Source: Defluviitaleaceae bacterium (GTDB lineage Bacteria; Bacillota; Clostridia; Lachnospirales; WRAX01). From it: 64,000 bases of DNA. Below are positions 1-64,000 of the stretch, one piece after another. Positions within the stretch are counted from its first letter, which is position 1. Every line of letters starts with the position of its first letter. A model generated the notes under the pieces. That model had not been told where the DNA came from, ran no database searches, and saw only the letters and a list, made by a program, of their open reading frames with translations. The position numbers and the translations under genes are program-made. Location of the stretch: assembly GCA_009780415.1 (NCBI GenBank), contig WRAC01000008.1, forward strand, positions 1 through 64,000, written 5' to 3'.

Positions 1-57
1 ATGGTCTGTTTTCCATGGTTGGCGGGTATCTGTTATCTCCTCAAAATATTGACGCAT
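1..57 (-). CDS. ISAs1-family (H-repeat type) transposase, N-terminal fragment cut by window edge
   Basis: Nineteen codons are visible before the gene runs off the left edge. The peptide contains I-x-D-x-R-Q-x-W-K-x-x-H, which I recognise from the N-terminal domain of H-repeat/ISAs1 transposases. The ATG follows a GGGGAG ribosome binding site at 6 bases and a TATAAT box further upstream, so this looks like the true 5' end of a gene and not a random frame. Whether the element is complete, and where its terminal inverted repeat lies, cannot be seen. It sits directly downstream of the ctpA-like gene in the same direction. Confidence 0.65.
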   Translation of the reverse strand, partial: MRQYFEEITDTRQPWKTDH

Positions 58-62
58 TTTTT

Positions 63-83
63 ATCTCCCCTTTTCAGGGAGAT
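63..83 (-). promoter_or_regulatory. hairpin that can sequester the transposase ribosome binding site
   Basis: ATCTCCC and GGGAGAT form a perfect 7-bp stem around a 7-base loop. In the minus-strand RNA the 3' arm contains the GGGGAG ribosome binding site of the transposase. A transcript started at the gene's own -10 box would begin inside the loop and lack the 5' arm, while read-through RNA from ctpA would contain both arms. Confidence 0.45.
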
Positions 84-90
84 TATACCA
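82..90 (-). promoter_or_regulatory. extended -10 promoter of the transposase gene
   Basis: On the minus strand the sequence reads TGGTATAAT, an extended -10 (TGnTATAAT), 24 bases before the transposase ATG. No good -35 is present at 17 bases, which is tolerated by extended -10 promoters. Transcription would start near position 75. Confidence 0.5.
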
Positions 91-113
91 TACTTTCAAC
101 CTTTTTCATGCGT

Positions 114-1397
114 TTACCGTGATTGAATTCCCAATTTCTCATTCATAATCTCAATCGCGCGCTTTAACTGGACGTCCTCATCCAGCGTCAGCTGGGAGAG
201 GCGCATGGACAGCTCGGTATCCATATCAATCTCGTAATCCGGCGAAAGTCCGGTATCCTGTATACAAATGCCGCTGGGCGTATAATATTTTGCCACGGTG
301 ATTTTTAAGGCGCTGTTGTCCTGCAGCGGGTAGAGGTTCTGCACCAGTCCCTTGCCAAAGGTCGTTGTGCCTACCAGCTCACCCACCCCATGATCGCGCA
401 CCGCGCCGCTTAGAACTTCGGAAGCGCTGGCGCTGGCGCCGTTCACGAGTATCAGCATGGGAATCTGGATATGGTCGGAGCCTGAAGGAGTAATAACCTG
501 ACGGCCTCTTTTATCCTCGGTATAAACGATGATACCTTCCGGCACAAGCACATCCGTAATTTGCGTAACCACGGTGAGCAGGCCGCCCGGGTTATTACGC
601 AGATCAAGGATCAGGCCCTTCATGCCGTTCTCCGTTAAATCGCTATACGCGTGGTTAAACTGATCCAGCGTTACGCGTTCAAACTGTGTGATGCGCAGAT
701 AACCGATATCATTCTCAAGCATACGGTGGCTGACAGTGGGAACGGTGATAACTTCGCGCACAATGTTAAGCTCAAGCGTCTCGTCCGTGGATTCGCGGTA
801 TATCGTAATATCAACGCTGGTACCCGGCTCACCCTTTATCATATCTATGGCTTCATGCAATTTATCCGCCGTTACGTCATAACCGTTTACCTTGATAATC
901 GCGTCGCCGGGATGGATGCCGGCTTTCGCTCCCGGCGACCCTTCAAACGGTGAAATAACAATTATCCTGTTAGTGGACGTATTACCGTTGACCACAACGC
1001 CGATACCCGTATAAACCCCTTCCGTGTCCTCCATAAAGTCCTTGTGCTGCTTGGGATCCATATATACGGTATACGGGTCGTTAACAAGGTTGACAACCTC
1101 GCGGAATATCCTGTTTGTGAAGTCGTCCATATCTATATGTTCGACATAAAACCTATCCATTAGATACATTATATCGTCTAATTTAACGCCCGCGGACGGA
1201 TATACCGGCGGCGGAGTGGCAGCCGCCGTATTGCGTTCGCTAAACCTGCCGCCGGAGGCCTGCCCGTTATTACCACTCAGCACGTCCGGGAAGAACAGCA
1301 TCACCGCTATATAAGCCGCCACCATGACGATCATCCCGGTAAACACGCCAATCACATAATTTTTCTTATTCTCCACGCAAGCAGCTCCTTTAGACAT
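114..1397 (-). CDS. S41 family C-terminal processing peptidase (CtpA/CtpB type)
   Basis: Membrane-anchored serine protease of 427 aa. One N-terminal membrane segment lies at about residues 13-35, so the rest is outside the cytoplasm. A PDZ domain (about 115-200) is followed by the S41 catalytic domain. The catalytic serine is in GASASASE (about 321) and the general-base lysine in TFGKG (about 346); LDLRNNPGG is also typical. These proteases trim C-termini of secreted or membrane proteins. The position after ftsE-ftsX and an EnvC-like M23 peptidase is a common Firmicutes arrangement and suggests a role in wall metabolism or sporulation signalling. A terminator lies between it and the M23 gene, so it may have its own promoter. 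Confidence 0.93.
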   Translation of the reverse strand: MSKGAACVENKKNYVIGVFTGMIVMVAAYIAVMLFFPDVLSGNNGQASGGRFSERNTAAATPPPVYPSAGVKLDDIMYLMDRFYVEHIDMDDFTNRIFREVVNLVNDPYTVYMDPKQHKDFMEDTEGVYTGIGVVVNGNTSTNRIIVISPFEGSPGAKAGIHPGDAIIKVNGYDVTADKLHEAIDMIKGEPGTSVDITIYRESTDETLELNIVREVITVPTVSHRMLENDIGYLRITQFERVTLDQFNHAYSDLTENGMKGLILDLRNNPGGLLTVVTQITDVLVPEGIIVYTEDKRGRQVITPSGSDHIQIPMLILVNGASASASEVLSGAVRDHGVGELVGTTTFGKGLVQNLYPLQDNSALKITVAKYYTPSGICIQDTGLSPDYEIDMDTELSMRLSQLTLDEDVQLKRAIEIMNEKLGIQSR

Positions 1398-1471
1398 ATT
1401 TGGAATTTCCTGTATTTCTGGTAATACTATATCATATTAAGATTGTCTACGCAATATTCAACATGCCGATG

Positions 1472-1495
1472 AAAAAGGGCGAACTATGTTCGCCC
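1472..1495 (-). terminator. Rho-independent terminator after the M23 peptidase gene
   Basis: GGGCGAAC and GTTCGCCC form a perfect 8-bp stem with a TAT loop, followed on the minus strand by five T residues. It ends the ftsE-ftsX-M23 transcript before ctpA. Confidence 0.85.
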
Positions 1496-1531
1496 GATAT
1501 TCCCCCGCGATTGCCGCTTGTTTTGAGTTTT

Positions 1532-2710
1532 TTATTTCAAATAGTCCTCCGGGTCCTTTGCCGTTCCGTTTACGCGCACTTCAAAATGCAGATGGTTGCC
1601 CGTGCTTGAACCCGTCGAGCCTACTTTCGCTATCACCTGGCCCCTTGTTACACTGTCGCCGACCTTCGCGGAGATGGACGAGCAATGTGCGTACGCCGTC
1701 GCCATTCCGCCGCCGTGATCAATTATGACAAGATTGCCGTACGAGCCCTGCCAGCCCGCGAATATCACCTTGCCGTCATTCGCGGCTACTATATTGGTAC
1801 CCCTCGCGGCCCAGATATCCAAGCCGCTGTGGTTGTGGTTTCTTCTCGTAATGGGATGCCTGCGCGGCCCAAACCGCGACGAGATGTTTGTATGGGAAAT
1901 CCCCGGAAGGGGCCACAGCATCTCCCCGCCCACATATGGGTTATTCGCCGCCTGACGCGCGCGCTCCTCGGCTTCCGCCTGCCTTATGATGGCTTCAATA
2001 GCCGCGCTTTCCCTTTCCTCACTTGCTATAAGCTGGTTCAATTCCGCCTCGCGTTCTTCCAAATTTTCAAGCATAGCCTTTTTCTCGGCGCTGCGTTCCT
2101 CATATTCAATCAGGCTTTCCTCCTGCTCAATCAAAAGCAGCTCATATTCCTCCCGGAAAGCCTCTACTTCGTCCAGCTTCCATGCCAGATACTCGTGTTT
2201 TGCCCTTAACTGGTCAGTGAGGTTTTTGTCATATTCCGCCAGGCTGTTTATAATCTCAGCGCTGTTCATTGCGTCGGTAAGGCTTGCGGAATCAAGGAAA
2301 ATCTGCAAATAGTTCAATCCAAACGTATCGGTTTCGTTAAGGTCGCGCACCCGGTCAACAAACAGCTCGTGCTGCCGCTCATAGTCCTCAACAGCCAAAT
2401 GCAGCTCAAACTCGATGATCTCAAGTTCCCTTAAAGCCCATTCAATAAGCTCTGTATAATGCTCGTAGGTCATATGCGCCACTTCAATATCAATATCCAG
2501 ACGCAGGATATCAAATTCCAAAGTGTTCCGTTCAGCGCGTATAGCGCTCAGCTGCCTGCGCCTCTGGCTGACGCTGTTGCTTATTCTGGTGCGCTCATTC
2601 CTTAATTGGCTGATATTCGCGTGGGTAACTTGCCCGGCGGCCTGAAAAACAAAGAGCGTCACCAGAATACATATAACAGCTGCAAATGCCTTAAAATTTA
2701 GATTTTTCAC
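1532..2710 (-). CDS. coiled-coil murein hydrolase (M23 / EnvC-PcsB-like) activated by FtsEX
   Basis: Secreted protein of 392 aa with an N-terminal signal peptide (hydrophobic stretch at about 8-26). A long charged coiled coil (about 35-255, rich in E, R, L) is followed by a C-terminal M23 LytM domain. Zinc ligands are visible as HSGLD (about 293) and HLHFE (about 374), so the peptidase site looks intact, unlike degenerate EnvC activators. Coiled-coil LytM proteins encoded beside ftsEX are the known periplasmic or extracellular partners of FtsX. Peptidoglycan endopeptidase activity at the division or sporulation septum is the expected role. Confidence 0.9.
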   Translation of the reverse strand: MKNLNFKAFAAVICILVTLFVFQAAGQVTHANISQLRNERTRISNSVSQRRRQLSAIRAERNTLEFDILRLDIDIEVAHMTYEHYTELIEWALRELEIIEFELHLAVEDYERQHELFVDRVRDLNETDTFGLNYLQIFLDSASLTDAMNSAEIINSLAEYDKNLTDQLRAKHEYLAWKLDEVEAFREEYELLLIEQEESLIEYEERSAEKKAMLENLEEREAELNQLIASEERESAAIEAIIRQAEAEERARQAANNPYVGGEMLWPLPGISHTNISSRFGPRRHPITRRNHNHSGLDIWAARGTNIVAANDGKVIFAGWQGSYGNLVIIDHGGGMATAYAHCSSISAKVGDSVTRGQVIAKVGSTGSSTGNHLHFEVRVNGTAKDPEDYLK

Positions 2711-2756
2711 CGATTAACCCCCCAGTTGAAAGAATGGTCACACCTTGCACAGGCAC

Positions 2757-3671
2757 TTATACATCCAGATATCTCCTAATAGTGGCAATGCTTGAGAATG
2801 TCCCCAGCAGCCCGCCGATCAGCAAGCCTGCCGGTATCAGGACAGGAAACAGCGAATTGCCCGAAACCAGCATATCGCCGGCCCTTGGTACGTTAACTAA
2901 AAAAGTATCGATAATCAAGTTAAGCAGCCCGTCGTAAAACAGCACCACCAGTGTTATGGCTATCGTGGAACCCGTTAATCCAAGCAGCATCCCTTCCATA
3001 ACGAAAGGCCCGCGGATAAACTGGTTTGTGGCGCCGATATATTTCATTATGCTAATCTCGTTTTTGCGTCCGTCGATTGTCAGGCGTATCGTGTTTGTGA
3101 TGATTACCACGGATAAAACAGCCAGCACGGCAATTATCGCAATGCTTGCGGAATTAATGGCCCTTCCGATAGAGTCAAGCTGTTCCACAACCTCCGAAGC
3201 ATGGTTGATATTGCTGATACCCATCTGCCTTAATTCCGGCGATTCAAGCCATGCCGCCACTCCGCTTACCGATTCTACGCTTACAATATAAATATCCAGC
3301 CGCCGCCGCAGCATCCCCGGCCCCAGCAGCTCATACAGCCTGGGGTTGATGCCCCGCTCCTCTATCCAGATATCCCTGTTTTCTTCCGGCGTAAGGTATA
3401 TTACGCTTGTTACCTCGGGATGCTCCAGAATTATGCCGCGCAGCTGGCTCAGCTCGTTCGCCGAAACCCTGTCGTCAATAAACACCGCAATGCGGAAATC
3501 CGCCATGACATCCGACAGCATGGAATTTATATTCATCGTGACGCAATACATAAGGATTATAATAAGCAGGCACGCGGAAACGATAACCACCGACGTGAGC
3601 GACATCATCTTATTCCTGAATATGCTCTTTGTCGCCTCGGCGAAATAACGGCTAGTAGACCGGATCTTCAT
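2757..3671 (-). CDS. ftsX: cell division protein FtsX
   Basis: Permease-like subunit of the FtsEX complex, 304 aa from the ATG at 3671 ([13 protein letters not shown]), which fits the family better than the longer frame from 3773. Four membrane segments are visible: one near residues 20-42, an extracellular domain with the FtsX ECD pattern (about 60-155), then three C-terminal segments. It overlaps the end of ftsE by 20 bases, indicating translational coupling. FtsX transmits ATP hydrolysis by FtsE to an extracellular hydrolase, here probably the next gene. Confidence 0.95.
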   Translation of the reverse strand: MKIRSTSRYFAEATKSIFRNKMMSLTSVVIVSACLLIIILMYCVTMNINSMLSDVMADFRIAVFIDDRVSANELSQLRGIILEHPEVTSVIYLTPEENRDIWIEERGINPRLYELLGPGMLRRRLDIYIVSVESVSGVAAWLESPELRQMGISNINHASEVVEQLDSIGRAINSASIAIIAVLAVLSVVIITNTIRLTIDGRKNEISIMKYIGATNQFIRGPFVMEGMLLGLTGSTIAITLVVLFYDGLLNLIIDTFLVNVPRAGDMLVSGNSLFPVLIPAGLLIGGLLGTFSSIATIRRYLDV

Positions 3672-4350
3672 CGCTGTACCCGCTTTCCTCGTCGTCTCGC
3701 ACAAGGTTTCCGTGCTGGAACCTGATAACCCGCTTCTGCATATTGTCAACAATATCCCAAGCGTGAGTGGCAATAAGCACCGTGGTCCCTATATTATTAA
3801 TATCCTCCAGCACCTGCATAATCTCCCAGGCCGTATCGGGGTCAAGGTTGCCGGTGGGTTCGTCCGCAATCAGCAGCGGCGGTTTGTTTACGATGGCGCG
3901 CGCAAGAGCGGTGCGCTGCTGCTCACCGCCTGAAAGCTGTTTCGGATAAGCCTTGGCCTTGGAACTAAGCCCGACCATGGACAGCACCATTGGAACATCG
4001 CGCCGTATCTGCCTGTGGCTGGATTCGACGACTTCCATTGCGAAGGCGACATTCTCGTAAACGGTTTTGTTGGGCAGCAGCCTGAAATCCTGGAACACAA
4101 TGCCCATCCTGCGCCTAAGATACGGAACTTCGCGCTTTTTCAGCTTTGTAATATTAATGTTGTCAACAAATATCTGCCCGTCCGTCAGCTCTTCCTCGCG
4201 GAAAAGGAGCTTAATCAAGGTAGATTTGCCGGAACCGCTGTGCCCGACGATAAACGAAAACTCGCCCTGTTCAATAAAGAGGTTTACATTTTGCAGCGCT
4301 ATGGTGCCATTGTCCTTATAAATCTTGGTCGCGTCCCTAAACTCAACCAA
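3652..4350 (-). CDS. ftsE: cell division ATP-binding protein FtsE
   Basis: ABC-type ATPase of 232 aa. Walker A is GHSGSGKST (36-44), the signature is LSGGEQQR (about 139) and Walker B is [12 protein letters not shown] (about 160). The start codon is TTG, with TAGGAG about 10 bases upstream; no in-frame ATG fits. It works with FtsX at the membrane. The last 15 residues are acidic and extend slightly past the usual family end. Confidence 0.96.
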
Positions 4351-4370
4351 AATATTTCATCTCCTACAGA

Positions 4371-4396
4371 GAATCAACTAAATCAGCAGTTGATTC
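4371..4396 (-). promoter_or_regulatory. 9-bp inverted repeat in the ftsE leader
   Basis: GAATCAACT and AGTTGATTC are perfect inverted repeats around an 8-base loop, just upstream of the ftsE ribosome binding site. There is no T tract on either side, so it is not a standard terminator. It could be an operator or leader hairpin. Confidence 0.3.
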
Positions 4397-4432
4397 ACAA
4401 TGTGTAAATGTTACATATTTGTTAAGAATATA

Positions 4433-5554
4433 TTACAATTTATCGAGTCCCATGTCAAGGTTTTTTTTATTGTGGTAAGAAATAAATTTTGCGACCATCA
4501 AAGTGATATAGAACAGCACCGCGTCGTCGAACTCGCGCAGGTCAAGGCCGGTTATCTTTTGCAGCCTGTCCAGCCGGTAAACCAAAGTGTTTCTGTGAAT
4601 TATAAGCTTGCGCGCGGTTTCCGATATATTAAGGCTGCACCGGAAGAATTCGTTCACGGTGGAGATGGTCTCCTCGTCGATCTGTTCCAGGGTGGTGCCC
4701 GCTAAAACCTCGTTTACAAACATCTTGCACAGCGATTTCGGCATATGGTATATAAGCCGCCCGATGCCCAGTTTTTCGTAGCTGACAACATTATCGCCCG
4801 GGGCGAATATCTTGCCTACCTCCATCGCCATCCTGGCCTCTTTATAGGAACCGGATACAAGTTTCAAGTCCTTCACAGGCGTGCCGATTGACACAAGGAC
4901 GTTGCCCATAGACTCGGCGGACAGCGTATCGCATAAAACGCGCGCGGTTTGTTCAATATCCTCCGCGCTGTCATGCTGCTTGACCTCTTTTATTAGGATA
5001 ATGCTTGTTTTATCAACGGCGGCTACAAAATCCCTGTTCTTCTCGGGGAACAGGTTTCGGATGATTTCAACGCCCGTAAGCTCGTTTAATACGTCCGATT
5101 CGGCCTCGATAAGATAAGCCACGCGGCGGACGTCGTTTTCAATCTTCAGTTTTTTAGCGCGGCTGTAGATATCAACAAGCAGCAGGTTGTCCAGCAGCAG
5201 GTTTTTGACAAAATTGTCCCTGTCGAAACGCTCCTTATACGCCGTGATAAGGTTTTGGACATGGAAAGCCGTCATTTTGCCTATGCGGTAGGTTTCCTCA
5301 TCCTCGCCGCGTATCAGCACCACCATCTCCGGTATGCCGTTTACAAACACCTTAAAAAACTGGCAGCCGCTGACAAGCTGGCTCTCGGCGGCCTGATTAA
5401 AAAATGCGAACACTTCTGATGACTGGGTTTCAAACAGTTTGCTGTCCGCCGTAGCCGCCAGCTCTTTGCCGTCTCTGTCTATAACGCTCATTTCTTTTAA
5501 AGTAATGCTTCTTATGCCTTCCAACGTGTTTTGCAAGACTTGGCCGGAAATCAT
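4433..5554 (-). CDS. CdaR/PucR-type transcriptional regulator
   Basis: Regulator of 373 aa. The N-terminal 130 residues resemble the sugar-diacid recognition domain seen in CdaR. The middle carries a GGDEF-like/CdaR linker region. The C-terminus (about 310-365) has the PucR-type helix-turn-helix, with NISETARKLIIHRNTLVYRL as the recognisable motif. Family members bind DNA in response to small carboxylates or nucleobases. The ligand here is unknown. It lies between ispH-rpsA and ftsE, in its own minus-strand unit, with no obvious catabolic genes beside it. Confidence 0.8.
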   Translation of the reverse strand: MISGQVLQNTLEGIRSITLKEMSVIDRDGKELAATADSKLFETQSSEVFAFFNQAAESQLVSGCQFFKVFVNGIPEMVVLIRGEDEETYRIGKMTAFHVQNLITAYKERFDRDNFVKNLLLDNLLLVDIYSRAKKLKIENDVRRVAYLIEAESDVLNELTGVEIIRNLFPEKNRDFVAAVDKTSIILIKEVKQHDSAEDIEQTARVLCDTLSAESMGNVLVSIGTPVKDLKLVSGSYKEARMAMEVGKIFAPGDNVVSYEKLGIGRLIYHMPKSLCKMFVNEVLAGTTLEQIDEETISTVNEFFRCSLNISETARKLIIHRNTLVYRLDRLQKITGLDLREFDDAVLFYITLMVAKFISYHNKKNLDMGLDKL

Positions 5555-5589
5555 TTAATTACCCCTTTTCTGACAATGTTTGGATAAGA

Positions 5590-5613
5590 GGGGACGCCCA
5601 ATGGTGCGTCCCC
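5590..5613 (-). terminator. possible weak terminator after the ispH-S1 gene
   Basis: GGGGACGC and GCGTCCCC pair as an 8-bp stem around an 8-base loop, 9 bases past the stop codon. The minus-strand sequence that follows is TCTTATCC, which is poor as a T tract, so termination may be partial. Confidence 0.45.
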
Positions 5614-5621
5614 AATGTATA

Positions 5622-7775
5622 CTATTCCGGCTGTCCGTCCGCTGGCTCTTCGTCCGTCTCAGCGCCCTCCATGGGAAGGGCTTCTTGGCGGAAGTCCTCT
5701 TTTGGTTCCTCGGCAGGAGGGTCGTCGATGATCCCCGTTTCGTCATAGGCTTCGTCGTATACTTCGTCATAGGCTTCGTCATATACTTCGTCATATGCCT
5801 CGCCGTAGTTTTCATCGTCGAGGTAGTCGAAGTAAATCTCGTTGTCCGCTACTTTTTTAGAGAGGCTGATGCGCTTCTGGTTTTTGTCGATAGCGGTGAT
5901 CTTTACTTTTATGATTTGGCCGATTTTAAGCTCTTCCTCAACCTTTTCAATATGGCGGCCCGCCACCTGCGATATGTGCACGAGGCCGTCCACACCGTCC
6001 TCAAGCTCTACAAACGCGCCGAATGAGGCGATCCGCGCAACCTTTCCGTCAACAATTGAGCCAACGGGGTATCTTTCCTCAATTTCCGCCCAGGGATCGG
6101 ACGTAACATCCTTTAGAGACAGGGAGATTTTACCTTTGTCGGGATCCAGCGCGATAACGACCACGGTAACCTCATTGCCCTCCTTCACGACATCCGTCAC
6201 GCGTCTGATACGGCCCCAGCTCATCTCGGAAATATGGATAAGCCCGTCAACGCCGCCCAAGTCCACAAACGCGCCAAACTGCGCTATGCGGCTGACTTTG
6301 CCGGTCAGCTTGTCGCCGATTTTGAACATCGCGAACGCCTTGTCTTTCTGCTCCTGAGCTTCCTTAGCGGCAAGCTCCTTGCGGCCCGCAACGATACGCT
6401 TGGCTTTCTTGTCGAATTCCAGGATGCTGAAATTGAACTCCTTGCCTTTCAGCTCGTTCAGGTCCGCCACAAATCTCTGCGCGGCCTGACTGGAGGGAAC
6501 GAACGTCCTTACGCCTTGTATAAGAGCGATGCACCCTCCTTTGACAATCTCCGTTATCTTTCCGGGAAGCGGCGTGCCGTTCTTAAAAGCTGCCTCAAGA
6601 TCAAGCATACTCTTTCTGCCGTCGGCATGCTTCTTGGAAAGCAGGACATTGCCCTCTCCGTCGTTAACCCTGGCGACATAAACGTCGATCTCATCACCGG
6701 GCTTTAAATCTTTTGCGGGATCCGCGTCAGCGTCGTCTGAATACTGGCCCTTTTGGATGATACCGTCGGATTTGTAGCCCAGGTCTACAAATACTTCGCC
6801 GTTCGCGACCTTGATTACTTTGCCCCTGACTGTCTCACCTGTGCGCAACACCATGTTGACACCCGCGATCATGTTCTCGAAGTTGCCTTCGGGGTTGTCC
6901 GCTGTTGCGCTGGGGTTGGGATTAATTTCGCTCATTAGTTTGACTGCCTCCTTTATCATGGCCGGAGATGTGGACGCTCCGGCTGTTACTCCAATTATTT
7001 TATCAGAATCAAATAAAATATTCAACAATTTTTCTTCAATTTCTCTAATATTTTCTATAAAAATTGTATTAATTTGATTCCTTTTGCATATATCAAATAA
7101 TTTAAGGCTGTTACTGCTTCCCGAATCGCCCAAAACGATCATTAAATCAACTTCCCGGGCCAATTCCCCGGCTTCTTTGTACCGTTCCGCCGTACCGCGG
7201 CATAAAGTATGCCTTATGTCGATATCCAGCCCCAGCCCGGTCAGATAATCAATAATCTCATTGTACAGTTCCGCGTCGAAGGTAGTCTGCGCAACCAAAG
7301 TATATTTTTCCTCGTGAGAAAACATATATTCCCCGGCTGTTTCAAGATTATTCAGGATAATTGCCCCGTAATCCGCGCAGCCGTTAATCCCCACGATTTC
7401 GGGATGATTTGCGTCGCCAATGATTATCAGTTTCCTGCCATCCGAAACCACGCCCTCCACAATTTCCTGTACGCGTTTTACATCGGGGCATGTGTAATCA
7501 AGCCAGTTTATCGCATGGGCTTCCAAGTCCTTATAAACTTCGGGCGGTACGCCATGGGAGCGGATAATAACCGTACCGGGCGGCCTGCCCGCAAGCTCCG
7601 CCGCGCTTCCGGCCTGCTCCACGCCTTTTTCCGCAAGCTCCGCCACAACACGTTTATTATGTATCACCGGGCCAAGCGTATACACCTTGCCCTTCGCGGC
7701 TTCCTTCAGCGCCGCCGTAACGATCCTGCCGACGCCGAAGCAAAACCCCGCGCTTTTCGCTATTTTTATCGTCAT
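5622..7775 (-). CDS. ispH: fusion of IspH (HMBPP reductase) and ribosomal protein S1
   Basis: Single polypeptide of 717 aa. Residues 1-281 are 4-hydroxy-3-methylbut-2-enyl diphosphate reductase, the last step of the MEP isoprenoid route. The three iron-sulfur cysteines lie in GFCFGV (12), DYTCPD (about 96) and TLCRGTAER (about 193), with substrate motifs SHGVPP and GDANHPEI. Residues from about 312 to 640 contain four S1 RNA-binding domains, as in short Firmicutes S1 proteins. This IspH-S1 fusion is a known clostridial arrangement. The C-terminal 75 residues are acidic and contain a tandem Y-D-E-A/V repeat. plsC and cmk lie upstream in the same operon, with a 4-base overlap to plsC. Confidence 0.96.
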   Translation of the reverse strand: MTIKIAKSAGFCFGVGRIVTAALKEAAKGKVYTLGPVIHNKRVVAELAEKGVEQAGSAAELAGRPPGTVIIRSHGVPPEVYKDLEAHAINWLDYTCPDVKRVQEIVEGVVSDGRKLIIIGDANHPEIVGINGCADYGAIILNNLETAGEYMFSHEEKYTLVAQTTFDAELYNEIIDYLTGLGLDIDIRHTLCRGTAERYKEAGELAREVDLMIVLGDSGSSNSLKLFDICKRNQINTIFIENIREIEEKLLNILFDSDKIIGVTAGASTSPAMIKEAVKLMSEINPNPSATADNPEGNFENMIAGVNMVLRTGETVRGKVIKVANGEVFVDLGYKSDGIIQKGQYSDDADADPAKDLKPGDEIDVYVARVNDGEGNVLLSKKHADGRKSMLDLEAAFKNGTPLPGKITEIVKGGCIALIQGVRTFVPSSQAAQRFVADLNELKGKEFNFSILEFDKKAKRIVAGRKELAAKEAQEQKDKAFAMFKIGDKLTGKVSRIAQFGAFVDLGGVDGLIHISEMSWGRIRRVTDVVKEGNEVTVVVIALDPDKGKISLSLKDVTSDPWAEIEERYPVGSIVDGKVARIASFGAFVELEDGVDGLVHISQVAGRHIEKVEEELKIGQIIKVKITAIDKNQKRISLSKKVADNEIYFDYLDDENYGEAYDEVYDEAYDEVYDEAYDETGIIDDPPAEEPKEDFRQEALPMEGAETDEEPADGQPE
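5733..5806 (-). repeat. tandem repeat encoding Y-D-E-A/V units in the S1 tail
   Basis: The minus strand codes for six consecutive units of the form Y-D-E plus A or V (first unit Y-G-E), at about residues 656-681 of the fusion. At DNA level this is an imperfect repeat with a 12-base unit and a 24-base higher-order period because A and V alternate. Confidence 0.75.
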
Positions 7776-8344
7776 AACGCGGCAATCCTTCCAACTATCG
7801 CATCGGCGGCCTCACGCAAAACCTCGGAGCGCGGTTTTTGGCTGCGGTAAGCGGAGAGGTCAACGGGCGGCCCGATTTTAATATACAGCCTTCCAAACAA
7901 GCGGTAACCCGGGGTTATTTTAACGGGTATAACCTCCGCGCCGCTCTTCAGCGCGAACAGGGACACGCCGGCCTTGGCGTCCTTCGCGTCAATATCCTTG
8001 AACCGCCGGCCTTGGGCGAAAACGCACAAAATCTTGCCGTCCCTCAAAACCCCCATCCCCGCGCGGAAAGAGGCCATGCCCGGGGAGTCTCTGTCCACCG
8101 GAAACGCGCCCAGCGCACGCACGCACCGGCCCAGCACAGGTATCTTAAACAGCTCAATCTTAGCCATGAAATGAATCTGCCGTTTTATATGAGATCCCAG
8201 CAGAATCGGGTCGTTATTGCTCAAGTGGTTTGAGCAGAGGATCACGGAGCCGCTCCCAGGTATGTTTTCCGCGCCCTCCACCTTAACCCTGAACAGCATA
8301 CGGAAATAAACAAAGAACATATTTTTTACAAATTTATAAAACAC
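7772..8344 (-). CDS. plsC: 1-acyl-sn-glycerol-3-phosphate acyltransferase (PlsC family)
   Basis: Membrane-associated acyltransferase of 190 aa that would make phosphatidic acid from lysophosphatidic acid. The catalytic NHxxxxD motif is CSNHLSNNDP at about residues 36-45. The second substrate motif, normally FPEGTRS, reads FAQGRRF here, so the usual glutamate is glutamine. Length is short but within the clostridial range. It abuts cmk upstream and overlaps ispH by 4 bases; the cmk-plsC-ispH/S1 order is common in Clostridia. Confidence 0.87.
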   Translation of the reverse strand: MFYKFVKNMFFVYFRMLFRVKVEGAENIPGSGSVILCSNHLSNNDPILLGSHIKRQIHFMAKIELFKIPVLGRCVRALGAFPVDRDSPGMASFRAGMGVLRDGKILCVFAQGRRFKDIDAKDAKAGVSLFALKSGAEVIPVKITPGYRLFGRLYIKIGPPVDLSAYRSQKPRSEVLREAADAIVGRIAAL

Positions 8345-9025
8345 TCAGCAACCTCCGCGTTCTTTTATCAGGCTTAAAATAGTCTCGACGACTTCTTCGG
8401 CGTTCATACCCCCCACGTCGATGTCAACCGCGTCCTCAGCGCGGCGCAGCGGGTCGGCGGCGCGGTGCGTGTCATTATAATCGCGTTGTTTTATCTCGTT
8501 TACAAGCGTTTCAAAATCGGGCGAGCCGCCTTTTTCTACAAGCTCTTTATACCGCCGTTCGGCGCGTATCCCCACCGCCGCGTCAAGATATACTTTCAGC
8601 TTGGCGTCGGGCAGCACCGCCGTGCCAATGTCCCTGCCGTCCATAATAACATTGCCGTCAGCCGCGATCTCCCTCGCGCGGGCTGTGACCATCGCGCGGA
8701 CGGACGGATACACGGCGGCGGCGGAAGAGCCGCGTGTGGCTTCAGGGCCGCGGATTAAGCCCGTCACATCCTCTCCGTTCAAAAAAACCTTCTGACCGTC
8801 CCCTGTTGTTTCAAGTGATATTAATATACCGCCAAGCATTGCGTCTACGGTCTCTTCGCCGCATACGGCGGGATCAGCGCCGTTCCGCAGGGCATACAGC
8901 GCGACAGCCCTGTACATCGCGCCGGTATCAATATACGTAAATCCCGTCCGCGCCGCCGTAAGACGCGCTATGGTGGATTTACCAGCTCCGACAGGGCCAT
9001 CTATGGCTACTTGAAATACATCCAT
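8345..9025 (-). CDS. cmk: cytidylate kinase
   Basis: Phosphorylates CMP and dCMP with ATP. The 226 aa length is normal. The P-loop GPVGAGKST is at residues 10-18, DTGAMYRA binds the nucleobase side, and MDGRDIGT and the lid-region arginines are in place. It is followed directly by plsC, forming a translationally tight pair. Confidence 0.96.
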   Translation of the reverse strand: MDVFQVAIDGPVGAGKSTIARLTAARTGFTYIDTGAMYRAVALYALRNGADPAVCGEETVDAMLGGILISLETTGDGQKVFLNGEDVTGLIRGPEATRGSSAAAVYPSVRAMVTARAREIAADGNVIMDGRDIGTAVLPDAKLKVYLDAAVGIRAERRYKELVEKGGSPDFETLVNEIKQRDYNDTHRAADPLRRAEDAVDIDVGGMNAEEVVETILSLIKERGGC

Positions 9026-9073
9026 TTTTATGCTCCCATTAATTAATTTTTACGCGTCCATATTATAAGTCCA

Positions 9074-10240
9074 TTATAAGTCCATAACCTCCGCGTTATC
9101 CGCACAGGCCGCCACCAGCGCGTCCAGCTTTTCAAACCTGCTTTCCATGTTTTCGATGATGCTGCGTTTTGGCTTGGTTTCTGGGTGTTTGGGTACAAAG
9201 AGGGTGCAGCAGTCGGCGAAAGGCCTTGCGGAGATATCGTGGGTGCCGATTTTTTCGGCAAGATTGATGATATCCAGCTTGTCCATCGCGCAGAGGGGGC
9301 GCAGCACGGGATAATCCGCCGCCGAATCCACCGCAGTCAGCGCGTGCATGGTCTGGCTCGCAACCTGCCCCACGCTGTCCCCGGTAATGAGCGCCTGAGC
9401 CTTTTCGCGCGCGGCTAGCTGGTTCGCGGCCTTTAGCATGGCGCGTTTCAGGAAAATCGTAAGCTTGACCTCGGGCGACCTTTCGTTCAGGTAAAGCTGT
9501 AAATCGGTGAAAGGCGCAATATACAGCCTAACGCCGCCGGTATAGGCGGACAGCCGTTTCGCCAAGTCCACCGCCTTTTCCTTCGCGCGCTCGGAAGTGT
9601 ACGGCGGGCTGTGGAAATAAACGCAAACCAGCTTCACTCCGCGCCTGGCCATCATATACCCTGCCACGGGGCTGTCGAACCCGCCGGAAAGCAGCAGCAC
9701 AGCCTTGCCGCCCGACCCGGAGGGCAAGCCCCCCGGCCCTTTCATCGTCTCGGAATAAATATAGGTTGAACTTCTGATTTCAACGGTTAAACGGATATCC
9801 GGATTTTTCATCCGCACTTTCAAATCCGGGATATTTTCCAGCAAAAACGCGCCCAAATCAGCCGAAAGCCTCTGCGAATTCAACGGATAGCTCTTATCGG
9901 CGCGCGAGGCCTCCACCTTAAACGTCCCGCCCCGGGGATAACGCTCCCGCATATGCTCAAGCGCCAGCTTCTTTATATGTTCAAAATCATTATTCTCAGT
10001 CTTAATGCAGGGGCAGCAGCTTGCAATGCCGAAAATCCCCGCAATTTCGGAAGCGGCAGCCCTCGCGTCGGCATCCTTCCCAAGCTCGACGAAAAATCTG
10101 CCCTGATCCTTACGGACACTCGCGTCTAAGCCGGCCAAACGTTTTTTTATCCCTTCAAGCAATATATTCTCATGAATCCTGCGGTTACCGCCGCGCAGAG
10201 CGATTTCGCCGTATTTTACCAGTACCGCCGACGTTGTCAT
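9074..10240 (-). CDS. thiI: tRNA 4-thiouridine synthase ThiI (no rhodanese domain)
   Basis: Transfers sulfur to uridine 8 of tRNA and supports thiamine thiazole synthesis. The protein of 388 aa has an N-terminal ferredoxin-like and THUMP region (to about 165) and a PP-loop ATPase domain with LSGGFDSPVAGY at about 182. Like most Firmicutes versions it lacks the rhodanese domain of E. coli ThiI. The cysteine desulfurase encoded two genes upstream is the probable sulfur donor. The ribosome binding site AAAAGGAG is strong. Confidence 0.95.
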   Translation of the reverse strand: MTTSAVLVKYGEIALRGGNRRIHENILLEGIKKRLAGLDASVRKDQGRFFVELGKDADARAAASEIAGIFGIASCCPCIKTENNDFEHIKKLALEHMRERYPRGGTFKVEASRADKSYPLNSQRLSADLGAFLLENIPDLKVRMKNPDIRLTVEIRSSTYIYSETMKGPGGLPSGSGGKAVLLLSGGFDSPVAGYMMARRGVKLVCVYFHSPPYTSERAKEKAVDLAKRLSAYTGGVRLYIAPFTDLQLYLNERSPEVKLTIFLKRAMLKAANQLAAREKAQALITGDSVGQVASQTMHALTAVDSAADYPVLRPLCAMDKLDIINLAEKIGTHDISARPFADCCTLFVPKHPETKPKRSIIENMESRFEKLDALVAACADNAEVMDL

Positions 10241-10255
10241 TTGAAGCTCCTTTTC

Positions 10256-10870
10256 TTATTTGTGCAAAGCAATTTCGTTGTATACGCTGCCGAAAGGCGT
10301 TTTATTATCCGCGTGCCAATCCAAACGCCTTTCGGCGTAAAGCGATTTGCCGATCTTTATTGCCGCAGGATTGTCTTTTTCAAGGAAATCCATGGTCTTT
10401 TTTATAATAACATCATGCAGCTTTAATTCGGCATATGCGGATAATGCAAGCTGAACTGTTTCCAATTCACCATATTCAAAAACCGTTTCAACTTTTTTAT
10501 ATGCTATATACGGGTCTTTTTCAGAATAATAAGCCGCGCCGCAGTAGCCGTCTCTCGCGGCAACCCGGAGTTTCCTGATATTACTCATGACAACGGTGCA
10601 AAAACACATCGGGCACGGTTCCAAAGTTGTGTACAATGTGTATGTTTTATCCGGATATTTGGAAGAATCCAGCTTATACAGCGCCTCGGTCTCCGCGTGG
10701 GCAATTTTTCTATTGCCAATACCCGGTTCAAATATGCGATTGCGACCCGAAGATATGATTTCGCCGCTTTCATTAACAATAACCGCGCCTATCGGCAGAG
10801 AACCGTTTACAAACGCTTCCCAGGCCAGCTCAAACGCGGCTTGCCATGCCTTACCTATCGAATCCCACAT
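10256..10870 (-). CDS. zinc-dependent nucleoside/nucleotide deaminase
   Basis: Protein of 204 aa with the cytidine/deoxycytidylate deaminase fold. Zinc-binding motifs are HAETEAL (about 58) and TTLEPCPMC (about 86-94). It is longer than tRNA adenosine deaminase TadA, with an extra C-terminal helical region of about 50 residues, so the substrate is uncertain: guanine, cytosine or a modified base in tRNA are all possible. It sits between the cysteine desulfurase and thiI genes, which usually adjoin. The ribosome binding site is GGGGGTG at 9 bases. Confidence 0.75.
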   Translation of the reverse strand: MWDSIGKAWQAAFELAWEAFVNGSLPIGAVIVNESGEIISSGRNRIFEPGIGNRKIAHAETEALYKLDSSKYPDKTYTLYTTLEPCPMCFCTVVMSNIRKLRVAARDGYCGAAYYSEKDPYIAYKKVETVFEYGELETVQLALSAYAELKLHDVIIKKTMDFLEKDNPAAIKIGKSLYAERRLDWHADNKTPFGSVYNEIALHK

Positions 10871-10922
10871 CCTGTCCGCACCCCCTATAATGCGTTTTCA
10901 TTATAACCTTTCAGAAATTGAT

Positions 10923-12053
10923 TCACCGCAGCCTTAACCCTGGCGTCAGTTCTTTCAGCGCCGCAATCAGCCGTTCCGCGTCGTCCACAGTATTATACTT
11001 ACACAAACTGATCCGTATAGCCGATTCCGCGCGGGCAATGCCCAGCCCGTACGCGAAAACCACGTTTTCCGGTGTTTTTTTGCTTGTGTTACAGGCGGCT
11101 CCGGCGGAAACGTATATATTGCGCGCGTCCAATGCGCTTTGTAAAACCTCGGAATTTATGCCGGGGAAGCTGACGTTTATAATATAGGGGCTTACGCTGC
11201 CCCCGCCGTTTATTACCGCGCCCGCGATTTCTAAAGGTATGCGCAGCAACCGTTCTTTTATGGCGGATACATGGTTCAGGTTTTCATTTAATTCCTTGCC
11301 CGCCTCAGCCGCCGAAACGCCGAAGGCGCATATACCCGCAAGATTTTCCGTGCCGGGACGTATACCGCGCTCCTGACCTCCGCCGTACATAATCGGCCTC
11401 AGCTTCCCCAAAACCCCGGCTTTCACATACAGCGCGCCCGTTCCGCTTACCCCGTGGATTTTATGCGCCGAAACGCTGACCATATCGGCGTTCCATTTGC
11501 GCACGTCAACGGGATGCTTGCCGAAACCCTGCACCGCGTCAACATGGAAAAGTATATCCTTGCCGCAGGACTTTATTACGCGGGAAAAGCCCTCTATATC
11601 CGCGATTACGCCCGTTTCGTGGTTAACGTGCATAAGGCTTGCCAAAACAGTTCTGTCGTTTATGGCTGATTTAAGCTGTCCGGTATCTATGCGCCCTTCG
11701 GAATCCGGCTGAAGGAAAACCGTTTCGGCTCCCCTCGCGGCAATCTCCTTAAAACAGCTTATAACGCTGGGATGCTCCGCTTTGGACGTTACCGCGCAAA
11801 CACCCGGGCGTTTAACCGCGCCCAAAACCGCCAAACAGTTGCTCTCCGTCCCGCCCGAGGTAAAATACACATCATTTTCAGGCGCGTTTAAAAGGCCCGC
11901 GACAGCGGCACGGGCGTCGCGCAGCCTGCCTTTCGCAAGCCTTCCCCGGTAATGCCCGGCGGAAGGATTGCCGGCGGAATCCATAACCTCTGCCGACGCT
12001 TCCCGGGCAGCGCGGGAAACCTTTGACGACGCGGCGTTGTCGAAATAAATCAT
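10923..12053 (-). CDS. cysteine desulfurase (NifS/IscS family)
   Basis: Pyridoxal-phosphate enzyme of 376 aa from the ATG at 12053 (MIYFDNAAS), the family's normal start; the longer open frame only reads the neighbouring gene out of frame. The PLP lysine is in SAHKIHG (about 199) and the mobile-loop cysteine in SAGAACNTSKK (about 318). It supplies persulfide sulfur, most likely to ThiI encoded downstream. The start lies one base after the stop of the ArsC-like gene, so the two are coupled. Confidence 0.93.
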   Translation of the reverse strand: MIYFDNAASSKVSRAAREASAEVMDSAGNPSAGHYRGRLAKGRLRDARAAVAGLLNAPENDVYFTSGGTESNCLAVLGAVKRPGVCAVTSKAEHPSVISCFKEIAARGAETVFLQPDSEGRIDTGQLKSAINDRTVLASLMHVNHETGVIADIEGFSRVIKSCGKDILFHVDAVQGFGKHPVDVRKWNADMVSVSAHKIHGVSGTGALYVKAGVLGKLRPIMYGGGQERGIRPGTENLAGICAFGVSAAEAGKELNENLNHVSAIKERLLRIPLEIAGAVINGGGSVSPYIINVSFPGINSEVLQSALDARNIYVSAGAACNTSKKTPENVVFAYGLGIARAESAIRISLCKYNTVDDAERLIAALKELTPGLRLR

Positions 12054-12054
12054 A

Positions 12055-12390
12055 TTATTTCCACTCCGCCCAAACATCCGGCGCAAAGCCGACAGTGGCG
12101 GCTTTGCCGTTCCGTACGACGGGCGTTTTAAACAGCGCGGGGTTTTCCAGAAGCTTTTCCTCCGCGCCGCTTGCCAGATATTGGATGTAGAGCTCCTTGT
12201 ACGCGGAGGATTTTTCGTCAATCAAGGCCTCGTAACCGCCGACAGCCGCTTTGACGCCGGTATACTCGCCCTTGCTCATGCCGTAGCGCAATATGTCAAC
12301 GGATTGATATTTTATCCCCCGCTCTTTAAAATAACGCTCGGCTTTTTTAGTATCAAAACATCTCGGTTTACCGAATATTTGGATGTTCAC
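12055..12390 (-). CDS. ArsC/Spx-family thioredoxin-fold protein
   Basis: Small protein of 111 aa with the arsenate reductase/Spx/YffB fold. The N-terminal motif is PRCFDTKKA, so only one cysteine (residue 11) is present and the Spx CxxC redox switch is absent. PVVRNGKAATVGF corresponds to the conserved C-terminal cis-proline and glycine region. It may be a glutathione-like reductase of unknown substrate; an arsenate role is not supported by neighbours. It lies between glnS and the cysteine desulfurase with very small gaps. Confidence 0.8.
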   Translation of the reverse strand: MNIQIFGKPRCFDTKKAERYFKERGIKYQSVDILRYGMSKGEYTGVKAAVGGYEALIDEKSSAYKELYIQYLASGAEEKLLENPALFKTPVVRNGKAATVGFAPDVWAEWK

Positions 12391-12396
12391 GTAATA

Positions 12397-14064
12397 TTAC
12401 CCCTTGTATGAGCTTTTCAGCGACACTATCCTGTTAAACACCGGGGCGTCCGGCTTGCTGGTCTTGGAATCCAGGCAGAAATAGCCGTTCCGTATAAACT
12501 GGAAGCGGTCGTCAAACCCCGCGTCCGCGGCTGACGGCTCCGCCGCGCAATTCTCCATCACAATCAGCGAATCCGGGTTAAGGCTTACGCCGTCGGGGCT
12601 TTCGGGGTCGTCATGGACAAGCACGTCGTAAAGGTTCGCCGTAAACCTCACGGCATCCGCGCGGTTTACCCATTGTATTGTGCCCTTGACCTTGCGCCCG
12701 GTAAAGCCGGAGCCGCTGCGCGTCTCGGGGTCGTATGAGCAGAGCACTTCAGTGACATTGCCGTTTCCGTCGCGTAAAACGCCCGTACATGTTACGAAGT
12801 AAGCGCCTTTCAGCCGCACTTCGCGGCCTTCGGACAGCCGGTGGTACTTCGATGGGGCGTTCTCCATATAATCCTCGCGCTCGATGTACAGCTCACGTGA
12901 AAAAGGTACGGAACGTACTCCCATTTCGGGGTTTTCGGGATTGTTTTCAATCTCAAAATTCTCTGTCTGCCCTTCGGGGTAATTTACAATCGTAAGCTTT
13001 AAGGGGTCAAGCACAGCCATAACGGCTTTGGCGCGTGGTTTCAGGTTTTCGCGCACGCAATGCTCAAGCATGGCGAATTCGATGTTATTCACGCTTTTCG
13101 ACACGCCTGTGATGTCTAAAAATTTAACTAACGCTTCAGAAGCGTAACCCCGGCGGCGCATACCCGATATAGTCACCATGCGCGGGTCGTCCCATCCGTC
13201 AACCTGCCTTGTTTCAACCAGGCGTCGCAGATACCGCTTACCCATTACGGTATTTGTTACGTACATCTTTGCAAACTCAATCTGCCTGGGCTTAGGGTCA
13301 AATTCCAGCTCATCAATAACCCAGTTGTAAAGCGGCCTGTGATCCTCAAACTCCAATGAGCACATGGATTGAGTGATCTTCTCTACCGCATCCTGTATGG
13401 GATGCGCAAAATCATACATTGGGTATATGCGCCATTTATTACCCGTGTTATGATGGACGGCGTGGGATATACGATAAATTACCGGGTCACGCATGTTCAT
13501 GTTCGGGGATGTCATGTCTATCTTTGCGCGCAAAGACCTTGCGCCGTCGGGGAATTCCCCGTTTTTCATCCGCTCGAAAAGGTCAATGTTCTCTTTAACA
13601 GAACGGCTGCGGTACGGGCTTTCCTTACCGGGCGCGGTCAGTGTTCCGTGCATTTCCCTAAGCTTCTCCGCTGAAAGATCGCACACAAAAGCCTTACCTT
13701 TTTTAATAAGTTTAATTGCGCCCTCATAACATATATCGAAATAATCCGAGCCGAAAAACAGCCTGTCCCCCCAATCAAAACCCATCCACATGATATCTTC
13801 TTTTATGGATTCGACATATTCGGCATCCTCACGGACAGGATTTGTATCGTCAAAACGCAAATTAAACGTGCCGCCATACAATGCCGCCATGCCGTAATTA
13901 ATAAAGACCGCCTTCATGTTGCCGATATGCAGGTATCCATTTGGTTCGGGCGGAAAACGGGTTTTGATTAGGTGCGTATCTTCACCAAGATCGGATTTTA
14001 TCAGGCTGTGAATAAACGCTCCGGTCTCCATCAGGTTTGTAAAATGGGATTTATCAAGCGCCAT
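12397..14064 (-). CDS. glnS: glutaminyl-tRNA synthetase
   Basis: Class I aminoacyl-tRNA synthetase of 555 aa that charges tRNA-Gln. The HIGH signature appears as YLHIGN (about 40-46) and the KMSKS equivalent as VMGKRYL (about 272), both GlnRS-like variants. The C-terminal beta-barrel anticodon-binding domains are complete. Presence of GlnRS in a clostridium suggests direct glutaminylation alongside or instead of GatCAB. The ribosome binding site is AAAGGAG. The start faces the divergent remA gene across a 139-base gap rich in TATAAT-like boxes. Confidence 0.96.
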   Translation of the reverse strand: MALDKSHFTNLMETGAFIHSLIKSDLGEDTHLIKTRFPPEPNGYLHIGNMKAVFINYGMAALYGGTFNLRFDDTNPVREDAEYVESIKEDIMWMGFDWGDRLFFGSDYFDICYEGAIKLIKKGKAFVCDLSAEKLREMHGTLTAPGKESPYRSRSVKENIDLFERMKNGEFPDGARSLRAKIDMTSPNMNMRDPVIYRISHAVHHNTGNKWRIYPMYDFAHPIQDAVEKITQSMCSLEFEDHRPLYNWVIDELEFDPKPRQIEFAKMYVTNTVMGKRYLRRLVETRQVDGWDDPRMVTISGMRRRGYASEALVKFLDITGVSKSVNNIEFAMLEHCVRENLKPRAKAVMAVLDPLKLTIVNYPEGQTENFEIENNPENPEMGVRSVPFSRELYIEREDYMENAPSKYHRLSEGREVRLKGAYFVTCTGVLRDGNGNVTEVLCSYDPETRSGSGFTGRKVKGTIQWVNRADAVRFTANLYDVLVHDDPESPDGVSLNPDSLIVMENCAAEPSAADAGFDDRFQFIRNGYFCLDSKTSKPDAPVFNRIVSLKSSYKG

Positions 14065-14203
14065 GTTACCATCTCCTTTTCATGTTCATTAATAATATAA
14101 TATCGCCGTATAAAGCGCAACAAAATTCTTGCGTAAAACAGATTTTTTTGATATGATAATATAATATTGGTTTTTCCAAATCACAAACCGGAGGCGCGCA
14201 CAT

Positions 14204-14500
14204 ATGAGAAGCATTTCGCTTGTGAACATAGGTTTTGGCAACACCGTCGCCGCAAACCGCATTATCGCCGTTGTAAGCCCCGAATCGTCGCCCATAAAAC
14301 GGTTGGTGCAGGACGCGCGCGAGCAGGGCAGACTGATAGACGCCACCTACGGGCGGCGGACAAGGGCGGTCATTGTGTGCGACAATTCCAGCGTGGTGCT
14401 TACAAGCATACAGCCCGAAACCATAGCGGGCAGGATTACGGGTAAAAACGCCGAATATGGCGATACAGGCGAGACAGACGGAGATGCTGCGAATGATTAA
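14204..14500 (+). CDS. remA: RemA-family DNA-binding regulator (DUF370)
   Basis: Protein of 98 aa. The N-terminal 75 residues match RemA/YlzA, with [24 protein letters not shown] and [11 protein letters not shown] as recognisable parts. In Bacillus subtilis RemA activates matrix and osmoprotectant genes by wrapping DNA. Here it heads the gmk-rpoZ-priA-def-fmt run, a conserved Firmicutes order. The start follows GGAGG at 9 bases. The last 20 residues are variable. Confidence 0.94.
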
Positions 14501-14518
14501 GTATTTAGAAGGGCGGAT

Positions 14519-15148
14519 TTGTCAATAATGACTACAGGCTCCCTGTTTATAATATCGGGGCCTTCCGGCTCCGGCAAAGGCACGGTGGTGAAGTCCCTTG
14601 CCTCCTCAAGCCCGGACTACGCGTTGTCCGTGTCCGTCACAACACGCAAAATGCGCGGGGGCGACCGCGAGGGCGTTGACTATTTTTTCAAGACCATGGA
14701 TGAATTCGTGGCTCTGCGCGATAATAACCAGCTCCTTGAACACGCACTCTTTGTGGGCAACCTGTACGGCACGCCGCGCTTTTATGTGGAGGAGCAGATA
14801 GCGAAAGGCAAGATTGTTCTGCTTGAGATTGAGGTTAACGGCGCGCTTCAAGTAAAGCAGAGATACCCTGAATGCGTGCTTATCTTCCTTGTACCGCCTA
14901 ATTTTACGGAATTACAGCACCGCCTTCAGTCACGCGGCACGGAGGATATCGAATCCATGCAGGCAAGGTTTTTCCGCGCGCGGGAGGAAATCATGCTTAT
15001 AAATAAATATGATTACCTTGTGGTGAACGATAAGGTGGAAAAGGCCGTGGAATGCATCCAAAACATAGCCTTTGCCGAGAAATTGCGCCCTTTCCGCCAG
15101 AAACAAATTGCTGAGGATTTTTTCGGGAACAGTAGCGGTTCAACTTAA
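14519..15148 (+). CDS. gmk: guanylate kinase
   Basis: Phosphorylates GMP to GDP; 209 aa. The P-loop GPSGSGKGT is near residue 14, and the GMP-binding motif SVTTRKMRGGDREGVDY is complete. The start is ambiguous: TTG at 14519 lies 5 bases after AGAAGGG, while the in-frame ATG at 14528 lies 14 bases after it. It follows remA by 18 bases. Confidence 0.95.
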   Translation: MSIMTTGSLFIISGPSGSGKGTVVKSLASSSPDYALSVSVTTRKMRGGDREGVDYFFKTMDEFVALRDNNQLLEHALFVGNLYGTPRFYVEEQIAKGKIVLLEIEVNGALQVKQRYPECVLIFLVPPNFTELQHRLQSRGTEDIESMQARFFRAREEIMLINKYDYLVVNDKVEKAVECIQNIAFAEKLRPFRQKQIAEDFFGNSSGST

Positions 15149-15195
15149 TAAGCCGCTAAGGTAATTATACTCATCATCATAGAAAGAGGGATCAT

Positions 15196-15768
15196 ATGCT
15201 TAGACCGTCGTACACGGAGCTTATGGACATCGCAAACCAGGACGCCGAAACAGATAACAAGATAACAAGCCGTTATTCAATAGTGATAGCGGCGGCGAAA
15301 AGGGCGCGGCAAATTATTGACGGCGCGGCCTATGACGCAAGCGGCGTACACACGGACAAGGCCGTTTCCATAGCCATAAACGAGATGCAGAGCGGGAAGA
15401 TCAAGATTTTCCCCGAAGGCCTTGAAAACAACGATTTCATGAAGTTCGCGCAGCTCAAACCCAGGGCGGTTAACAGGGCGGGCCAAGGGGTAGGTATAAG
15501 CGCCGATGCCGTTATCTCGTCCAAAGATTATGTCGGCGGGGATATAATGGATTACGGCGACGATATGGACGACGAATTGTTTGAGGACGAAGCCATCGGT
15601 ACGGACGCGAAAAAAGATTACGGCTTCCGCGCCGGGGGTTTTGAGGAGGACGGCGAATACGGCGGCGCGTCCGCCGGTGATTATGACGATTACGATTATG
15701 AAGAGGACAGCCTCGAAATGGAAATAGAGAACGACGACTTCAATTACGGCGGCGGGGAACCCAACTAA
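15196..15768 (+). CDS. rpoZ: RNA polymerase omega subunit with a long acidic C-terminal extension
   Basis: The first 75 residues match omega: MLRPSYTELM, the core helix around SRYSIVIAAAKRARQI and the KAVSIAINEMQSGKI segment that packs on beta'. Normal omega proteins have about 65-100 residues; this has 190. The last 80 residues carry about 30 Asp/Glu and many Gly/Tyr, giving a low-complexity, probably disordered tail. Omega aids assembly and stability of RNA polymerase. Its place after gmk is the usual one. The start ATG follows AAAGAGGG. Confidence 0.9.
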   Translation: MLRPSYTELMDIANQDAETDNKITSRYSIVIAAAKRARQIIDGAAYDASGVHTDKAVSIAINEMQSGKIKIFPEGLENNDFMKFAQLKPRAVNRAGQGVGISADAVISSKDYVGGDIMDYGDDMDDELFEDEAIGTDAKKDYGFRAGGFEEDGEYGGASAGDYDDYDYEEDSLEMEIENDDFNYGGGEPN

Positions 15769-15771
15769 CAT

Positions 15772-18006
15772 ATGGAAACGGAATGCGCGGAGGTCATTGT
15801 CTCCATCATGCGCGCGGAGGTTGACCGTGTGTTCCACTATGCCGTACCGGATGAACTGAAACCGGTTCTTACGCCCGGTCACCGCGTCGCGGTGCCTTTC
15901 GGGGGCAGGAATGTTGAGGGCTGTGTCGTCGGTTTTTCAAAGCCCTCAGTCGATCCCAGCCGCATAAAGGCTATAACCGCGGTGTTGGATGATTATCCGC
16001 TGCTTACTCCCGTTATGCTGGAGCTTGCCCGCTGGATGAAAACAAAGTATTATACGACCCTTGCGGCTTGCCTGCGCTGTGTCGCCCCCTCCTGGACCGG
16101 ATCGGCCAAACGCGCTAAGACGCTTTTTGTATGCATAAACGGAGGCGCGGGGTTTGCGGAAGAGCTTTCGCATGTAAATGAAAAAGGCGGGCCGCAAGCC
16201 CTTGTCATGAAACTTCTTTCCGAGCGCGGAGCCACGGCTCTTGCGCCTTTGCTGAAGGAACTGGGAATATCGGCTTCCCCCGTCCATACTCTTGTAAAAA
16301 AGGGTTTGGTGATATTGGAGGAACGGTCTTCCGCCGGCGTTTCACGTTCCGATATTGCGTATGAACCCGGCAGGAGCTTTAGCCTTACGGATGAGCAGGC
16401 CGAAGCCATCGAAACCCTTCTGAACACTCAATCGGAAAAACCGGGCAGGATGTGGCTGCTGCACGGCGTAACCGGCAGCGGCAAAACCGAGATATACATG
16501 CGGCTTATAGAGAAAGCCCTTGAGGCCGGAAAACAGGCCGTAATGCTGGTGCCGGAGATTTCCCTGACACCTCAGGCCGTTGACGCTTTTAAGCAGCGTT
16601 TCGGCGCGGTGGTTTCCGTCACGCACTCGCGGCTTACGCCGGCTGAGCGCGTAGCGGAATGGCAGGCCGCAAGGGAGGGCCGCGTGTCCGTCATGATCGG
16701 CCCGCGCTCCGCCGTGTTTACGCCTTTTAATAACCTTGGCACAATTATAATCGACGAGGAGCATGAAAAAACATATGTCTCCGAGACCTCGCCCAAATAC
16801 GCCGTTATAGATGTGGCGGAAAAGCTGTCCAAACTGACCGGGGCGGCTGTGGTGCTGGGTTCAGCGACGCCCTCGGTGGAAACATTCTACCGCGCCAAAT
16901 GCGAGGAAATAGGGTTGATAACGTTAAAAAAACGGGTAAACAACCGCTTCCCCGATGTGGAAACCGCGGATTTGCGTACGGAGCTTGCCGCGGGCAACCG
17001 TTCTATTTTCAGCCGACGGCTTCTGGACGCGATGGACGAAAACCTGAAACGCGGGCATCAGACGATATTATTTATGAACCGGCGCGGGCATTCGACGTTC
17101 GTATCTTGCCGAACCTGCGGTTTTGTGCTGGAATGCGGGCATTGCAGCGTTAATTATACATATCATATACAGTCGCAGCGGATGCTTTGCCATTATTGCG
17201 GGGCTGCGGAGCGCCCGCCAAGCCTGTGTCCCGTGTGCGAATCCGTACATATCCGCTATTTCGGCGTGGGTACGCAGAAGATTGAGGAAGAGGTTAGGCG
17301 GTTGTTCCCGGGTTGCTCCGTCCTGCGTATGGACATGGACACCACGGCCAGGAAAGACGGTCACGAGAGCATCATACGCCGCTTTGCCACGGGACAGGCG
17401 CAAATCCTTGTCGGTACGCAGATGATTGCCAAGGGATTGAATTTTCCAAACGTTTCGCTGGTTGGGATAGTTGACGCGGACACGGCATTGAATACAGGCG
17501 ATTTCCGGTCGGCGGAGACGGCTTTCCAGCTTATTACGCAAGTTTCGGGCCGCGCGGGCCGCGCCGACGTGCCGGGCAGGGTTATTATCCAGACCTATAA
17601 CCCCGAACATTACAGCGTATCCTTCGCAAAGGAAGGCGATTACAACAGTTTTTACGAGCATGAGATTCGCGTACGCAAAACCTTGGGGTATCCGCCATTT
17701 GGCGATATTTTTATGGCCCTCATGTCTTGCCCGGACGAAAAGCGCCTGATCAACACGCAAAACGAACTTGCCCGGCTGATGAAAGCATATAACCGCAAGG
17801 GGTTCTTTGAAATACTCGGCCCGGCCCCGGCGATGGTATCAAAGATAAATAATATGTATCGGTGGAAAATATTAATTAAAAGCAGTGCGGTTGGCGAAGA
17901 CATCTTATTGCATTTTGCTTTTTACTGTGTGGACAAGCTTAAAAACCGCTGTGATTTGGACGGCGTAAATTTGAATTTAACGTTGAATCCGCGTATTTTA
18001 GTTTAA
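15772..18006 (+). CDS. priA: primosomal replication restart helicase PriA
   Basis: Superfamily 2 helicase of 744 aa that reloads the replisome at stalled forks. Walker A is HGVTGSGKTEIYMRL (about 231), Walker B IIIDEEHEKTY (about 325). Eight zinc-ligand cysteines lie in the C-x-x-C pairs from CRTCGFVLECGHC to CPVC (about 446-487). The N-terminal DNA-binding domain is present. It begins 3 bases after the rpoZ stop; the coaBC gene often found between them is absent here. Confidence 0.96.
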   Translation: METECAEVIVSIMRAEVDRVFHYAVPDELKPVLTPGHRVAVPFGGRNVEGCVVGFSKPSVDPSRIKAITAVLDDYPLLTPVMLELARWMKTKYYTTLAACLRCVAPSWTGSAKRAKTLFVCINGGAGFAEELSHVNEKGGPQALVMKLLSERGATALAPLLKELGISASPVHTLVKKGLVILEERSSAGVSRSDIAYEPGRSFSLTDEQAEAIETLLNTQSEKPGRMWLLHGVTGSGKTEIYMRLIEKALEAGKQAVMLVPEISLTPQAVDAFKQRFGAVVSVTHSRLTPAERVAEWQAAREGRVSVMIGPRSAVFTPFNNLGTIIIDEEHEKTYVSETSPKYAVIDVAEKLSKLTGAAVVLGSATPSVETFYRAKCEEIGLITLKKRVNNRFPDVETADLRTELAAGNRSIFSRRLLDAMDENLKRGHQTILFMNRRGHSTFVSCRTCGFVLECGHCSVNYTYHIQSQRMLCHYCGAAERPPSLCPVCESVHIRYFGVGTQKIEEEVRRLFPGCSVLRMDMDTTARKDGHESIIRRFATGQAQILVGTQMIAKGLNFPNVSLVGIVDADTALNTGDFRSAETAFQLITQVSGRAGRADVPGRVIIQTYNPEHYSVSFAKEGDYNSFYEHEIRVRKTLGYPPFGDIFMALMSCPDEKRLINTQNELARLMKAYNRKGFFEILGPAPAMVSKINNMYRWKILIKSSAVGEDILLHFAFYCVDKLKNRCDLDGVNLNLTLNPRILV

Positions 18007-18021
18007 TTAAGGAGCGATACA

Positions 18022-18534
18022 ATGGCAATCAGGAATTTACGGTTGTACGGCGACAATCTTTTGCGCAAGAAATCCAAACCCGTTGAAGAGATAGACGGCA
18101 AATTGCTTTCGCTTTTGGACGACATGCGCGACACGTTGAAAAAACACAACGGCATGGGTTTAGCCGCACCGCAGGTTGGCGTGTTAAAACGTGTCGCGAT
18201 TATCGATATTGAGCTGAATGAGGACGACGAACCAGACCCGGAGTTGCAATACGGGTTTTATGAGTTGATAAACCCGGTTATCCTTGAGGAAGACGGTGAA
18301 GAGGAGCAGTCGGAGGCCTGTCTTAGTATGCCTGGTAAAAACGCGCCCGTAAAACGTCCGGTACGAGTACTGGTTAAGGCGCAAAACAGAGACGGAAACG
18401 AATACGAGCTTGAGGGCATGGGTGTTCTGGCGCGGGCGCTGTGCCATGAGCTGGATCATCTGGACGGCGTTATGTATGTTGACTTGATTGAGCCGGGTAC
18501 GCTTAGGGATAATAAGGATACGGACGACGAATGA
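18022..18534 (+). CDS. def: peptide deformylase
   Basis: Removes the N-formyl group from nascent proteins. All three motifs are present in the 170 aa: [10 protein letters not shown] (about 46), EACLSMP (about 96, variant of EGCLSVP) and HELDHLDG (about 142) with both metal-binding histidines. It overlaps the start of fmt by 4 bases (ATGA), coupling formylation and deformylation genes. The ribosome binding site is AAGGAG. Confidence 0.96.
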
Positions 18535-19484
18535 ACGGATTGAACATAGTTTTTTTTGGTGCGCCGGAGTTTGCCGCCGCGAGTTTGGCGGCTTTGATAA
18601 AATCAAAACATAAAATTACGGCAGTTGTCAGCCAGCCCGACAGGCCAAAAGGGCGCAGCGGAAAACCCGTACCCACGCCTGTTTCCGTTTTGGCGGAAAA
18701 CGCGGGTATCCCAATCCTGCGCCCGGAAAAGGTGCGGGATAATGATTTTATTGCGGAATTAAGCCAAATACCCGCCGATATCTTTATTGTCGCGGCGTAC
18801 GGGCAGTTTTTAAATAGGAAATTACTTGAAATGGCGCGTTTCGGCGCAGTTAATGTACACGCCTCGCTTCTGCCTAAATACCGCGGGGCGTCGCCCGTGG
18901 CAAGCGCGATAATAAACGGCGAAATAAAGACCGGTGTGTCCATCATGCAAATGGAAAGGGGGATGGACACCGGCCCGGTTCTTCATTCCCTTGAAATCGA
19001 AATAGACCGCGGGGACACTTGCGGCAGCCTGACGGAAAAGCTTGCCGTGCTTGGCGGTACCGCGCTTTTGGATGCTCTTGATTTAATTGCCGCAGGCTGC
19101 GCCGTACCCGTGGCGCAAAATAACAGCGAGGTCACCTATGCCCCGCTGCTTACAAAAGAGATGGGTTTGCTGGATTTCAACAAGCCTGCGTTGGCTATTT
19201 ACAACCAAGTGCGCGGGCTGGATCCCTGGCCCGGCTCGCATATTGAACTGGACGGCAGAATGCTGAAGGTTTGGCGCGCGGATATCGGCTCGGAACGCCA
19301 TACGCTTCCCCCAGGCACAGTTATATCCGCCGCATCCGGTATGATCAGTATCGCATGCGGCAACTGTGAAACTATTGATTTAAAGGAAGTTCAAACCCCG
19401 GGCGGGAAGCGTTTGACAGTCTCTGAGTATATTAAAGGAAACCCTATTATTGCGGGCGGGACGCCCGCGCTCCCGGAGTTATAG
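18531..19484 (+). CDS. fmt: methionyl-tRNA formyltransferase
   Basis: Formylates initiator Met-tRNA using 10-formyl-tetrahydrofolate; 317 aa. The catalytic signature is [16 protein letters not shown] (about 104), with the C-terminal OB-like tRNA-binding domain complete. The final codons, encoding [10 protein letters not shown], are supplied by a copy of a GC-rich dispersed repeat, so the natural C-terminus appears to have been replaced or extended. Its stop overlaps the end of the converging dcd gene by 6 bases. Confidence 0.95.
19451..19474 (+). repeat. GC-rich palindromic dispersed repeat, copy 1 (inside fmt 3' end)
   Basis: A 24-base block identical to copies at 35138 and 57949. Its core is a hairpin GCGGGC-GGGAC-GCCCGC followed by GCTCCC. 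Here it codes for the last residues of Fmt. Confidence 0.8.
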
Positions 19485-19997
19485 AAAATCCTTGTACAGC
19501 AAGCTGGGCTGAATCCCTTTGTTATCCTGATACTTCCCGGATATATAAGGCTTGTAAGCTCCCTCAATTTTATGATAATAAACCTGACAGATCTCAACGA
19601 AAGGATAAATACGGATGGGCTGCACGCAATGTATTTCCAACGTCCAATAACCCTTAAACCCAATATCCCCAAAGCCCGCCGTTACGTGGATGTAAAGCCC
19701 CAGGCGCCCGATGGACGACCGGCCTTCAAGCATCGGCACATAGGCGTTGGTCTCCGTATATTCATGCGTCCTGCCCAGGTACAGCTTCCCCGGATATATA
19801 AGAAGGCCGTCTTCAGGTATGATAATTGTGCTCGCCTTGTTTTCCTTTTTCATGTCCAGCACATCGGCGTCGTAAACCATCAACTCGTTGTGCAGGCGCA
19901 GGTTATAACTGTTCGGGTTAAGGAAACGCTCATCAAACGGCGTAATTATAATCTCCTTACCCATTTTTTCTTTTATTTCCAAACCGGATAATATCAC
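19479..19997 (-). CDS. dcd: dCTP deaminase
   Basis: Converts dCTP to dUTP (or dUMP if bifunctional) for dTTP synthesis; 172 aa. Family motifs seen are NLRLHNEL, GRSSIGRLGLYIHVTAGFGD and the catalytic-glutamate stretch WTLEIHC. I chose the GTG at 19997 because AGGAGG lies 7 bases before it; the ATG at 20015 lies upstream of that site. The GTG start also gives the usual VILSG N-terminus. Confidence 0.93.
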   Translation of the reverse strand: MILSGLEIKEKMGKEIIITPFDERFLNPNSYNLRLHNELMVYDADVLDMKKENKASTIIIPEDGLLIYPGKLYLGRTHEYTETNAYVPMLEGRSSIGRLGLYIHVTAGFGDIGFKGYWTLEIHCVQPIRIYPFVEICQVYYHKIEGAYKPYISGKYQDNKGIQPSLLYKDFL

Positions 19998-20054
19998 GGA
20001 AATTCCTCCTATCACAACAATTTATCATATATACTGTCTTTTATCAACAGGTTT

Positions 20055-20085
20055 TTTTGTGTTTTTTTGTGCTTTCTGTGGTTGA
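20055..20085 (-). repeat. A-rich dispersed repeat, copy 1
   Basis: On the minus strand this reads TCAACCACAGAAAGCACAAA and continues AAAACACAAAA. A 31-base match with one mismatch occurs at 39705-39735. It lies in the divergent gap between dcd and the helicase gene. Confidence 0.6.
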
Positions 20086-20107
20086 AAATGATTATGAAAG
20101 GTACATC

Positions 20108-22477
20108 ATGCGCGAAATAAACATATCCGTACGCTCCATAGTTGAATTCATCCTCCGTTCCGGCTCAATCGACGCGGGCTACATGTCTCAAAGCCGTATG
20201 CAGGACGGTGTGCGCGTCCATCAGCGTGTCCAGCGCGCCCGCAAACGCGAAGCCGCCGCAAAAGGTCTTGAATACGAGGCTGAGATGCGGCTGCGGCTAA
20301 GCTTTGAATACGGCGGCATGAACTGGAACATAAGCGGAGTGGCCGACGGCGTTGCGCAGGACGGCGATGCGGTTGCGGTGGAGGAGATTAAATCAACCAA
20401 CAGAAACCTTGACGCCATTACCCTGGATGAAGGCCATTGGCACATGGCGCAGGCCAAATGCTACGGGTATATGCTGGCGGAAGCCCGGGGCTTTGAGGTT
20501 ATCACGGTTAACCTGACTTACTGCCAGGTTGAGGGCGATGATTCCCGCGTGTTTTCCACGGACTTTACGGCGGGCGAACTGAAAGCCTTTTTTTACGACC
20601 TTATTGACAGATACCTGCGTTGGGCTGAATTGAGATATAACAAGCAGTCCCTTGCGCGGTCCTCTGTAAAAACCCTTGCCTTCCCGTACGAACGCTACCG
20701 CAAGGGACAGCGGGAATTCGCCGGACTGGCCTACTATGCAATCCGCGACAACACAAAGCTTTACATTGAGGCGCCTACCGGCACCGGAAAAACAATTTCC
20801 GCCCTGTTCCCCGCCATAAAAGCCCTTGGCGAAGATATCTGCGACAAAATTTTTTACTTAACGGCAAAGACCATAACACGTCAGGCCGCCGAGCACGCCG
20901 CCGGGCTTTTGATGGAAAACGGCGCAAAACTGACGTATGTTGCAATGACCGCGAAGGACAAGCTGTGTATACTGCCCGAGCGTGCCTGCACCCCGGCGGC
21001 CTGCCCCTGCGCCGACGGGCATTTTGACCGGGTGAACGACGCTTTATGGGAGATTTTGAACCGCACGGAACGCATTACCCGAATGGAGCTTGAGCATACC
21101 GCGGCGGAATTCACCGTCTGCCCGTATGAGCTGATGCTTGACGCGACGCTGTTTGCCGATCTTATCATCTGCGACTATAACTACGCATTTGATCCAAAGG
21201 TATCGCTCAAGCGTTTTTTTGGCGCGCCGGTTGTTACGGAAAAATACGCGTTCTTGATCGACGAGGCGCATAACCTTGTGGATCGCGCCCGTGAAATGTA
21301 TTCCTCCGCCTTATGCAAAAGCGATTTTGATAAAATCCGCAAGGCATTCAGAGGGCGCGGCAACAAGCTGGGCCAGTTGATAACCGAGATAATCAACGAA
21401 ATAAAGAAAATTGGCCTGTTGATCCCCGAAACCGCGCAATCCCGCGCGGGCGCGGATATGCCCCACGGCTTGCACAGGCTGCTTACCGGGCTTACCGAGC
21501 AAATGGATAAATGGCTGGCGGCGAATACCGCGTCGGAGCATTTTGCGGATTCACTGGATACTTACTTCAAGGTTTTGGACTTCATCCGCGTTTACGATAA
21601 TATGGATGAGCGTTACACTGTTTATTTGGAACGGTTTAAGTCCGAAATTGAAATAACCTTACTATGCCTGGATCCCAGCGGCGATTTGTCCAAGGCGCTG
21701 GATAAATCAACAGGCGCCGTGTTTTTCTCCGCTACGCTTGCGCCCTTAAATTACTTCAAAAATGTACTGGGCGGCGCGGTTGCGGATAAAACGGCCCGTC
21801 TGCCCTCCCCTTTCGACCGCAGCCGCCTCTGTACCGTTATCGAAAACCGCATATCCACAAAATATAAGGACAGGTCGCCCCAGGGCTTTATATATACGGC
21901 AAACGCCCTATACGCCATGATTTCAGCCAAAAAAGGCAATTATTTCGCGTTTTTCTCATCATATGCCTATTTGGAAAACGTTTTGGAAGTATTCAACGGG
22001 CTATACCCCGCCGTTACAATATTAGTCCAGGGCCGTGATATGAATGAGGGTGAGCGCGAAGCCTTTCTCGCGGAGTTTACGGAAAACAGCGAAATCCTTG
22101 CCTTTGCCGTTATGGGCGGCGTTTTTTCCGAAGGCATAGACTTGGTCGGAAATCGGCTGATCGGCGCGGCAATCGTCGGTGTGGGCTTGCCGCTGATAAG
22201 CCCTAAACGCGATGCCCTGCGCGATTACTACGATGATACCATATCCGGCGGTTTCGAGTACGCCTACATGTATCCCGGGATGAACAAAGTTATGCAAGCC
22301 GCCGGACGCGTGATACGGACAGAGGCAGACCGCGGCGTTATCCTGCTGGTAGACACGCGGTTTACGGACGCGCGGTACACCGAGCTGTTCCCTTTTGAGT
22401 GGCGCGGATATCGAAAACCCGGGATTAATTACGGTTTGGACGAGATTTTCGCGGAATTCTGGCAGGCTCTTGATTAA
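20108..22477 (+). CDS. Rad3/DinG-type helicase with N-terminal PD-(D/E)XK-like domain
   Basis: Protein of 789 aa from the ATG at 20108 (MREINISVRS), preceded by AAAGG. Residues 1-190 look like a RecB/Cas4-type nuclease domain: GVADGV (D about 78) and VEEIKST (about 92-97) fit the D and E-x-K motif. The rest is an XPD-like helicase with Walker A EAPTGTGKT (about 221), cysteines around ACTPAACPC (about 300) and CPYE for an iron-sulfur cluster, DEAH box LIDEAHN (about 383), and a C-terminal helicase domain ending in QAAGRVIR. A DNA repair role is expected. The fusion is known from Clostridia. Confidence 0.85.
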   Translation: MREINISVRSIVEFILRSGSIDAGYMSQSRMQDGVRVHQRVQRARKREAAAKGLEYEAEMRLRLSFEYGGMNWNISGVADGVAQDGDAVAVEEIKSTNRNLDAITLDEGHWHMAQAKCYGYMLAEARGFEVITVNLTYCQVEGDDSRVFSTDFTAGELKAFFYDLIDRYLRWAELRYNKQSLARSSVKTLAFPYERYRKGQREFAGLAYYAIRDNTKLYIEAPTGTGKTISALFPAIKALGEDICDKIFYLTAKTITRQAAEHAAGLLMENGAKLTYVAMTAKDKLCILPERACTPAACPCADGHFDRVNDALWEILNRTERITRMELEHTAAEFTVCPYELMLDATLFADLIICDYNYAFDPKVSLKRFFGAPVVTEKYAFLIDEAHNLVDRAREMYSSALCKSDFDKIRKAFRGRGNKLGQLITEIINEIKKIGLLIPETAQSRAGADMPHGLHRLLTGLTEQMDKWLAANTASEHFADSLDTYFKVLDFIRVYDNMDERYTVYLERFKSEIEITLLCLDPSGDLSKALDKSTGAVFFSATLAPLNYFKNVLGGAVADKTARLPSPFDRSRLCTVIENRISTKYKDRSPQGFIYTANALYAMISAKKGNYFAFFSSYAYLENVLEVFNGLYPAVTILVQGRDMNEGEREAFLAEFTENSEILAFAVMGGVFSEGIDLVGNRLIGAAIVGVGLPLISPKRDALRDYYDDTISGGFEYAYMYPGMNKVMQAAGRVIRTEADRGVILLVDTRFTDARYTELFPFEWRGYRKPGINYGLDEIFAEFWQALD

Positions 22478-22498
22478 TATAAATTTTTGGTATATAAT
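22470..22498 (+). promoter_or_regulatory. sigma-A-type promoter for the aldo/keto reductase
   Basis: TTGATT and TATAAT are separated by 17 bases. The -35 overlaps the stop region of the helicase gene, and the -10 lies 24 bases before the GTG start. Confidence 0.65.
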
Positions 22499-22522
22499 GG
22501 CATTTATAAAGGAGAGGATTTT

Positions 22523-23701
22523 GTGATTTATAAGAAGTTTCAGAATTTAGAACTTTCCTGGCTTGGTTATGGCGCGATGCGCCTGCCCGTCACGGAACAG
22601 CGCGGCCCTATCGACGAGGAAAAGGCCATGGAACTGATCGATTGCGCGTATAAAAACGGCGTTAATTTCTTCGACACGGCGTATTTTTACCATGCCGGCG
22701 AATCCCAGAAGTTTATCGGCAAAGCCCTGTCCCGTTACCCGCGTAATACATGGTATCTGTCTAATAAGTTACCGGGGAATCTGATGGAGCGCGTTGACGG
22801 TGGTATAAGGGTCGAATCCAGTGTATTTGGTCTAGCCGACACGGTGTACACCGGCGCGGCAGAAATTTTTGAGGCCCAGCTTAAAAACTGCGGCGTTGAT
22901 TATTTTGATTTTTACATGTTACATAATCTGGACGAGGCCACGTATGAGCTTTACACAGATGAGAAGCTGGGGTTCACCGATTACCTGCTGGAGCAGAAAA
23001 AGGCAGGCCGTATACGCCACCTGGGCTTTTCCGCGCACGGACGTCCCGAGATTATTGAAAAGTTCCTAAGCGAACGCGACTGCTTTGAGTTCGCGCTGAT
23101 ACAGCTTAATTATTTGGACTGGCACATACAGGAAGCCGGCAGAAAATACGAAATCCTTACAAAGCATGGGATACCGGTATTTATAATGGAGCCGGTGCGC
23201 GGAGGCAAACTTGCCGCGCCGGGCAAGGAGGCGGAGGAGATGCTTAAAGCCGCCAGGCCCGGTGATACGCCGGCTTCATGGGCCTTCCGGTTCATTCAGA
23301 GCCTGCCAAACGTTGCCGTTGTTGTAAGCGGCATGACCACTATGGAGCAGATTAAGGAAAACATTGAAATCTTCGGCAGGAATGACCCCGTAACAGAATC
23401 CGAAAAAGCTCTCTTAAACAGCGTGGTCGAAACCTTGGCGGAGCTTGTGCCCTGCACGGGCTGCCGTTATTGCTGCGATCCCTGTCCGCAAAAGCTTGAA
23501 ATACCAACGCTTTTATCCATGTATAACGAAACCGGGTATGAATCCTCCTGGTCGGTGAACCAGATGCTTGAGCTGATGAATGATGCGGAAAAGCCGCAGG
23601 CCTGCGTAAAATGCGGCGTTTGCAACCCGCTCTGTCCTCAGAACATAGACATTCCGGATGCTTTATCCAAGTTCCGCGACTTGCTGGATTCAAGGAAATA
23701 A
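22523..23701 (+). CDS. aldo/keto reductase with C-terminal 2[4Fe-4S] ferredoxin domain
   Basis: Protein of 392 aa from the GTG at 22523, which follows AAAGGAGA by 7 bases. The N-terminal barrel has GYGAMRLP, FFDTAYFYHAGESQ (catalytic Tyr) and LSNKLP, as in the Clostridia aldo/keto reductase family. The C-terminus carries two cluster motifs: CTGCRYCCDPCP (about 311) and CVKCGVCNPLCP (about 360). Such fusions may couple ferredoxin to carbonyl reduction; the substrate is not predictable. It converges on the MATE gene with a 4-base gap. Confidence 0.88.
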   Translation: MIYKKFQNLELSWLGYGAMRLPVTEQRGPIDEEKAMELIDCAYKNGVNFFDTAYFYHAGESQKFIGKALSRYPRNTWYLSNKLPGNLMERVDGGIRVESSVFGLADTVYTGAAEIFEAQLKNCGVDYFDFYMLHNLDEATYELYTDEKLGFTDYLLEQKKAGRIRHLGFSAHGRPEIIEKFLSERDCFEFALIQLNYLDWHIQEAGRKYEILTKHGIPVFIMEPVRGGKLAAPGKEAEEMLKAARPGDTPASWAFRFIQSLPNVAVVVSGMTTMEQIKENIEIFGRNDPVTESEKALLNSVVETLAELVPCTGCRYCCDPCPQKLEIPTLLSMYNETGYESSWSVNQMLELMNDAEKPQACVKCGVCNPLCPQNIDIPDALSKFRDLLDSRK

Positions 23702-23705
23702 ATAA

Positions 23706-25028
23706 TTATTTTTTCTCAAACCCGCTCCAGTCGCGCCTTATGTAATAAATCGTCAGAAAAACCGCCGCCAGGAACCATCCCACCGGAAACGCGAAAGCCA
23801 CGACCGTAACCGTCAGGCTTATCTGGGTGGCTATGAAAAGATAGAGCTGGCGCATAATTACCAGACAGCTGATACCGATAATCGTCGGGATTTTAACATC
23901 GCCCGCGCCGCGGAGCGCTCCGCTTATTACCTGGTTTAAGCAAAGCAGGAAATATAACGGCACGAAAACGCGCATGAATTCAAGGCCGTAGGCGATAATC
24001 TGCTCGTCGGGCGTAAAAATCCGCAGAAGATTCGATGCGAACGTAAGGACTATCGCGCCAAATATCACCACGCAGCCGATGGCTGTTATGATTGCGGCGC
24101 GCGCTCCCTCCCTTGCGCGTTTTACCTTGCCTCCGCCCAAATTCTGCCCCACAAACGTAGAAACCGCGATAGCCATACTCTGCATAGGCATTATGATAAA
24201 AGCGTCTATCCTTGTTCCTATGCCGTACCCTGCCATTGCCGCCCCGCCAAGGCGGTTGATATAGCTTTGCGCGACAACGTTCGAGAAGCTGATGATCGCG
24301 CCCTGGATACCGCCTGGCAGGCCGATTTTGAGGATTTTTTTCAATATGTGCTTATGTATGCGGAGTTTGCGCAGGTCAAGGCGTATATCTGAATCCTGAC
24401 GGCACAGCAAAGCAACCACCATCACGGCGCACAGGGCCTGGGCGATAACGGTTGACCAGGCCACGCTTGCCACGCCCATATGCAGGCCTATTACGAACAC
24501 CAGGTTCAGCACAATTTTAACGACGCTGGCGAAAAGCAAAAAATACAGCGGGCGTTTGGAATCTCCCGTAGCGGTGAGGATTGCCGCGCCCATATTATAA
24601 ACCGTTATTCCCGTAAGCCCGCCGAAATAGATGCGCAGGTATATCACGGCCTCGGCAAGTACCTCCGGCGGGGTTTGCACCAAACGAAGCAGCGCGGGCG
24701 TAAAAAGTATGCCCGCAAATGATAACGCTACACCGATTATTATTGCTAATAAAATGGCGGTATGTACTGTGTTATGCAGCTCCCCGGTGTTTTTCGCGCC
24801 GAAGAATTGGGCGATCAGCACGCTTGAACCGCTGGACATGCCCATAAAAAACGCGATAACCATCATCGTTATAGGCCCCGATGAGCCGACGGCGGCAAGC
24901 GCCTCGTTGCTGACGAACCTGCCGACAATAATGGCGTCAAAGGCGTTGTACGTCTGTTGCAGCAAATGCGCCAGCAGAATCGGCATCGAAAATAAAACCA
25001 GCTGTTTCCAAATGCTGCCCTGGGTCAT
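23706..25028 (-). CDS. MATE family efflux transporter
   Basis: Multidrug/toxin extrusion protein of 440 aa with about twelve membrane segments. The N-terminus GSIWKQLVLFSMPILL and DAIIVGRF are typical of the clostridial NorM/DinF-like group. I chose the ATG at 25028 because AAAGG lies 7 bases before it; the GTG at 25052 abuts its AAAGG directly. Sodium or proton antiport of cationic compounds is the family role. It follows truA. Confidence 0.92.
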   Translation of the reverse strand: MTQGSIWKQLVLFSMPILLAHLLQQTYNAFDAIIVGRFVSNEALAAVGSSGPITMMVIAFFMGMSSGSSVLIAQFFGAKNTGELHNTVHTAILLAIIIGVALSFAGILFTPALLRLVQTPPEVLAEAVIYLRIYFGGLTGITVYNMGAAILTATGDSKRPLYFLLFASVVKIVLNLVFVIGLHMGVASVAWSTVIAQALCAVMVVALLCRQDSDIRLDLRKLRIHKHILKKILKIGLPGGIQGAIISFSNVVAQSYINRLGGAAMAGYGIGTRIDAFIIMPMQSMAIAVSTFVGQNLGGGKVKRAREGARAAIITAIGCVVIFGAIVLTFASNLLRIFTPDEQIIAYGLEFMRVFVPLYFLLCLNQVISGALRGAGDVKIPTIIGISCLVIMRQLYLFIATQISLTVTVVAFAFPVGWFLAAVFLTIYYIRRDWSGFEKK

Positions 25029-25055
25029 GTCTCTGCCTTTAATACCGCTCACCCT

Positions 25056-25802
25056 TTAGAATATATATTCTATTTCATGTAAAATCAATCCGTGCGCCGG
25101 CATAGTCTTGCCCGCGCGGTTCCTGTCGCCTGATTTGATTATTTCCGGGATATCGTCAGCGTTGATTTTACCCAATCCCACATACAACAGGGTTCCGGCG
25201 ATAATCCTTACCATGTTGTATAAAAAACCGTTACCCGACGCGGTTATGCTTATCATATCCTTCGTTTTCACAACGTCCAGCGCGTAAATATCGCGTACCG
25301 TCGTTTGAACCTCTGTTCCCGTTGACGAAAACCCCCGGAAATCATGCGTTCCAACGAAGAACACCGCCGCCTTCATCATTGCTAAAACGTCCAGTCCGCG
25401 CCGCTCAAAAGCCGCGTACAGCCTGTAAACCGGCGGCATTACCGGCGCGTTGAAAATCTTGTAAATATATGTTTTGCGGGCCGGCCGGCGAAGGGGATGA
25501 AAGTCCGGCGTTACTGTTTCCGCGCCAAGAACCCTTATATCTTGCGGAAGATAGGCGTTTACAGCCGCGGGCAGTTTCTCTGTTGGTATAAAAATATCAA
25601 TGGGTTCACGGATCAAGGCTTTTTGGCCCAAAGCGTGGACGCCCGCGTCCGTCCTGCCGCCGCCGATTGTTGAAACCTCGCGGTTTAAAAGCTTGCCAAG
25701 GGCTTCCTCTAGCACTTGCTGTACGGAAACGGCGTTTTGCTGACGCTGCCAACCCGCGTAATTTGTGCCGTCGTATGATACTGTAAGTAACGTTCTCCTC
25801 AT
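25056..25802 (-). CDS. truA: tRNA pseudouridine(38-40) synthase
   Basis: Isomerises uridines 38-40 in the anticodon stem-loop. The catalytic aspartate is in GGRTDAGVHALGQ (about 52), and YDGTNYAGWQRQ opens the protein. The ATG at 25802 overlaps the ecfT stop as ATGA, giving 248 aa; the longer frame from 25853 is an artefact. ecfA1-ecfA2-ecfT-truA is a conserved Firmicutes order, usually next to ribosomal genes that are missing here. Confidence 0.95.
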   Translation of the reverse strand: MRRTLLTVSYDGTNYAGWQRQQNAVSVQQVLEEALGKLLNREVSTIGGGRTDAGVHALGQKALIREPIDIFIPTEKLPAAVNAYLPQDIRVLGAETVTPDFHPLRRPARKTYIYKIFNAPVMPPVYRLYAAFERRGLDVLAMMKAAVFFVGTHDFRGFSSTGTEVQTTVRDIYALDVVKTKDMISITASGNGFLYNMVRIIAGTLLYVGLGKINADDIPEIIKSGDRNRAGKTMPAHGLILHEIEYIF

Positions 25803-26596
25803 ATATAAATTTTCAAAAGCACAATAGCCGCCGAAAAAACCAGCATCACCCACAAAGCCTTGAAATCCCGGCGCTCCAGCCGCATTACCTTCATTTTCGT
25901 GCGGTTGATATCGCCGCGGTAGCAGCGGGCCTCCATCGCCACAGCCAGCTCGTCCGCGCGGCGAAAAGCCGATATGAATAACGGCACAAGGAGCGGCACA
26001 AGGCTTTTGGCTTTTTTGATAAGCCCGCCCGTGTCAAAATCCGCGCCGCGCGCCATCTGCGCCTTCATAATGCGGTCTATTTCCTCAAGCAGGGTGGGTA
26101 TAAACCGCAGGGCTATCGACATCATCATGGCAATCTCGTGCGCGGGGACGCCGATACGCTTGAACGGGCCGAGGACATACTCAATCGCGTCGGTAAGTTT
26201 GATGGGCGTGGTGGTCAGCGTCAGGACAGAGCTGCCCACAATCAGCATCGTAAGCCGCGACACCATGCGTATCGCGTTTAAAATACCCTCAAGGGTTATG
26301 GTAATCACCCAAAAACTCACCAAAACCGTATTCCCCGCCGTGAAGAATATGTTCAGCGCCGATGTGAAAATAAGAATAAAAATTAACGCGCGAAGCCCGC
26401 GGAGCATGAATATGGGCGGCACCTTTGTGGCATAAATCGCAAGCCCCATGCAAACCGCGATAAACGCGTAGCCCGCGAAGCTGTTCACCGTAAACAACGC
26501 CGCGATAAAAAGCGTTACGCCCAGCAGCTTCACGCGCGGATCCAGTTGATGCACGAAGGAATCGGCGGGGTAATATTGGCCTATAGTAACATTCAT
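25799..26596 (-). CDS. ecfT: energy-coupling factor transporter transmembrane protein EcfT
   Basis: Membrane scaffold of the ECF vitamin/metal importer, 265 aa. It has LDPRVKLLG near the N-terminus, several hydrophobic segments and the coupling motifs MKAQMARGAD and AMEARCYRG, which contact the ATPases. It overlaps ecfA2 upstream and truA downstream by 4 bases each. Substrate-binding S components are not encoded nearby, so this is a shared group II module. Confidence 0.95.
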   Translation of the reverse strand: MNVTIGQYYPADSFVHQLDPRVKLLGVTLFIAALFTVNSFAGYAFIAVCMGLAIYATKVPPIFMLRGLRALIFILIFTSALNIFFTAGNTVLVSFWVITITLEGILNAIRMVSRLTMLIVGSSVLTLTTTPIKLTDAIEYVLGPFKRIGVPAHEIAMMMSIALRFIPTLLEEIDRIMKAQMARGADFDTGGLIKKAKSLVPLLVPLFISAFRRADELAVAMEARCYRGDINRTKMKVMRLERRDFKALWVMLVFSAAIVLLKIYI

Positions 26597-27471
26597 TTGT
26601 GATTCAATCCTTTATTAACTGATAACTCCTGCGCGACAGCGGCAACAACATCTTCAACCGTATATAGCCCGTCGCGCAGCCTAAAGCCCCGTTTTTGAAG
26701 CTCCTGCGCCAGAAGCGCCGCCTGGGGCGCGCTGAGGCCCATTTGCTCAAGCTCCGGGGCGCGTGAGAATACCGCCGCGGGGATATCGTCCATAACGATC
26801 CTTCCGCCGTTTATAACGGCAATTCGTTCAACCAGCCGCGCCACGTCCTCCATGCTGTGCGAGACGAGTATGATTGTAATCCCGGTTCTTTTATGCATTT
26901 CACGGATTTTCATAAGGATTTCATCGCGCCCGACGGGGTCCAGGCCAGCCGCCGGCTCGTCCAGCACCAATACCTCCGGTTTCATCGCCAAAACGCCCGC
27001 AATCGCTGCCCGGCGCTTCTGCCCGCCGCTTAAATCGAAGGGCGACTGTTCCCCCATTTCGGGCGTCAGCCCGACCATGTCCAGCGCCCATTTTACGCGC
27101 TCTTCTATCTCTTCCGCGGGCAAACCCAGGTTTTTCGGCCCGAAAGCCACGTCCTTAGCGACTGTTTCCTCAAAAAGCTGCTGCTCCGGATACTGGAACA
27201 CCAGCCCAACCTTCCGGCGCACCTCTTTTAGGCGGGATTTATCGGCATGGATGTCCGTCCCGTCCAGCAGGACATTGCCGCTCTCGGGCTTCAACAGCGC
27301 GTTAAATTGCTGGATCAACGTGGATTTGCCGGAACCTGTGCAGCCGATAAGCCCCATGAACTCCCCGGCGCCGATTTTTAAATTAACATTATCAAGGGCT
27401 TTCTTTTCAAAAGAAGCCCCTTTGTTATATGTGAAAACCAAATTATTTATTTCGAGTTTAGTATGGAGCAT
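26593..27471 (-). CDS. ecfA2: energy-coupling factor transporter ATPase EcfA2
   Basis: ABC ATPase of 292 aa counted from the ATG at 27471 (MLHTKLEINN); the longer frame runs into ecfA1. Walker A is GCTGSGKST (about 44), the signature is LSGGQKRRAAIAG, and Walker B is VLVLDEPAAGLDP. The AAGLDP aspartate and glutamate are intact. It overlaps the end of ecfA1 by 25 bases and pairs with it as a heterodimer on EcfT. Confidence 0.94.
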   Translation of the reverse strand: MLHTKLEINNLVFTYNKGASFEKKALDNVNLKIGAGEFMGLIGCTGSGKSTLIQQFNALLKPESGNVLLDGTDIHADKSRLKEVRRKVGLVFQYPEQQLFEETVAKDVAFGPKNLGLPAEEIEERVKWALDMVGLTPEMGEQSPFDLSGGQKRRAAIAGVLAMKPEVLVLDEPAAGLDPVGRDEILMKIREMHKRTGITIILVSHSMEDVARLVERIAVINGGRIVMDDIPAAVFSRAPELEQMGLSAPQAALLAQELQKRGFRLRDGLYTVEDVVAAVAQELSVNKGLNHK

Positions 27472-28322
27472 AATTCGTCCGCCATTTCGTTTATGGTTAA
27501 AATCCCCGGTTTTACGGGTAACCCGCACTCGGCAAGCCTTGCGCCAATCTCAGTAATCTGCGGCAAATTAAGGCCCAGCTCACGCAATAGGGGGCCGTGC
27601 AGAAAAACCTCCCCCGGCGTACCCTGCAGAACCGCCGCGCCTTTGTCCATCACAACCACCCTGTCAGCCATCACGGCTTCCTCCATATAATGGGTAATGA
27701 GGAGCACCGTCATGCCCTCCTGCCTGTTCAGCCGCGAAACCGCCGCCAAAACCTCGCGCCGCCCAATCGGGTCAAGCATAGCCGTAGGTTCGTCCAGGAT
27801 AATAATACGCGGCTTCATAGCCAGAACCCCGGCGATACAGACCCTTTGCTTCTGCCCGCCGGACAGGAAATGCGGCGAATGAAGGGCGTAATCGCCCATA
27901 CCGACAGTTGCCAGCGCCTCGTCAACCCGCGCGCGTATCTCAGCAGTCGGAACGCCCAGATTCTCCGGGCCGAAAGCCACATCCTCCTCCACAATCGTCG
28001 CGACGATCTGATTGTCGGGGTTTTGGAACACCATCCCGGCGGTTTGCCGGATATTCCATATATGTTCCTCGCCGGCAGTTGAATAACCCGAAACATTCAA
28101 TTGACCGGCGGATGGCGTCAACAAAGCGTTTATAAGCTTGGCGAAGGTTGATTTACCGGAGCCGTTCCTGCCCAGCACCGCCACAAACTCGCCTTCCCCA
28201 ATATCAAGCGAAAGCTCCCGGACAGCGGGCGCAAGGGTTTCCTCCGCCCCGTCCGCTCCGGCAATTCTATATGAAAAACAAACCTTGTCCGCTTCGATTA
28301 TTTTCAATTTTCCAATCCCCAC
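27447..28322 (-). CDS. ecfA1: energy-coupling factor transporter ATPase EcfA1
   Basis: ABC ATPase of 291 aa with Walker A GRNGSGKST (about 51), signature LSGGQKQRVCIAG and Walker B IIILDEPTAMLDP. The start written here is GTG at 28322, overlapping parE by 19 bases. A TTG at 28307 with GGGGA 9 bases upstream is a reasonable alternative. The first of three genes for the ECF energy module. Confidence 0.93.
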   Translation of the reverse strand: MGIGKLKIIEADKVCFSYRIAGADGAEETLAPAVRELSLDIGEGEFVAVLGRNGSGKSTFAKLINALLTPSAGQLNVSGYSTAGEEHIWNIRQTAGMVFQNPDNQIVATIVEEDVAFGPENLGVPTAEIRARVDEALATVGMGDYALHSPHFLSGGQKQRVCIAGVLAMKPRIIILDEPTAMLDPIGRREVLAAVSRLNRQEGMTVLLITHYMEEAVMADRVVVMDKGAAVLQGTPGEVFLHGPLLRELGLNLPQITEIGARLAECGLPVKPGILTINEMADELCSILNSK

Positions 28323-30277
28323 TCAACGTATCTGTGGCCGTTTTCCTCAATAAACGCCTTTCTCCCCCTCATATTGTCGCCCAGCAGCACGTCGAACATT
28401 TCCTGGGTTTTGACCGCGTCCGTGGGCCTGACCAAAATCAGCCGGCGGGTTTCGGGGTTCATGGTGGTGCGCCACATCATTTCAGGCTCGTTCTCGCCAA
28501 GGCCCTTTGAGCGCTGGATGTTAACCTTTCCGGAAAGCTTTTTTATAACCTGGTCGCGCTCCTTGTCCGAATAGGCGAAATACGTGTTTTTCCCCGATGT
28601 AATCTCATAAAGCGGGGACTCGGCGATAAAAACCTTGCCCGCCGGGATAAGCTGCGGCATCAGGCGGTAGATCATGGTCAAAATCAGCGCGCGTATCTGG
28701 AAGCCGTCCACATCCGCGTCCGTGCAGATTATCACACGGTTCCAGTTCAGCTTGTCCAAGTCAAATGAGTTCAAGTCCTTTGCGCCTTTGGCCTTAACCT
28801 CCACACCGCAGCCCAAGACCCTTATCAGATCCGTGATAATCTCATTCGCGAAAATCTTGTTGATATCGGCTTTAAGGCAGTTCAAAGGCTTCCCGCGCAC
28901 GGGCAGTACGGCCTGAAACTCCGCGTCGCGTCCCAGCTTACATGATGTGAGCGCGGAATCACCCTCCACGATGTATATCTCGCGGCGGTTAATGTCCTTT
29001 GTGCGGCAGTTTACGAACTTTTCCACGCGGTTTGCAAAGTCAACGCCGCTTGAAAGCTGTTTTTTCAGGTTTACGCGTGTTTTCTCCGCCGTTTCGCGGC
29101 TTCGTTTGTTTATCAGCATCTGCGCCGCTATTTTATCCGCCGCCGCTTTATTTTCGATAAAATAGACCTCAAGCTGCTTCTTTAAAAACTCGGTCAGGGC
29201 TTCCTGTATAAAACGGTTGTTTATGGCCTTTTTGGTCTGGTTCTCGTAACTCGTTATATTTGAAAAAGAGCTTGAAACGAGGATCAAACTGTCCTCAATA
29301 TCTGCAAACGTAAGCTTTTTTTCATCTTTCTTGTACAGATTATTATTTTTAAGCAAATTATCGACAGCGGCTAAAAACGCCGCTTTTACGGCTTTGTCAG
29401 GCGAACCGCCGTATTCCAGGAAGCTGGAGTTGTGGTAATACTCAATTTGGTTCACATCATTGGAAAAGCAAAACGCCAGCTCCGCTTTAAGGTTGTATTC
29501 CTGCTTATCCGCCCGGTCGCGCCCGCGGGTTTCAAACGCCATGCTGCATACCTGCGTCAAGGGGTTTTCGCCGGCCATTTCCTTTACATATCCCACAATG
29601 CCCTCGGGATACAGATAGGTAAAATCTTCGCCCGTTTTTTCGTCCGTGAATTCAAATGTAATGCCGGAGTTCACAATCGCCTGGCGTTTTAATGTGTCGG
29701 TAAAATAAGACTGCGGTACGTTAATATCGGTAAAGACCTCCAAATCGGGTTTCCAGCTAGTAATTGTCCCTGTATCCTTTTTATCATAAGGCGTTTTTAC
29801 CAGTCCGCCGATGTTTTGCCCTTTTATGAAGGACAGGGCGTACTTGTATCCGTCGCGGCGGCTTTCAACGCGCATGTATTCCGACGCGTACTGGGTAGCG
29901 CAGGCTCCCAAGCCGTTCAACCCTAGGCTGTACTGGTAATTCTCACCATCCGCGTTTTCGTATTTGCCCCCCGCGTAAAGCTCGCAATAAATAAGCTCCC
30001 AGTTAAAGCGGTCCTCGGCGGGGTTGTAATCCACAGGCACACCCCGCGCCCGGTCGATAACCGTGATGGCGTCGTCGGCATGGCGGATGACGCGTACCAG
30101 CTTGCCATGGCCTTCCCGCGCCTCGTCGATAGAGTTTGATATAATCTCGAAAATGCTGTGCTGGCAGCCCTCAACGCCGTCCGAACCAAATATGACCGAC
30201 GGGCGTAAACGCACGCGGTCCGCGCCTTTGAGCTGTTTAATGCTTTCATTTGTATATCCCGTTTTTTTTACCGGCAT
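28304..30277 (-). CDS. type IIA topoisomerase B subunit (ParE/GyrB)
   Basis: ATPase and Toprim subunit of 657 aa. N-terminal GHKL domain: SIFEIISNSIDEAREG carries the catalytic Glu/Asn, and the ATP-lid region has YSLGLNGLGA. The adenine-binding motif, usually D-x-G-R-G-x-P, reads DRARGVP (about 74). The Toprim motifs are EGDSALTS (about 437) and CTDADVDG (about 524). The sequence resembles the second GyrB-like protein of Lachnospiraceae, annotated as topoisomerase IV subunit B. No gyrA/parC partner lies in the window. The ribosome binding site is TAGGGGG. Confidence 0.88.
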   Translation of the reverse strand: MPVKKTGYTNESIKQLKGADRVRLRPSVIFGSDGVEGCQHSIFEIISNSIDEAREGHGKLVRVIRHADDAITVIDRARGVPVDYNPAEDRFNWELIYCELYAGGKYENADGENYQYSLGLNGLGACATQYASEYMRVESRRDGYKYALSFIKGQNIGGLVKTPYDKKDTGTITSWKPDLEVFTDINVPQSYFTDTLKRQAIVNSGITFEFTDEKTGEDFTYLYPEGIVGYVKEMAGENPLTQVCSMAFETRGRDRADKQEYNLKAELAFCFSNDVNQIEYYHNSSFLEYGGSPDKAVKAAFLAAVDNLLKNNNLYKKDEKKLTFADIEDSLILVSSSFSNITSYENQTKKAINNRFIQEALTEFLKKQLEVYFIENKAAADKIAAQMLINKRSRETAEKTRVNLKKQLSSGVDFANRVEKFVNCRTKDINRREIYIVEGDSALTSCKLGRDAEFQAVLPVRGKPLNCLKADINKIFANEIITDLIRVLGCGVEVKAKGAKDLNSFDLDKLNWNRVIICTDADVDGFQIRALILTMIYRLMPQLIPAGKVFIAESPLYEITSGKNTYFAYSDKERDQVIKKLSGKVNIQRSKGLGENEPEMMWRTTMNPETRRLILVRPTDAVKTQEMFDVLLGDNMRGRKAFIEENGHRYVEWGLEN

Positions 30278-30290
30278 GAATTGCCCCCTA

Positions 30291-31334
30291 TTAATAAATA
30301 ACCTTCGCTATCTTAATATTCGGTATTTTTTGCAAATTTAAAATGGTGCCGCCCTCAACCCTTACATAAGGCCGCAGCATGTCAAGATGGTTGATATAAA
30401 CGATTTCCCCCTGCCTGTTGTCCGAAAGCTCCACATGCGCTCCCATATAGATGTAGACGATGTTTTCAATGAACTTCTCAAGCATACTGTACCGGAAATG
30501 GTGAAATTTATCCCTGTGCATAATCTCCATCGCGACGAATGGGCACATGGCGTCGCGGTAGCTGCGTTTGGAAATCAACGCGTCGTAAACGTCAACAATA
30601 GCCAGCATGCTCCCAAACTCGGATATATTGTCCCATTTCTTGCCATTCGGATAACCCATGCCGTCCATGCGCTCATGATGCTCCGCTACCGCCAGTTTAA
30701 TCGTGTCCGATACCTTGCCCAGCTCAAGCAGCTCGCAGCCGTGCTCCACATGCTGTTTCATCGCCCCGTATTCGTCGTCGGTCAGCTTCCCCGGCTTTTC
30801 CAAAATATCCGAGTCAATGGTAAGCTTCCCGATATCATGGAGGCTCGACGCCACTATCATATCCTCTATTTCGCTTTTGTTCAGGTTCATCCACTTGCTG
30901 AACTCCGTAGTAAGCATGCTGACGCTTATACAATGCGAATATGTATACTCGTTCTTATCCTGCAGCAGCTGCAAGTACTGGTACAGGCTGCCCATATTCT
31001 CCGCAATGCCTATCGCGTCGTTTACCATCCCGATCAGCTCTTCCTTGCGGATTATACCGTCCCTGATTACGCTCATCAGTTCCGTCTCCAGCTGCTCTCT
31101 TCTGTGTTCGGCATCCCTGCTCATTATAACCTTCTTGCTTGCCTCGGAAGGGTTGCTGAAAACATACACCATCATGGCCCCGCTGACCATTATCCTTTTT
31201 ATCAGCGAAGTCGTTATCACGGTATTCGCGCGCACGATGACGGAGCCATGGACGCTTTCCACGTCAATGGCTGCCACCATGCCCGGCTTTAAATTTTCAG
31301 GCAAAACCCTTACTGCGCTTCCCGTATATGTCAT
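30291..31334 (-). CDS. HD-GYP domain phosphodiesterase (cyclic di-GMP hydrolysis)
   Basis: Protein of 347 aa. The N-terminal 80 residues form a small domain without a clear family. The HD-GYP domain spans about 125-305, with SLHDIGK (about 164), HVEHG, AEHHERMDGMGYP (about 215-226) and DVYDAL. All metal ligands that I can identify are present, so cyclic di-GMP phosphodiesterase activity is likely. The C-terminal 50 residues (GEIVYINHLDMLRPYV) are seen in related clostridial proteins. It is cytosolic with no membrane segment, and lies between aspS and parE. Confidence 0.87.
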   Translation of the reverse strand: MTYTGSAVRVLPENLKPGMVAAIDVESVHGSVIVRANTVITTSLIKRIMVSGAMMVYVFSNPSEASKKVIMSRDAEHRREQLETELMSVIRDGIIRKEELIGMVNDAIGIAENMGSLYQYLQLLQDKNEYTYSHCISVSMLTTEFSKWMNLNKSEIEDMIVASSLHDIGKLTIDSDILEKPGKLTDDEYGAMKQHVEHGCELLELGKVSDTIKLAVAEHHERMDGMGYPNGKKWDNISEFGSMLAIVDVYDALISKRSYRDAMCPFVAMEIMHRDKFHHFRYSMLEKFIENIVYIYMGAHVELSDNRQGEIVYINHLDMLRPYVRVEGGTILNLQKIPNIKIAKVIY

Positions 31335-31388
31335 ATGAGCATCTTAAACCTTCCTGAGATTAGGTTATTTCAGGCGATCCAAAGGGTT

Positions 31389-33170
31389 CTAACTTTTAAT
31401 TTTTATGCTCAATTCGTTCAGCTGTTTCTCCGAAACAGTATTCGGCGCGTCGGTAAGCAGGCAATACTGCTCCTTTGTTTTGGGGAAAGCGATAACCTCG
31501 CGGATATTCTCCTCCCCGCACATCAGCATCACCACACGGTCAAGGCCGAACGCGATACCGCCGTGGGGCGGCGCGCCGAAACGGAAAGCCTCAAGCATAT
31601 GCCCAAAACGGGCGGTTATTTCGTCGTCGGACAAGCCCAGCGTGCGGAACATTTTCTTCTGCACCTCCGGCTGGTGGATACGAACGCTGCCGCCGCCCAG
31701 CTCCAAGCCGTTCAGCACTATATCGTAAGCCTTTGCCCGTATTTTTCCCGGGTTTGTTTCAAACATATGCAAATCACATTCCAGCGGGCTTGTGAAGGGG
31801 TGATGCACGGCGTTCCATTTGCCGCTTTCCTCATCCAGCTCAAGCAGCGGCATTTCCGTAACCCACACGAACCTGTTGACATCCCGCGGGATAATATCCA
31901 TACGGCGCGCCACTTCGCACCTAAGATTCCCCAGCGCGTCAAGCACAATGCCGTCCCTGCCCGCGCACATGCAGATCAAGTCTCCCGGTTCAGCGTTAAA
32001 AGCGGCTGTGACAGCTCTAAGCTGCTCCGGGGAAAGGAATTTTGACAAACTGGTTTTGACCTCGCCGTTTTCATCGATTGCTATAAACATCAAGCCCTTG
32101 GCTTTAAAGGTTTTTACGTATTCCTGAAGCGCATCCTGCTGTTTGCGCGGCATGTTTGCGCAGCCCGCGGCGTTTATGCCGCGAACGCTGTGTTTCTCCG
32201 CTTCGGCGGATTTAAATACTTCAAATTCGGTGCCTGTGGTCAGATGGCTTATATTAACAATCTCCATGCCAAAGCGCAGGTCGGGCTTGTCGGAACCAAA
32301 ACGCTCCATTGCTTCGGCGTAAGGCATACGCTGTATGGGTAACTCTACGTCAATACCGGCGGCTTTTTTGAATACATGCTTCAACATGCGCTCCGTCACG
32401 TCCAGCACGTCGTCCGTATCCACAAAGCTTAACTCCACGTCAAGCTGGGTAAATTCGGGCTGGCGGTCGGCACGGTTGTCCTCGTCGCGGAAGCAGCGGA
32501 CAATCTGGAAGTATTTGTCAAACCCGCCGACCATCAGAAGCTGTTTAAACTGCTGGGGCGATTGGGGCAGAACGTAAAAATTACCCGGGAAAATGCGGCT
32601 GGGCACTACATACTCCTTTGCGCCCTCGGGCGTGCCTTTGTTTAAATACGGCGTTTCCACCTCAATAAAACCCTCGTTTGAATAAAATTCACGCATGGCT
32701 TGGCAGGTTTTATGCCGGATAAGGAATTTGCGCTGCATTTCCGGCCTGCGCATGTCGATATAGCGGTATTTAAGACGCATCTCGTTCCCTACGCCTTCGG
32801 CGGCTACCTGAAACGGCGGCGTGTCGGCTTCGTTCAAAATGCGCAATTCTTCAGCCGCGATTTCGATTTTGCCCGTCTCCATTTGGCGGTTTATATCCTT
32901 TTCCGCGCGAAGGCGGACTTTGCCCGTTACGGCGATAACGTACTCGCCCTTAACGGCTTTCGCCTTGGCAAAAATGTCGGCAGTTGTTTCATTTTCGTCA
33001 AAAGCAAGCTGTAAAAGCCCCGTCCGGTCCCTTAGCGCGATAAATATTAACTGCCCAAGCTTGCGCGTATTATGCGCCCAGCCCATGACCGTTACCGTTT
33101 GCCCGTTCATATTTTCATTCAGCTCGGCGCACATATGCGTGCGCTTTAAGCCTGTTATTGTTTCACCCAT
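31389..33170 (-). CDS. aspS: aspartyl-tRNA synthetase
   Basis: Class II synthetase of 593 aa in the bacterial form with the GAD insertion (about 290-420). Motif 2 is in FRDEDNRADRQPEFTQLD (about 218-235) and motif 3 in GIAFGLDRVVML (about 548). The N-terminal OB-fold binds the anticodon. It begins 3 bases after hisS; hisS-aspS adjacency is a standard Firmicutes arrangement, although no T-box leader is seen because the genes sit inside a long operon. Confidence 0.97.
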   Translation of the reverse strand: MGETITGLKRTHMCAELNENMNGQTVTVMGWAHNTRKLGQLIFIALRDRTGLLQLAFDENETTADIFAKAKAVKGEYVIAVTGKVRLRAEKDINRQMETGKIEIAAEELRILNEADTPPFQVAAEGVGNEMRLKYRYIDMRRPEMQRKFLIRHKTCQAMREFYSNEGFIEVETPYLNKGTPEGAKEYVVPSRIFPGNFYVLPQSPQQFKQLLMVGGFDKYFQIVRCFRDEDNRADRQPEFTQLDVELSFVDTDDVLDVTERMLKHVFKKAAGIDVELPIQRMPYAEAMERFGSDKPDLRFGMEIVNISHLTTGTEFEVFKSAEAEKHSVRGINAAGCANMPRKQQDALQEYVKTFKAKGLMFIAIDENGEVKTSLSKFLSPEQLRAVTAAFNAEPGDLICMCAGRDGIVLDALGNLRCEVARRMDIIPRDVNRFVWVTEMPLLELDEESGKWNAVHHPFTSPLECDLHMFETNPGKIRAKAYDIVLNGLELGGGSVRIHQPEVQKKMFRTLGLSDDEITARFGHMLEAFRFGAPPHGGIAFGLDRVVMLMCGEENIREVIAFPKTKEQYCLLTDAPNTVSEKQLNELSIKIKS

Positions 33171-33172
33171 TT

Positions 33173-34441
33173 TTAGGCCTCCTTATATAACCTCACGAAA
33201 TATTCCGATAGATTACTTAGGGATTGTACCTCGGAGCCGCCTTTACGCATATCCCGGACTTCGACCGAATCGTTTTCGATTTCGCCGTCGCCTATGACTA
33301 TTGCATAAGCCGCCCCAAGCTTATCCGCGTACTTCATTTGCGCCTTAACGCTCCGCCCAAGTAAATCAAATTCAGCCGGAATGCCGTTTTTACGCAAATT
33401 CTGAACTAATTTCACGGCTTCGTCACGCCCGCGCCCGCCGATAAACCCGGCGAACACAGGCCGTATATCAATATCGGACAGCTTTACACCCTGCCCTTCC
33501 AAAATAATCAACAGCCGTTCCAGTCCCATGCCAAAGCCCACAGCCGCCGTATCCGGCCCGCCGCAGTCCTTCATAAGGCCGTCATAGCGCCCGCCGCCAA
33601 GCAGCGAATCCTGCGCCCCCAAGTCAGTTGACTTAAACTCGAAAACCGTGCGGGTGTAATAATCCAGCCCGCGAACAAGGCGTTCCGACACAATATAGTC
33701 AATGCCCAGCAAATCAAGGTTCCTTTTTACGCCCTCGAAATGATTTCCGCATTCCTCATCCATAATGTCAACGGACAACGGCGCGTTCGCCACAAGCCCC
33801 GCGCATTCGGCGTTTTTGCAATCCAATACGCGCAGCGGGTTTTTCTCAAACCGTCCCCGGCAAATGGGGCAAAGTTTTTCCAGATTATCGCCCAAGAACA
33901 TTTTCAGCGCGGCATTGTAAGCGGCCCGGCAATCCTTGCAGCCCAAGCTGTTTATATGCGGGACGGCGCCTTTTATGCCGATCCGCTCAAGAAGCGCGGA
34001 GGCTACGGAGATAACCTCCGCCTCGCATTCCGGCCCCGCCGCGCCGAAATACTCCACGCCGAATTGGTGATGCTGCCTGAAACGCCCTTTTTGCGGTTTT
34101 TCCGCGCGGAACACGGGCATGATGTAATACAGCTTTAACGGCATTGGAAGCGAAGCCATGCCGTTTTCAATAAACGCCCGCGCCACATTTGCCGTGCCCT
34201 CAGGACGCAGGGCAAACAGCCTGTCTCCCGCGTCTTTGAAGGTAAACATCTCCTTCTGCACAATGTCGGTGGTTTCGCCGACCCCGCGCCGGAACAGCTC
34301 CGCGTACTCATACATGGGCGTACGTATCTCATTTATAAGGAATCCTGCGCACAGCTCCCGGATAATATCCTCGATTGCCTGCCATTCCAAAATCTGCTCC
34401 CCGAAAAAATCACTCGTGCCTTTCGGCCTTGAAAACGCCAT
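33173..34441 (-). CDS. hisS: histidyl-tRNA synthetase
   Basis: Class II synthetase of 422 aa. Motif 2 corresponds to FRAEKPQKGRFRQHHQFG (about 114), the HisRS-specific LVRGLDYYTRTVFEF (about 261) is complete, and GFGMGLERLLI is motif 3. The start overlaps the hemZ stop by one base (TAATG), so the genes are translationally coupled. Confidence 0.97.
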   Translation of the reverse strand: MAFSRPKGTSDFFGEQILEWQAIEDIIRELCAGFLINEIRTPMYEYAELFRRGVGETTDIVQKEMFTFKDAGDRLFALRPEGTANVARAFIENGMASLPMPLKLYYIMPVFRAEKPQKGRFRQHHQFGVEYFGAAGPECEAEVISVASALLERIGIKGAVPHINSLGCKDCRAAYNAALKMFLGDNLEKLCPICRGRFEKNPLRVLDCKNAECAGLVANAPLSVDIMDEECGNHFEGVKRNLDLLGIDYIVSERLVRGLDYYTRTVFEFKSTDLGAQDSLLGGGRYDGLMKDCGGPDTAAVGFGMGLERLLIILEGQGVKLSDIDIRPVFAGFIGGRGRDEAVKLVQNLRKNGIPAEFDLLGRSVKAQMKYADKLGAAYAIVIGDGEIENDSVEVRDMRKGGSEVQSLSNLSEYFVRLYKEA

Positions 34442-35856
34442 TAAAGCTCCTTCTTTCTCATAATCATTTCATCGACGCGTTCTATATATTCATTGAGGTT
34501 TTTTACGTTAAAAGCCCGTTTTATCAGCTTCGCCTCCGGGTAAAACAGTTTTGTAACCGCGCCTGCCCCGGCCGCGTATACGCTTCTGGCCTCGGTCATG
34601 GTCATATGGTTATAGATGCTTTGAAACCCGGGCTTTGCGTAACCCACATTCTCAAAATTACCCACCATGTTCTTCTGTCTGTACATATAATATGGACGAA
34701 GCCCCATATCGCGGCAGGTTTTGCTTGAAATATCAAGCATTTCCTCGATCATTCCGGTATCCAGCCCAGCTCCGCCGTATCTCCCGTGGGAATGGTTAAA
34801 ATCCGACGCGCGTTTGATCGCGAGTGTGTGGACGGTCAGTGATTCCGGCTTGAGCTTTTCCAGCTCGCGGAAGGTGCGCTCCGTGTCGTCCGGGGTTTCG
34901 CCCGGTAAGCCAAGTATAACATCACAGTTCACATTCGTAAACCCCAACCCGCGCGCCATCTCATAGCAACGTATAAAATCCGCCGCTGTGTGTAATCTGC
35001 CCGCGCGTTTAAGTGTTTCGTCGTTCATTGTCTGGGGATTTATAGCCAGGCGCGTAACTCCGTATTCCTTTAGAATCGCCAGTTTTTCGGAGGTTATGCT
35101 GTCCGGGCGGCCCGCTTCGACGGTCAGTTCCGCATTTTGCGGGCGGGACGCCCGCGCTCCCAGGGAACTCACCAATTTCATTAATTCATGCAGCATATCC
35201 GCTTCCAGAGCCGTGGGCGTACCGCCGCCGATATATATGGCGGTAATCTTTCTTCTTGACAGCTTTTCCCGTAAAAAAACGATTTCCTTGGAAAGCGCTT
35301 GAAAATAAGCTTCTCGCAGTTTTCCGTGCCGCTCCAGCGGATACGACGCAAACGAACAATAACCGCAGCGTGACGGGCAAAACGGGATGCCGATATATAT
35401 GCCGATATCGTCCTGCCCCGAATCCCGCAAGAATTCCAACTCGGCTTCGGAAACCTCGGAGCAAAGCGCGATTTTATCGTCCCGGACCAAATACGCGTCC
35501 CGTAAGTACACCGGCGATTGTCCTTGTGTGATGATTTTCGCCGGCCTGACCCCGGTTAGTGTTCCCCAAGGCGGCCTGTAGCCCGTCACTTCGGCCAAAG
35601 CGTGAAAAATTGAGGCAGCGGCGGCTTGGGTGCGTGATTTTTTTTCCGGTGTAATAGGTATGGCTTTTTCGATGCTTACAACATTTCCGTCTTTATATAT
35701 ATGCGCCTCAAAACCGCCGTTTTGGAAGATGCTTACGACACAAGCGCCCTCATCGGGAGGCATCTCCAAACGTTTATACCCCTCATTAGGGAAAAAAACC
35801 TGGATCACCGTCTGCACGGCATGTTCAAGACCGTGGCCTTTTAAAACAAAGTCCAT
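34441..35856 (-). CDS. hemZ: radical SAM coproporphyrinogen III dehydrogenase-like protein HemZ
   Basis: Protein of 471 aa. An N-terminal region of about 150 residues specific to HemZ precedes the radical SAM core. The cluster motif CPSRCGYCSF lies at about 161-168, and GGGTPTALE is the SAM-binding part. Oxygen-independent oxidative decarboxylation of coproporphyrinogen is the family annotation. Residues about 230-239 (LGARASRPQ) are encoded by an inserted GC-rich dispersed repeat, in frame and in a variable loop before VEAGRPDSIT. It overlaps the upstream hydrolase gene and downstream hisS by one base each. Confidence 0.9.
   Translation of the reverse strand: MDFVLKGHGLEHAVQTVIQVFFPNEGYKRLEMPPDEGACVVSIFQNGGFEAHIYKDGNVVSIEKAIPITPEKKSRTQAAAASIFHALAEVTGYRPPWGTLTGVRPAKIITQGQSPVYLRDAYLVRDDKIALCSEVSEAELEFLRDSGQDDIGIYIGIPFCPSRCGYCSFASYPLERHGKLREAYFQALSKEIVFLREKLSRRKITAIYIGGGTPTALEADMLHELMKLVSSLGARASRPQNAELTVEAGRPDSITSEKLAILKEYGVTRLAINPQTMNDETLKRAGRLHTAADFIRCYEMARGLGFTNVNCDVILGLPGETPDDTERTFRELEKLKPESLTVHTLAIKRASDFNHSHGRYGGAGLDTGMIEEMLDISSKTCRDMGLRPYYMYRQKNMVGNFENVGYAKPGFQSIYNHMTMTEARSVYAAGAGAVTKLFYPEAKLIKRAFNVKNLNEYIERVDEMIMRKKEL
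35138..35164 (+). repeat. GC-rich palindromic dispersed repeat, copy 2 (inside hemZ)
   Basis: Identical over 27 bases to the copy at 57949 and over 24 bases to the copy at 19451. The minus strand of this copy is translated within HemZ without shifting the frame. Confidence 0.8.
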
Positions 35857-36473
35857 TATCTTACAAATGCGTTATGCGTTTTTTCGTGTTCTATTGTGGT
35901 TTCGCTCATGTGCCCCGGGAGGACGCGGATGTTTCCGGGCAGTGTGTACAGTTTTTCTTTTATTGAGGCGAACAAAACGTCGCCGTTGCCTGTGTGCAGA
36001 TCGTGGCGGCCTACGCTTCCGAGAAACAGCGTGTCGCCCGAGAAAAGCAAGCCCTCGTCCTCCGCGTAGAAACAGCATGACCCGGCGGTGTGGCCCGGCG
36101 TATGGATACAGCGGAGCTTACTTCCGCCGACCTCTATGATATCGCCGTCTTTAAGGAATTTATCAAGCTGTAGCGGAGCGGAGGCGTAACTCTGCCGCGG
36201 GTCGAGCAGCAGCTTCTCTTCCGCCTCATGAGCCAAAACCGGCGCTAAGCATTCCCGCCGCAGTTCTTCAACCGCGCCCGTGTGGTCGTAATGCCCGTGG
36301 GTCAAAAGAATATGCGAAACGGTTAAGTTTTTGTTTTTTAATAATTCCGCAATTTTATCCGCATCGCCGCCAGGATCTATAATAGCGGCCTTTCCGTTTT
36401 CTGCGTCAAAAAAAATATAGGCGTTTTCCTGAATAAAACCGGCAGCAACTGTTATAAACCCCAATTTTATCAC
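35856..36473 (-). CDS. metallo-beta-lactamase fold hydrolase (glyoxalase II-like)
   Basis: Protein of 205 aa with the zinc motif THGHYDHTGAV (about 59), downstream ligands in HTPGHTAGS and the terminal histidine in LPGHMSETT. The family hydrolyses thioesters such as S-lactoylglutathione analogues, but substrate is unknown here. The start is GTG at 36473; a TTG at 36464 with AAAGGTGA upstream is an alternative. Rel, this hydrolase, HemZ and HisS follow one another in many Clostridia. Confidence 0.88.
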   Translation of the reverse strand: MIKLGFITVAAGFIQENAYIFFDAENGKAAIIDPGGDADKIAELLKNKNLTVSHILLTHGHYDHTGAVEELRRECLAPVLAHEAEEKLLLDPRQSYASAPLQLDKFLKDGDIIEVGGSKLRCIHTPGHTAGSCCFYAEDEGLLFSGDTLFLGSVGRHDLHTGNGDVLFASIKEKLYTLPGNIRVLPGHMSETTIEHEKTHNAFVR

Positions 36474-36562
36474 CTTTCTTTATTGTTTCATATAGCTTAG
36501 TATATTTTCACCCAATGTTCTTGCTTGCTTCAAGTTTCGGGTCTGGCTAAAAATAACGCCGG

Positions 36563-38836
36563 TTAAGTTATAGTCCTCTTAACCTCATAAATCCCCGACA
36601 GCGCGCCCAGCTTCGCCATTATCTTCTCCAGCTGAGCCTTACCGCCGATTGGGAATGTCACGCGTATCAGCACATCATTTTTTTGCTTATAAGTATTTAT
36701 CGAATCCATATTTATATTATCATTCATGAAAAGCCTTGAAATATCGGACACAACGCCGGGGCGGTTGATTGTGATGATATCGACGGAAACGTCGAATATC
36801 TGCGCTCCGCCGTCCTCCGAAAGGTTCCATTCGACGGGTGTAACGCGGTGGCGGCTTACCTCGTCCAGGTTAATGACGTTTACACAGTCGCTGCGGTGGA
36901 TGCTGACCCCTTTGCCCCGGGTAATAAATCCAACGATTTCATCGCCCGGCATTGGGCTGCAGCAATGCGACAGGCGTACGGACATGCTTGTATCGCCTTT
37001 AATGGAGATACCGCCCTTGCCGCTGGCTTTCCCGTCCGTTTTTTTCTGGCTTTCGTTAATTAGCTGGATTATCTGCTCGTCTTTATCGCTGGCGGTGCTT
37101 TTGTCCCGCATATATTCGTCGTAAAGGCGGTTTATGACCTGCCCTTCCGATATCCCGCCATGCCCCACCGACGCGCACAAGGTATCCCAATCATTGTAGC
37201 TGTAGCGGTTCAGCACCACGGAAACATACTTAGACTCCGTAAGCTCCGCCAGCGCGACGCCCTTCTTTTTTGCGCCGATTTCCAAGAGTTCCTTGCCCTT
37301 TGCCATGTTCTCTTCACGGTTATGTTTTTTAAACCATGCGTTTATCTTTGCGCGGGACTGGCTGGTTTTGCATATTTTAAGCCAATCGCGGCTTGGCCCT
37401 TTGGAATTTTGACTGGTAAGGATTTCCACCTGGTCGCCGGTCTGCAGCTCGGTGTTCAGCGTTGCGATCTTGTTGTTTATCTTCGCGCCCACCATGCGGT
37501 TGCCTACGGCGCTGTGGATGGTGTACGCAAAGTCGATGGGCGTCGCGCCGGCCATAAGCTCCACTACCCTGCCCTTTGGCGTGAAGCAGTAAACGCTGGC
37601 CTTGTACGGGCTTAAATCGGATTTGAGTTCGTTCAGGAACTCGCTGCTTTCGCTCAGGTCACGGGACCATTCCATCATCTGACGCAGCCAATTCAGCTTT
37701 ACGTCGTCATCCTCAGTCCCGCTCCCGCCGTTTTTATATTTCCAATGCGCCGCTACGCCGTATTCGCTTACCCTGTCCATTTCGGCGGTGCGTATTTGCA
37801 GCTCGAAAGGTTCGCCGCCCGGGCCGATAAGGGTGTTGTGTATGCTTTGGTATCGGTTGGGCTTGGGCATGGCTACATAATCCTTGAAACGCTCCGGTAC
37901 CGGGGTATACATCAAATGAGCCACCCCCAGCGCGTGGTAGCATTCGCCGATACTGTTCACAATAATCCTGACGGCGTACAGGTCATAAATTTCGTCAAGG
38001 GATTTGCCCTTCTGCATCATTTTACGGTAAATGCTGAAAAACTGTTTAGGCCGCCCGACGACTTTGGCTTCAATGTTATTCTCATTAAGTTTTTCCTCAA
38101 TGGAGCTAACCAGATTTTGCACATATTCCAGGCGTTCGTTTTGCTTGAACTGAATCTTGTCTTTTAAATCCTCGTAAGCTTCGGGATCCTGATAATGGAA
38201 CGCTAAATCCTCCAGCTCGTACCGCAGCTTTGAAATACCGAGCCGGTTGGCGAGGGGGGCGTAAATATCCATTGTCTCATCGGCTTTTTTCTTTTTGTGG
38301 CTGGGGGGCATGTGCTTGATGGTACGCAGATTATGAAGCCTATCCGCTATTTTAATGATAACAACGCGGATATCGTTAGACATGGCCAAAAACATTTTAC
38401 GGTAGTTGTCGGCCTGTTTATCAACCTCAGCCTGCCAGGGGTCGCGGTGCCCGCCTTGGTAATTAACCTTGTCAAGCTGCGTTACGCCTTCCACAAGCAT
38501 GGCGATCTCATTATTGAACGCTTTTTCAATGTCTTCGTAATTATATTTCGTGTCCTCGATAACATCATGCAAAATGGCGGCGGCGATAGTGTCGCGGTCC
38601 ATTTCGATGGTGGTAAGGATTCGGGCGACCTCCAGGGGATGGACGATATAAGGCTCGCCCGAAGCGCGGAGCTGTCCGTCATGCGCCTTGCCCGCAAGCT
38701 CATAAGCCCTCTCCACAATGCCGAAATCGTGCGAAGGATGGTATTTCTTCATATTATCCATAATCATCCCGAAAATCTCGTCGGGACATGGGTCAAGCCT
38801 GCCGCCGTTTGCGGATTCGTCCGCCATTGCAACCAT
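36563..38836 (-). CDS. relA: bifunctional (p)ppGpp synthetase/hydrolase Rel
   Basis: Stringent-response enzyme of 757 aa. An HD hydrolase domain (HPLEVARIL, ILHDVIEDT, about 47-75) is followed by the synthetase domain (about 235-350, with YDLYAVRIIV), a TGS domain (VYCFTPKGRVVEL, about 420), helical and zinc-finger regions (LSHCCSPMPGDEI), and a C-terminal ACT domain. Both catalytic halves look intact, so it should make and degrade alarmone. An in-frame ATG at 38827 is an alternative start. Confidence 0.96.
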   Translation of the reverse strand: MVAMADESANGGRLDPCPDEIFGMIMDNMKKYHPSHDFGIVERAYELAGKAHDGQLRASGEPYIVHPLEVARILTTIEMDRDTIAAAILHDVIEDTKYNYEDIEKAFNNEIAMLVEGVTQLDKVNYQGGHRDPWQAEVDKQADNYRKMFLAMSNDIRVVIIKIADRLHNLRTIKHMPPSHKKKKADETMDIYAPLANRLGISKLRYELEDLAFHYQDPEAYEDLKDKIQFKQNERLEYVQNLVSSIEEKLNENNIEAKVVGRPKQFFSIYRKMMQKGKSLDEIYDLYAVRIIVNSIGECYHALGVAHLMYTPVPERFKDYVAMPKPNRYQSIHNTLIGPGGEPFELQIRTAEMDRVSEYGVAAHWKYKNGGSGTEDDDVKLNWLRQMMEWSRDLSESSEFLNELKSDLSPYKASVYCFTPKGRVVELMAGATPIDFAYTIHSAVGNRMVGAKINNKIATLNTELQTGDQVEILTSQNSKGPSRDWLKICKTSQSRAKINAWFKKHNREENMAKGKELLEIGAKKKGVALAELTESKYVSVVLNRYSYNDWDTLCASVGHGGISEGQVINRLYDEYMRDKSTASDKDEQIIQLINESQKKTDGKASGKGGISIKGDTSMSVRLSHCCSPMPGDEIVGFITRGKGVSIHRSDCVNVINLDEVSRHRVTPVEWNLSEDGGAQIFDVSVDIITINRPGVVSDISRLFMNDNINMDSINTYKQKNDVLIRVTFPIGGKAQLEKIMAKLGALSGIYEVKRTIT

Positions 38837-38861
38837 CCCTGTTAAATAATATAATTCCTTG

Positions 38862-38890
38862 ATTATATACTATTTAGCGGTGGCAGTCAA
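38862..38890 (-). promoter_or_regulatory. sigma-A promoter for rel
   Basis: On the minus strand TTGACT and TATAAT are 17 bases apart, ending 25 bases before the rel start. The -35 overlaps the stop codon of yihY, so the long minus-strand operon has a promoter within the end of the preceding gene. Confidence 0.75.
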
Positions 38891-39678
38891 TGCTTTTGAG
38901 GCGCATGTTTCTTTATCTTTTCCGTACCGGTTAGATGCGCGTTAACCTCCGCCCCTGCCAGCAGCACCATGGTGATGCAGTTCAGCCAGATAAGCATGAT
39001 GAAGATGCTCCCCAGGCTTCCGTAGATAACCGTAAAATTGGCAAAGCTCCTGACATAAATGTTGAAAAGCCACGAAAATACGCTCCAGCCCGTAACCGTA
39101 ATGCACGCTCCGGGGAGTACGCCCCGTACGCTGACTTTAATACAGCTTCCGACTTTATAAATCATCACAACAATTACAAATATGGCAAAAACCGACAAAG
39201 CAAACCGCCACAGCACATTCGACAGCACCATAAAACCCATCGCCAGCGCCACAATAGCGACAAACAGCAGCACAAGCAAAATGCTCAAAACCCTTCTGCG
39301 TATCCAGCTGCGCGTGTCCCGCCGCCCGTAGCAGGTGTTTATACCCTTGATAATGGACGCGAAACCGGATGAAGAGCTGTATAAAGCGGCAATAATAGAT
39401 ACGGAGAGGAGCGCCGCGCTTCGTGTTCCTATGACCTCCGTGACGAATTTGTCGAATATTTCCATCACGTCGGGCGGCAGCGCGCCCGTAAAGCTTTCAA
39501 CAAAGGCCGCCACCGCCGCCTCGTCAATCCGCAGGAACCCGACAAAGGCAAAGGCGAATATAATCAGCGGAAAAATGGAGAGGACCAGCTTGTACGTCAT
39601 ATCCCCGGCGTAAACGTACAGATCGTGTAAAACAAAGCTTTTTGCTACGCGAATTATAAAGCGAGTTAACCGTTTCAA
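38887..39678 (-). CDS. YihY/UPF0761 (BrkB-type) integral membrane protein
   Basis: Six-segment membrane protein of 263 aa from a TTG at 39678, which lies 8 bases after AAGGGG; the GTG at 39687 directly abuts that site. GDMTYKLVLSIFPLIIF and the later YGSLGSIFIMLIWLNC match the family. Once annotated as ribonuclease BN, its function is not settled; transport is possible. The gene is upstream of rel on the same strand. Confidence 0.88.
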   Translation of the reverse strand: MKRLTRFIIRVAKSFVLHDLYVYAGDMTYKLVLSIFPLIIFAFAFVGFLRIDEAAVAAFVESFTGALPPDVMEIFDKFVTEVIGTRSAALLSVSIIAALYSSSSGFASIIKGINTCYGRRDTRSWIRRRVLSILLVLLFVAIVALAMGFMVLSNVLWRFALSVFAIFVIVVMIYKVGSCIKVSVRGVLPGACITVTGWSVFSWLFNIYVRSFANFTVIYGSLGSIFIMLIWLNCITMVLLAGAEVNAHLTGTEKIKKHAPQKH

Positions 39679-39704
39679 TAGAAACACCCCTTAAAAACTA
39701 ATTA

Positions 39705-39735
39705 TCAACCACAGAAAACACAAAAAAACACAAAA
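39705..39735 (+). repeat. A-rich dispersed repeat, copy 2
   Basis: Starts TCAACCACAGAAAACACAAA and continues with A/C-rich sequence. It matches the minus strand of 20055-20085 with one mismatch in 31 bases. It lies in the divergent gap upstream of yihY and the spore-protein gene, as copy 1 also lies in a divergent gap. Confidence 0.6.
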
Positions 39736-39750
39736 TAAAACCATTATGTA

Positions 39751-39779
39751 TTGTATACTTTTGCTTTATTATATATAAT
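39751..39779 (+). promoter_or_regulatory. candidate promoter of the spore-protein gene
   Basis: TTGTAT and TATAAT are spaced by 17 bases, 30 bases before the ATG. The same stretch contains GTATA, the -35 core of forespore sigma F/G promoters, so vegetative or forespore control cannot be told apart by eye. Confidence 0.35.
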
Positions 39780-39809
39780 ACTTTAGAAAATAAATATTAG
39801 GTGAATGAT

Positions 39810-39971
39810 ATGACTGCACGCGAAAAATTGAAATATGAAATTGCGGAGGAATTAGGGCTTTTGGACAGGGTTAATTCCGATGGCTGGAAATCGCTTACCG
39901 CGCGGGAAAGCGGGCGGATCGGCGGCATTTTGGCAAAGCGTGAGAAGGACGCGCGGGAAAAGCCGAGATGA
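39810..39971 (+). CDS. alpha/beta-type small acid-soluble spore protein
   Basis: Short gene of 53 aa. LKYEIAEELGLLDRV and the C-terminal LTARESGRIGGILAKR contain both SASP signatures: the KxEIAxELG block and the TxRExGxIGG block with a basic end. These proteins coat spore DNA and protect it from UV and heat, then are degraded by the GPR protease at the conserved E-I-A site on germination. The family normally has 60-90 residues, so this is a short form with little sequence before the first motif. The start has TTAGGTGA upstream. It overlaps the next gene by 4 bases (ATGA). Confidence 0.88.
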   Translation: MTAREKLKYEIAEELGLLDRVNSDGWKSLTARESGRIGGILAKREKDAREKPR

Positions 39972-40702
39972 ACGGCCCGTACGGCGGTTTTGCGGCGTTG
40001 TACGACGAATTCATGGCCGGAACCGATTACACGGGCTGGGCGGATTACATTGAGAAGATTTTTGTCCGGTTTGATGCTTCGCCGAAATTACTGCTGGATC
40101 TAGGCTGCGGTACGGGCAGCGCGACAAGGCTGTTCTCCGCGCGCGGCTACGACATGATCGGGCTGGACAGCTCGGCGGAAATGCTGAGCATAGCCAAGGG
40201 CAAAGACCCGGACAACCTCTACATCCTGCAGGATATGCGCTCCTTTGAGCTTTACGGAACCGTGGACGCCATTATCAGCACATGCGACGTTTTAAACTAC
40301 CTGCTTACACCGCGTGATCTGTACCGCGTTTTTAGGCTTGCGGCAAATTATTTGAACCCTGGCGGATTGTTTATCTTCGATATGAACACCAGGTATAAAT
40401 ACCGCCGCGTACTTGGAAACCGGACTTTCGCGCGGCAAACCAATAAAGCGGCCTTTATCTGGAACAACCGTTATTACCCAAAGCAGTGCATAAACGAATA
40501 CCGGCTGACCTTCTTTAGAAAGCAGGAAAACGGCTTGTTCGCGCGGTTCCGCGAAAGGCATACACAGAGGGCTTATCCGCCCGGAACTATATGCGGGCTC
40601 TTAAAAGCCGCCGGATTAAACTGTTTGGCCGTTTATGGCGAAAAAACCTTTGCGCCTCCAAAATCCGATACGGAACGGGTTTTTTATGTTGCACAGAGAT
40701 AA
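39968..40702 (+). CDS. class I SAM-dependent methyltransferase
   Basis: Protein of 244 aa with the Rossmann motif LLDLGCGTGSATRLFS (about 39-54), IGLDSSAEML for motif II and FIFDMNTRYKYR for a later strand. This matches the clostridial methyltransferase group found as a single small domain with a beta insert. Substrate unknown. The start codon overlaps the stop of the SASP gene, so it may be expressed with the spore protein. Confidence 0.85.
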   Translation: MNGPYGGFAALYDEFMAGTDYTGWADYIEKIFVRFDASPKLLLDLGCGTGSATRLFSARGYDMIGLDSSAEMLSIAKGKDPDNLYILQDMRSFELYGTVDAIISTCDVLNYLLTPRDLYRVFRLAANYLNPGGLFIFDMNTRYKYRRVLGNRTFARQTNKAAFIWNNRYYPKQCINEYRLTFFRKQENGLFARFRERHTQRAYPPGTICGLLKAAGLNCLAVYGEKTFAPPKSDTERVFYVAQR

Positions 40703-40717
40703 GAGTATTGGTATAAT
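40689..40717 (+). promoter_or_regulatory. promoter upstream of the DUF5721-like gene and htpG
   Basis: TTGCAC and TATAAT are 17 bases apart, and the -10 is extended (TGGTATAAT). The -35 lies in the end of the methyltransferase gene. Confidence 0.65.
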
Positions 40718-40749
40718 ACTTATAGTGACAGAAAGCGGGAAATCTTTCA

Positions 40750-41223
40750 ATGATAATGCTGACTTTGCCTGAGGGCGATGTGCGTTCTTTAATGAATTTG
40801 TTGCTGGTGCAAACCGCTTTCGACGATTTTGAGCTGCGCGGCTGCACCATCCAAAGCTTCGCACGTTTCGACATTGAAGGCATAATCAGCCCTGCCGATG
40901 AGGTAAATGAAGGCGAGGCTCCGCGGCGCGCCGTGTATTGCAAGTGGCAGCGCCTTCGACCGTATATTTACCACATAATCAAGGGCAGCGAGAAACCCCG
41001 GTTTTTGAAGCTGGTGTTCGCGTACCCGCCGGAGGGGCTTTCCGCGGGGTTTCAAGACGCCCAGGCGCTGTTTGTAAACATTACGCTGGACAAGGATCTC
41101 GTCCACATCACCACCGGCGCGTCCATGAAAACGTGGAGTCTTGATAAAGCCGTTGAAACCCAATGGGATGATTACATAGTTGATTTTTTAATTAAGCATA
41201 AGCTAAATATTAACAAGGAGTGA
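40750..41223 (+). CDS. DUF5721-like conserved protein of Lachnospiraceae type
   Basis: Protein of 157 aa. The pattern MLTLPEGDVRSLMNLLLVQT, then a beta-rich core (FDIEGIISPADE, YCKWQRLRPYIYHIIKG) and the end HITTGASMKTWSLDKAVETQWDD fits my recollection of DUF5721, a small clostridial family without known function. No signal peptide or membrane segment. It precedes htpG by 6 bases, so the two are probably cotranscribed. Confidence 0.6.
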   Translation: MIMLTLPEGDVRSLMNLLLVQTAFDDFELRGCTIQSFARFDIEGIISPADEVNEGEAPRRAVYCKWQRLRPYIYHIIKGSEKPRFLKLVFAYPPEGLSAGFQDAQALFVNITLDKDLVHITTGASMKTWSLDKAVETQWDDYIVDFLIKHKLNINKE

Positions 41224-41229
41224 CGGGAT

Positions 41230-43149
41230 TTGATCAACGAAAAAGGTAATTTGTCAATTAATTCGGAAAACATACTGCCAATCATAAAGAAATGGCTGTA
41301 CTCGGACACCGACATTTTCCTGCGCGAGCTGGTATCGAACGGCGTGGATGCCATAACCAAGCTGAACCGGCTTGAGGCGGCGGGTGAAGCGGAGACGGCC
41401 GGGGACGAGTTTTATGTAAAGGTTACGCTTGATAAAGAGGCCGGAACCGTCGTGGTATCGGATAACGGCATTGGCATGAGCGCGGACGAGGTTATGCGCT
41501 ATATTAACCAAATAGCCTTTTCCGGCGCGACGGAGTTTGTTGAGCGTTATTCGGCGTCCTCGGGCGCGGACATCATCGGGCATTTCGGCCTGGGCTTTTA
41601 CAGCGCGTTTATGGTGGCGCAAACCGTCTGCATCGACACCAAGAGCTATAATGCCGGGGAACCCGCTGTATGCTGGCGTTCCGAAGGCGGAGTCGGGTTT
41701 GAAATGACAGACAGCGACAAAACCGAAAGAGGCACCGAAATAACCCTTTACATCGGCGACGACAGCAAGGAATTCCTTGACGAATACCGTCTGCGCGGGA
41801 TTTTACGCAAATATTGCTCCTATATGCCGGTGGATATTTTCTTTGAAACGGCGGGTGAAAAGGCCAACGAAGAGGCCGCGGAAGAAGCGGAAGAGGATGA
41901 GGCGGACGAAGGTAATGACGGCGCAAGTGAAGATACCAAGCAAAAACCTTCGCCCATCAACAACAGGAGCCCCCTCTGGAACCGCAAACCCGGCGACTGC
42001 ACCGACGAGGAATACAAGGAGTTCTACCACAAAGCCTTTACGGACTTCAATGACCCTCTGTTCTGGATTCACCTGAACATGGATTACCCCTTCCGCTTGA
42101 AGGGTATCCTGTATTTCCCCAAGCTCTCCCACGAGCTTGAGAGCATCGAGGGGCAGGTAAAACTCTACAACAACCAGGTTTTCATTGCCGAAAACATAAA
42201 GGAAGTCATCCCGGAGTTCCTGCTCCTGCTCAAGGGCGTTATCGACTGCCCCGACCTGCCGCTGAACGTCAGCCGCAGCGCGCTTCAAAACGACGGGTTC
42301 GTCACGCGTATGTCCTCATACATTATTAAAAAGGTCGCGGACAGGATCACCGACATGCATTCCAACGAGCGCGAGGAATACAACAAATATTGGGACGATA
42401 TCAGCCCGTTCATTAAATACGGCTGTTTACGAGAAAACGATTTCTATGAAAAGGTGAAGGACGCGCTGCTGTTCAAAACCACCAAGGGCGAGCACCTAAG
42501 CGCCCGCGAATACCTTGACAAAAACACGGAGAAAACCGATAACCGCATCGTTTACGTAACGGACGAGAAGCAGCAGGCGCAATACCTTATGCTGACCGAT
42601 GAGCAGGGCGTGGACGCCGTAATGATGGGGACAAGGATCGACAATCCCTTTATGAGCTATATCGAAAGCCGCCAGATGGCGGATAAGCTCAAGTTTATCC
42701 GCATCGACTCCGACATCAGCTCAATTTTTAAGGACAGCGGGGAGGCCGGAAATGAAAGCGGTGTGAACAACGAATATCTGACGGAGTTTTTCAAGAAAAC
42801 ACTGGGCAAGGAAAAGCTTGAGGTAAAGGCCGAAACATTGAAAAACAGCCAAGTGCCGGCAATCGTCGTGCTCTCGGAAGAAGGCCGCCGTATGCAGGAA
42901 ATGGCGAAAATGTTCAAAGGCATGGACTCCGCCATGTTCGGCGCTATGGATTCCGGCGAAGTCCTGATTCTAAACACCGGCAACGACCTTGTAAAGCGCC
43001 TTGCGGATACGGAGACCGAAAACCCCGACGCCGCGCTGATCTGCGCCCACCTCTACGACTTGGCGGTTATGAGCCACAGAAGCCTGAGCGCCGAGGATAT
43101 GAACAATTTCGTCGCCAGAAGCTGCGAATTAATGGTAAAATTGATGTAG
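41230..43149 (+). CDS. htpG: molecular chaperone HtpG (Hsp90) with an acidic linker
   Basis: ATP-dependent chaperone of 639 aa. The GHKL domain has LRELVSNGVDA (ATP-binding Asn), DNGIGMS and HFGLGFYSAFMV. The middle-domain catalytic region includes LPLNVSRSALQ with the arginine. Between N and middle domains (about 210-243) lies a run of Glu/Asp/Ala, resembling the charged linker of eukaryotic Hsp90, which is mostly absent from E. coli HtpG. The start is TTG, 9 bases after AAGGAG. Confidence 0.95.
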   Translation: MINEKGNLSINSENILPIIKKWLYSDTDIFLRELVSNGVDAITKLNRLEAAGEAETAGDEFYVKVTLDKEAGTVVVSDNGIGMSADEVMRYINQIAFSGATEFVERYSASSGADIIGHFGLGFYSAFMVAQTVCIDTKSYNAGEPAVCWRSEGGVGFEMTDSDKTERGTEITLYIGDDSKEFLDEYRLRGILRKYCSYMPVDIFFETAGEKANEEAAEEAEEDEADEGNDGASEDTKQKPSPINNRSPLWNRKPGDCTDEEYKEFYHKAFTDFNDPLFWIHLNMDYPFRLKGILYFPKLSHELESIEGQVKLYNNQVFIAENIKEVIPEFLLLLKGVIDCPDLPLNVSRSALQNDGFVTRMSSYIIKKVADRITDMHSNEREEYNKYWDDISPFIKYGCLRENDFYEKVKDALLFKTTKGEHLSAREYLDKNTEKTDNRIVYVTDEKQQAQYLMLTDEQGVDAVMMGTRIDNPFMSYIESRQMADKLKFIRIDSDISSIFKDSGEAGNESGVNNEYLTEFFKKTLGKEKLEVKAETLKNSQVPAIVVLSEEGRRMQEMAKMFKGMDSAMFGAMDSGEVLILNTGNDLVKRLADTETENPDAALICAHLYDLAVMSHRSLSAEDMNNFVARSCELMVKLM

Positions 43150-43160
43150 AAATATAATGC

Positions 43161-43189
43161 TTTACACACGCGCCTTTATCTAATATAAT
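43161..43189 (+). promoter_or_regulatory. promoter for rsmD-coaD
   Basis: TTTACA and TATAAT are 17 bases apart, placed 23 bases before the rsmD start in the short gap after htpG. Confidence 0.7.
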
Positions 43190-43212
43190 GTAAGGAATAC
43201 AGATGTGATAAT

Positions 43213-43764
43213 ATGCGGATTATTTCCGGAAGCGCAAAAGGCACAAAGCTAACCGCTCCCGAAGGGTTTTTAACCCGCCCGACGCCCGATATGGTGCGGG
43301 AATCGCTGTTCAACATAATGCAGGACAGGGTTCATGGGGCGCGGTTTTTAGATCTTTTTGCCGGTTCGGGCGCGGTTGGGCTTGAGGCTTTGAGCCGCGG
43401 CGCGGATTTTGCCGTTTTTATTGATTCCCGCAGGCAATGCGTTGATAAGATTCGTCAAAACGCGGCGAAAACAAGGCTTTCGGATAAGGCGCGCGTGCTT
43501 TTGATGGAAGCGGACAAGGCGGTGCGGCTTCTTTCGGCCGAAGGACAAGCTTTCGATATAATTTATCTTGACCCTCCGTACGGCGCGGGGCTTCTTTCAA
43601 AGTCCCTCGGCTGGATAGCGGAGTTAATCCTTGTTTCGCAAGAAGGCTTGGTTATAGCCGAGCATGGGAACGATTTTGATTGTATGCGCCTCGCAGGCTA
43701 CGATGTGATCCGCCGAAAGGAATACGGAAATACGGTTTTACATTTTTTACAAAGGAATCATTAA
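43213..43764 (+). CDS. rsmD: 16S rRNA (guanine966-N2)-methyltransferase
   Basis: Methylates G966 of 16S rRNA. The 183 aa protein opens with MRIISGSAKGTKL, has the SAM motif FLDLFAGSGAVGLEALSRGA (about 50) and the catalytic IIYLDPPYGAG (about 118). It is followed by coaD after one base, the usual rsmD-coaD pair. Confidence 0.95.
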   Translation: MRIISGSAKGTKLTAPEGFLTRPTPDMVRESLFNIMQDRVHGARFLDLFAGSGAVGLEALSRGADFAVFIDSRRQCVDKIRQNAAKTRLSDKARVLLMEADKAVRLLSAEGQAFDIIYLDPPYGAGLLSKSLGWIAELILVSQEGLVIAEHGNDFDCMRLAGYDVIRRKEYGNTVLHFLQRNH

Positions 43765-43765
43765 G

Positions 43766-44248
43766 ATGACCGCCATTTACCCCGGAAGCTTTGACCCCAT
43801 GACCTACGGTCATTTAGATATAATACAAAGAGCGGCGAAAATAACGGACAAGCTTATCGTGTCCGTTTTGCAAAATTCCGCTAAAAAGCCGTTCTTCTCG
43901 GTTGAGGAGCGGATGGAGATTCTGCGCGAATCCGTTTCCGGCATTAAAAACGTAGAAATCGGCTGCTTTTCCGGCTTATTGGCCGATTATGCCAAGGAAT
44001 GCGGTACAAGCCTTGTTATCAGAGGCTTGCGCGCGGTTACGGACTTTGAGTATGAATTTCAAATGGCGCTGACCAACCGGCTTTTATGCCCGGATTTGGA
44101 AACGCTTTTTATATCCACAAGCACCGAATATCTTTATCTCGGCTCAGGCGTAATAAAGGAAATAGCCATGCATGGCGGCGATATCAGTAAAATGGCGCCG
44201 TCCCATGTTGTAGATAGATTAAACTCAAAAATAATGGGAACGCATTAA
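43766..44248 (+). CDS. coaD: phosphopantetheine adenylyltransferase
   Basis: Penultimate enzyme of coenzyme A synthesis, 160 aa. The nucleotidyltransferase motif YPGSFDPMTYGH (4-15, TxGH) and the STSTEYLYLGSGVIKE segment are complete. Coenzyme A supply fits the acyl-CoA metabolism encoded later in the window, although this gene is housekeeping. Confidence 0.96.
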   Translation: MTAIYPGSFDPMTYGHLDIIQRAAKITDKLIVSVLQNSAKKPFFSVEERMEILRESVSGIKNVEIGCFSGLLADYAKECGTSLVIRGLRAVTDFEYEFQMALTNRLLCPDLETLFISTSTEYLYLGSGVIKEIAMHGGDISKMAPSHVVDRLNSKIMGTH

Positions 44249-44263
44249 TAGGAGGTTTATCGG

Positions 44264-44815
44264 ATGGAATCAATTACCGCCCATCTGGCAAAAATTGAGG
44301 ATTTGATTTTACGCATCGAGGATTTGCTGGAAGGTTCGCGCCCCGTCGCTTTTTCCAACAAGGTTTCGGTGGATAAGGGCAAGGTTTACGACTTGATTGA
44401 CGAGTTGAAGCCATACCTTGAGGACATAATGAACGATCTGCCCGACGAGATCGTTAAAGCCAAGCGTGTCGTCGCGGACAGCGAAAAGATTCTGGACGAC
44501 GCCAGAAGCAAATCCGACCTTATGCAGCGCACCGCCAAAACAGATATTGAAAAACGGATCTCTGAGCATGAAATCTCTAAAAAAGCCGCCATCCAGGCCG
44601 ACGCAATCGTCGAGGACGCGCGCAAGTTCGCCAAGGAACTGCGCGGAAACGCGTTGGAATATGCCGACGAAATGCTTCAAAAGGTTGAAGACACAATGAA
44701 GGAAGCTATGTCCAACTTCACAAAAAGCGTGCGTGCCGCCGAAGCCGCCTTCAGCGACACAGCCGATTTAATCTTTGAAAACAGGCAGGAACTGCGCGGT
44801 ACTGAGCGGAAATAA
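44264..44815 (+). CDS. coiled-coil protein resembling V-type ATPase stalk subunits
   Basis: Protein of 183 aa, almost entirely helical, with a 100-residue charged coiled coil (about 60-165) rich in A, E, K and D. Similar proteins after coaD in Lachnospiraceae are annotated as ATPase or V-type subunit H-like on the basis of the coiled coil only. No catalytic motif is present. It follows AGGAGG. A role in envelope or division scaffolding, as for DivIVA-like proteins, is possible but unproven. Confidence 0.7.
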   Translation: MESITAHLAKIEDLILRIEDLLEGSRPVAFSNKVSVDKGKVYDLIDELKPYLEDIMNDLPDEIVKAKRVVADSEKILDDARSKSDLMQRTAKTDIEKRISEHEISKKAAIQADAIVEDARKFAKELRGNALEYADEMLQKVEDTMKEAMSNFTKSVRAAEAAFSDTADLIFENRQELRGTERK

Positions 44816-44838
44816 CAGGCGGGCATGTTTGACACAGC

Positions 44839-45588
44839 TCACCCCTGCCCTATCAAAATCCTGACCGCCTCAATACCCGTGCGGATAGCCGCTTCAGGCT
44901 CATGGCACTGCGGGTTCGGAAGCCCGCGTTTTTCGCGTTCCTGATTCCAAACAACGCTTAAAACGCACCCGGCCCGCGCGCCAAGCACCTGACAGACAAT
45001 ATACAGCGCGGCGCTTTCCATCTCGGAAGCAAGCGCTCCGGCCTTTACCCAAGCATCCCATTTATTCAGCAGCTCATATCCCACCGGCATACGCGCCGGG
45101 CTGTGCTGGCCGTAAAATGAATCCTTGCATTGCACAACGCCCGTATGCCGCGTAATATTAAGCTTTTCAGCCGCTTTTACCAACGCGTTCGTCACATCCA
45201 GATCCGCGACTGCGGGGAACTCAATCGGCGCGTATTCGCGGCTTGTTCCTTCCATGCGTATCGCCCCGGTTGCGATAACCACATCGCCGCCGCAAACCTG
45301 TTCGGCCATCCCTCCGCAAGTCCCCACACGTATGAACGTCCTAACCCCGGTCACAAACAGTTCCTCAACGCAGATCGCCGTTGACGGCCCGCCCATGCCC
45401 GTCGAAATTACCATTACCGTTTCGCCGTTCAAATCGCCCAGCCAAGCGGTATACTCCCTGTTTTGACAATGAAACCGCGGGTTATCAAGCAGTGCGGCTA
45501 TTTTCTCAACCCTGCCGGGATCCCCGGGTAAAATCGCGTATTTCGCCCCGTGGCCCTCATCAAATCCTAAATGGTACATAAAAATCAC
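44839..45588 (-). CDS. udp: uridine phosphorylase family nucleoside phosphorylase
   Basis: Cleaves a nucleoside with phosphate to base and ribose-1-phosphate. The 249 aa protein has [10 protein letters not shown] (phosphate site), [21 protein letters not shown] and EMESAALY, which binds the ribose. These point to uridine phosphorylase more than to purine nucleoside phosphorylase. Start ATG overlaps the permease stop by 4 bases (ATGA), at the end of a nucleoside importer operon. Confidence 0.9.
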
Positions 45589-46538
45589 CTCTTACCCATA
45601 TCGTATGGTACGCCGGCCGCTTTGGGCGCCTGGGAGCGTTTTGAAGTAAACGCAAGCACAACAAGCGTCACTATAAACGGCAGCATTTTATAATATACAT
45701 TGGGGATATCCATCCTTTGGAGGAACGGGATGCCGGTATACGCGGACGAAATGGCCCTGAGCGTTCCGAAGAAGAACGCGGCGAAAAGGATGCGTCCGGG
45801 CCGCCATTGCCCGAATATAAGGACGGCAAGGGCCAAGAAACCGTAACCGGACACCGTGGCGTTGAAGTTTGTCGAAGTAGGGATGACGAAAACAAGCCCG
45901 CCAAGCCCGGCAAGCGCGCCTGAGATCAAAACGCCGGTATAGCGCATTTTCATTACGTTTACGCCCACCGAGTCCGCCGCCTGCGGATGCTCTCCGCACG
46001 CGCGGAGACGCAGTCCCAGCTTGGTTTTGTATAAAACAAACCATGCCGCGATAAGGATAGCGAAACCCAAAAAGCTTGTAATATAAGTGTTTTGGAAGAA
46101 TAATTGGCCCAGAACGGGTATGTTTCCAAGGCCGGGCACGCTTTGCAAACGGAATTGGTTCTGGAAGGGGATCTGCTGTACGCCGCGCAGCTGGCGGGCT
46201 GTGTAAATGGCGAACGCCCCCGCGAACATGTTGATCGCCGTGCCGCTTATGACCTGGTCGGCCTTCATATTTATGGACGCGTAGGCATGGGCCAGGGACA
46301 CTAATATCCCCGCCGCCGCCGACACCAGGATAGCCAGTATCAGAATGGGCTGTCCGGGCAGCGCGCTCTGGAAGGTGTTGATAAATAAAATCCCCGAAAA
46401 CGCCCCGACGATCATTATTCCTTCAAGGGCGATGTTTACCACGCCGCCGCGCTCCGAAAACATGCCGCCCAGCGCGACGATCAGGAGCGGGATACTGAAA
46501 AACATGGTCTGCTGCACGATAAAATATACTGTGGTCAT
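45585..46538 (-). CDS. nucleoside ABC transporter permease (NupC/BmpC-type)
   Basis: Inner-membrane permease of 317 aa with about eight to ten hydrophobic segments. [19 protein letters not shown] is the family signature, and [20 protein letters not shown] is the coupling region. It pairs with the permease encoded immediately upstream (4-base overlap) to import nucleosides driven by the two-domain ATPase. Confidence 0.9.
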
Positions 46539-47665
46539 TGCCCGCCGCCCCCTTCCGTTTGATTTTCTTTCTTCTTCCTGAATTTATTCGGCATCGACCT
46601 TAACAGATTCCTGAAAACAAGCGCAAACGCGCTGAAATAGATAATTATGGCTACAATGATTTCAATAATCTGCGGCGCAAAATCAAAGCGCTGCATAAAG
46701 AACCCGCCGACGTTGAGGTACGCGACGAAAATTGCCGAAAATATTACCCCCAGCGGATTCGACATCGCCAGAAGCGCGACGGGTATGCCGTTAAAGCCTT
46801 CGGCTGCAAGCACGTCAACCACGTCTATCCTGTTCCCCGCGCCCGCCAGATACACCAGCGCCCCGCCGATCCCGGCAGCCGCGCCCGCGATAATCATCGA
46901 AACGACGATGCTGCGTTTCTCGTTTACCCCGGCATACTTTGCCGCGTCACGATTCAGGCCGCATGCCTTCAATTCATATCCGAAACTGGTTTTTTCGAGC
47001 AATATGTATAATAAAACCGCAATTACTATGGCGATAATTATGCCCCCGTTTACGCTGGATATCCTCGGCCCGACGCGGAATATCTGGTCAAGACCCATCC
47101 TTGGGATTACCGCCGACGCCTCCACGCGCATGCTTTGGTTGTACCGGCTGTCAAACACAGTCTGTACAATTAAATAATTCACCAGGTACATACCTATATA
47201 ATTCATCATTATACAGGAGATAACCTCATTCACATTATAAAACGCCTTCAAAAACCCGGGAATCGCACCCCACAGTGCTCCGGCAAGCATCGCCGCCGCA
47301 AGCGCGGTTATCCAGTGCAGATGGCCCGGCAAAAATGAGCATTTAACGCCGACCAAGACCGCGGCGTAAGCCCCGCAGATAAACTGCCCCGCCGCCCCGA
47401 TATTGAACAGCCCCGTTTTATTGGCGAAGCTGAAGCTAAGCCCCGTCATCAGTATCGGCGTCGCGTGGTAGAGCACCTCGCCAACGGCCCGGATATCCCC
47501 GAAGCCGCTGGTTAAAATTGTTAAAAACGCGCCAACCGCCTGTCCCGGGCGGCTTATCAGCAAGAATATGAACCCCGCGACCAAACCTATCGCAATCGCT
47601 ATCAGCGACGGCAAGAAGCCCGATTTCTCGTTTGGCGCGAACATCCGTTTTAATAGCTTGTCCAT
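46535..47665 (-). CDS. nucleoside ABC transporter permease (NupB/BmpB-type)
   Basis: Permease of 376 aa from the ATG at 47665, preceded by GAGGGGG; the longer frame from 47719 overlaps the ATPase gene and is unlikely. FANKTGLFNIGAAGQFICGA and GLNRDAAKYAGVNEKR identify the BMP-type nucleoside transporter family. Its extra N-terminal segment anchors the second permease half. Confidence 0.9.
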   Translation of the reverse strand: MDKLLKRMFAPNEKSGFLPSLIAIAIGLVAGFIFLLISRPGQAVGAFLTILTSGFGDIRAVGEVLYHATPILMTGLSFSFANKTGLFNIGAAGQFICGAYAAVLVGVKCSFLPGHLHWITALAAAMLAGALWGAIPGFLKAFYNVNEVISCIMMNYIGMYLVNYLIVQTVFDSRYNQSMRVEASAVIPRMGLDQIFRVGPRISSVNGGIIIAIVIAVLLYILLEKTSFGYELKACGLNRDAAKYAGVNEKRSIVVSMIIAGAAAGIGGALVYLAGAGNRIDVVDVLAAEGFNGIPVALLAMSNPLGVIFSAIFVAYLNVGGFFMQRFDFAPQIIEIIVAIIIYFSAFALVFRNLLRSMPNKFRKKKENQTEGGGGQ

Positions 47666-47675
47666 TTTATCCCCC

Positions 47676-49187
47676 TCACGCGCTGCCCGACATGTAAAGC
47701 CCCAGCTCCTGCGGGCCAACGTCCTTCGGGTTTAAATCGGCAACAATCCGGCCCTCGAAAATCACCAGGATCCTGTCGGCTACATTCAAAACCTCGTCCA
47801 GTTCCAGCGACACGAGAAGCACTCCCCTGCCCTTGTCACGCTCGGCTATCAGCTGCTTGTGGATGTATTCAATCGCGCCCACGTCCAGGCCGCGCGTCGG
47901 CTGTACCGCTATCAAAAGCTTGGGGCCGCGGTCAATTTCACGGGCGACGATGGCTTTCTGCTGGTTGCCGCCGGACATGCTCCGCGCAAGCGTCCTTGCG
48001 CCGCGCCCGCTGCGGATGTCGTATTCGCTGATCAGGCGGTCGGCGTATCTGTATATGGCGTCGAATTTCAGGAAGCCGCGCTTCATAAACTGCGGGGTGT
48101 AATATTTTTGTAAAATTATATTATATGCCAGATTATAATCCAGTACAAGGCCGTGTTTGTGGCGGTCCTCGGGGATGTGCGCGACGCCGGCCTCACCGCG
48201 GCGGCGGATGTCCTCCTGGGTGATGTCCCTGCCAAGGAAAGTCAGCACGCCCGTATCAATCGGCACAAGGCCGCACAGGGCGTGCACCAGCTCGCTCTGC
48301 CCGTTGCCGTCGATACCGGCCACGCATACGATCTCGCCTTCGCGCACTTCAAAGCTTACGTTGTTGACCACGTTCTTGCCGGTTGCTTTGTTTTTGACGC
48401 TGAGATTTTTAACCTCCAGCAGAACGTTTCCAGAGGCTTTATACGCTTTCTGCACTTCCAGCGAGACCTTCCGGCCCACCATCATCTCGCTCAGCTCTTC
48501 CTTGTTGGTTGCGGAAACGTCCGCCGTGCCGACGCAGCGGCCCTTCCGCAAAACCGTGCAGCGGTCGGCGCATGCCATTATCTCGCTCAATTTGTGCGTT
48601 ATGAAAAGGATTGATTTACCCTCAGCCGCTAAGCCCTTCATTATGCGCATCAGCTCGTCGATCTCCTGCGGGGTCAGGACGGCGGTAGGTTCGTCAAATA
48701 TCAGGATTTCATTGTTACGGTAAAGCATTTTCAGGATTTCCACGCGCTGCTGGAAACCCACCGTGATATCGGAGATTTTTGCGTCCGGGTCAATGGCAAG
48801 GCCGTATTTTTTAGAAAGCTCCACCACTTGCTCCCGCGCCTTGTCCATTTTAAGGATGCCCTTATCAGTCGTCTCAACGCCCAAAATTATGTTTTCAAGA
48901 GCGGTAAAATTATGTACAAGCATAAAATGCTGATGCACCATGCCGATGCCAAGCTTGGTGGCGTCATTCGGCCCGTGGATTTGAACGGGGCCGCCGTTTT
49001 TCAAAACAACGCCCGAATCCGGCTTATACATACCGAACAGCACGCTCATGAGCGTTGATTTACCCGCGCCGTTTTCGCCCAGCAGCGCGTGTATCTCGCC
49101 CTTCCTCAATTGCAGGGTGATGTCGTCGTTGGCTTTAATGCCGGGGAAAGCCTTTGATATGTTGCGCATTTCGATTATGTATTCCAT
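47676..49187 (-). CDS. nucleoside ABC transporter ATP-binding protein (two ABC domains)
   Basis: Protein of 503 aa with two tandem ABC domains. Domain 1 has Walker A GENGAGKST (about 37) and Walker B ILIFDEPTAVLTP. Domain 2 (about 260-495) has GIDGNGQSELVHAL as a degenerate Walker A, signature MSGGNQQK and LIAVQPTRGLDV in place of Walker B, so it is likely weak or inactive, as is usual in this family. The start is preceded by TATAGGCGGTGA. Confidence 0.92.
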   Translation of the reverse strand: MEYIIEMRNISKAFPGIKANDDITLQLRKGEIHALLGENGAGKSTLMSVLFGMYKPDSGVVLKNGGPVQIHGPNDATKLGIGMVHQHFMLVHNFTALENIILGVETTDKGILKMDKAREQVVELSKKYGLAIDPDAKISDITVGFQQRVEILKMLYRNNEILIFDEPTAVLTPQEIDELMRIMKGLAAEGKSILFITHKLSEIMACADRCTVLRKGRCVGTADVSATNKEELSEMMVGRKVSLEVQKAYKASGNVLLEVKNLSVKNKATGKNVVNNVSFEVREGEIVCVAGIDGNGQSELVHALCGLVPIDTGVLTFLGRDITQEDIRRRGEAGVAHIPEDRHKHGLVLDYNLAYNIILQKYYTPQFMKRGFLKFDAIYRYADRLISEYDIRSGRGARTLARSMSGGNQQKAIVAREIDRGPKLLIAVQPTRGLDVGAIEYIHKQLIAERDKGRGVLLVSLELDEVLNVADRILVIFEGRIVADLNPKDVGPQELGLYMSGSA

Positions 49188-49204
49188 TGGTCACCGCCTA
49201 TAGT

Positions 49205-49234
49205 AAAAACGGCGCGCCGTAGCCGACGCGCCGT
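49205..49234 (-). terminator. Rho-independent terminator between bmpA-like and nupA-like genes
   Basis: ACGGCGCG and CGCGCCGT form an 8-bp stem around a 10-base loop, followed on the minus strand by a T tract of 4-5. It lies inside the operon, so it should give more binding-protein than transporter mRNA by partial termination. Confidence 0.75.
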
Positions 49235-49254
49235 AGATCATGCGTTGCTTATTA

Positions 49255-50328
49255 TTAGTTAGTTTCCGTAACGGACACGAATGCAAGCGGAATGTCGGAA
49301 ATAGCCAATCTCTCGCCGGCGGCGTTCACATCGCCGACGATGTCGATCTCAAAGTTCGCAAGCTGCGCGAAAATCGCGTCGTAGTCCGCCTGGGTGAAGT
49401 TTACAAATCTGGATGTATTCATCGGAAGCCCTACGCCGAGGTTATCCGCGGCAAAGACTTTGATCTGCCCGCCAGGGAAATTGTCATTGTAGAACGCGTC
49501 CACACAGATGTAAACGGATGCTGAAAGGCCTTTCATGGCGCTGGTGATGACGGTTTCGGATTCGGGGCTCTGATCCCTGTCAACGCCGATGACCTTCGCT
49601 CCGGCCGCTTCGGCAGCCGCCATTACCGAGTTTCCAAGGCCGCCGCCGCACGCGAAGATTACCTCAACGCCGCTCATATACCAGCTTGCGGCAAGGGTCT
49701 GCGTTTCGGGGGTGGGGATGAAGTTACCGGTGTAATGATAATTGATGGTTACATCGTCAAGTCCAAGCTTCGCGGCGGCGTATTCGGCGCCCTGCACAAA
49801 ACCGTAGCCGAAACGGACAACCGCCGGAACGGCCATTCCGCCGATAAAGCCCAGGCTTCTGTATCCGTCAATAACGGCGGCGTAGCCCGCGAGGAAACCG
49901 GCCTGCTCTTCAGCGTAGAGAACGGCGACGGTGTTTTCGGCCACAAATTGGTTACGGGTATCCGGGTTTTGGGGTACGCCGTCCAGCAGGACGAATTTTA
50001 CGTCGGGATAAAGTGTCTGAGCTTGATAGATAGATGCCTGAAACAGGAAGCCCGGGGTTACGATGAGCTTTGCCCCGTTGCTTACCGCAAGGTCAACGGT
50101 GTTCAGGTACGCGTGGTCAGACTGCTCCGTAGGCTGATAATACCGGGGTACCATGTTATGCTCCTCGGCGTACTGCACAAGCCCTTCCCAGGAGCCCTGG
50201 TTAAAGCTTCCGTCGTCGATGGTTCCGATGTCGGTGATAAGGGCGAGTTCGGAAGGGGCCTCGGTCTGGCAGCCCGCAATCGTAAACGCCAGCAGCACGG
50301 CAAGCAGTAAAGCGGTAAATCTCTTCAT
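49255..50328 (-). CDS. BMP-family nucleoside-binding lipoprotein
   Basis: Extracellular substrate-binding lipoprotein of 357 aa. The N-terminal signal ends in the lipobox FTIAGC (cysteine at 19). ALITDIGTIDDGSFNQGSWEG and the GFIGGMAVPAV segment are typical of Bmp/PnrA proteins that bind purine or pyrimidine nucleosides. It is the first gene of the importer set, with an AGGAGG ribosome binding site. Confidence 0.92.
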   Translation of the reverse strand: MKRFTALLLAVLLAFTIAGCQTEAPSELALITDIGTIDDGSFNQGSWEGLVQYAEEHNMVPRYYQPTEQSDHAYLNTVDLAVSNGAKLIVTPGFLFQASIYQAQTLYPDVKFVLLDGVPQNPDTRNQFVAENTVAVLYAEEQAGFLAGYAAVIDGYRSLGFIGGMAVPAVVRFGYGFVQGAEYAAAKLGLDDVTINYHYTGNFIPTPETQTLAASWYMSGVEVIFACGGGLGNSVMAAAEAAGAKVIGVDRDQSPESETVITSAMKGLSASVYICVDAFYNDNFPGGQIKVFAADNLGVGLPMNTSRFVNFTQADYDAIFAQLANFEIDIVGDVNAAGERLAISDIPLAFVSVTETN

Positions 50329-50373
50329 TCTTGTTCCTCCTATAGTAAAAAATTAAGTGAAGCCAAAGTATAA

Positions 50374-50793
50374 TTACGAAAGATTGTCCGGGCCAAAACC
50401 GTATGGCAGCAAGTCTTTCAGCGAGTGCGACCTGTAATCCCCCGTTGATTTCGCCACAATAACCTTAAACGTGTCCGGCTTAACAAACTCCATCATAACC
50501 TGCCTGCAAACCCCGCAGGGATAAGCAAAATCCGGCTTGTTCCCCTCGGCCCAGCCCGCCACGGCTATGGCGGCAAAGTCCCGCTTACCCTCGGACACAG
50601 CCTTTGCGAACGCCGTCCGCTCCGCGCAAATTGCCGGTGTATAGGCGGCGTTTTCGATGTTACAGCCCGTAATTATAACGCCGTCATTGTCCAGCAGCGC
50701 CGCGCCCACCTGAAAGCGCGAATAGGGTGCGTAAGCGCTGTCCCTGGCACGGATTGCGGTTTCGACCAGTTTTATTTCAATATCCTTGTCCAT
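50374..50793 (-). CDS. cdd: cytidine deaminase
   Basis: Deaminates cytidine or deoxycytidine to uridine; 139 aa. The zinc site is made of CAERTAFAKAV (about 55) and PCGVCRQVM (about 92). It provides uridine for the phosphorylase encoded in the same cluster. It overlaps deoC by 17 bases. Confidence 0.94.
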   Translation of the reverse strand: MDKDIEIKLVETAIRARDSAYAPYSRFQVGAALLDNDGVIITGCNIENAAYTPAICAERTAFAKAVSEGKRDFAAIAVAGWAEGNKPDFAYPCGVCRQVMMEFVKPDTFKVIVAKSTGDYRSHSLKDLLPYGFGPDNLS

Positions 50794-51442
50794 TTGCGTC
50801 CCCGTACAGAATCTTCACCGCGGAACTGGTGCCAAGCCGTTCGCATCCCGCCGATATAAAAGCCTCCATATCTTCGCGCGTGCGTATCCCGCCGGATGCT
50901 TTGATTCTGACATTTTCCCCGATATGCTCCTTGAACAGGAGTATATCCTCCATCGTTGCCCCGCCCGTGCCGAATCCCGTCGATGTTTTGATATAATCGG
51001 CGCCCGCTTTCGTAACAGCCTTACAAAGCGCGGTTTTCTCATCGCGCGTAAGGCAGCAGGTCTCGACAATAACCTTTAAGACCTTTACCCCGGCTGTCTT
51101 CTTCAAAACGGCGATTTCCTCAGTAATCTTATCAAAATCCCCGTTCTTTACATCCCCCAGGTTTACAACCATATCGAATTCCGCCGCGCCTTCTTCATCT
51201 GCCTTTAAAAGCTCACCGGCTTTAGCCTCCGTAGTATTATAACCCAGCGGAAACCCGATAACCGTACAGATAACAAGCTCCGGAAACGCCTCTTTGGCGC
51301 GCCGGACGTAGGATGGCGGGATACATACCGACGCGGCCCCGTATTTCACGGCCTCAACGCACAGCGCGTACACCTCGTCCCATGTTGAGACAGGTTTCAA
51401 AAGCGTATGATCCACCTTCGACATGATCAGGCTGCTGTCCAT
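50777..51442 (-). CDS. deoC: deoxyribose-phosphate aldolase
   Basis: Cleaves 2-deoxyribose-5-phosphate to acetaldehyde and glyceraldehyde-3-phosphate. Catalytic lysine regions KVIVETCCL and KASGGIRT are present. I chose the ATG at 51442, which has GGAG 7 bases before it and gives the usual length of 221 aa; earlier ATGs lack a site. With cdd, udp and the importer it forms a nucleoside-use pathway. Confidence 0.94.
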   Translation of the reverse strand: MDSSLIMSKVDHTLLKPVSTWDEVYALCVEAVKYGAASVCIPPSYVRRAKEAFPELVICTVIGFPLGYNTTEAKAGELLKADEEGAAEFDMVVNLGDVKNGDFDKITEEIAVLKKTAGVKVLKVIVETCCLTRDEKTALCKAVTKAGADYIKTSTGFGTGGATMEDILLFKEHIGENVRIKASGGIRTREDMEAFISAGCERLGTSSAVKILYGDANGQGY

Positions 51443-51540
51443 AATTAACTCCGAATCCATATATTCTTGCGTAAAAATGATACCATAATTTAAAACGCGT
51501 GTCAATGTCCCTCCCGATTAAAAATTTAAGTAAATACCCT

Positions 51541-51568
51541 TTGACGAAAGACGAATTTGTTATATAAT
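51541..51568 (+). promoter_or_regulatory. promoter of the methylmalonyl-CoA/2-oxoacid operon
   Basis: TTGACG and TATAAT are spaced by 16 bases, about 70 bases before the mutase start. This is the only strong promoter I see for the 10-kb gene run. Confidence 0.75.
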
Positions 51569-51581
51569 AGAGACTGTATGG

Positions 51582-51615
51582 GTATGCCCAAAACCATTTT
51601 ATTTTAGGGGCATAC
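51582..51615 (+). promoter_or_regulatory. leader hairpin before the mutase gene
   Basis: GTATGCCC and GGGCATAC pair as a perfect 8-bp stem around an 18-base A/T-rich loop, between the promoter and the AGGAGG of the mutase. There is no following T tract. It may stabilise or regulate the mRNA. Confidence 0.45.
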
Positions 51616-51639
51616 TGTCCCAGAGCAGGAGGTCCATTG

Positions 51640-53304
51640 ATGAGCGGCAAAGATATGCAGGATTCATTCAACCGCTGGCAGGAGCTGGTAAACAAAACCC
51701 TTTCCCGGTTTCCCGAACAGAAGGAACGGTATGCCTTCGATTCCGGCGCCTGTGTAGAGCGGCTGTACACGCCGCTGGACGCGCCGGATTTCGATTACGA
51801 GCAAGACCTGGGGTATCCCGGGCAATATCCCTTTACGCGCGGCGTACAGCCAACCATGTACCGCGGCAAGCACTGGACCATGCGCATGTACGCGGGCTTC
51901 GCGACTGCCGCGGAATCCAACAAACGTTATAAATACCTTATAGAGCAAGGCTCCATGGGCCTTTCCGTGGCCTTTGACCTGCCGACCCAGATGGGCTACG
52001 ATTCCGACGACCCCATCAGTATGGGCGAGGTGGGCAAAGTCGGTGTCGCAATCGATTCCCTTGCCGACATGGAAATCCTGTTCGGCGGCATCCCGCTGGA
52101 TAAGGTCTCCACGTCCATGACCATCAACGCCCCCGCGCCCGTCTTGCTTGCAATGTATATCGCCGTTGCCGAAAAGCAGGGCGTTCCGGCCGATAAGCTA
52201 AACGGCACCATCCAAAATGACATATTAAAGGAATACATCGCGCGCGGAACCTATATTTTCCCCGTAAAACCCAGTATGCGCCTGATTACGAACATTTTTG
52301 AATACTGCTCAAAGCATGTTCCGCGCTGGAACACTATATCCATATCGGGCTACCATATCCGCGAAGCCGGCTCAACGGCGGTACAGGAGGTAGCCTTTAC
52401 TTTGGCGGACGGCATTGCCTACGTGCAGGCCGCCATCGACGCCGGGCAGAGCATCGACGATTTCGCCCCGCGTTTAAGCTTCTTCTTTAACGCCCATAAT
52501 AATTTGCTGGAAGAAGTATCCAAATACCGCGCCGCCCGCCGTTTATGGGCAAAAATCATGAAGGAGCGTTTCGGCGCGAAGGACCCGAAGAGCTGGCAGC
52601 TCAAGTTCCATACCCAGACGGCGGGCTGTACGCTTACCGCCCAGCAGCCGGACAACAACATCGTCCGCGTCGCCATCCAAACCCTTGCCGCCGTCCTTGG
52701 CGGCACGCAGAGCCTGCACACCAACTCCCGCGACGAAGCCCTTGCGCTGCCCACAGAGGAAAGCGTTATGATAGCCCTGCGAACGCAGCAGATTGTCGCC
52801 AACGAAAGCGGCGTGGCGGATTCCGTCGATCCGCTGGCGGGTTCCTACTACATCGAATCCCTTACAACCTCAATCGAAAACGAGGCCGCCAAGCTCATCG
52901 CCCGCATTGACGACTTGGGCGGCGCGCCCGCCGCAATCGAAAAGGGGTTCATTCAGCAGGAAATAATGGACGCGGCTTATAAATATCAAAAGGACATTGA
53001 GGACGGCGGGAAGATCATCGTCGGCTTAAATAAATACCAGATTAAGGAAGAGCCGCCCAAAGGCCTGCTGCGCGTGGATCCCGCCGTCGAAAACGCCCAA
53101 AAGGAACGTATCGCACGGCTTAAAGAGAAGCGTGACAACGCGCTGGTTGGCGAAACCTTGAAAAACCTCGAAAAAGCTTGTAAATCTAACGAAAACGTTA
53201 TGCCTTATATCCTTGAAGCCGTAAAGGCCTACGCAACTTTAGGCGAGATTTGTAATATAATGCGCGGGGTTTTCGGCGAGTACAAGCAAAATGTGATTAT
53301 ATAA
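51640..53304 (+). CDS. methylmalonyl-CoA mutase, large (catalytic barrel) subunit
   Basis: Substrate-binding TIM-barrel subunit of 554 aa from the ATG at 51640 (AGGAGG at 7 bases). It is separate from its B12 domain, as in archaeal mutases and acyl-CoA mutases of Firmicutes. [16 protein letters not shown] carries the Tyr equivalent of propionibacterial Tyr89, [11 protein letters not shown] the Arg207 equivalent, and [11 protein letters not shown] the His244 equivalent. These favour methylmalonyl-CoA over isobutyryl- or 2-hydroxyisobutyryl-CoA. The residue before the Tyr is Met where Gln is usual. It interconverts succinyl-CoA and (R)-methylmalonyl-CoA. Confidence 0.93.
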
Positions 53305-53350
53305 CCATAATGCAGGAGCGATTTGTGATCGCCCGCAAACAGGAGGCACC

Positions 53351-53755
53351 ATGAGACCCATAAGAATACTGGTAGCCAAACCCGGCCTTGACGGGCATGA
53401 CAGGGGCGCGAAGGTTCTGGCGCGCGCGTTCCGGGACGCGGGTATGGAGGTTATTTACACCGGCTTGCGCCAAACGCCGGAAATGATCGCCGCCGCGGCA
53501 ATTCAGGAGGATGTTGATGTTGTAGCCATGAGCATCCTCTCCGGCGCTCATATGCATTTGCTTCCCCGCGTTGTCCGGCTTTTGAAGGATGAGGGCGTTT
53601 ATGACGACATACTCGTCCTTGGCGGCGGCGTTATCCCCAAGGAGGACATCCCGTTGCTGAAGGAGGCCGGGATACAGGAAATTTTCACGCCCGGCGCAAC
53701 CACGGCGGAAGTGATTGAATATATCCAAAACAACCTGAAACGGGCTTTAGGCTAA
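53351..53755 (+). CDS. methylmalonyl-CoA mutase, cobalamin-binding subunit
   Basis: B12-binding domain protein of 134 aa. [12 protein letters not shown] contains the D-x-H-x-x-G motif with the cobalt-ligating histidine and the upstream lysine. [20 protein letters not shown] and [11 protein letters not shown] complete the fold. It partners with the large subunit encoded 46 bases upstream. Its stop overlaps the start of meaB by one base. Confidence 0.95.
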
Positions 53756-54669
53756 TGGAGCTTGCGGCAAGGGTTTTAGACGGCGATAAAACAGCCTGCG
53801 CCCGCCTTATCTCCTTGGTTGAAAACGAAAGCCCCGGATACACGGACGCGCTGAAAGCCCTTTACCACCGCGCGGATGACACCTATGTCATAGGCATAAC
53901 CGGCCCTCCCGGAGCGGGGAAATCTACGCTTACAGACAAGCTTGTTAAACTGCTCGCAGATTCCGGTGAAAGGGTCGGCGTTCTCGCCATCGATCCGACC
54001 AGCCCCTTCTCCAGGGGCGCGATCCTGGGAGACCGCATCAGGATGGCGGCTGTCTCGGGTAATCCCAATGTTTTTATCCGCTCGATGGGTTCGCGCGGGC
54101 ATTTGGGCGGTCTATCAAAACATACGGCTAACGCCGCTGTTGTTTTAAGCGCTTACGGCTGTTCCTATATTTTTGTGGAGACAGTCGGCGTGGGGCAGAG
54201 CGAGATCGACATCGCCGGGATGGCGGATACAACCGTGATGGTGCTGGCCCCGGGCCTTGGCGACGATATTCAGGCCATAAAAGCCGGCGTTATGGAAATA
54301 GGCGATGCCTTCGCCATAAATAAGGCCGACAAAGAGGGCGCCGGCAAAACTTACCGTGAAACCTTAGCCAGCCTTGATTTTAAAACGGATTGGGACTTCA
54401 AGCCGCCCGTGTGCCAAACCGCAGCCGAAACAGGCGAGGGTGTGGAGAAACTCCTCGAAAATATCATGGCGCACAAAACCTATCTATATAATTCCGGTGA
54501 GCTAAACGCAAAACGCGCGCGCAGGAAAGCCGCGCATATGCGCGATATCGTCCGTGATAGGCTAACGCGCCGGATAGAGCGCCTTATCGCCTCAAAAGCC
54601 GATGTTCTGGAAAACGGCGCCGACCCGTACACTTTGGCGGATGAATTGATCAAGGAGAGATTTCAATGA
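53755..54669 (+). CDS. meaB: methylmalonyl-CoA mutase-associated GTPase MeaB
   Basis: G3E-family GTPase of 304 aa that protects and reloads the mutase cofactor. Walker A is GPPGAGKST (about 48), and AIDPTSPFSRGAILGDRIRM, VETVGVGQSE and NKADKEGA (G4) are present. Gene order mutase-B12 subunit-meaB is common. The C-terminal helices needed for dimerisation are complete. Confidence 0.95.
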   Translation: MELAARVLDGDKTACARLISLVENESPGYTDALKALYHRADDTYVIGITGPPGAGKSTLTDKLVKLLADSGERVGVLAIDPTSPFSRGAILGDRIRMAAVSGNPNVFIRSMGSRGHLGGLSKHTANAAVVLSAYGCSYIFVETVGVGQSEIDIAGMADTTVMVLAPGLGDDIQAIKAGVMEIGDAFAINKADKEGAGKTYRETLASLDFKTDWDFKPPVCQTAAETGEGVEKLLENIMAHKTYLYNSGELNAKRARRKAAHMRDIVRDRLTRRIERLIASKADVLENGADPYTLADELIKERFQ

Positions 54670-54725
54670 AAAAATTCGAGTACAAGTGCGTAAGCATTAT
54701 AGACCTTCATATGGCGCTACTTTAA
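54666..54725 (+). other. 19-codon open frame, possible remnant of a DUF4177-like gene
   Basis: The frame starts at an ATG overlapping the meaB stop (ATGA) and encodes MKKFEYKCVSIIDLHMALL. MKKFEYK-x-V-x-I resembles the start of DUF4177 proteins, which are much longer. This could be a truncated gene, a leader peptide, or chance. No further open frame continues it. Confidence 0.3.
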
Positions 54726-54770
54726 AAGAGAGCCGGCAAATAATAATTAATTCAAAGGAGAATTGTTTTA

Positions 54771-55898
54771 ATGAGAGGATACCGCATTTTAGCGATACTT
54801 ATTTTGCTTTCGGCCACTGTGGTCTTAACCGGTGCCGGTAGAAATCCGGAAGGCAACGCAGCAGTTAATTATGTGGACGAGCGCAATGAATTGGTTTCCT
54901 TGGTGTTCCGTTTGGCGGGAAGCAGGGCGTATAGTGAAGTGACTACCGAATATCAACGTTCGTTAAATTCCGCGTTCAATGAATTTAACGGGCATCCTGT
55001 TATACAGTACGTGCATGATTTATGGGCGCAGGAATTTTGGATTGGTTTCGACGCTGTTTTTGCAATGGCTATTCATCTTGAAAAAGCTGGCGATGAATTT
55101 ATCCTTTTAGATAACATTGATTTATTAGTCGAGGAAACAGCCGGAATGGTCCGGTGGACCAGGGAGAATGCCCCTGAATTTGTCAGGCTTTTGAATGATT
55201 TTTATACAGACATTAATTTTTCGGAGTTTTTTCAGCGGAATACGCCGTATTACCTGGAACAAAGCGCGCGATTTGCGGATGAATTATATAATAACGTAAA
55301 TTTAGCGTGGTTTGGGCAGTTTGGAAAAAATCCCGATAACATGCGGGTAATACTTTCGCCGTCAACCAGCCAGAACGCGTACGGGAGATCGGTGTATTGC
55401 GCGGATACGGGCGATTCAATTATCTATGCCGGGCTTTTTATCGCAGACAATTACAGCCGGTGGCATAATTTTGTCGCTCATGAGTTTGCCCATTCATTTT
55501 CCAACCCAATGGCCGAGGTGTGGTATGCCGAAAACGAGGAATTCCGCCGATTGGTTGATGACACGTTTTTGAATTCAAGGCGTTTATCTTCATCATACAG
55601 CATTGAGATGATTGTTGCGTATGAGTACCTGACGCGCGCGCATACGATTTTATATATGATGGAAAATACAAACGCGAATTTATGGCGGCTTCTTTTTGAA
55701 GAGAAATATTTATGGGGATTCCCGAATATCGAAAAGGTATATGCCATGATAACAAACCATACGCCTATGCTGCACATTTTAGTTCCGCTGATTATAATAA
55801 TTCTCGTGCTGTTAATTATAGTACTGCCCGTATTTTTAATTGTACGGCGGTTGAAGCGCCGTAAGACGAGAAAAATGAATATGCAGGCATCACAATGA
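54771..55898 (+). CDS. DUF4932-like membrane-anchored zinc metalloprotease
   Basis: Protein of 375 aa with an N-terminal signal or anchor (about 5-22), a large extracellular domain and a C-terminal membrane segment (about 336-360) followed by a basic cytoplasmic tail. VAHEFAHSFSNPM (about 234) is an HExxH zinc motif in the form seen in DUF4932 proteins. Substrate unknown. It interrupts the propionate-type genes, between meaB and the epimerase, in the same direction with its own AAAGGAG. Base composition is more A/T-rich than its neighbours, which suggests later insertion. Confidence 0.65.
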   Translation: MRGYRILAILILLSATVVLTGAGRNPEGNAAVNYVDERNELVSLVFRLAGSRAYSEVTTEYQRSLNSAFNEFNGHPVIQYVHDLWAQEFWIGFDAVFAMAIHLEKAGDEFILLDNIDLLVEETAGMVRWTRENAPEFVRLLNDFYTDINFSEFFQRNTPYYLEQSARFADELYNNVNLAWFGQFGKNPDNMRVILSPSTSQNAYGRSVYCADTGDSIIYAGLFIADNYSRWHNFVAHEFAHSFSNPMAEVWYAENEEFRRLVDDTFLNSRRLSSSYSIEMIVAYEYLTRAHTILYMMENTNANLWRLLFEEKYLWGFPNIEKVYAMITNHTPMLHILVPLIIIILVLLIIVLPVFLIVRRLKRRKTRKMNMQASQ

Positions 55899-55943
55899 TT
55901 CCGCGCAAATTTTCATAGATAATCATCACACGGGAGTGTTTAT

Positions 55944-56354
55944 ATGGATATAGCAAAAGTTGACCACATCGGCATAGCCGTAACAAATCTTTCCGAAACC
56001 ATCAAGTTTTACGAGGAGACCTTGGGCATAAAATGCCACGGCACCGAGGAAGTCGCCGATCAAAAAGTCCGCGTCGCTTTCTTCCCCGTTGGGGACACCG
56101 AGCTTGAATTTCTCGAATCCACCGGCGACGACGGTCCCATCGCCAAATTTATTGAGGCTAACAAGGGCCGAGGCGGTATACAACATGTAGCGTTGCGCGT
56201 CCCGGACATCGTTTCCGCCATTGCCGAATTGAAGGCTAAAGGCGTACAGATGATTGACAACGAGCCCCGCTACGGCGCGGGCGGCGCGTCTATAGCTTTC
56301 TGCCACCCGAAATCAACGGGCGGTATTTTATTGGAATTGTGCGAACGGAATTAA
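55944..56354 (+). CDS. mce: methylmalonyl-CoA epimerase
   Basis: Interconverts (R)- and (S)-methylmalonyl-CoA. The 136 aa vicinal-oxygen-chelate fold protein has KVDHIGIAVTNL (metal-binding His at 8), a second ligand in GGIQHVALRV (about 76) and the terminal glutamate in GGILLELCE. It connects the mutase to the carboxyltransferase encoded next. Confidence 0.95.
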   Translation: MDIAKVDHIGIAVTNLSETIKFYEETLGIKCHGTEEVADQKVRVAFFPVGDTELEFLESTGDDGPIAKFIEANKGRGGIQHVALRVPDIVSAIAELKAKGVQMIDNEPRYGAGGASIAFCHPKSTGGILLELCERN

Positions 56355-56384
56355 GTATATCAGGTATGCATATAGGAGGAAAAT

Positions 56385-57929
56385 ATGTCCGAAAAACTGG
56401 AACTATTACGGGCAATACGTGAAAAAATCGAGGAATCGGGCGGAGCTAAGCGGATAGCCAAGCAGCATGAGACAGGCAAGCTGACCGCGCGCGAACGCTT
56501 GCTGCTGCTTTTTGACGAGAGCAGCTTCGTTGAGATTGACGCGTTTGTGAAGCACCGCTGCGTGAATTTTGGCATGGAAACGATGGAATCCCCGGCGGAA
56601 GGCGTTGTAACCGGTTACGGCAAGGTAAACGGGCGGCTGGTATATGCTTATGCCCAGGATTTCACTGTAATCGGCGGCTCCCTTGGCGAAATGCACGCTA
56701 ATAAAATTTGCAAGGTCTTGGATTTGGCAGGTAAAATGGGCGCTCCCGTCGTCGGCATGAACGATTCCGGCGGCGCGCGGATACAGGAAGGTGTTGACGC
56801 GCTGAGCGGCTACGGCAAAATCTTTTACAGAAACAGCATAATGTCGGGGGTTATCCCGCAAATATCCGTAATTATGGGGCCGTGCGCGGGCGGAGCGGTC
56901 TATTCGCCCGCTTTGACCGACTTTATCTTCATGGTCGATAAAACCGCAAATATGTTTATTACCGGGCCGCAGGTCATAAAGGCCGTCACAGGCGAGGAGG
57001 TAAGCTCCGAGGCCCTTGGCGGCGCGATGACGCACAACACTGTCAGCGGCGTGGCGCAGTTTATCGCGCCAAACGACCAGAGCTGCATCTCCGAAGTGCG
57101 CCGCCTTTTGGATTTCCTGCCGTCGAACAACCTTGAGCCGGCCCCGGCATACGAAACAGCCGACGATATGAACCGCGTCTGCGCCGAGCTGAATTCCATC
57201 ATCCCTCCGGAGTCCAATAAGGCCTATGATATGAAAGACATCATCAAGAATATCGCCGATGATGGCGAAATTATGGAAGTCTCCACACACTACGCGCTGA
57301 ACATCATCACATGCTTCATGCGCATAAACGGCAAGCCTGTGGGCGTTATCGCCAACCAGCCCAAAGTTATGGCGGGCTGTCTGGACATAAACGCCAGCGA
57401 TAAGGCCGCGCGGTTCATCCGCACATGCGACTGCTTTAACATCCCTATTTTGAATTTGGTTGACGTGCCGGGCTTTTTACCGGGTACATCGCAGGAACAC
57501 GGCGGAATCATCCGTCACGGCGCGAAAATGCTGTACGCTTACTGCGAGGCTACCGTGCCCAAGATAACCGTTATAACCCGCAAGGCTTACGGCGGCGCGT
57601 ACCTGGCTATGTGCTCAAAGGACCTGGGCGCGGATATTGTCTTTGCGTGGCCCAGCGCCGAAATAGCCGTTATGGGCCCGGAAGGCGCGGCAAACATCAT
57701 TTTCCGTAACGATATTCAAAACTCCGCCGATCCCATCTCCACGCGCAGGGAAATGATTGGAAGCTACACAAGGGAGTTCGCTACGCCGTACAAGGCGGCA
57801 GAACGCGGATTTGTGGACGATATTATCGAACCCGCCCACACGCGCCTTCGCTTGATTGACGCCTTTGACATGCTTACAACAAAACGCGAGAAGCTGCCGG
57901 CGAAAAAGCACGGTAATATACCGCTGTAA
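56385..57929 (+). CDS. mmdA: methylmalonyl-CoA decarboxylase alpha subunit / acyl-CoA carboxyltransferase
   Basis: Carboxyltransferase of 514 aa that moves a carboxyl group between methylmalonyl-CoA and biotin. GGARIQEGVDALSGYGKIF and MGPCAGGAVYSPALTDF mark the N-terminal crotonase half, and NLVDVPGFLPGTSQEHGGII and AYGGAYLAMCSK the C-terminal half. The family includes MmdA of sodium-pumping decarboxylases, PccB and transcarboxylase 12S. With the small subunits downstream, MmdA is the best match. The start follows AGGAGG. Confidence 0.93.
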   Translation: MSEKLELLRAIREKIEESGGAKRIAKQHETGKLTARERLLLLFDESSFVEIDAFVKHRCVNFGMETMESPAEGVVTGYGKVNGRLVYAYAQDFTVIGGSLGEMHANKICKVLDLAGKMGAPVVGMNDSGGARIQEGVDALSGYGKIFYRNSIMSGVIPQISVIMGPCAGGAVYSPALTDFIFMVDKTANMFITGPQVIKAVTGEEVSSEALGGAMTHNTVSGVAQFIAPNDQSCISEVRRLLDFLPSNNLEPAPAYETADDMNRVCAELNSIIPPESNKAYDMKDIIKNIADDGEIMEVSTHYALNIITCFMRINGKPVGVIANQPKVMAGCLDINASDKAARFIRTCDCFNIPILNLVDVPGFLPGTSQEHGGIIRHGAKMLYAYCEATVPKITVITRKAYGGAYLAMCSKDLGADIVFAWPSAEIAVMGPEGAANIIFRNDIQNSADPISTRREMIGSYTREFATPYKAAERGFVDDIIEPAHTRLRLIDAFDMLTTKREKLPAKKHGNIPL

Positions 57930-57948
57930 TCATAAACGGAAATCATGC

Positions 57949-57975
57949 TGCGGGCGGGACGCCCGCGCTCCCAGG
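57949..57975 (+). repeat. GC-rich palindromic dispersed repeat, copy 3 (before the mmdE-like gene)
   Basis: Twenty-seven bases identical to 35138-35164. Its last bases, CCCAGG, form the first half of the AGGAGG ribosome binding site of the next gene. Confidence 0.8.
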
Positions 57976-57983
57976 AGGTTACC

Positions 57984-58241
57984 ATGTCCATATTCCGCAG
58001 AAAGCAGCACGCGGCAAAAATGCCGGAGCCGCCAAAAGTTGAAACACCGCCGCCGGAGCCCGCTCCGGCAGTTCAGGACGGCACAGGGGAGGAAATTGCC
58101 GCCGTCATTGCCGCCATTTGCTCCATGGGCGGCGCTGCGCCCTCAAACCTTGTGGTCAGGAGCATTGTGCGCGTGGCGGATCAAAGCACGAACTGGAACA
58201 GATTAACTATAGATAATGAACCGGGAGGTCTGTATAGATGA
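57984..58241 (+). CDS. small decarboxylase subunit resembling MmdE / OadG C-terminal domain
   Basis: Protein of 85 aa from the ATG at 57984 (AGGAGG at 5 bases). A basic start and a Pro/Glu-rich linker are followed by EEIAAVIAAICSMGG and NLVVRSIVRVADQSTNWNR. This last part matches the cytoplasmic C-terminal domain of OadG and MmdD, and the whole of MmdE in Veillonella. The N-terminal membrane helix of OadG/MmdD is missing. Family knowledge suggests it stabilises the carboxyltransferase-biotin carrier complex. The stop overlaps the biotin carrier start (ATGA). Confidence 0.7.
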   Translation: MSIFRRKQHAAKMPEPPKVETPPPEPAPAVQDGTGEEIAAVIAAICSMGGAAPSNLVVRSIVRVADQSTNWNRLTIDNEPGGLYR

Positions 58242-58633
58242 TAAAAAAATACAACGTAACCGTAAACGGTAAATCTTATGAGGTCGAGGTTGAGGAAATA
58301 AAGCAAGCCGGGGCATATACCCCGCCTGTGCCGGTTCCCAGGGCGGCTCCGGCGGTTCAGGCCGCCCCGGCAAAACCCGCCGCGCCTATCGCGCCGCCGC
58401 CCGCCGCCGTTCCCGAGGGCGCGTCAGCCGTAAAAGCGCCTATGCCCGGTACCATCATGTCCGTCAAGGTTAATGCCGGCGATACCGTAAAACGCGGCGA
58501 CGACCTGCTTATACTTGAGGCTATGAAGATGGAGAACGAAATTAAGGCCGACCGCGACGGCACGGTTGCCGCGGTGCACGTAACACAGGGCGCGTCCGTA
58601 AATACGGGAGATACGCTTATTAGTATCGGGTAG
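58238..58633 (+). CDS. biotin carboxyl carrier protein of the decarboxylase (MmdC-type)
   Basis: Protein of 131 aa. An N-terminal segment (KYNVTVNGKSYEVEVEE) is followed by a Pro/Ala linker (about 32-66) and the biotinyl domain with the lysine in LEAMKMENEI (about 97). It carries the carboxyl group between MmdA and a partner enzyme. That partner, either a MmdB sodium pump or a biotin carboxylase, is not encoded here. Confidence 0.93.
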   Translation: MIKKYNVTVNGKSYEVEVEEIKQAGAYTPPVPVPRAAPAVQAAPAKPAAPIAPPPAAVPEGASAVKAPMPGTIMSVKVNAGDTVKRGDDLLILEAMKMENEIKADRDGTVAAVHVTQGASVNTGDTLISIG

Positions 58634-58700
58634 TATGTTTTTATAATATATAAAGGAGACGTTTAAACTGGAGACGATTAGAACGGCAACGAAGAAGAAG

Positions 58701-58892
58701 GTGCTGCGTATAAACGCGGCTTGGTGCAAAGGCTGTGCTATTTGTGTCGTGTTCTGCCCCCGCAAGGCTTTGGGTATGAAGCACGAGAAAGTCGTCTTGT
58801 CAGACCCGGATGCATGTGTCAGATGCGCGTTATGCGAACTGCGGTGCCCGGATTATGCTATTTTTGTTGATACTGAGGAGGTAGCGAAATGA
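58701..58892 (+). CDS. korD: 2-oxoacid:ferredoxin oxidoreductase, ferredoxin-like delta subunit
   Basis: Small protein with two [4Fe-4S] motifs: CKGCAICVVFCP and CVRCALCELRCP, 63 aa from the GTG at 58701. The strong AAAGGAG upstream is 43 bases away from that GTG, but only 9 bases before an in-frame CTG at 58668, which would add 11 residues (LETIRTATKKK). Electron transfer from the oxidoreductase to ferredoxin is its role. It overlaps korA by 4 bases. Confidence 0.88.
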   Translation: MLRINAAWCKGCAICVVFCPRKALGMKHEKVVLSDPDACVRCALCELRCPDYAIFVDTEEVAK

Positions 58893-60028
58893 GGCTCATG
58901 ATGGGCAACGAAGCCTGTGTTGAAGGCGCAATCGCCGCGGGCATGAGGTTTTTCGCGGGCTATCCCATAACGCCCTCAACGGAAGTTGCGGAAAAAGCGT
59001 CTGAACGGCTGCCCGAGGTCGGCGGCAAGTTCATCCAGATGGAAGACGAAATCGCCGGTATGGCGGCTTGTATCGGCGGCTCCATCGCGGGACAGAAATC
59101 TATGACAGCCACATCCGGCCCCGGTTTTTCCCTTAAAATGGAGAATATCGGTTACGCCGCAATGGCTGAGATACCTTGCGTGATTATCAACGTCATGCGC
59201 TCCGGGCCCAGTACGGGCTTGCCGACGTCACCGTCCCAGGCAGACGTGATGCAGGCGCGCTGGGGAACCCACGGCGACCATCCCACCATCGCGCTGGCGC
59301 CTTCCTCTGTGCGCGAGGCTTACGATGTAACGATCCGCGCCTTTAACCTGGCGGAGAAATACCGTATGCCCGTTATGGTGCTGATGGACGAAATCATCGG
59401 GCATCTGCGCGAAGGCGTTGATTTACCCGAAAAACCCGAGGTTGAAATATTAGACCGCAAAAACCCCGACTGTGACCCCGCCGATTTCCGCGCCTACGAG
59501 GTGCCGGAGGGCGATATCGTCCCGCTGATGCCGGGTTTTGGCGACGGCTACAGATACAATATCACCGGGCTTATCCACGATGACACCGGTTTCCCCACAA
59601 ACAGTAACATTGTAGCGGGTAAGCTCTGCGAGCGGCTTATGAAAAAAATCGAGGATAACGCGGACGACATAGCCCAGTACGAGATAACGGACGCCGAGAA
59701 CTGCGACGTACTGGTGCTTACATACGGAGGAACGGCGCGCACGGTTACGGCGGCAAGGAAAGCCGCTCCCGATTCGGGTTTTAGGATGGGCATGTTCCGC
59801 TGCGTCACCATTTGGCCTTTCCCCGAGGAAGCGCTTAGGGCATGCGTACGCGACAACAACATCAAGCATGTGATCGTAGCGGAGCTTAACTACGGGCAAA
59901 TCGCCCTTGAAGCTGAGCGTATCCTCAAAAACGACGCTAAAGTCTGGCATATCGGCAAAATCGACGGCGACATACTTTACCCGAACGAGATTCTGAATAA
60001 AATAAGCGAGGTAATCAAACATGGCTGA
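58889..60028 (+). CDS. korA: 2-oxoacid:ferredoxin oxidoreductase alpha subunit (probably 2-oxoglutarate)
   Basis: Protein of 379 aa; contains the pyrimidine-binding domain of the thiamine diphosphate enzyme (GYPITPSTEV, MEDEIAGMAACIGGS, TSGPGFSLKMENIG) and the transketolase C-terminal-like domain (VLTYGGTARTVTAAR). The DABC gene order and separate alpha subunit match Kor/Vor enzymes and not the single-chain pyruvate enzyme. Given the succinyl-CoA-handling mutase upstream, 2-oxoglutarate is the likely substrate, but branched 2-oxoacids cannot be excluded. Confidence 0.88.
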   Translation: MRLMMGNEACVEGAIAAGMRFFAGYPITPSTEVAEKASERLPEVGGKFIQMEDEIAGMAACIGGSIAGQKSMTATSGPGFSLKMENIGYAAMAEIPCVIINVMRSGPSTGLPTSPSQADVMQARWGTHGDHPTIALAPSSVREAYDVTIRAFNLAEKYRMPVMVLMDEIIGHLREGVDLPEKPEVEILDRKNPDCDPADFRAYEVPEGDIVPLMPGFGDGYRYNITGLIHDDTGFPTNSNIVAGKLCERLMKKIEDNADDIAQYEITDAENCDVLVLTYGGTARTVTAARKAAPDSGFRMGMFRCVTIWPFPEEALRACVRDNNIKHVIVAELNYGQIALEAERILKNDAKVWHIGKIDGDILYPNEILNKISEVIKHG

Positions 60029-60866
60029 TTCGGTTATGGCAAGCGATCTCGTAAAAAAGAGCTTCCGTGTTAATAAATTTCCGCATATCTGGTGCCCGGG
60101 CTGCGGCCACGGCATCTTAATGCGCGCCGTAGCGCAAGCCATTGAAAATAAAGGCTTCGACCCCGACAAGGTCTGCATCGTCTCCGGGATCGGCTGCTCC
60201 TCCCGCGCCGCCGGATATATGAATTTCAACACCCTGCACACAACGCACGGGCGCGCAATCGCTTTCGCTACAGGCATTAAGCTTGCCCGGCCCGAGCTGC
60301 ACGTCATCGTCATCACCGGCGACGGCGACGCGGCGGCCATCGGCGGCAACCATTTCATACACGCCGCGCGCCGTAATATCGGCATAACAACCATCGTTTT
60401 CAACAACAGCATCTACGGCATGACGGGCGGGCAGTATTCCCCGCTCACGCCCATGTACGACCTCGCCACCACCTCGCCTTACGGCAACATCGAGCAGACC
60501 TTCGATCTGCCCAGGCTTGCCGACGCGGCGGGCGCAACCTACGTCGCCAGATTTACCTCCTACCACGTCCGCGAAGGCATAAAGCTCATTGAGAAAGCGC
60601 TCGATAACAAGGGCTTCAGCATGGTTGAAGGCATCAGCCAGTGCCCCACCTACTACGGGCGCAAAAACAAAAAAGGCACCACCGTCCAGATCATGCAATG
60701 GATGCGCGACAGCGCAGTCGATATCAAAAAGGCGCGCGAAATGACTTCCGAGGAGCTGTCGGGTAAATTTGTCATAGGCGAGTTCAAAAACCGCCCCGCG
60801 CTTGAGTATTGCCATGGGTATCAGAAGATTATTGACCGGATTAAAGATGAAAAGAGAAAAAGATAA
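60021..60866 (+). CDS. korB: 2-oxoacid:ferredoxin oxidoreductase beta subunit
   Basis: Thiamine-diphosphate-binding subunit of 281 aa. HIWCPGCGHGILMRA, SGIGCSSR, the diphosphate motif TGDGDAAAIGGNH and FNNSIYGMTGGQ are complete. Cys in CPGCG likely holds a cluster as in related enzymes. It overlaps korA by 8 bases. The last residues are very basic. Confidence 0.92.
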   Translation: MADSVMASDLVKKSFRVNKFPHIWCPGCGHGILMRAVAQAIENKGFDPDKVCIVSGIGCSSRAAGYMNFNTLHTTHGRAIAFATGIKLARPELHVIVITGDGDAAAIGGNHFIHAARRNIGITTIVFNNSIYGMTGGQYSPLTPMYDLATTSPYGNIEQTFDLPRLADAAGATYVARFTSYHVREGIKLIEKALDNKGFSMVEGISQCPTYYGRKNKKGTTVQIMQWMRDSAVDIKKAREMTSEELSGKFVIGEFKNRPALEYCHGYQKIIDRIKDEKRKR

Positions 60867-60884
60867 GACTTTGGGGGATTCTAT

Positions 60885-61403
60885 ATGCACATGGAATTGA
60901 GGCTGTCCGGTTCAGGCGGACAGGGGCTTATACTGGCGGGCGTTATAATGGCGGAGGCGGCCTTGATAGACGGCAAAAACGCCGTGCAGTCCCAGTCATA
61001 CGGGCCGGAAGCGCGCGGCGGCGCGAGCAGGGCCGAGGTAATTATAAGCGATCAGGAAATTGATTTTATTAAGGTTCAAAGCGCGGATATGCTCCTGTGC
61101 CTGACACAGACGGCTTACGACCGCTATGGCAAGGAACCGGCGGCGGTTTTAATCGTTGACGATTCCATTGAATTGAAATATCCGGAGCCTGTTAAGGTTG
61201 TGAGGGTGCCGATTCTTGAAACCGCGCTAAAGCAGATTGGACGCCCTATGGTTGCGAATATCGTCGCGCTGGGCGTTGTAAACGCGACTTTAAAGCTGGT
61301 TTCCAGAGAGTCCCTGGCGCAAGCCGTTCTGGGCCGCGTGCCGAAGGGTACGGAGGAGTTGAACTCCAGGGCATTGGATTGCGGGTATGAATTGGTTGGT
61401 TAA
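60885..61403 (+). CDS. korC: 2-oxoacid:ferredoxin oxidoreductase gamma subunit
   Basis: Protein of 172 aa. GSGGQGLILAGVIMAEAA and QSYGPEARGGASRAEVIIS identify the gamma subunit. The start follows GGGGGA. It ends the operon; its stop overlaps the converging unknown gene by 4 bases. Confidence 0.93.
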   Translation: MHMELRLSGSGGQGLILAGVIMAEAALIDGKNAVQSQSYGPEARGGASRAEVIISDQEIDFIKVQSADMLLCLTQTAYDRYGKEPAAVLIVDDSIELKYPEPVKVVRVPILETALKQIGRPMVANIVALGVVNATLKLVSRESLAQAVLGRVPKGTEELNSRALDCGYELVG

Positions 61404-61735
61404 ATAATACTTTCCGCGCCGGGGTAATCGCTCAGGTTTTCAGCCCCGGCGTCCAGTTTTATCAGCGTTAAAATCCGGCGCTTCTCGTCACCCGTGAAGC
61501 CGCCGGTTTTTTTCATGTAAGCCTCCGCGTCCCTTATGTCGTTGTCCGCGTCCAGATACTTTTGCTTCGCAACGATAAAGGCATATAAAATCTCGGCGTC
61601 GTTTATCCTCGGGCTGATATGAGGCCTTAACGCCGCCAGCGCAAGCTCCCGCTGCTCAATTCCCAGCGGAAAGATTTTTCTCACATATTCCTTTTCCTTG
61701 CGCAAACGTTCTTCCTTGCTGGTAAACAGCGCCAT
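61400..61735 (-). CDS. unknown clostridial protein
   Basis: Protein of 111 aa that I do not recognise. It is helical and charged (MALFTSKEERLRKEKEYVRK), without signal peptide, membrane segment, cysteine pairs or catalytic motif. A possible short conserved block is ALRPHISPRINDAEILYAFI. It is soluble and probably cytosolic. It converges on korC. Confidence 0.6.
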   Translation of the reverse strand: MALFTSKEERLRKEKEYVRKIFPLGIEQRELALAALRPHISPRINDAEILYAFIVAKQKYLDADNDIRDAEAYMKKTGGFTGDEKRRILTLIKLDAGAENLSDYPGAESII

Positions 61736-61794
61736 AGAGGTTATTCCTTAGTTATAAAATTTCCTTGCGTATATATTTATTTAAATTCGGTGCA

Positions 61795-62259
61795 TTAAAC
61801 AAGCTTCAAACCCATCGTTGTATAATTTGATTCATAGAATCCCATTTTTTCATATAAAAACTTCCCGTCGGATGTCGCCCATAACTCAATATGCGCTACC
61901 CCAACTTTTTTGGCTTCATCAATAATCGTATTAATAACCTTTGCGGCAATTCCTTTTCTGCGGTATTCGGGGTATGTTAACACATTTAGCAATGTTCCCG
62001 TAATGCCCGTAATAAACATTGTATTGGCAGGTTTTTCAGATATTGCTAGATAAGCCGCGGACGCGACGTTACCTTCTATTTCCGCAAAAACCCCAATAAA
62101 TGTATTATTTGGAATATGTTTTGCGAAATATGTCCTTAATTGTTTCCCTATTGCAATTTCTTCTTCCCGCGACAATTTTCCTCTGTCTTCAGTCAAATAA
62201 TCCAAGCGCAAACGTATCAGCAACTCAATGTCATCAAGGTTCGCTCTCCGCAAAACCAT
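61795..62259 (-). CDS. GNAT family N-acetyltransferase
   Basis: Protein of 154 aa; the acetyl-CoA-binding motif is NVLTYPEYRRKGIAAKVI (about 93-110), with IELWATSDGKFLYEKMGF as the C-terminal strand. Acceptor unknown. The DNA is visibly more A/T-rich than the surrounding genes, and it separates the unknown protein gene from the motility tail, which suggests acquisition. Confidence 0.87.
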   Translation of the reverse strand: MVLRRANLDDIELLIRLRLDYLTEDRGKLSREEEIAIGKQLRTYFAKHIPNNTFIGVFAEIEGNVASAAYLAISEKPANTMFITGITGTLLNVLTYPEYRRKGIAAKVINTIIDEAKKVGVAHIELWATSDGKFLYEKMGFYESNYTTMGLKLV

Positions 62260-62291
62260 TTATCATCAGCCCCCGGTATATCTGTCATAAA

Positions 62292-62831
62292 TTATCTGCT
62301 AACCATCATCTCAGCCAAAACCTCGTAATCCGTGCCGGGCACAAGGCGGAAAGTCCCGCGTGCCATGCGCTGGGTATATCCTTTTTCAATCAGAACCCTG
62401 ACAAAGTCCGACGCGCTTTCGATAACCCCCGAATTTTTAAGGATTTGAGCGATCTGCGTAGCCGTAATCCCCTCCGGTATCCGCACCGTCACAAGCCCGT
62501 CCGCGTTATCAAAAGCCGCATCCGTACCATTTTCTAATTGATCAATTTCCCCAATTCCATCTATTTCCTCCGATTCATCAATTTCCTCTATTTCATCAAT
62601 TTCCCCACTCTCCAGATGAGCGTACCGCATCCCAAGCTCCATCGCCCTTTCGATGATCTCATCGTCGGTCATAACAACATACGCCGGCTCGGCTTCCCTT
62701 CCGTTCCCGTAAGCGGAATCCGCGCGCAGCTCGCCGCTTTCGGGAAGCCTTGACGTATAAACAAAATAAAAAGCCAAACAGGAAATGACCATTCCCATCC
62801 CTATACCGAAGAGAATGCGTCTTTTTGGCAT
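62292..62831 (-). CDS. small MltG-like protein with only the N-terminal LysM-like domain
   Basis: Protein of 179 aa. A single N-terminal membrane segment (about 6-26) is followed by an extracellular part with an acidic E-I-D-E repeat (about 77-100) and a YceG-like region VTVRIPEGITATQIAQILKN (about 114). The catalytic domain of the endolytic transglycosylase MltG is missing, so it is probably not a lytic enzyme. Such short forms occur at the end of clostridial flagellar operons. Confidence 0.7.
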   Translation of the reverse strand: MPKRRILFGIGMGMVISCLAFYFVYTSRLPESGELRADSAYGNGREAEPAYVVMTDDEIIERAMELGMRYAHLESGEIDEIEEIDESEEIDGIGEIDQLENGTDAAFDNADGLVTVRIPEGITATQIAQILKNSGVIESASDFVRVLIEKGYTQRMARGTFRLVPGTDYEVLAEMMVSR

Positions 62832-62842
62832 TTTACTTCACC

Positions 62843-63334
62843 TCAGTCTTTAGACATCGACATTATAAGCGACACCTCGCCCTGACCCATATCCAATTCC
62901 TTTGCGATTTGCGCGACGGACATGCCGCTTCTGCTAAGTTCCAAAATCCTGGCGGAACGCGGGTTAAGAGTTTTAGGCTTCGGTTTATGATCCGGTTTAA
63001 GCTCTTGCTTTAACTGCATGGCTCCGGGAAAAGCAATAATCGGCGCCGTTTCGATAGCCTTTTTCTTTTCGTCTATCAGATTATAAAGGAACAGCAACTC
63101 GGTATATTTCTGATCCATTTCATTTATAACGTTTTGCGACATGCCGTTTAATTCCGTGATTATATTATCAGCCTCTGATATGGTTGTGTCCATGACTTCA
63201 AGCCGCTTATCCAAAATCATGTCAAGCGGCGGTTTATCGGGGATCCCGTTTCTTTTAGGCCCAAAAAATGAAAGGATCACTATAACTAATCCGGCAACAA
63301 CGCCCGTTATCAATAAAACTTGAATAATGTCCAT
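62843..63334 (-). CDS. DUF6115-like membrane protein of the flagellar operon
   Basis: Protein of 163 aa with one N-terminal membrane segment (about 5-25), a helical middle and a C-terminal helix-turn-helix-like motif (LELSRSGMSVAQIAKELDMG, about 133-152). The pattern matches DUF6115 proteins found between FapA and MltG-like genes in Clostridia. Function unknown; it may bind DNA or a regulator at the membrane. Confidence 0.65.
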   Translation of the reverse strand: MDIIQVLLITGVVAGLVIVILSFFGPKRNGIPDKPPLDMILDKRLEVMDTTISEADNIITELNGMSQNVINEMDQKYTELLFLYNLIDEKKKAIETAPIIAFPGAMQLKQELKPDHKPKPKTLNPRSARILELSRSGMSVAQIAKELDMGQGEVSLIMSMSKD

Positions 63335-63342
63335 AGTTTATC

Positions 63343-63660
63343 CTACAGCGAAATATCCAGCAAGCTCTTTTTAACGGTATGACCGTCATCCGGCTTCTGC
63401 CCGTTCTCATCACCGTGCTGCCGCTTACGCCGGCGGCTGTTTCCGCCGCCGCTGTTTCCGCGCCCGTCCTTATCGACATTCTGCCCCTCTGTCCTGTTGG
63501 AGCGGATGACGGACTGCTGCTCCTGAACCGTATTCCTTTGCAATTGCTGGGCAAACTGCTGCTGCTCGTTAGCCGGCCTGGCGTTTTCCGCGGCGGCTGT
63601 ACGCGACGTTTCCATGGCCTTTGGCATAACCAGTTGCATATCAATCGGTCTGATGCTCAT
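63343..63660 (-). CDS. conserved unknown protein of the flagellar/chemotaxis operon
   Basis: Protein of 105 aa, mostly polar and probably disordered (Q, N, R, K-rich centre). MSIRPIDMQLVMPKA at the start and KSLLDISL at the end resemble the small unknown proteins that accompany FapA and DUF6115 genes in Clostridia. No other motif is seen. Confidence 0.55.
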   Translation of the reverse strand: MSIRPIDMQLVMPKAMETSRTAAAENARPANEQQQFAQQLQRNTVQEQQSVIRSNRTEGQNVDKDGRGNSGGGNSRRRKRQHGDENGQKPDDGHTVKKSLLDISL

Positions 63661-63688
63661 AACTCATCACCTCTGCATTAGAGCTTGC

Positions 63689-64000
63689 TTAATAAGCAAT
63701 ATAAGCCCCAATCGACACCGCCTCGTCCTTATTACGGAGCGTGCAGGAATAAAGCTCATCCTGCACTTTTAGCAGGACGCCGCCAACAATTATTTTAACA
63801 CCGCAATTTATAACCTGGCTGACCCGAACGATACCCTCTTTCGAGTTGAGCGCGACCAGCAGGGAGTTCATTTCTTTCTGAATTTTATCCATTTCAACGC
63901 GCAAGTGGATACGCGCGTGGAGCGAACGGAGCTTCAAATCCTCGTTCGCGGCCTTGTATGCTTCCACAAGTCTCTCTTTATCATAGTCATCTTTAATTTT
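63689..64000 (-). CDS. C-terminal part of a FapA-like (DUF342) protein, cut by window edge
   Basis: The frame is open to the window end and gives about 103 residues. It has a helical coiled-coil portion (EMDKIQKEMNSLLVAL) and the end VIVGG-type beta segments NCGVKIIVGGVLLKV, as in the C-terminal region of FapA (DUF342) proteins. FapA-like proteins are often found in Gram-positive flagellar operons. The start is outside the window. Confidence 0.55.
   Translation of the reverse strand, partial: KIKDDYDKERLVEAYKAANEDLKLRSLHARIHLRVEMDKIQKEMNSLLVALNSKEGIVRVSQVINCGVKIIVGGVLLKVQDELYSCTLRNKDEAVSIGAYIAY

Follow-up and report, generated by a model that had tools for sequence, protein, structure and literature searches.

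An RNA polymerase omega subunit from a bacterium of the Bacillota, ordinary in its core by sequence and predicted fold, continues for 118 residues beyond that core into a strongly acidic, predicted disordered tail, which is shared across its family and which selection appears, from sequence comparisons, to maintain. The usual picture of omega is of a small protein that helps RNA polymerase assemble and has no accessory domain. Disordered omega C-termini are already known; long acidic ones in Bacillota are apparently new, since no description was found in the titles and abstract starts of open-licence PMC papers, a corpus that does not include preprints. The gene lies in a 64,000-nt stretch of DNA, here called the window in its entirety, from a draft genome of 2.53 Mb in 85 contigs (G000), whose family (f1) is represented by 16 genomes in our set. 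The features of rpoZ and its neighborhood are as follows.

14204..14500, + strand: RemA-like gene, upstream of gmk (PRK04323, 131.7 bits, cut-off 87)
14519..15148, + strand: gmk, guanylate kinase, neighbor of rpoZ (TIGR03263)
15183..15190, + strand: AAAGAGGG, likely rpoZ ribosome-binding site, 5 bases 5′ of the ATG (from reading the sequence)
15196..15768, + strand: rpoZ, RNA polymerase omega subunit, 190 aa plus stop (Pfam RNA_pol_Rpb6 and NCBIfam rpoZ, over cut-off)
15196..15411, + strand: folded omega core, residues 1–72 (Pfam 21–71, pLDDT, structural alignment)
15412..15525, + strand: linker, residues 73–110 (alignment; pLDDT block means 44–71)
15526..15765, + strand: acidic tail, residues 111–190, predicted disordered (composition, genome background, pLDDT)
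15772..18006, + strand: priA (TIGR00595)
18022..18534, + strand: def, peptide deformylase (TIGR00079)
18531..19484, + strand: fmt, methionyl-tRNA formyltransferase (TIGR00460)

The order RemA-like gene, gmk, rpoZ, priA, def, fmt is a normal operon position for rpoZ, as a first-pass annotation of this DNA had held. The gmk gene stands directly upstream of rpoZ, a linkage tabulated in the accessible part of one survey (PMC9973325), and the priA ATG begins 3 bases past the rpoZ stop; the RemA-like gene falls slightly under the RemA equivalog cut-off (135.6 vs. 140). The annotated identity as omega is confirmed by profile matches over cut-off, to RNA_pol_Rpb6 (PF01192) at residues 21–71 (52.3 bits, cut-off 26), the sole Pfam match in the protein, and to NCBIfam rpoZ (TIGR00690) at residues 20–70 (35.8 bits, cut-off 23.6). 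The gene is single copy, being the one PF01192 match in the 2.53 Mb of the genome. In an AlphaFold model built from 42 sequences, residues 1–70 have pLDDT block means of 84–95, and residues 1–73 align with the omega of Clostridium thermocellum (8i23_E) over 62 residues with an rmsd of 1.6 and a VIA-align Z of 9.6. Judged by sequence and predicted fold, the window ORF is RNA polymerase omega. It resembles the omegas of C. thermocellum and C. difficile (7l7b_E) in core sequence, fold, and gmk–rpoZ linkage, but differs from them in length, at 190 aa compared with 78 and 88 aa, respectively; the 19 matched PDB omega sequences span 59–102 aa.

The first-pass annotation had the core end at residue 75–95. 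Its succession of core and extension stands, but the boundary lies earlier, at about residue 72, where the Pfam match ends (residue 71) and the pLDDT block mean falls from 92 (residues 61–70) to 71 and then 57, with means of 44–57 beyond residue 80. The extension therefore comprises 118 aa, the last 80 of which are strongly acidic. The count of about 30 Asp/Glu in the last 80 residues of a 190-aa protein proved accurate: there are 30 D/E and 3 K/R (computed charge −27 at pH 7), and 34 D/E and 8 K/R in the entire extension. Composition and low pLDDT together are consistent with a disordered acidic C-terminal region of the kind found in the delta subunit, the disorder being predicted by the model.

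Such a tail is rare in its own genome. Acidic excess, defined as D+E minus K+R and counted over the last 80 residues, averages 1.0 (SD 5.0) across 334 ORFs of at least 150 aa, greedily chosen without overlap from 464 kb of the genome (the window plus 20 stretches of 20 kb). An excess of at least 27 occurs in three of them, namely, omega, an IspH–S1 fusion, and a MotB-like protein. The acidic omega tail is more than chance would provide. The neighboring gene product, Gmk, offers a matched control: it ends no more than 13 residues past its profile match, and the net acidic excess of its last 60 residues does not exceed 6, at all 14 f1 loci and at 15 of 17 loci of a sister clade, the other two being incomplete and L004, L051, and L066 being left out. 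As for the two other acidic-tailed proteins, the IspH (LytB) fused to S1 domains (window 5622–7775, − strand), the second acidic-tailed machinery protein of the window, ends in an acidic EAYDEVYDE-repeat tail with 31 D/E and 4 K/R in its last 80 residues, and the MotB-like protein (L180, 11503–12588, − strand) has an acidic C-terminal tail with 27 D/E and no K/R over the same length.

The relatives were gathered through a PriA search, used in place of a search of contigs with the omega protein as query, which had returned none. A comparison of rpoZ lengths among related genomes, the check proposed with the first-pass annotation, finds acidic tails of 64–150 aa with a net acidic excess of 21–47 in all 14 omegas found in the 16 f1 genomes; no omega was found in G006 and G012, which are 86% and 68% complete. 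Per residue, the window tail is the least acidic of the 14 (0.22). The nearest named relative (L031) has a PriA 64% identical to that of the window. Isolate codes such as that of L031 presumably point to termite guts, and the lineage bearing the acidic omega tail consists mostly of uncultured bacteria.

The wider survey of lengths in the order, class, and phylum drew on the matches listed, best scores first. Within the same order, the fetched members of two further families carry tails of 80–138 aa (f5) and 43–117 aa (f12), those of f6 include two long tails (G237, 85 aa; G279, 66 aa), and the remaining fetched omegas end in tails of 1–54 aa. Outside the order but within the class, 29 of the 30 top-scoring omegas (L141–L170) end 3–16 aa past the core and one ends 37 aa past it; many of the 30 have a basic RTKxGIK-like end. 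A further 12 class members were fetched because of their long frames. Two, both in f48, bear acidic omega tails, of 138 aa (G376) and of at least 439 aa running off the contig end (G350); a third (G659, f105) has an 81-aa tail with 20 D/E and 5 K/R; the other nine have tails of 7–55 aa, several of them acidic. The G350 frame (L207, 1700–3220) is itself unusual in that the residues following omega are acidic first, then rich in A/K/S/E repeats, and open to the contig end. Long frames were likewise the reason for fetching 14 phylum members: 10 owe their length to sequence upstream of the core, with C-terminal tails of 5–8 aa, and the other four have tails of 27–41 aa. Altogether, 164 distinct omegas were collected, a set enriched for long tails and thus no estimate of frequency: in all 50 tails longer than 60 aa, the net acidic excess reaches at least 15, and in the 70 tails of at most 10 aa it ranges from −4 to +4.

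The history of the tail was traced on a PriA tree of 56 rows, made up of the window plus whichever of 80 named loci contain both an omega and a PriA frame of at least 550 aa. Tails of at least 60 aa imply at least four changes on this tree, two of them forced by well-supported branches, a count in which gains and losses are not distinguishable and which leaves the f6 and f48 cases outside; shuffled tail labels give a mean of 18.8 changes, and none of 500 shuffles was as low as observed. Selection was assessed on a choice of 21 pairs that have sequences in common. Many of the pairs are saturated at synonymous sites, including the single one in which the window takes part (L001/L113). In all 21, tail pN is below tail pS, and tail dN is above core dN. 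Two close pairs from other clades give a tail dN/dS of about 0.08 (L043/L044, 0.035/0.439; L057/L059, 0.091/1.101). At substituted tail positions, the share of D/E is 31% in f1 (14 rows) and 29% in the sister clade (17 of 20 alignment rows, L004, L051, and L066 being left out), compared with 13% and 10% at substituted core positions. Thus, acidity is kept while the tail sequence drifts, and the tail appears, from these sequence comparisons, to be kept by selection.

Short motifs accompany the acidic run. An LPTxIDDxFV-like linker motif aligns in 10 of the 14 f1 omegas and is absent from the window omega and its nearest relative; the window linker is partly common to that relative (G004/L113), in KPR..NR and (V/A)IS(S/A)KDY. 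In the sister clade, 14 of 20 rows carry S(K/R)DDL, mostly as SKDDLREDLK-like sequences. A single linker motif for all three clades was rejected: hhalign gives a probability of at most 0.1% for each of the three clade pairs, and the score of f1 against the sister clade (6.3) lies within 30 column-shuffled controls (mean 6.1), which cover that pair only.

Several known systems resemble this omega in part. Disordered omega C-terminal regions of 15–63 residues occur in Chlamydiae, Rickettsia, Wolbachia, and other obligate intracellular bacteria, as the accessible part of PMC9973325 describes; the word "acidic" is absent from its main text. In these omegas, as in that of the window, a C-terminal region predicted to be disordered follows the conserved core, but the window extension is 118 residues long, strongly acidic, and found in a Bacillota lineage. 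A closer functional parallel is Bacillus delta (RpoE), whose residues 91–173, in the available portions of PMC7749165, are disordered and acidic, with a net charge of −47. The same portions report that delta of B. subtilis displaces DNA and RNA from RNA polymerase, helped by its acidic region, and that omega is lost when delta binds. Both proteins have a folded N-terminal anchor and, C-terminal to it, an acidic disordered region that is similar in length (83 aa in delta); however, as far as that source extends, the delta anchor is another domain, situated at the main channel, and of different origin, and the net charge of −47 contrasts with −26 for the extension of the window omega, which also lacks the HARE-HTH N-terminal domain (PF05066) that characterizes delta.

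Two further parallels lie outside the Bacillota. RPB6, the eukaryotic homologue of omega, has a flexible N-terminal tail that cryo-EM does not show; through its acidic residues this tail touches basic ones in the PH domain of TFIIH p62, according to the accessible text of PMC8754651. An acidic flexible tail is thus common to both proteins; that of RPB6 lies N-terminal to the core and has a eukaryotic partner, TFIIH p62, in what the source makes available, unlike the window tail, which is C-terminal. We infer that the two tails are of independent origin. Pseudomonas SutA likewise has an arm rich in D/E, which has been proposed to insert into a positively charged region of RNA polymerase, but in contrast to omega it is a separate protein that binds the beta protrusion (PMC9300723, in its available part).

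Other parts of RNA polymerase were surveyed in 58 genomes. PF05066 matches occur in two (G012 and G040) and not in G000; the matching proteins, with 337 aa of open frame and a 154-aa ORF, respectively, lack the acidic tail of delta, and the former (L119, 1396–2406) is a HARE-HTH protein of 337 residues of open frame that is not delta. A search with PF05066 thus found no true delta in any of the 58 genomes, whether their omega is long- or short-tailed. Since no delta was found even in short-tailed members, its absence does not predict the tail, and the idea that the tail offsets delta loss genome by genome is not supported. A replacement of sigma region 1.1 by the tail was rejected, as region 1.1 matches occur in 53 of the 58 genomes, G000 included. 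HelD is over cut-off in 17 of the 58 genomes; G000 scores 491 bits with neighbors in frame (cut-off 419), yet just three of the 16 f1 genomes (G000, G004, and G006) exceed the cut-off, so HelD as a fixed partner of the tail is not supported either.

Acidic stretches also appear elsewhere on the enzyme. Of 12 f1 sigma-A proteins read, eight have a long acidic linker after region 1.1 (G001, G002, G010, G005, G014, G015, G013, and G012; loci L192–L199); those of G000, G004, G006, and G007 have none, that of G007 bearing an acidic N-terminal stretch. Beta-prime ends were compared in an alignment of 29 of 30 loci (L266 left out), in which the sequences of G006 and G022 are truncated and that of G032 ends out of frame. 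Beta-prime of G019 (f5, L254) ends in a long acidic extension, alongside a 115-aa omega tail. Acidic beta-prime ends occur also in G023 and G020, whose omega tails measure 30 and 18 aa, and so an acidic surface there does not depend on omega. The beta-prime C-terminus of G000 is short, with no compensating basic extension.

What the tail might do is suggested chiefly by analogy. The first-pass annotation had raised DNA mimicry or contact with sigma or other factors, and both are possible: the acidic tail of Bacillus delta is a close functional precedent for a nucleic-acid mimic (PMC7749165, available portions), and the acidic tail of RPB6 is one for contact with a factor (PMC8754651, accessible text). 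The reading we favor, while giving it somewhat less than an even chance, is that an ordinary omega carries a 118-residue polyanionic arm on RNA polymerase that acts like the acidic tail of delta. Because omega presumably sits on beta-prime, it would tether the predicted disordered arm at the enzyme and provide a high local negative charge there. The arm would then compete with or repel nucleic acid at basic surfaces and channels and might lower non-specific DNA and RNA binding and aid the release and recycling of RNA polymerase, in a group where no true delta was found. Counting in its favor are the family-wide tails, the acidity of every collected tail longer than 60 aa, pN below pS, the kept acidity, the Gmk control, the rarity in the genome, the low pLDDT, the two PF05066 matches being unlike delta, the presence of HelD in G000, and the delta precedent. 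Against it count the fast evolution of the tail, as weakly constrained disorder would show, the position of the window tail as the least acidic per residue of 14, its part in a single, saturated pair among the 21, the lack of any delta match in short-tailed genomes too, HelD over cut-off in just three f1 genomes, and the acidic beta-prime ends that accompany short omega tails.

The delta-like action is favored over two alternatives, each of which we regard as unlikely though worth serious weight. In the first, disordered acidic extensions accumulate unspecifically on abundant machinery proteins, for solubility or under crowding, and the omega tail has no role of its own. Such drift would be in keeping with the fast evolution of the tail and with the further acidic tails and linkers noted above, in the IspH–S1 fusion, the MotB-like protein, sigma-A of eight of 12 f1 genomes, and the beta-prime C-termini of G019, G023, G020, and others. 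However, it sits poorly with the scarcity of such tails (3 of 334 sampled ORFs), with a neighboring Gmk that has no acidic tail at any of 29 complete loci, with tail pN below pS and acidity kept at substituted sites, and with long acidic omega tails in f48, outside the order. The second alternative, about as doubtful, is a docking arm, in which the clade-specific short motifs and the acidic run would bind a transcription or coupling factor, much as the acidic residues of the RPB6 tail contact the p62 PH domain (PMC8754651, accessible text). The recurrence of the LPTxIDDxFV-like motif in f1 and of S(K/R)DDL in the sister clade speaks for such docking, but hhalign detects no likeness among the tails of the three clades, and the window omega and its nearest relative lack the former motif. 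Finally, an assembly, sequencing, or frame error joining two genes, which the first-pass annotation had named as a possible refutation, merits almost no credence and is rejected together with gene fusion, given that the frame is open without stops, that the same architecture recurs in all 14 f1 omegas and in other families and assemblies, and that tail pN is below pS in 21 of 21 pairs of relatives.

A selected acidic arm on omega, possibly acquired more than once, would amount to a natural experiment on tethered polyanions at RNA polymerase, in genomes where no delta was detected. The tail may serve to restrain nucleic acids or partner proteins at the enzyme. Furthermore, the omega of model species of Bacillota is not representative of that in this order. 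Should the arm prove to clear nucleic acid or to dock a factor, it would be a bacterial analogue of the RPB6 tail. A bolder proposition, to which we attach only a small probability, is that in this Bacillota lineage, where no delta was detected, omega came to bear a polyanionic arm, perhaps on separate occasions, and that the arm now does the nucleic-acid clearing of delta, as a bacterial counterpart of the RPB6 tail; the acidic sigma-A linkers and beta-prime ends seen in some relatives would belong to the same electrostatic remodeling.

Two smaller acidic frames deserve mention in their own right. One (L183, 7374–7727, − strand) is a 117-aa ORF composed mostly of Asp/Glu, with poly-Asp runs and no Pfam match, possibly a free-standing acidic protein, possibly just a simple repeat. 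The other (window 62292–62831, − strand) is a 179-aa ORF that includes an acidic IDEIEEIDESEEIDGIGEID stretch and matches YceG weakly, under the curated cut-off.
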